Positions 1 to 14,063 of a stretch of DNA of 14,063 nucleotides are shown one piece after another. The notes beneath the pieces are model-generated. The model was not told where the DNA came from, did not search any database, and saw only the letters and a list, made by a program, of their open reading frames with translations. Position numbers and translations under genes: made by a program. The DNA is from Desulfobacteraceae bacterium (GTDB lineage: Bacteria > Desulfobacterota > Desulfobacteria > Desulfobacterales > BuS5), in assembly GCA_030642865.1 (NCBI GenBank), contig DAOWMW010000008.1, positions 1-14,063 on the forward strand. Direction: 5' to 3'. Each line of letters starts with the position of its first letter. Position 1 is the stretch's first letter.

Positions 1-92
1 GGAATATCAAGATATTTATACGTTTTCGTAACGCAGTCAGGCAGGATGGATCGACGCTTAAAATGTTAAGTTATTTTTGAGCGAGCCCTTAG
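1..92 (+). repeat. Palindromic MITE-like repeat, right half (copy 1)
   Basis: The window opens inside a dispersed repeat. Positions 1-92 match the right half of the copy at 1013-1176 almost base for base (shared stretches include cgttttcgtaacgcagtcag and the end ccctta). The left half lies outside the window. The element is one long imperfect palindrome, so transcripts through it would fold into a large hairpin. Confidence 0.8.
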
Positions 93-122
93 GATTGGGT
101 AATTTATAACATTCACGATCCT
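89..122 (+). repeat. Short palindromic repeat, about 34 bp (copy A)
   Basis: This copy begins TTAGGATTGGG and ends ATTCACGATCCT. Its ends are inverted (AGGATTG at 91-97 against CGATCCT at 116-122). It abuts the right end of the longer palindromic repeat and shares the TTAGG junction with it. The middle differs from the copies at 10386-10418 and 12507-12539. It lies just past the stop codon of the metallohydrolase gene. Confidence 0.6.
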
Positions 123-130
123 TATGTTCA

Positions 131-913
131 CTACAATCTCATTTCCATGAGATCTTTTGCAAGAACCAGTGGACCGGAATATGTTTTACGACACTCCCCT
201 TTTATATCAGCCCCTTCGCATTCAGGATAAAAATGGGTCAAAACAAGTTTTTTTACATTAGCCCGTGTTGCAATTTTACCTGCAAGGGAAGGTGTCAGGT
301 GCCCGGGTACTTTTAAATCATCAGGAAAAGCTGATTCACAAATCAAAAGATCCGCATCTTTTGACAGAGAAATCAAATTTTCGGAAAAATCCGTATCCCC
401 TGAATATACAAAAGATTTTCCATTCATATCTGATACTTTATAAGCAATACTTTCAGGATTATGGGAAACAGGAGCCGACACCAAAGTAAAATCTTCAAAA
501 ACAATCCTGTCAAAGTCCAGATTATCCATCTCAATCAATTTTAAGATATCTGGACCTGGATCTATCCAATTTCCATAGACCCCCTTTAAGCCGGAATAAA
601 ATTGAACAAGTCCCCTCCCCCCGACAAAACAAAGGGGTCTCCTCCGCTGCTCAGGATATTTCATCGAAAAAAAAAGAGATGCAACCTCACCTGAATGGTC
701 CGGGTGAAAATGGCTCAAAAAAAGATAGGAAAGATCAAAGATACCAACCCCCGCCTGAAGAAGTCTCTGGATTGTACCTGCGCCGGAATCGAACAAAAGA
801 TTCACCCCTCCAACATTCAAAAGTACGCTGCAGGAACTTCTGGCCAGTGAGGGGACACAGGTTCCCGAACCCAAAATAGTCACAAATGTATTATTTTTTT
901 TTGCTGCTGCCAT
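131..913 (-). CDS. MBL-fold metallohydrolase, RNase Z-like
   Basis: A 260-residue metallo-beta-lactamase-fold protein. The motif SHFHPDHSG puts the HxHxDH metal-binding set at residues 68-73. The other expected ligands follow in order: H151 in the segment APVSHNPES, D173 in YSGDTDF, and H227 in LTHFYP. A GHLTP motif (H205) resembles the conserved His of RNase Z-like phosphodiesterases. There is no signal peptide, so it is probably cytoplasmic. The N-terminal segment TILGSGTCVPS is typical of the RNase Z/arylsulfatase-like branch, but the long tRNA-binding exosite arm of true RNase Z is not evident, so a tRNA 3'-end processing role is not claimed. The start is ATG at 911-913 with only a weak ribosome binding site. 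It is a single gene, divergent from the atp operon and flanked by palindromic repeats. The fold is certain; the substrate is unknown. Confidence 0.85.
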   Translation of the reverse strand: MAAAKKNNTFVTILGSGTCVPSLARSSCSVLLNVGGVNLLFDSGAGTIQRLLQAGVGIFDLSYLFLSHFHPDHSGEVASLFFSMKYPEQRRRPLCFVGGRGLVQFYSGLKGVYGNWIDPGPDILKLIEMDNLDFDRIVFEDFTLVSAPVSHNPESIAYKVSDMNGKSFVYSGDTDFSENLISLSKDADLLICESAFPDDLKVPGHLTPSLAGKIATRANVKKLVLTHFYPECEGADIKGECRKTYSGPLVLAKDLMEMRL

Positions 914-1012
914 TATATGCTATCCACTTTTAATAGAAATTATCCTGATATCTATAAAGATAGAATGTTCAAGTCCTGAAACCACACAACTTTTTTACCC
1001 CAAACCCTGACC

Positions 1013-1176
1013 CTTAGGGTTCGCCCAAAAATAAATTGGCAATTTTAAGTGTTGAGGCGCCTGCCTGGCAAGGCGCGAAAGCGTAGGAATATCAGGATAT
1101 TTATACGTTTTCGTAACGCAGTCAGGCAGGATGGATCGACGCTTAAAATGTTAAGTCATTTTTGGGATAGCCCTTA
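1013..1176 (+). repeat. Palindromic MITE-like repeat, complete (copy 2)
   Basis: A 164-bp imperfect palindrome centred at about 1094.5 (aatatc-ag-gatatt, 1088-1101). The left arm begins cttaggg and the right arm ends ccctta. Inside the arms, cgcctgcctgg pairs with the tcaggcaggatgg region, and aattttaagtgttg with cgcttaaaatgtt. It contains no open reading frame of note. Size, long inverted ends and several copies in intergenic DNA fit a non-autonomous palindromic element, but target-site duplications are not clear. It lies between the metallohydrolase gene and the atp promoter. Confidence 0.8.
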
Positions 1177-1186
1177 ACATAACACC

Positions 1187-1215
1187 TTGACGTTTTAAAA
1201 AAACAATGTTATAGA
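1187..1215 (+). promoter_or_regulatory. Sigma70-type promoter of the F0 operon
   Basis: TTGACG at 1187-1192 and TATAGA at 1210-1215 are separated by exactly 17 nt. Transcription should begin near 1222, giving an untranslated leader of about 290 nt before atpZ. It starts just downstream of the palindromic repeat at 1013-1176. This is the best promoter match upstream of the operon, but it is inferred from sequence only. Confidence 0.55.
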
Positions 1216-1305
1216 TATTCCGTTTTAATATACGGATTGGTCTTACAAATTAGCTCCATGGAAAGTGGGATATACTCGTATTTGGCTCTAATTTCGGCCA
1301 TGCAC

Positions 1306-1386
1306 TGAGCTATAATAAAATTTAAAAACCTCGAAAACTCGCTCCTGCTCAAACAACCATAATTTTTTAAATTTCACCATAGCTCA
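1306..1386 (+). repeat. Large inverted repeat in the atp leader
   Basis: The left arm (1306-1328, tgagctat...aaatttaaaaa) is the reverse complement, with a few mismatches, of the right arm (1363-1386, ttttttaaatttcaccatagctca). The 34-nt loop contains ctcgaaaactcgctcctgctc. In the predicted 5' leader of the atp mRNA it would form a long hairpin of about 20 pairs. It may be a regulatory structure or another palindromic repeat element; no second copy is seen in this window. Confidence 0.6.
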
Positions 1387-1478
1387 GCTTCTGAGTACCT
1401 GATGAACCAGGATAGAACCAACCCCATATATTCAATGTTCCAGGGAAAACCATAACTTTTTGTTCAGGCACCATTAAA

Positions 1479-1517
1479 AAAATGCGGGTTTGTTAAAATG
1501 CGGATTTATTAAAATGC
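1479..1517 (+). repeat. 16-bp tandem repeat with two four-codon ORFs before atpZ
   Basis: Two full units of 16 bp (aaaatgcgg-gtttgtt at 1479-1494 and aaaatgcgg-atttatt at 1495-1510) are followed by the start of a third (aaaatgc, 1511-1517) that contains the atpZ start codon. Because 16 is not a multiple of three, each ATG lies in a different frame. The first two ATGs open tiny frames, MRVC-stop (1482-1496) and MRIY-stop (1498-1512), each ending one base before the next ATG. Confidence 0.7.
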
Positions 1518-1795
1518 AAAGGCACCGAAAAAAAATAATAAGCTTTAAACCAGCAGGAAGTATTTATGAAAACCTGACAATCGTAATGCAGCTCGGCCTT
1601 ACCATGGCAGGATGCCTTGTTTTTTGCTTTTTCATTGGATTGTATCTGGACAAATGGCTTAAAACAAGGGGTATTTTTACAACAATATTTATTATACTCG
1701 GAATAATAGGCGGCGCAAATACAGTCTACAGGCAAATTCTCGATATAATTGACGATAAACCGAAAAAAAAGAATCAGCAGGAAAATAGCAAATGA
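1514..1795 (+). CDS. atpZ: AtpZ/AtpI-like F0 assembly protein
   Basis: A 93-residue membrane protein of the AtpZ (ATPase gene 1) type. It has two hydrophobic segments, roughly residues 22-44 and 52-70. The pattern GLYLDKWLKTRG between them and GIIGGANTVYRQI after the second is typical of this family. Such proteins sit at the head of F-ATPase operons and are thought to help membrane insertion, c-ring assembly or Mg2+ handling. I chose the ATG at 1514, in the third unit of a 16-bp tandem repeat; an in-frame TTG at 1490 would add eight residues but has no ribosome binding site. The gene overlaps atpI by four bases (ATGA), so the two are translationally coupled. It is the first gene of the F0 operon. 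Confidence 0.8.
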   Translation: MQRHRKKIISFKPAGSIYENLTIVMQLGLTMAGCLVFCFFIGLYLDKWLKTRGIFTTIFIILGIIGGANTVYRQILDIIDDKPKKKNQQENSK

Positions 1796-2193
1796 TGGGA
1801 CCAGTTAGAAAAACTCAAAAAAAGTATTGCTCTATTGTCCTGTTTGCAGCTATCATGTTTGCTGCATGTTTTATTTTTGCAGGCTATAAACCCGCTGGCA
1901 AAGGCCTTATCATGGGAACACTGGCCAGCATACTAAACTTTGTATTGATGGGAGAAACCATTCCATTAAGGCTTGGACATACCAGGGGAAAAACTTTTAT
2001 AATTTCCCTTGGTTCTGTATATTTCAGATATATTATCATGGGAATTCCAATTTTTTTTGCCATTAAAATGGCTGAAATCAATTTAATTGCTACTGTTATC
2101 GGCATTTTTTCAGTTCAAATATTAATTTTATCTGAACATATGGCAAAGATAATATTATCAACCAGGAAAAAAACAGGTTTTATAAAAAAATGA
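1792..2193 (+). CDS. atpI: ATP synthase I-type protein
   Basis: A 133-residue, four-helix membrane protein of the ATP synthase I chain type. Hydrophobic segments fall near residues 14-32, 36-54, 68-88 and 95-115, and the basic tail ends TRKKTGFIKK. Position between atpZ and atpB, with ATGA overlaps at both ends (1792-1795 and 2190-2193), supports the call more than sequence motifs do, since AtpI is poorly conserved. AtpI proteins help assemble the c ring in several bacteria. An AGGA at 1779-1782 lies nine bases before the ATG; a second in-frame ATG follows at once. Confidence 0.75.
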   Translation: MMGPVRKTQKKYCSIVLFAAIMFAACFIFAGYKPAGKGLIMGTLASILNFVLMGETIPLRLGHTRGKTFIISLGSVYFRYIIMGIPIFFAIKMAEINLIATVIGIFSVQILILSEHMAKIILSTRKKTGFIKK

Positions 2194-2864
2194 ATGAACT
2201 TGGTAAATTACATCAATTAATAATCCCTTTTTTAGGACGCGACATGACATTTAATATTGAACCTATTCTTATGTCATGGATAGTTTTTGCTGCTATTTTG
2301 GTATTCGGTTATCTTGCCGTAAAAAAAAAGGGTATTATTCCAGGGAAACTACAAGTTGTAGGAGAATTATTTGTGGACCAATTGTCCAATCTTGCCGTAG
2401 ATTCCCTTGGTGAAGAGATCGGTAAAAAATATGCCCCTCTCACCTGCGCTCTCTTTATGTTTTTAATGCTCTCAAACTGGCTTGGAATAATACCCCACCT
2501 TGAAGAACCAACAAAAGATTTAAACACACCATTAGCCCTTGGAATTATGGGATTTTGCATTGCTCACTACATGGGAATAAAAGTCAAGGGCTTTAAGCGG
2601 TATATGAGCGCATACTTTGAACCGATTTTTTTCATGATGCCATTGAACTTAATCGGTGAGCTGGCAAAAGTAATTTCGATTTCCTTCCGTTTATTTGGAA
2701 ACATCATGGGCGGATCCATTATAATACTTGTGGTTTCCTATCTTACTTACAGTATTATTTTGCCCCCTTTTCTTAATGCATTTTTCGGACTTTTTGTTGG
2801 TACAATTCAGGCATTTGTCTTTACAATGCTAACCATCGTATACATTTCCGTACAGGTACAATAG
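2190..2864 (+). CDS. atpB: F0 ATP synthase subunit a
   Basis: The 224-residue stator channel protein that passes ions between the membrane half-channels and the c ring. The essential arginine is R167 in the motif ISFRLFGNIMGG, preceded by PLNLIGELAK. The C-terminal helix keeps GTIQAFVFTMLTIVYIS, with Q207 at the usual polar position. EEPTKDLNTPLALG (105-118) matches the loop before the channel helices. About five membrane segments are visible. The protein ends at SVQVQ, with almost no tail after the last helix. The start overlaps atpI by ATGA. It is followed three bases later by the multi-hairpin c gene. Family assignment is secure. Confidence 0.95.
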   Translation: MNELGKLHQLIIPFLGRDMTFNIEPILMSWIVFAAILVFGYLAVKKKGIIPGKLQVVGELFVDQLSNLAVDSLGEEIGKKYAPLTCALFMFLMLSNWLGIIPHLEEPTKDLNTPLALGIMGFCIAHYMGIKVKGFKRYMSAYFEPIFFMMPLNLIGELAKVISISFRLFGNIMGGSIIILVVSYLTYSIILPPFLNAFFGLFVGTIQAFVFTMLTIVYISVQVQ

Positions 2865-2867
2865 ACT

Positions 2868-3842
2868 ATGGTTTATGATATAGAAATTTGGGCCAAGGTA
2901 GCAGCTTTTTCAGGAGCCGGGCTTGCCATGGGCTTGGGCGCAACAGGAGTTGCGGTTGGTGAAGGATATACAGCCGGCAAGGCAAATGAAGGAATTGCCA
3001 GGAACCCGAAAATGGCCGGTGATATTTTTAAAAGTATGCTTGTGGGGCAGGCAGTTGCTGAATCAGCAGCAATTTTTGCACTGGTTGTTGCCATGGTACT
3101 ACTTTTTTCCAATTTTACAGCAGATTCTTTTATAACAGTAATAGTTCTCTTTTCTTCGGGTATCTGTATCGGCTTTGGTGCCATAGGATCCGGTATAGGA
3201 TCCGGGTTTCCCGCAGGGGAAGCATGCCTTGGCATGGCCAGACAGCCTGAAGCAAGTGCCAGCCTGGTTACCAATATGCTGATAGGATCGGCAGTCTGCC
3301 AGACTCCATCCATATTTGCCCTTATGACATCTTTTGCTCTCCTTTTTTCAAATTTTTCCCAAAGCCCTGTATCACCTACCTGGGCTGCTGTTCTGGGGGC
3401 GGGGCTTGCATCAGGAATCGGTGCCATCGGTTCAGGCGTAGGCGGGGGACTTGTTGCCGGAGCAAGTTGTGAAGGGGTTGCAAGAACCCCATCAACAGTT
3501 TCACTTTTAACCAAATCAATGCTTCTTGGCCAGGCTGTTACACAAACCACTGCCATATACGGCCTCCTGGTAGGTTTTATTCTTTTATTCAAAACCTTTC
3601 CTGCATCAGATTCAATTGTTCCGGCCATGGCTCTTTTGGCTTCCGGTTTATGCATGGGAATCGGAGCAATCGGTCCAGGTATTGGAGAGGGCAGCACCGC
3701 AGGAAGCGCAGTAAAATGGATTGCAAGGAACGAAGAATCTTCAGGAGTCATATTAAGGATGATGCTTGTTGGCCAGGCTGTTGCCGAATCAACAGGAATA
3801 TATGCCCTTGTTGTATCTCTGGTTTTAATTTTTGTTGTTTAG
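2868..3842 (+). CDS. atpE: F0 subunit c, four-hairpin (8 TM) fused form
   Basis: A 324-residue proteolipid made of four tandem c-type hairpins, roughly residues 1-82, 86-163, 170-243 and 248-324. A normal c subunit has about 80 residues and one hairpin. Hairpin 1 has E32 (VGEG) and E65-S66 with F70; hairpin 4 has E274 (IGEG) and E307-S308 with Y312. In hairpin 2 the matching positions are S112 and Q145-T146 (F150); in hairpin 3 they are G193 and Q226-T227 (Y231). Only two of the four hairpins therefore keep the ion-binding carboxylate. Loss of the carboxylate in some fused hairpins is known from eukaryotic V-ATPase proteolipids and from the duplicated c1 of Acetobacterium woodii. The reading frame is intact. 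Its ribosome binding site is weak (AGG about 11 nt before the ATG), which fits a minor ring component. A single-hairpin c gene follows. Confidence 0.93.
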   Translation: MVYDIEIWAKVAAFSGAGLAMGLGATGVAVGEGYTAGKANEGIARNPKMAGDIFKSMLVGQAVAESAAIFALVVAMVLLFSNFTADSFITVIVLFSSGICIGFGAIGSGIGSGFPAGEACLGMARQPEASASLVTNMLIGSAVCQTPSIFALMTSFALLFSNFSQSPVSPTWAAVLGAGLASGIGAIGSGVGGGLVAGASCEGVARTPSTVSLLTKSMLLGQAVTQTTAIYGLLVGFILLFKTFPASDSIVPAMALLASGLCMGIGAIGPGIGEGSTAGSAVKWIARNEESSGVILRMMLVGQAVAESTGIYALVVSLVLIFVV

Positions 3843-3890
3843 AAGGCAATTATAAATAACACAAGTTGTTCAGCAAAAAATCGGTTTTTC

Positions 3891-3914
3891 ATACGATTAT
3901 ACATACGATTATAT
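3891..3914 (+). repeat. 12-bp tandem repeat in the c-c intergenic leader
   Basis: Two adjacent 12-bp units, atacgattatac and atacgattatat, sit in the 105-nt gap between the two c genes. The stretch from here to the start codon is very AT-rich and ends in a perfect AGGAGG at 3936-3941, six bases before the ATG. AT-rich leaders upstream of a strong Shine-Dalgarno enhance atpE translation in Escherichia coli; a similar role here is inference. Confidence 0.55.
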
Positions 3915-3947
3915 TTTTAATTTGAATAAAATTACAGGAGGAACATA

Positions 3948-4196
3948 ATGGCAATAGAAGGTATCGAAATAATAAAAGCTGCGTCATACTTAGGAGCTGG
4001 TATTGCTATGGGTCTTGGTGCAATCGGTCCTGGTGTAGGGGAAGGAATGGCAGCGGCAAAAGCATGCGAGGCAATAGGAAAAAATCCTGAAGAAGCAGGA
4101 CTTTTAACAAGAACAATGCTTGTTGGCCAGGCTGTAACTGAATCAACAGGAATCTATGCCCTTGTTGTAGCATTACTTCTTTTGTTTGTTGTTTAG
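3948..4196 (+). CDS. atpE: F0 subunit c, single hairpin, Na+-type signature
   Basis: An 82-residue proteolipid of normal length with two membrane helices (about residues 9-35 and 53-80) joined by the polar loop GKNPEEAG. The carboxylate is E65, and V63, S66 and Y70 (VTESTGIY) match the Na+-binding set of Ilyobacter tartaricus c with identical numbering. Position 32, Gln in Ilyobacter, is Glu here (VGEG), giving the two-carboxylate pattern described for the Na+ ATP synthase of Fusobacterium nucleatum. Na+ coupling is therefore likely but unproven. The ribosome binding site is the strongest in the operon (AGGAGG, 3936-3941), and a hairpin follows the stop codon; both suit a subunit needed in many copies. 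Its last 27 codons are close in DNA sequence to the end of the preceding fused c gene. Confidence 0.96.
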
Positions 4197-4201
4197 CATT
4201 G

Positions 4202-4226
4202 GTAGATTTTAACATTTTTAATCTAC
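4202..4226 (+). promoter_or_regulatory. Intercistronic hairpin after the single-hairpin c gene
   Basis: GTAGATT (4202-4208) pairs exactly with AATCTAC (4220-4226) across an 11-nt loop. It starts five bases after the atpE stop codon and ends before the AAAGGA of the next gene. The short stem without a clean T-tract suggests an mRNA-stabilising or processing site rather than a terminator. Confidence 0.45.
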
Positions 4227-4245
4227 ACGCAAAGGAATGTTATTT

Positions 4246-4701
4246 ATGCAAATTATCAGTAATATTGCCCTTATCACTATTAATGAAACTCTTATTATTC
4301 AGCTAATTTCCTTTTTGGTTTTTGTTTTTCTCTTGAATCGTTTAATGTTTCGCCCTTTAAAGTCTCAAATGAAACAAAGAGACAGCCATATTGAAACCAT
4401 TAAAGAAAAAACAAAAGAAAATAAAAAAAAGCTGCAGGGGATGCTTGAACTTATATATGACCAGGAAGCAACAGCAAAAAAAGAAGCTTTTGCAGTTACT
4501 GAACAGCTAAAAGATACTGGAACTTTTCAGGCTGCAGAGATCATGGAAATTTCGAAAAATAAAATTATTTCCTTTAAAGAAAAAATAGAAGCAGATGTTA
4601 ATTACCAGATATCCAATGCAAGAAAAAGTATCGAAAAAGAGGCAGAAATACTTGCTATGAACATAATGGAAAAAGCATTAAGCCGGAGGCTTGAACTGTG
4701 A
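4246..4701 (+). CDS. atpF: F0 ATP synthase subunit b, first of two
   Basis: A 151-residue b-type stator subunit. One N-terminal membrane helix (about residues 10-32) is followed by a short basic turn (LNRLMFRPLKSQMKQRD) and then a long charged helix rich in Lys and Glu, as expected for the peripheral stalk. I place the start at the ATG at 4246, nine bases after AAAGGA (4231-4236). An ATG at 4237 in the same frame would touch that ribosome binding site directly. The gene overlaps the next b gene by four bases (GTGA, 4698-4701). With two different b-type genes, the stalk is probably a b/b' heterodimer. Which of the two corresponds to b' is not certain. Confidence 0.88.
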   Translation: MQIISNIALITINETLIIQLISFLVFVFLLNRLMFRPLKSQMKQRDSHIETIKEKTKENKKKLQGMLELIYDQEATAKKEAFAVTEQLKDTGTFQAAEIMEISKNKIISFKEKIEADVNYQISNARKSIEKEAEILAMNIMEKALSRRLEL

Positions 4702-5282
4702 AAAGATTACGTATCCTATCAATACCCTGCTTAATTTTTCTTATTCTTTTTTTACATTTTTCCTCCACATCTTCACTGGCAGCTGAAGCAAACAACGGCT
4801 GGCGGCCTGTTTACGACACTGTTTTAATGTGGATAAATTTTGGAATTATTCTTTTTCTAACAATTAAATTCGGCAAAGCCCCTTTATTGAACTTTCTTGA
4901 AAGCTGCACTAATGATATTGCGTCAGAAATAGATCTGCTGGAAAAAGAAAAAATAAAAACAGTCGCAGATATTGACGAAACCAATGAAAAAATAGAAAAA
5001 AGCAATCTGCGGCTTGCTGAAATAAAAGAAAAAATTATTGCGAATGGAGAAAAAACAAAGCTTGAAATACTAAAAGATGCTGAAAATCAAAGTATGCTGA
5101 TGCTAAAAGCCGCGCATCAAAAAAGTAATAATTATATTGCACAGGCAAAAAATACTTTTCGCTCCGAGCTGATTGATACAGCCTTTGGTATGGCCATGGC
5201 AAAGCTTCCTGGACAAATTACAAAACGGGATAATGAAAACATATTAAAAAATTATATCAGCAATATTTCAGAAAAAGTATAG
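4698..5282 (+). CDS. atpF: F0 ATP synthase subunit b, signal-bearing form
   Basis: A 194-residue b-type stator subunit. The N-terminus (MKRLRILSIPCLIFLILFLH) looks like a signal peptide with a possible cleavage after SSLAA. A short segment (EANNGWRPVYDTV) and one membrane helix (about residues 41-58) follow, then a charged stalk helix from about residue 75. An added signal-like N-terminus on subunit b is common in deltaproteobacteria. The GTG start at 4698 is supported by GGAGG at 4685-4689, eight bases away, and overlaps the upstream stop codon. It is the last gene of the F0 operon: delta, alpha, gamma, beta and epsilon genes do not follow. Confidence 0.88.
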   Translation: MKRLRILSIPCLIFLILFLHFSSTSSLAAEANNGWRPVYDTVLMWINFGIILFLTIKFGKAPLLNFLESCTNDIASEIDLLEKEKIKTVADIDETNEKIEKSNLRLAEIKEKIIANGEKTKLEILKDAENQSMLMLKAAHQKSNNYIAQAKNTFRSELIDTAFGMAMAKLPGQITKRDNENILKNYISNISEKV

Positions 5283-5309
5283 AATCAGCAGTTTGGGTAT
5301 GGCATCGGG

Positions 5310-5351
5310 CAGGGGCAGAATCCATTTCTGCCCTGCGGATATGGAATCCGC
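5310..5351 (+). terminator. Two tandem stem-loops after the F0 operon
   Basis: The first stem is GGGCAGAA/TTCTGCCC (5313-5320 with 5326-5333), extended by CAG/CTG with one bulged G. The second is GCGGAT/ATCCGC (5335-5340 with 5346-5351). They begin about 28 bases after the last b gene. No T-tract follows, so they could be a protective 3' end, a weak terminator or the edge of a repeat rather than a classic intrinsic terminator. Confidence 0.45.
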
Positions 5352-5360
5352 TCCTACTTT

Positions 5361-5486
5361 GAAAAACCGAGGTATTACGTCAGCAGAAAATAACACCCGT
5401 GGGTGAAAATCTATGGCAAAATATCCTGTGATCATTTTGGCTAATATACTAACCGCCAAAGGCTAACCTAACAGCTTGAAAAATTT
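5361..5486 (+). repeat. Roughly 120-bp repeat, copy upstream of DUF2065-queA
   Basis: This segment runs from gaaaaaccgaggtattacgt to cttgaaaaattt and matches 6850-6968 in the same orientation with scattered differences and small indels. Both copies hold a small hairpin with changed loop bases (cacccgtgggtg here, acccagtgggt there) and a run of ctaa-rich short repeats near the end. It is either a dispersed intergenic repeat or a shared leader element. Confidence 0.75.
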
Positions 5487-5506
5487 TATCTGAACTATCT
5501 TATACT
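5476..5506 (+). promoter_or_regulatory. Possible promoter for DUF2065-queA
   Basis: TTGAAA (5476-5481) at the end of the repeat and TATACT (5501-5506) are 19 nt apart, slightly longer than ideal. The -10 box is good. Transcription would start near 5513, about 50 bases before the DUF2065 start codon. Confidence 0.35.
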
Positions 5507-5563
5507 AAAAATAATTTTCTGGAAACCCCATGTCCGTTACGAATACCTCCTGCAGGAAACACA

Positions 5564-5749
5564 ATGAAATATTTTTTATGCATCTTGGGTATGGTACTTA
5601 TTTTAGAAGGTTTTCCATATTTTATCTGTCCAGCAAAAATGAAAACCTGGCTTAAAAAGTTTTGTGAGATGCGGGAAGCAACTTTACAGAAAACCGGCTT
5701 TTTCCTTTTAGTGGCTGGATTAGTAATGCTCTGCTTCGGAACAATCTAA
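5564..5749 (+). CDS. DUF2065 family small membrane protein
   Basis: A 61-residue protein with two hydrophobic segments (about residues 3-22 and 44-60) separated by a basic, amphipathic stretch (KMKTWLKKFCEMREATLQKT). The pattern GMVLILEGFPYFICP near the N-terminus and a final GFFLLVAGLVMLCFG match the DUF2065 family, inner-membrane proteins of unknown function. AGGA at 5554-5557 precedes the ATG by six bases. The stop codon is directly followed by the queA start codon with no gap, so the two are co-transcribed and probably translationally coupled. Function is unknown. Confidence 0.8.
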   Translation: MKYFLCILGMVLILEGFPYFICPAKMKTWLKKFCEMREATLQKTGFFLLVAGLVMLCFGTI

Positions 5750-6805
5750 ATGAACTCCATAGAAAATTATGATTATGATCTCCCTGATGGACTTATAGCA
5801 CAGGAACCTGCAGGGCAACGGGATTGCTCAAACCTTCTTTTGCTCAATCGAAAAACAGGGGATACAAACCACCACAGATTTAATCAGATTGTCGACTTGC
5901 TTCTCCCCTCTGACATTCTCGTTGTAAACAATACCAGAGTTATTCCAGGAAGACTTTACGGAGCCAAAGATACAGGGGGGAAAGTAGAACTCCTTATCCT
6001 CGATTATTCCACCCCCACCTCCAGAGATAAGACCGATCCGACTTATACATGCCTGGTAAAATCATCTAAACGCTCAAAACCAGGAGCTACCCTCTATTTT
6101 AAGAAGGGGGTCACAGGAAAAATCATAAGCTGCAACAAAGAGCTCTACAGAGTTAAATTTTCATCCCCGAAAAATTTTGAAACAATTCTTTACCAAATTG
6201 GCGAGACAGCTCTACCACCATATGTAAAAAGGGAAGGAAAAAATTCGGTTACTAATGACAGAGAATCATACCAGACTGTCTATGCATCCTCCCATGGAGC
6301 CATTGCAGCCCCCACAGCAGGACTCCATTTTACTGATTCTCTCCTTGATAGAATAAAAATAAAAGGGATACAAATAGTCGAAATCACACTTCATGTGGGA
6401 TACGGTACGTTTATCCCTGTACGGGTCAGTGATATAAGGGAGCATAAAATGCATTCCGAAAGATATCAGGTTTCAGATTTTGCTGCGGAAACAATCAATG
6501 CAGCAAAGACAAAAGGGAATCGTGTTATCACTGTGGGGACCACATCTGTTCGTACTTTGGAATACCTCTCAAAAGATAATCCATCTATTCCTCCTGGAAA
6601 GGGAACCAACGATCTTTTTATCTATCCCGGTTACAAATTTAAAATTGTGGATGGAATCATAACGAATTTTCATCTTCCAAAATCGACACTTTTAATGCTT
6701 GTATCCGCCTTTGCTGGACGAAAAAATATTTTGCAGGCCTATGAAACTGCAATTAAGCACAGGTACAGATTTTACAGCTACGGAGATGCCATGTTTATTG
6801 TTTAG
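5750..6805 (+). CDS. queA: S-adenosylmethionine:tRNA ribosyltransferase-isomerase
   Basis: A 351-residue QueA, within the usual length. It transfers and isomerises the ribosyl part of S-adenosylmethionine onto preQ1 already in tRNA, making epoxyqueuosine at wobble position 34. Conserved blocks are present in order: YDYDLPDGLIAQEP (7-20), LVVNNTRVIPGRL, GGKVELL, APTAGLHFT (about 184-192), VGYGTFIPV, EHKMHSERY, VGTTSVRTLEY, and the C-terminal FIYPGYKFKIVDGIITNFHLPKST split across a usual loop, ending FYSYGDAMFIV. The start codon abuts the DUF2065 stop codon. The next gene in the pathway order, tgt, lies about 200 bases downstream behind its own promoter and a repeat. Confidence 0.97.
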   Translation: MNSIENYDYDLPDGLIAQEPAGQRDCSNLLLLNRKTGDTNHHRFNQIVDLLLPSDILVVNNTRVIPGRLYGAKDTGGKVELLILDYSTPTSRDKTDPTYTCLVKSSKRSKPGATLYFKKGVTGKIISCNKELYRVKFSSPKNFETILYQIGETALPPYVKREGKNSVTNDRESYQTVYASSHGAIAAPTAGLHFTDSLLDRIKIKGIQIVEITLHVGYGTFIPVRVSDIREHKMHSERYQVSDFAAETINAAKTKGNRVITVGTTSVRTLEYLSKDNPSIPPGKGTNDLFIYPGYKFKIVDGIITNFHLPKSTLLMLVSAFAGRKNILQAYETAIKHRYRFYSYGDAMFIV

Positions 6806-6811
6806 GCGAAG

Positions 6812-6840
6812 TTGACAGGGTAGATAATTGGTTAGATAAT
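6812..6840 (+). promoter_or_regulatory. Sigma70-type promoter of tgt-hemW
   Basis: TTGACA (6812-6817) and GATAAT (6835-6840) are exactly 17 nt apart, a near-consensus promoter. It lies directly after the queA stop codon. The predicted start point, near 6847, falls at the first bases of the 6850-6968 repeat, so the repeat would form the tgt 5' leader. Confidence 0.6.
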
Positions 6841-6849
6841 AAATTCCGG

Positions 6850-6968
6850 GAAAAACCGAGGTATTACGTCAGCAGGAAATAACACCCAGTGGGTTAAAAT
6901 ATATAGCAAAATATCCTGTGATCATCTTGGCTAATAGCTAACTGCTAACCGCACAGCTTGATAAATTT
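6850..6968 (+). repeat. Roughly 120-bp repeat, copy upstream of tgt
   Basis: The second copy of the 5361-5486 repeat, in the same orientation. It fills most of the queA-tgt gap, from the predicted transcription start to about 35 bases before the tgt ATG. Near its end it contains gctaatagctaactgctaac, a run of imperfect gctaa units. No preQ1 riboswitch consensus was recognised in it. Confidence 0.75.
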
Positions 6969-6982
6969 CAGCAATGGGCTGA

Positions 6983-9237
<2,255 letters not shown>

Positions 9238-9260
<23 letters not shown>

Positions 9261-10353
9261 TAACGCTCAGATAAAATCGGGCATGACTTATGGGTGCCGC
9301 CATATTCGCACGGTGATTGGCAAGAATACCAGCAAAGTCACTATCTGTAATTATCCATGGTTCAAGCTCTGAAGCCATACGGCACATTGAAATGGCATGG
9401 TGAAGTCCGTCTAAAGAGTTACGTGAATGTAAAATCCCGTAAAAATCTTTTTCAGTCGCCTCAAGAATTATCAGCAACGCACTTGCCACACCTTTTGCAT
9501 AAAAAAAGTAATCATCAGATTTAAAAAAACTTACTTCAGACCCATCATCTTCTTTTTGCTTGACCAGGTTCTCATCACAGCTTCCAAGAAGATTCTGATA
9601 GGTCTTGAGAAGGGGCAACAGGTTGTCTGCCCTGTTATAAAAAGAAGCTTCACCTCTTTTTAATTTTTCCATATAAAGCGAAAACCACTTAAGGCCGGCA
9701 CGATACTTTGATTCAGGGGAAGGGAACCAGTAACGCTCAGGTTTCACCATGAACCAGTTCATGGCCTGTTCAAGGTTCTCGTCAAAGGAGACGCTTGCCC
9801 CTGTCCGTGCTATTCTCTCAGCAAGAACAACTGCAGTTCTCCGTGTAACTTCAAGGACACCCAACTGAAAATTATTAATATTATCCGTAAAATTCAAAAT
9901 ATCATTGGGCCGCCAGCCCCAGAACCTTTGATTCAGCTCATAGGCTAAAGGACGTATAATCGCAGCTACGAATTCAACCCCGACAACATTATTTCCTCCA
10001 CTATCTGGAATTCCATGCAGCCCTCCCCTGGCTGGTTCTGCTGGTGCGGCAATATGCTCAGGAACTTTTTCAGATGGGCCAAGAGGGTGTTGGGAAACTT
10101 TTTTCGACTCAACAGGATGTGGTACCGGATGAAAATCAATCTCATCAGTTTTCATCGGCAAAATATCTGCTGGTTCTTCATCCATGTGGGAGTCCATCGC
10201 ATCAACAGATTCTGCATCCGGTTTCGTGGGCACCCTGGCATATTCTGTTTTCTCTAAAAAACCTGTTGCAGCACCTATTATCCATAATACCGATATAACC
10301 AGAATTATTCCAATCATAATACGTTTTACAGCAAAGCTTTTAAATCCTTCCAT
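9238..10353 (-). CDS. DUF2333 family inner-membrane protein
   Basis: A protein of about 371 residues. A single membrane anchor lies near the N-terminus (about residues 10-30: RIMIGIILVISVLWIIGAA). A low-complexity linker rich in Pro, Glu and His follows (about 35-105), then a soluble domain, probably periplasmic. The domain keeps family-like blocks: RFWGWRPNDI, NFQLGVLEVTRRTAVVLAERI, MNWFMVKPERYWFPSPESKYRAG, FYNRADNLL and DDYFFYAKGVASALL. The function of this family is unknown. The ATG at 10351-10353 is taken as start, with purine-rich sequence upstream; a GTG at 10368 would add five residues. Its end overlaps hemW, and a palindromic repeat separates it from selB. Confidence 0.85.
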
Positions 10354-10385
10354 CCTGTCACACCCCACATCTTAATAAATGGTTA

Positions 10386-10418
10386 AGGATTGTGAATTTA
10401 TTTCATCCCCAATCCTAA
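10386..10418 (-). repeat. Short palindromic repeat, about 33 bp (copy B)
   Basis: Read on the minus strand this copy starts TTAGGATTGGGG and ends TTCACAATCCT. It differs by one base from the copy at 12507-12539, in opposite orientation, so the two flank selB as inverted repeats. Its ends AGGATTG and CAATCCT pair perfectly. It meets the 166-bp palindromic repeat at 10414 and shares the TTAGG junction. Confidence 0.7.
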
Positions 10419-10579
10419 GAGCTCGCTCAAAAATAACTTAGCATTTTAAGCGTCGATCCATCCTGCCTGACTGCGTTACGAAAACGTATAAATAGCTTGA
10501 TATTCCTGCGTTTTCACGCCTTGTCAGGCAGGCGCCTCAACACTTAAAATTGCCAATTTATTTTCGATCGAATCCTAAG
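10414..10579 (-). repeat. Palindromic MITE-like repeat, complete (copy 3)
   Basis: A third copy of the long palindrome, reversed relative to the copy at 1013-1176, with the centre near 10497. Conserved internal stretches include the cgcctcaacacttaaaattg arm and the tcctgcctgactgcgttacg arm. It lies between selB and the DUF2333 gene. Its first bases on the minus strand (CTTAGG) contain the selB stop codon TAG. Confidence 0.8.
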
Positions 10580-12485
10580 AACGTCGCAATTTACGAATAT
10601 CACCGATACGTATGGTCACATTTTCAGAATCAAAATACTCGATTAAGGGGATGAGATATTTTCGAGAAACTCCAGCCAGTACTTTAAACTGCGGAGTCGT
10701 CATTTCATCATTCTGCTTAAGAAAATCGACCATCCTTTTTCTTAAATCATCCACATGCTTTGTATAAAAATACAAATCTTCCTTAACTTTTACGACATGC
10801 CCCTGCTCCAGAATAACCATTAGTATATCCAGCCCCCTCTTGTGATCTATATTTAACGTTTTTATTACATCCTTAAAATAAGGAGGCGTAAGGGGAGCAT
10901 TCTCATAAAACGTAATAATTTTTTCTCTTAACTCAGTCTGATCAACTCCAAGGGAAACAGTATGGGATGGAAGACGAACCAACTCTTCTTCGGATATTAT
11001 ATCCTTATCCTTTATCATTCTGGTAATTAAAAAATTAAAAAGCCTGGGCTCCAGTATAAATTGGAACTTGGATTTAAGCTCCTCTTTAGGCATACCATTT
11101 TTTAAAGGATTAGCCCCATGATACCTGGTTAAAACAGCATATGTTTCCTTTTTTAATTTTTCGAGAGCGTTATTATGAAGATAAATTCTATTTTCCCTGT
11201 CAGCACACAGAACAATCCTTTTTGACATAAACCCTGACAAAATATTATCCAGAGCTTTTTCGCTCACATTTCCCATAATCTTGAGATCAGAAAAAGAAAC
11301 ACCCTTAAAACCTGCAGCGTCAATGGAATGACAAATAATTTCATCATCAGAAGAATCAACAATGGAGTCGAGCATCTTCAAAACATCAGGCTTATGACGC
11401 TTATGTTTCTGCGGAATAGGATTTAAAACATACCCCCCCCCTATGGTACGGACGGGAGAATAGCTTCGTATCACAAACCTGTCAGCATTCACAAGAACAA
11501 CCGGAGTATCAAGCCTTATCTGTGCCATGGCCTCCTTGCCCGGAGAAAGCTCATCCTGATCAAGGAGCAAAATAATACCCAGGATTTCGCTGGTTCCAGC
11601 ATGAAATCTGATACGAGTACGATTTTTAAAAGATTTCCTGTTGCTCGAAAGATATTGAAATGAAACATCTATCATATAACTCGGTTTCAAAGAACCTGGC
11701 ATTGAAAGGATATCGCCACGATTTATGGAAGCCTTTTCAAGCCCCTGAAAATTTATTGCCGTGCGCATCCCTGCCACAGCTGTCTGAACATTTTCGCCAT
11801 GTACCTGCAGCCCCCTGACCCTGGAAGTTATCAAAGAGGGATATATCGTTATGGTATCACCCACATTTACAGAGCCTGTAATAAGTGTCCCTGTTATAAC
11901 TGTACCAAATCCCTTAATCGTGAAAACCCTGTCCACAGGAAGCCTGAAAATACCTGAAGAAGCATGGGACGGGATATCAGCACTTAAATCCTGAAGGGTC
12001 TGAATAAATTTGGGGATACCCTCGCCTGAAGTAGAGGAAACAGGAACAATAGGCATACCTTCTAAAAAAGTTTCATTTGTAAAATCAGTCACATCATCTT
12101 TCACCAGTTCAAGCCATTCTTCATCAACAAGGTCAATCTTTGTCAGGGCCACAAATCCATGTTTAATTCCCAAAAGAGTACATATTTCCATATGCTCCCG
12201 TGTCTGCGGCATTACCCCCTCATCTGCGGCAATTATCAAAACCAGAATATCGATTCCAGTGGCACCGGCAACCATATTTTTTACGAATTTTTCGTGCCCG
12301 GGCACATCCACGATCCCCACATGCAAATCAGCAGAAAGGTCAAGGGATGCAAATCCCAGCTCTATGGTTATACCCCGTAGCTTTTCTTCCTTTAACCGAT
12401 CAGTATCGACCCCGGTAAGGGCTTTAACAAGAGTTGTCTTCCCATGGTCAATATGCCCTGCCGTACCAAGAATAATCTGTTTCAC
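10575..12485 (-). CDS. selB: Selenocysteine-specific elongation factor SelB
   Basis: A 636-residue GTPase that delivers selenocysteinyl-tRNA to ribosomes at UGA codons marked by a SECIS hairpin. The G domain has [11 protein letters not shown] (7-17), the switch-like [10 protein letters not shown] (36-45), [12 protein letters not shown] (59-70) and TKID (114-117). EF-Tu-like domains 2 and 3 follow to about residue 360, then a C-terminal half of winged helices used to bind the SECIS RNA. The ending, with [23 protein letters not shown], is typical of the last winged helix. The GTG start is supported by AGGAG at 12494-12498, eight bases away. The TAG stop lies in the end of a palindromic repeat. 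selA and selC are not in this window. It implies that the organism makes selenoproteins. Confidence 0.96.
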
Positions 12486-12506
12486 TAAATTTGCTCCTGT
12501 TATCAG

Positions 12507-12539
12507 TTAGGATTGGGGATGAAATAAATTCACGATCCT
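12507..12539 (+). repeat. Short palindromic repeat, about 33 bp (copy C)
   Basis: This copy begins TTAGGATTGGGG and ends TTCACGATCCT, with inverted ends AGGATTG/CGATCCT (one G-U type pair). It stands alone, without the long palindrome next to it, in the gap between the small membrane-protein gene and selB. It is inverted relative to the copy at 10386-10418 and nearly identical to it. Confidence 0.7.
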
Positions 12540-12551
12540 GATCTTTTTTAT

Positions 12552-12725
12552 TCAGCGTGATTTTCTATTCCTGAGATAATCGGCAAAATAGGCCAGCCCA
12601 ACCAATATGATTCCAAGGCCAATAACGTAAATAATCTGGGCATCAGGGTAAAAAAAACGTGATAAAATCACCGCAAATACTCCCCCTAAAACAGCCCGAA
12701 GAAAAAAAATGCCAAATTCACCCAA
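12552..12725 (-). CDS. Small two-helix membrane protein, TTG start
   Basis: A 57-codon frame that is easy to miss because it starts with TTG. The protein begins GEFGIFFLRAVLGG after the start residue and ends ADYLRNRKSR. It has two hydrophobic segments (about residues 5-25 and 31-48) separated by RFFYPDAQ, and a basic C-terminus. The composition is that of a real inner-membrane protein, not a chance frame. AAGG at 12733-12736 lies seven bases before the TTG; the frame is closed by a stop codon just upstream, so no earlier start exists. It is on the selB strand, 66 bases upstream of the selB start, and could be co-transcribed. I do not recognise the family, and no function is proposed. Confidence 0.65.
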   Translation of the reverse strand: MGEFGIFFLRAVLGGVFAVILSRFFYPDAQIIYVIGLGIILVGLAYFADYLRNRKSR

Positions 12726-12736
12726 AGCAACACCTT

Positions 12737-12764
12737 AGTATATCAAAAAAAGCAGGGAGTTCAA
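12737..12764 (-). promoter_or_regulatory. Possible promoter for the small protein and selB
   Basis: On the minus strand TTGAAC (12764-12759) and TATACT (12742-12737) are 16 nt apart. A start near 12730 would place the TTG start codon only a few bases into the transcript and leave out the AAGG, so either the mRNA is nearly leaderless or the real start point differs. Confidence 0.3.
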
Positions 12765-13128
12765 AATTTCTGCAAAATTCAAAAGCGCCAAATTTGAATA
12801 TCTCCGCAACAAGTTTATATTAAAAAATTGGCACTTTTTATAATTATAACCGTTAGATAAATATTTTCACTCGGTTATCGGTAATTGGAGTATTACAATA
12901 CACCTCCCTCCATCTGGACTTGTGCCAAATTTTATAAATTATGACACAATATAGCCTTCCTTTCAAGCATGAAAAAAAAGTCTCCCGCTATTTAAGACAA
13001 GCCAGCTAATTCCATATTAATGATTTCACGACACTATCGTACAAAATATTCAGTCAACCTGGATATAACTGAATGTAAACAGAAAAACAATTTTCATTAA
13101 AGCATTGGATAATATAGATCTTATCTGT
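12765..13128. other. Non-coding gap between divergent units
   Basis: No supported gene lies here. The DNA is AT-rich. It holds an imperfect inverted repeat (about 12756-12769 with 12790-12805, ggag...caaaattt against aatttgaatatctcc) and a 7-bp inverted pair, TTGGCAC at 12828-12834 and GTGCCAA at 12922-12928. I see no tRNA, riboswitch or CRISPR pattern. Confidence 0.4.
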
Positions 13129-13157
13129 TTGACATTACATTATTTTTTTTTTATGCT
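13129..13157 (+). promoter_or_regulatory. Sigma70-type promoter of the SH3 gene and hflX
   Basis: A perfect TTGACA (13129-13134) and TATGCT (13152-13157) are 17 nt apart with a T-rich spacer. Transcription would begin near 13164, giving a leader of about 75 nt. No terminator separates the SH3 gene from hflX, so both are probably read from here. Confidence 0.6.
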
Positions 13158-13237
13158 ATAAAGTACAAATTCACTTTTAAATAGCTATGTCGGACAAAAA
13201 TAATGAATCAATAACATATTTTACAGGAGTACAATTT

Positions 13238-13876
13238 ATGAAACACTTGATTCTTTTGGTAACTTTCATACTTTTATTTTCCGCAGCCGTATCAGCCGAG
13301 ACCTGCTATATTACCAATGATATCAAGGTCAACATAAGGACAGGGGCAGGAACAGACTACAATATAATAGCAATGCTGAAACCAGGCAATGCAGTGGAAT
13401 TAATCGAACGTGGTACTCAATGGTCACAAATAAAGCTCCCCAATGGCCGTGAAGGATGGATTTTAACCAGATTTATCAGCTCCAGCGAACCGAATTCTCT
13501 TAAGCTGGAACAACTCCGTAAACTCCACAGGGCACTTGCAACCAAATTTCCTCTCATACTTGAAGAGAACAAGGAGGTTCGACAGGAAAGCAGGGATCTC
13601 GCCAAAAAACTTAATACTTATCAAAAACAGAATAAGGAACTACGTAAATCATATAATAAATTAAAAGATGAGACTGCAGGTTTTTTTAAGCTTCAGGAAA
13701 ATTACGACGAAACGCGCCTTCACCTTTCCGAGCATACAGAGCAAATTGAAAAACTTAACAAAGAATTAACCCATAAATATATTGCTGCAGGTTCATGCGG
13801 AGCCGGCATATTGCTTTTAGGCTTTATCATCGGTTTCAGCACTAAGCGGCAACGGAGCAAGACATCTCGTTTTTAA
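13238..13876 (+). CDS. YgiM-like SH3-domain membrane protein
   Basis: A 212-residue envelope protein. The start ATG at 13238 follows AGGAG (13225-13229) by eight bases and opens a clear signal peptide (MKHLILLVTFILLFSAAVSA, cleavage likely before E). A bacterial SH3 domain (about residues 25-80) shows VNIRTGAGTDYNIIAMLKPG and W-S-Q-I-K-L...GREGWI. A Lys/Glu-rich coiled coil (about 85-180) and a C-terminal membrane helix (GAGILLLGFIIGF) with a basic tail follow. This domain order matches the family of Escherichia coli YgiM (TIGR04211 type). The role is unknown, probably periplasmic and linked to the cell envelope. An ATG at 13187 in frame would bury the signal peptide and is rejected. It is followed 33 bases later by hflX. 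Confidence 0.88.
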   Translation: MKHLILLVTFILLFSAAVSAETCYITNDIKVNIRTGAGTDYNIIAMLKPGNAVELIERGTQWSQIKLPNGREGWILTRFISSSEPNSLKLEQLRKLHRALATKFPLILEENKEVRQESRDLAKKLNTYQKQNKELRKSYNKLKDETAGFFKLQENYDETRLHLSEHTEQIEKLNKELTHKYIAAGSCGAGILLLGFIIGFSTKRQRSKTSRF

Positions 13877-13909
13877 AAAAATATCAAATTCTCTCTCTGT
13901 TGAAAAAAT

Positions 13910-14063
13910 ATGAACAAATTATATGGAAACAAAGGGAAACTTAAAGCAAGCCAAATTAAAAGGCTTGAAAAACTTTATCAGCGGCATATCCCCCCTGAGT
14001 TTATTATTACACCTGATCTTGCCCATGAAATCTGCAGTATCTCCCAGGAGATTCGCCGTCAAA
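13910..14063 (+). CDS. hflX: GTPase HflX, N-terminal fragment cut by window end
   Basis: The first 51 codons of a frame that runs out of the window. The segment LKASQIKRLEKLYQRHIPPE followed by TPDLAHEI and SQEIRRQ matches the N-terminus of HflX as found in deltaproteobacteria. HflX is a ribosome-binding GTPase that splits stalled ribosomes, notably after heat stress. The GTPase domain is outside the window, so the call rests on the N-terminus alone. There is no strong ribosome binding site before the ATG, and the gene follows the SH3 gene with a 33-base gap. Confidence 0.75.
   Translation, partial: MNKLYGNKGKLKASQIKRLEKLYQRHIPPEFIITPDLAHEICSISQEIRRQ

Follow-up and report, generated by a model that had tools for sequence, protein, structure and literature searches.

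The window, i.e. the whole stretch of 14,063 nucleotides analysed here, carries within an F-type Fo operon a gene for a rotor subunit with four fused hairpins (c4), which is probably integral to a hybrid c-ring in an Fo of Na+ type that docks on a shared F1. This would make it a hybrid-rotor variant widespread in the order; the argument for a function in the ring, drawn from sequence comparison, is strong, and that for F1 sharing is good. The number of ion sites of a c-ring sets the cost of an ATP, and it has apparently been varied in nature by fusing hairpins without carboxylates, in organisms that live near the energetic limit.

The c4 gene and its operon

The c4 reading frame has an ATG start, begins three bases past the stop codon of subunit a and contains no internal stops (Table 1). 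The earlier note had proposed four tandem hairpins in a frame of 324 residues, with carboxylates in the outer hairpins only and in the setting of an F-type Fo operon, and each of these points was confirmed: four stretches of the frame score above the cut-off of the Pfam ATP-synt_C model (PF00137; E 2.2e-55), the gene stands among Fo genes, and the outer hairpins carry E32/E65 and E274/E307 where the inner ones have S112/Q145 and G193/Q226. A carboxylate at position 65 of the hairpin is accordingly present as E65 and E307 and replaced by Q145 and Q226 in the middle. The AlphaFold2 model has a mean pLDDT of 95.1 and a pTM of 0.90. In hairpin 2, which is followed by the empty hairpin 3, the donor ligands are gone as well, while T228/Y231 of hairpin 3 are donor ligands retained for hairpin 4, and hairpin 4 also retains donor ligands for the next subunit.

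Table 1. Features of the Fo operon in the window and of the hairpins of c4
Feature	Positions	Strand	Evidence or residues
AtpQ/AtpZ-like (ATPase_gene1), first Fo operon gene	1490..1795	+	PF09527, 56.4 bits
AtpI/AtpR-like (ATP-synt_I)	1792..2193	+	PF03899, 35.2 bits
Fo subunit a	2190..2864	+	PF00119, 177.3 bits
c4, four-hairpin rotor subunit, 324 aa	2868..3842	+	PF00137 x4
c4 hairpin 1	2868..3116	+	E32 (codon 2961-2963), E65 (3060-3062), F70; site present
c4 hairpin 2	3117..3359	+	S112, Q145 (codon 3300-3302), P147/F150; empty
c4 hairpin 3	3360..3605	+	G193, Q226 (codon 3543-3545), T228/Y231; empty
c4 hairpin 4	3606..3839	+	E274 (codon 3687-3689), E307 (3786-3788), S308/T309/Y312; site present
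Ribosome-binding site AGGAGG of single-hairpin c	3936..3941	+	read in sequence
Single-hairpin c, 82 aa	3948..4196	+	PF00137, 68.6 bits
b'-type peripheral stalk subunit	4237..4701	+	PF00430, 53.5 bits
b-type peripheral stalk subunit, last operon gene	4698..5282	+	PF00430, 44.4 bits

The operon supplies its own a, b' and b subunits together with two assembly genes. The listed start of the AtpQ/AtpZ-like gene is TTG, and its true start may lie downstream. In subunit a the stator Arg167 lies within SFRLFGN, in a column that is invariant in six aligned a subunits and matches solved a subunits; the top NCBIfam model for the b'-type subunit is a B' model, with a score below its cut-off. The single-hairpin c has the motif E32/V63/E65/S66/T67/Y70, a Na+-type two-carboxylate pattern by comparison with an excerpt of PMC3692424. 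The general Na+ motif (E/Q32, V63, E65, S66, T67, Y70) is found in this subunit and in hairpin 4 of c4, and the hairpin 1 site matches it only with donors from the preceding subunit. The open reading frames of the window include no F1 genes, none following b either, and a minus-strand gene of another kind (131-913) lies ahead of the operon. The predicted fold of the intergenic segment 3843-3965 is weak (-10.1 kcal/mol, a value taken without a shuffle control). Nearby are genes for a DUF2065 protein (5564-5749, plus strand) and a DUF2333 protein (9238-10368, minus strand); further along the window are a product that by its sequence resembles selenocysteine elongation factor SelB (10575-12485, minus strand), and an SH3-domain protein of family TIGR04211 (13187-13876, plus strand).

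The gene is real and no artefact of chance or assembly, because the matches listed include one protein with 98% identity (P0002) as well as many relatives, 322-325 residues long, with about 69-75% identity, and one relative comes from an isolate, Desulfatibacillum alkenivorans DSM 16219 (locus L017). A pseudogene was likewise rejected on dN/dS: purifying selection acts on the inner hairpins as on the outer ones, with per-hairpin medians of 0.05-0.14 over the six pairs with a usable dS (two of which repeat the same gene) from 51 genes of exactly 975 bases.

Distribution and the hairpin-number series

The analysis covered 121 proteins, namely the query plus 120 that were listed out of 2,350 matches. 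Four hairpins occur in 66 of these, with E-Q-Q-E at position 65 in 58 and three carboxylates in 8. Of the 37 proteins with five hairpins, 34 bear E65 in hairpin 1 only and 3 have E in both hairpin 1 and hairpin 5. Of the 18 with six hairpins, 14 again bear E65 in hairpin 1 only, 3 have E in both hairpin 1 and hairpin 6, and one is irregular. Genome loci add two-hairpin (L135, L136) and three-hairpin (L091, L133, L134) forms as well as four-hairpin forms with one site (L093, L124-L126, L129, L137, L138, L140 and L144, L124 and L140 being the same gene), so that the whole series runs from two to six hairpins, with one to five of them empty and with one, two or three sites. P0007 (Q-Q-E-Q-Q-Q) and the three-hairpin proteins of L046 and L048 were kept in the analysis.

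A form with eight transmembrane helices had been thought unusual in the earlier note; this view did not hold, as relatives (E at or below 1e-20) are present in 82 of the 146 genomes sampled from the order, in 56 of the 96 high-quality ones and in 66 of 104 genera, a few of the 82 having two-, three- or five-hairpin forms or fragments. A four-hairpin relative is present in 37 of the 80 loci kept from a scan of genome contigs, and a single-hairpin c with E32/E65 lies near it in 35 of them, the other two loci ending just behind the gene. This partner, the conservation across the order, the series of two to six hairpins and the absence of F1 genes from the operon all lay outside that note.

Most loci belong to Desulfobacterales/Desulfobacteraceae, the outliers being Methylomirabilis (three hairpins) and Planctomycetota and Lentisphaerae (three hairpins, divergent). 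The last two are represented by L048:6998-7741 (Lentisphaerae; I/S, C/Q, I/E) and L046:4280-5047 (Planctomycetota; E/E, A/S, T/Q), each beside a single c, and these irregular patterns are possibly independent or divergent cases. One genome, G002, has two fused-c Fo loci, both four-hairpin (L092:4343-5317 with two sites and L093:4992-5966 with one), besides an H+-type c.

In a tree of 104 hairpins, built on few columns and with many unresolved forks, the first hairpins form one group and all middle hairpins another, 17 of 19 last hairpins fall together, and the middle hairpins of five-hairpin forms sit with hairpin 2 or 3 of the four-hairpin forms, indicating that variation lies mainly in the count of empty middle hairpins. 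A family relative assembled in two contigs (G069) has an orthologous operon Q-R-a-c-b'-b without c4 (L178:3230-6782) and no remnant of c4 in the 360 bases that separate a from c, which represents either a natural deletion or the ancestral state; c4 is therefore dispensable in evolution.

Donor ligands follow the site of the next hairpin

In Na+ rings, as described in an excerpt of PMC3692424, residues 32 and 65 of one subunit bind the ion together with Val63 and Ser66 from its neighbour, and Tyr70 and Thr67 play a supporting part. If c4 sits in a ring, the ligands of a hairpin are therefore expected to be kept only where its neighbour has a site. The comparison covered 191 distinct multi-hairpin proteins, which together have 831 hairpins. 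Y70 occurs in 316 of the 339 hairpins that precede E65 and in one of the 492 that precede another residue, and T67 behaves similarly (311/339 and 2/492). By own and next residue, Y70 occurs in 146/146 hairpins of type E/E, 0/191 of E/Q, 170/193 of Q/E and 1/301 of Q/Q. Last hairpins were scored as followed by E (of the partner c or of hairpin 1 of the next unit), and leaving them out gives 125/148 versus 1/492; in 78 representatives at 80% identity the figures are 121/137 versus 1/205. Within four-hairpin representatives, hairpin 2 carries Y70 in 8 of 13 cases when E comes next versus 0 of 33 otherwise, and hairpin 3 in 31 of 38 versus 1 of 8. Same-position hairpins share ancestry, so these counts are not independent events. 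Two other predictors of Y70 were rejected, the hairpin's own carboxylate agreeing with 0.56 of hairpins and the previous hairpin with 0.23. The two-hairpin c1 of Acetobacterium woodii (E-Q) shows F-Y, which fits the rule. A four-hairpin protein with alternating E-Q-E-Q (L146:3965-4939) has F-Y-F-Y and obeys it at every hairpin.

Exceptions comprise 23 of the 339 hairpins before E, which lack Y70. In a TPAIL subclade (L092, L112, L117, L119-L121, L123 and L143) the donors of hairpin 3 are lost and the E of hairpin 4 is kept, a partly dismantled site which may take up H+ or no ion at all, and 5 of the 13 representatives with E at hairpin 3 carry F at hairpin 2.

Read from such co-variation, the rule would mean that the hairpins stand around the ring in chain order, with the N-terminal neighbour as donor, and that constraint acts on hairpins 1 and 4 as ion sites, the last hairpin serving the following subunit. 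It is mainly for this reason that we infer membership of c4 in the ring. The rule also makes the intact sites of any fused rotor readable from sequence alone.

One F1 probably shared by two Fo modules

Among high-quality genomes, those that carry the protein have more genes for subunit a than for gamma in 47 of 53 cases, versus 2 of 40 for those without it (Fisher p 3e-17, computed without correction for kinship; of the 56 carriers, the 3 that lack a gamma match were left out); in 6 of the 53 there is no surplus of a. Single-contig genomes agree with this picture, four of them (G086, G090, G135, G137) having two a and one gamma and a fifth (G030) three a and two gamma. A second gamma, where present, is mostly weaker (about 185-211 versus about 300 bits) and is taken for that of a putative N-ATPase. 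In D. alkenivorans the F1 operon (L089), an H+ Fo (L090) and the c4 Fo (L017) lie in three separate places. G069, one of the two genomes with surplus a and no such protein, has a separate H+-type Fo (L179) and a single F1 operon b'-b-delta-alpha-gamma-beta-epsilon (L181), with subunits named from their reading frames.

Taken together, these data suggest that one F1 of the cell probably serves both a proton Fo and the sodium-type Fo. That the operon is an orphan Fo, with no F1 or with one missed by the assemblies and thus no sharing, is unlikely, though it fares best among the alternatives. In its favour, the window's operon has no F1 genes and its own assembly is 67% complete in 285 contigs; in that genome no F1 and no gamma were found, and the only alpha/beta-type match reads, by its sequence, like Rho, so that the case for sharing rests on the relatives. 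The same assembly contains a second Fo, atpI-a-c with a Q-type c, at the end of contig C113. Against an orphan stands the surplus of a over gamma, seen in single-contig genomes as well, and a complete F1Fo operon of Methylomirabilis (L091:6816-14778) which includes a three-hairpin c3 and a single c, and hence indicates that a hybrid ring is compatible with F1. We know of no F1-free Fo with such a gene set.

No description of two Fo on one F1, or of fused or multi-hairpin c in these bacteria, was found in the open-licence literature. If one F1 is indeed common to two Fo that use different ions, the unit of regulation would be the Fo module.

Proposed stoichiometry of the ring and ion cost

The start of c4 lies 0-4 bases past the stop codon of gene a in 64 of 74 proteins, these being the ones among 78 with an a gene in the stretch covered. 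The duplex with the anti-Shine-Dalgarno sequence reaches -10.3 kcal/mol for the single c of the window and -3.8 for c4. Over 69 loci with at least three hairpins and a single c no more than 1,000 bases downstream, the medians are -10.2 and -3.8 kcal/mol and the single c is stronger in 68, a comparison which somewhat favours the single c, for which the best-scoring start giving 78-88 residues was taken, as against the first start for c4. The weak c4 start and its tight coupling to gene a point to roughly one c4 for each a and a surplus of c, much as in 4bem with its one c1 chain and nine c2 chains, which suggests about one fused subunit per ring.

A ring of c4 alone (e.g. three copies with 12 hairpins and 6 sites), with the single c as a minor component or in a different ring, is improbable, somewhat more so than an orphan Fo. 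Such a ring would be self-consistent, since hairpin 4 retains Y70/T67, as an E-bearing hairpin 1 next in line would require; what speaks against it is the single c beside c4 in all but two of the 37 loci, its far stronger start site, its retention in the relative that lacks c4, and the solved homologue 4bem, which is mixed, with one c1 chain and nine c2 chains. Least probable of all is that c4 is an assembly aid, a plug or a decaying gene, since the two hairpins without carboxylate, the absence of the gene from one relative and the inactivation of an engineered PS3 enzyme by a single E-to-Q change (an excerpt of PMC8809890) are outweighed by a dN/dS near 0.1 across all hairpins, by ligand losses that track the neighbour's site as a ring predicts, and by the retained place behind a.

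For the mixed ring, one c4 in a ring of N hairpins would give (N-2)/3 ions per ATP, and a six-hairpin form with one site (N-5)/3. If c4 sits in the ring, it follows that fewer ions pass per turn than there are hairpins, as the earlier note had argued from the helix count and as the co-variation of Y70 supports; a lower ion/ATP ratio is thus likely. For comparison, A. woodii has 10 sites and 3.3 Na+ per ATP (in an excerpt of PMC7793690).

Proposed mechanism and its implications

In the mechanism we favour, the ring would be closed by about one c4 and several single-hairpin c subunits, its hairpins succeeding one another in chain order, and each ion site would consist of the carboxylates of one hairpin and the ligands of the hairpin before. 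The site of c4 hairpin 1 would be completed by the preceding subunit and that of hairpin 4 by hairpin 3, while hairpins 2 and 3 would carry no ion, so that each c4 would lower the ions taken up per turn by two relative to the hairpin count of the ring, with an idle arc in each turn. The module of a and c-ring would most likely dock on the cell's single F1, which is also used by the ordinary H+-type Fo.

We infer Na+ as the coupling ion. A Na+ gradient is plausible because the Na+-pumping Rnf2 was abundant and constitutive in six Desulfobacteraceae strains (according to an excerpt of PMC11887813) and the window's own genome has two RnfD/NqrB-type genes. With a lower ion/ATP ratio, synthesis needs a larger Na+ gradient, and ATP can build a larger one; our guess is that the main use is that of an ATP-driven Na+ pump, or of a synthase only at a high Na+ gradient. 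The earlier note's interpretation therefore stands in part, namely for the fusion, the comparison with A. woodii c1 and the fewer ions, and its bias towards pumping over synthesis is unproven: the A. woodii hybrid rotor is reportedly capable of ATP synthesis (Fritz and Mueller 2007, by its title), and direction depends on the ion gradient. Hybrid-ring enzymes can synthesise ATP, so the enzyme may run in either direction.

In an engineered PS3 enzyme with a fused c10 ring, a single E56Q abolished ATP synthesis, pumping and DCCD-sensitive hydrolysis (PMC8809890, in the excerpt cited above), and two to five empty hairpins in a row should therefore stall an ordinary Fo unless its subunit a is adapted. 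No adaptation of a to empty hairpins was found; the idle arc would have to be bridged either by an adapted a or by F1 together with elastic coupling. A bolder reading, which we put forward tentatively and hold to be somewhat short of an even chance, is an exchangeable gearbox, a single F1 pairing with a proton Fo whose ring is full or with a sodium Fo whose fused insert has one to five consecutive empty teeth, and the ion/ATP ratio evolving by gain or loss of empty hairpins within that insert rather than through ring size. The rotor would then pass an idle arc several steps long, for which current models of Fo torque leave no room. The natural series of two to six hairpins is a mutant set for asking how far a rotor can turn without an ion, a question to which engineered rings have so far answered only that one E-to-Q stops it (same excerpt of PMC8809890).

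Comparison with known systems

Membership of the N-ATPases was rejected on curated models (a, 121.4 versus 302.1 bits; single c, 72.3 versus 130.85), c4 reaching 161.7 bits against the N-ATPase c model only as a sum over four hairpins. N-ATPase operons have the beta and epsilon genes in front of Q-R-a-c. No such genes lie ahead of Q-R-a-c in the window, where the minus-strand gene stands instead; atpR and beta/epsilon upstream are mentioned for N-ATPases in an excerpt of PMC4154653. The same source (Koumandou and Kossida 2014) reports, in the portion cited here, an ectopic full extra Fo set without F1 in Desulfococcus oleovorans, whose a and c group with Thermotogae and which is regarded there as a case of duplication or transfer in a single species; the words 'hairpin' and 'fused' are absent from that text. 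Judged by its description, this extra Fo is probably of the same operon type as the one presented here.

Fused proteolipids with ligands lost in some hairpins are likewise found in the V/A-type (Enterococcus hirae NtpK, eukaryotic c, Methanocaldococcus jannaschii and Methanopyrus kandleri), and in M. kandleri 13 hairpins each keep their ligands (an excerpt of PMC2359735). Unlike c4, these proteolipids occur outside F-type operons and have no adjoining single-hairpin c, and the best curated V-type K model scores c4 at 77.1 bits against a cut-off of 211, by which membership of that family was rejected. In the c-ring of Fusobacterium nucleatum the sites are all alike and no fusion of hairpins is known. 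Its structures (PDB 3zk1/3zk2; PMC3692424 in excerpt) have E32, V63, E65, S66, T67 and Y70 in common with the single c and with hairpin 4.

The best match to c4 in both sequence and fold is the F/V-hybrid rotor of A. woodii (c1 with c2/c3; PDB 4bem), the comparison that the earlier note had rightly chosen. It differs in coming from another phylum, in having F1 genes in its operon, in a Q in the first transmembrane helix where E32 stands here, and in a c1 of two hairpins with one empty as against two to six with one to five empty. Common to both are a fused c with fewer carboxylates than hairpins working alongside a single-hairpin c, the Na+ type, fused and single c genes side by side, and a last hairpin that keeps its donor ligands, A. 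woodii c1 having E65/F70 in its first hairpin and Q65/Y70 in its last.
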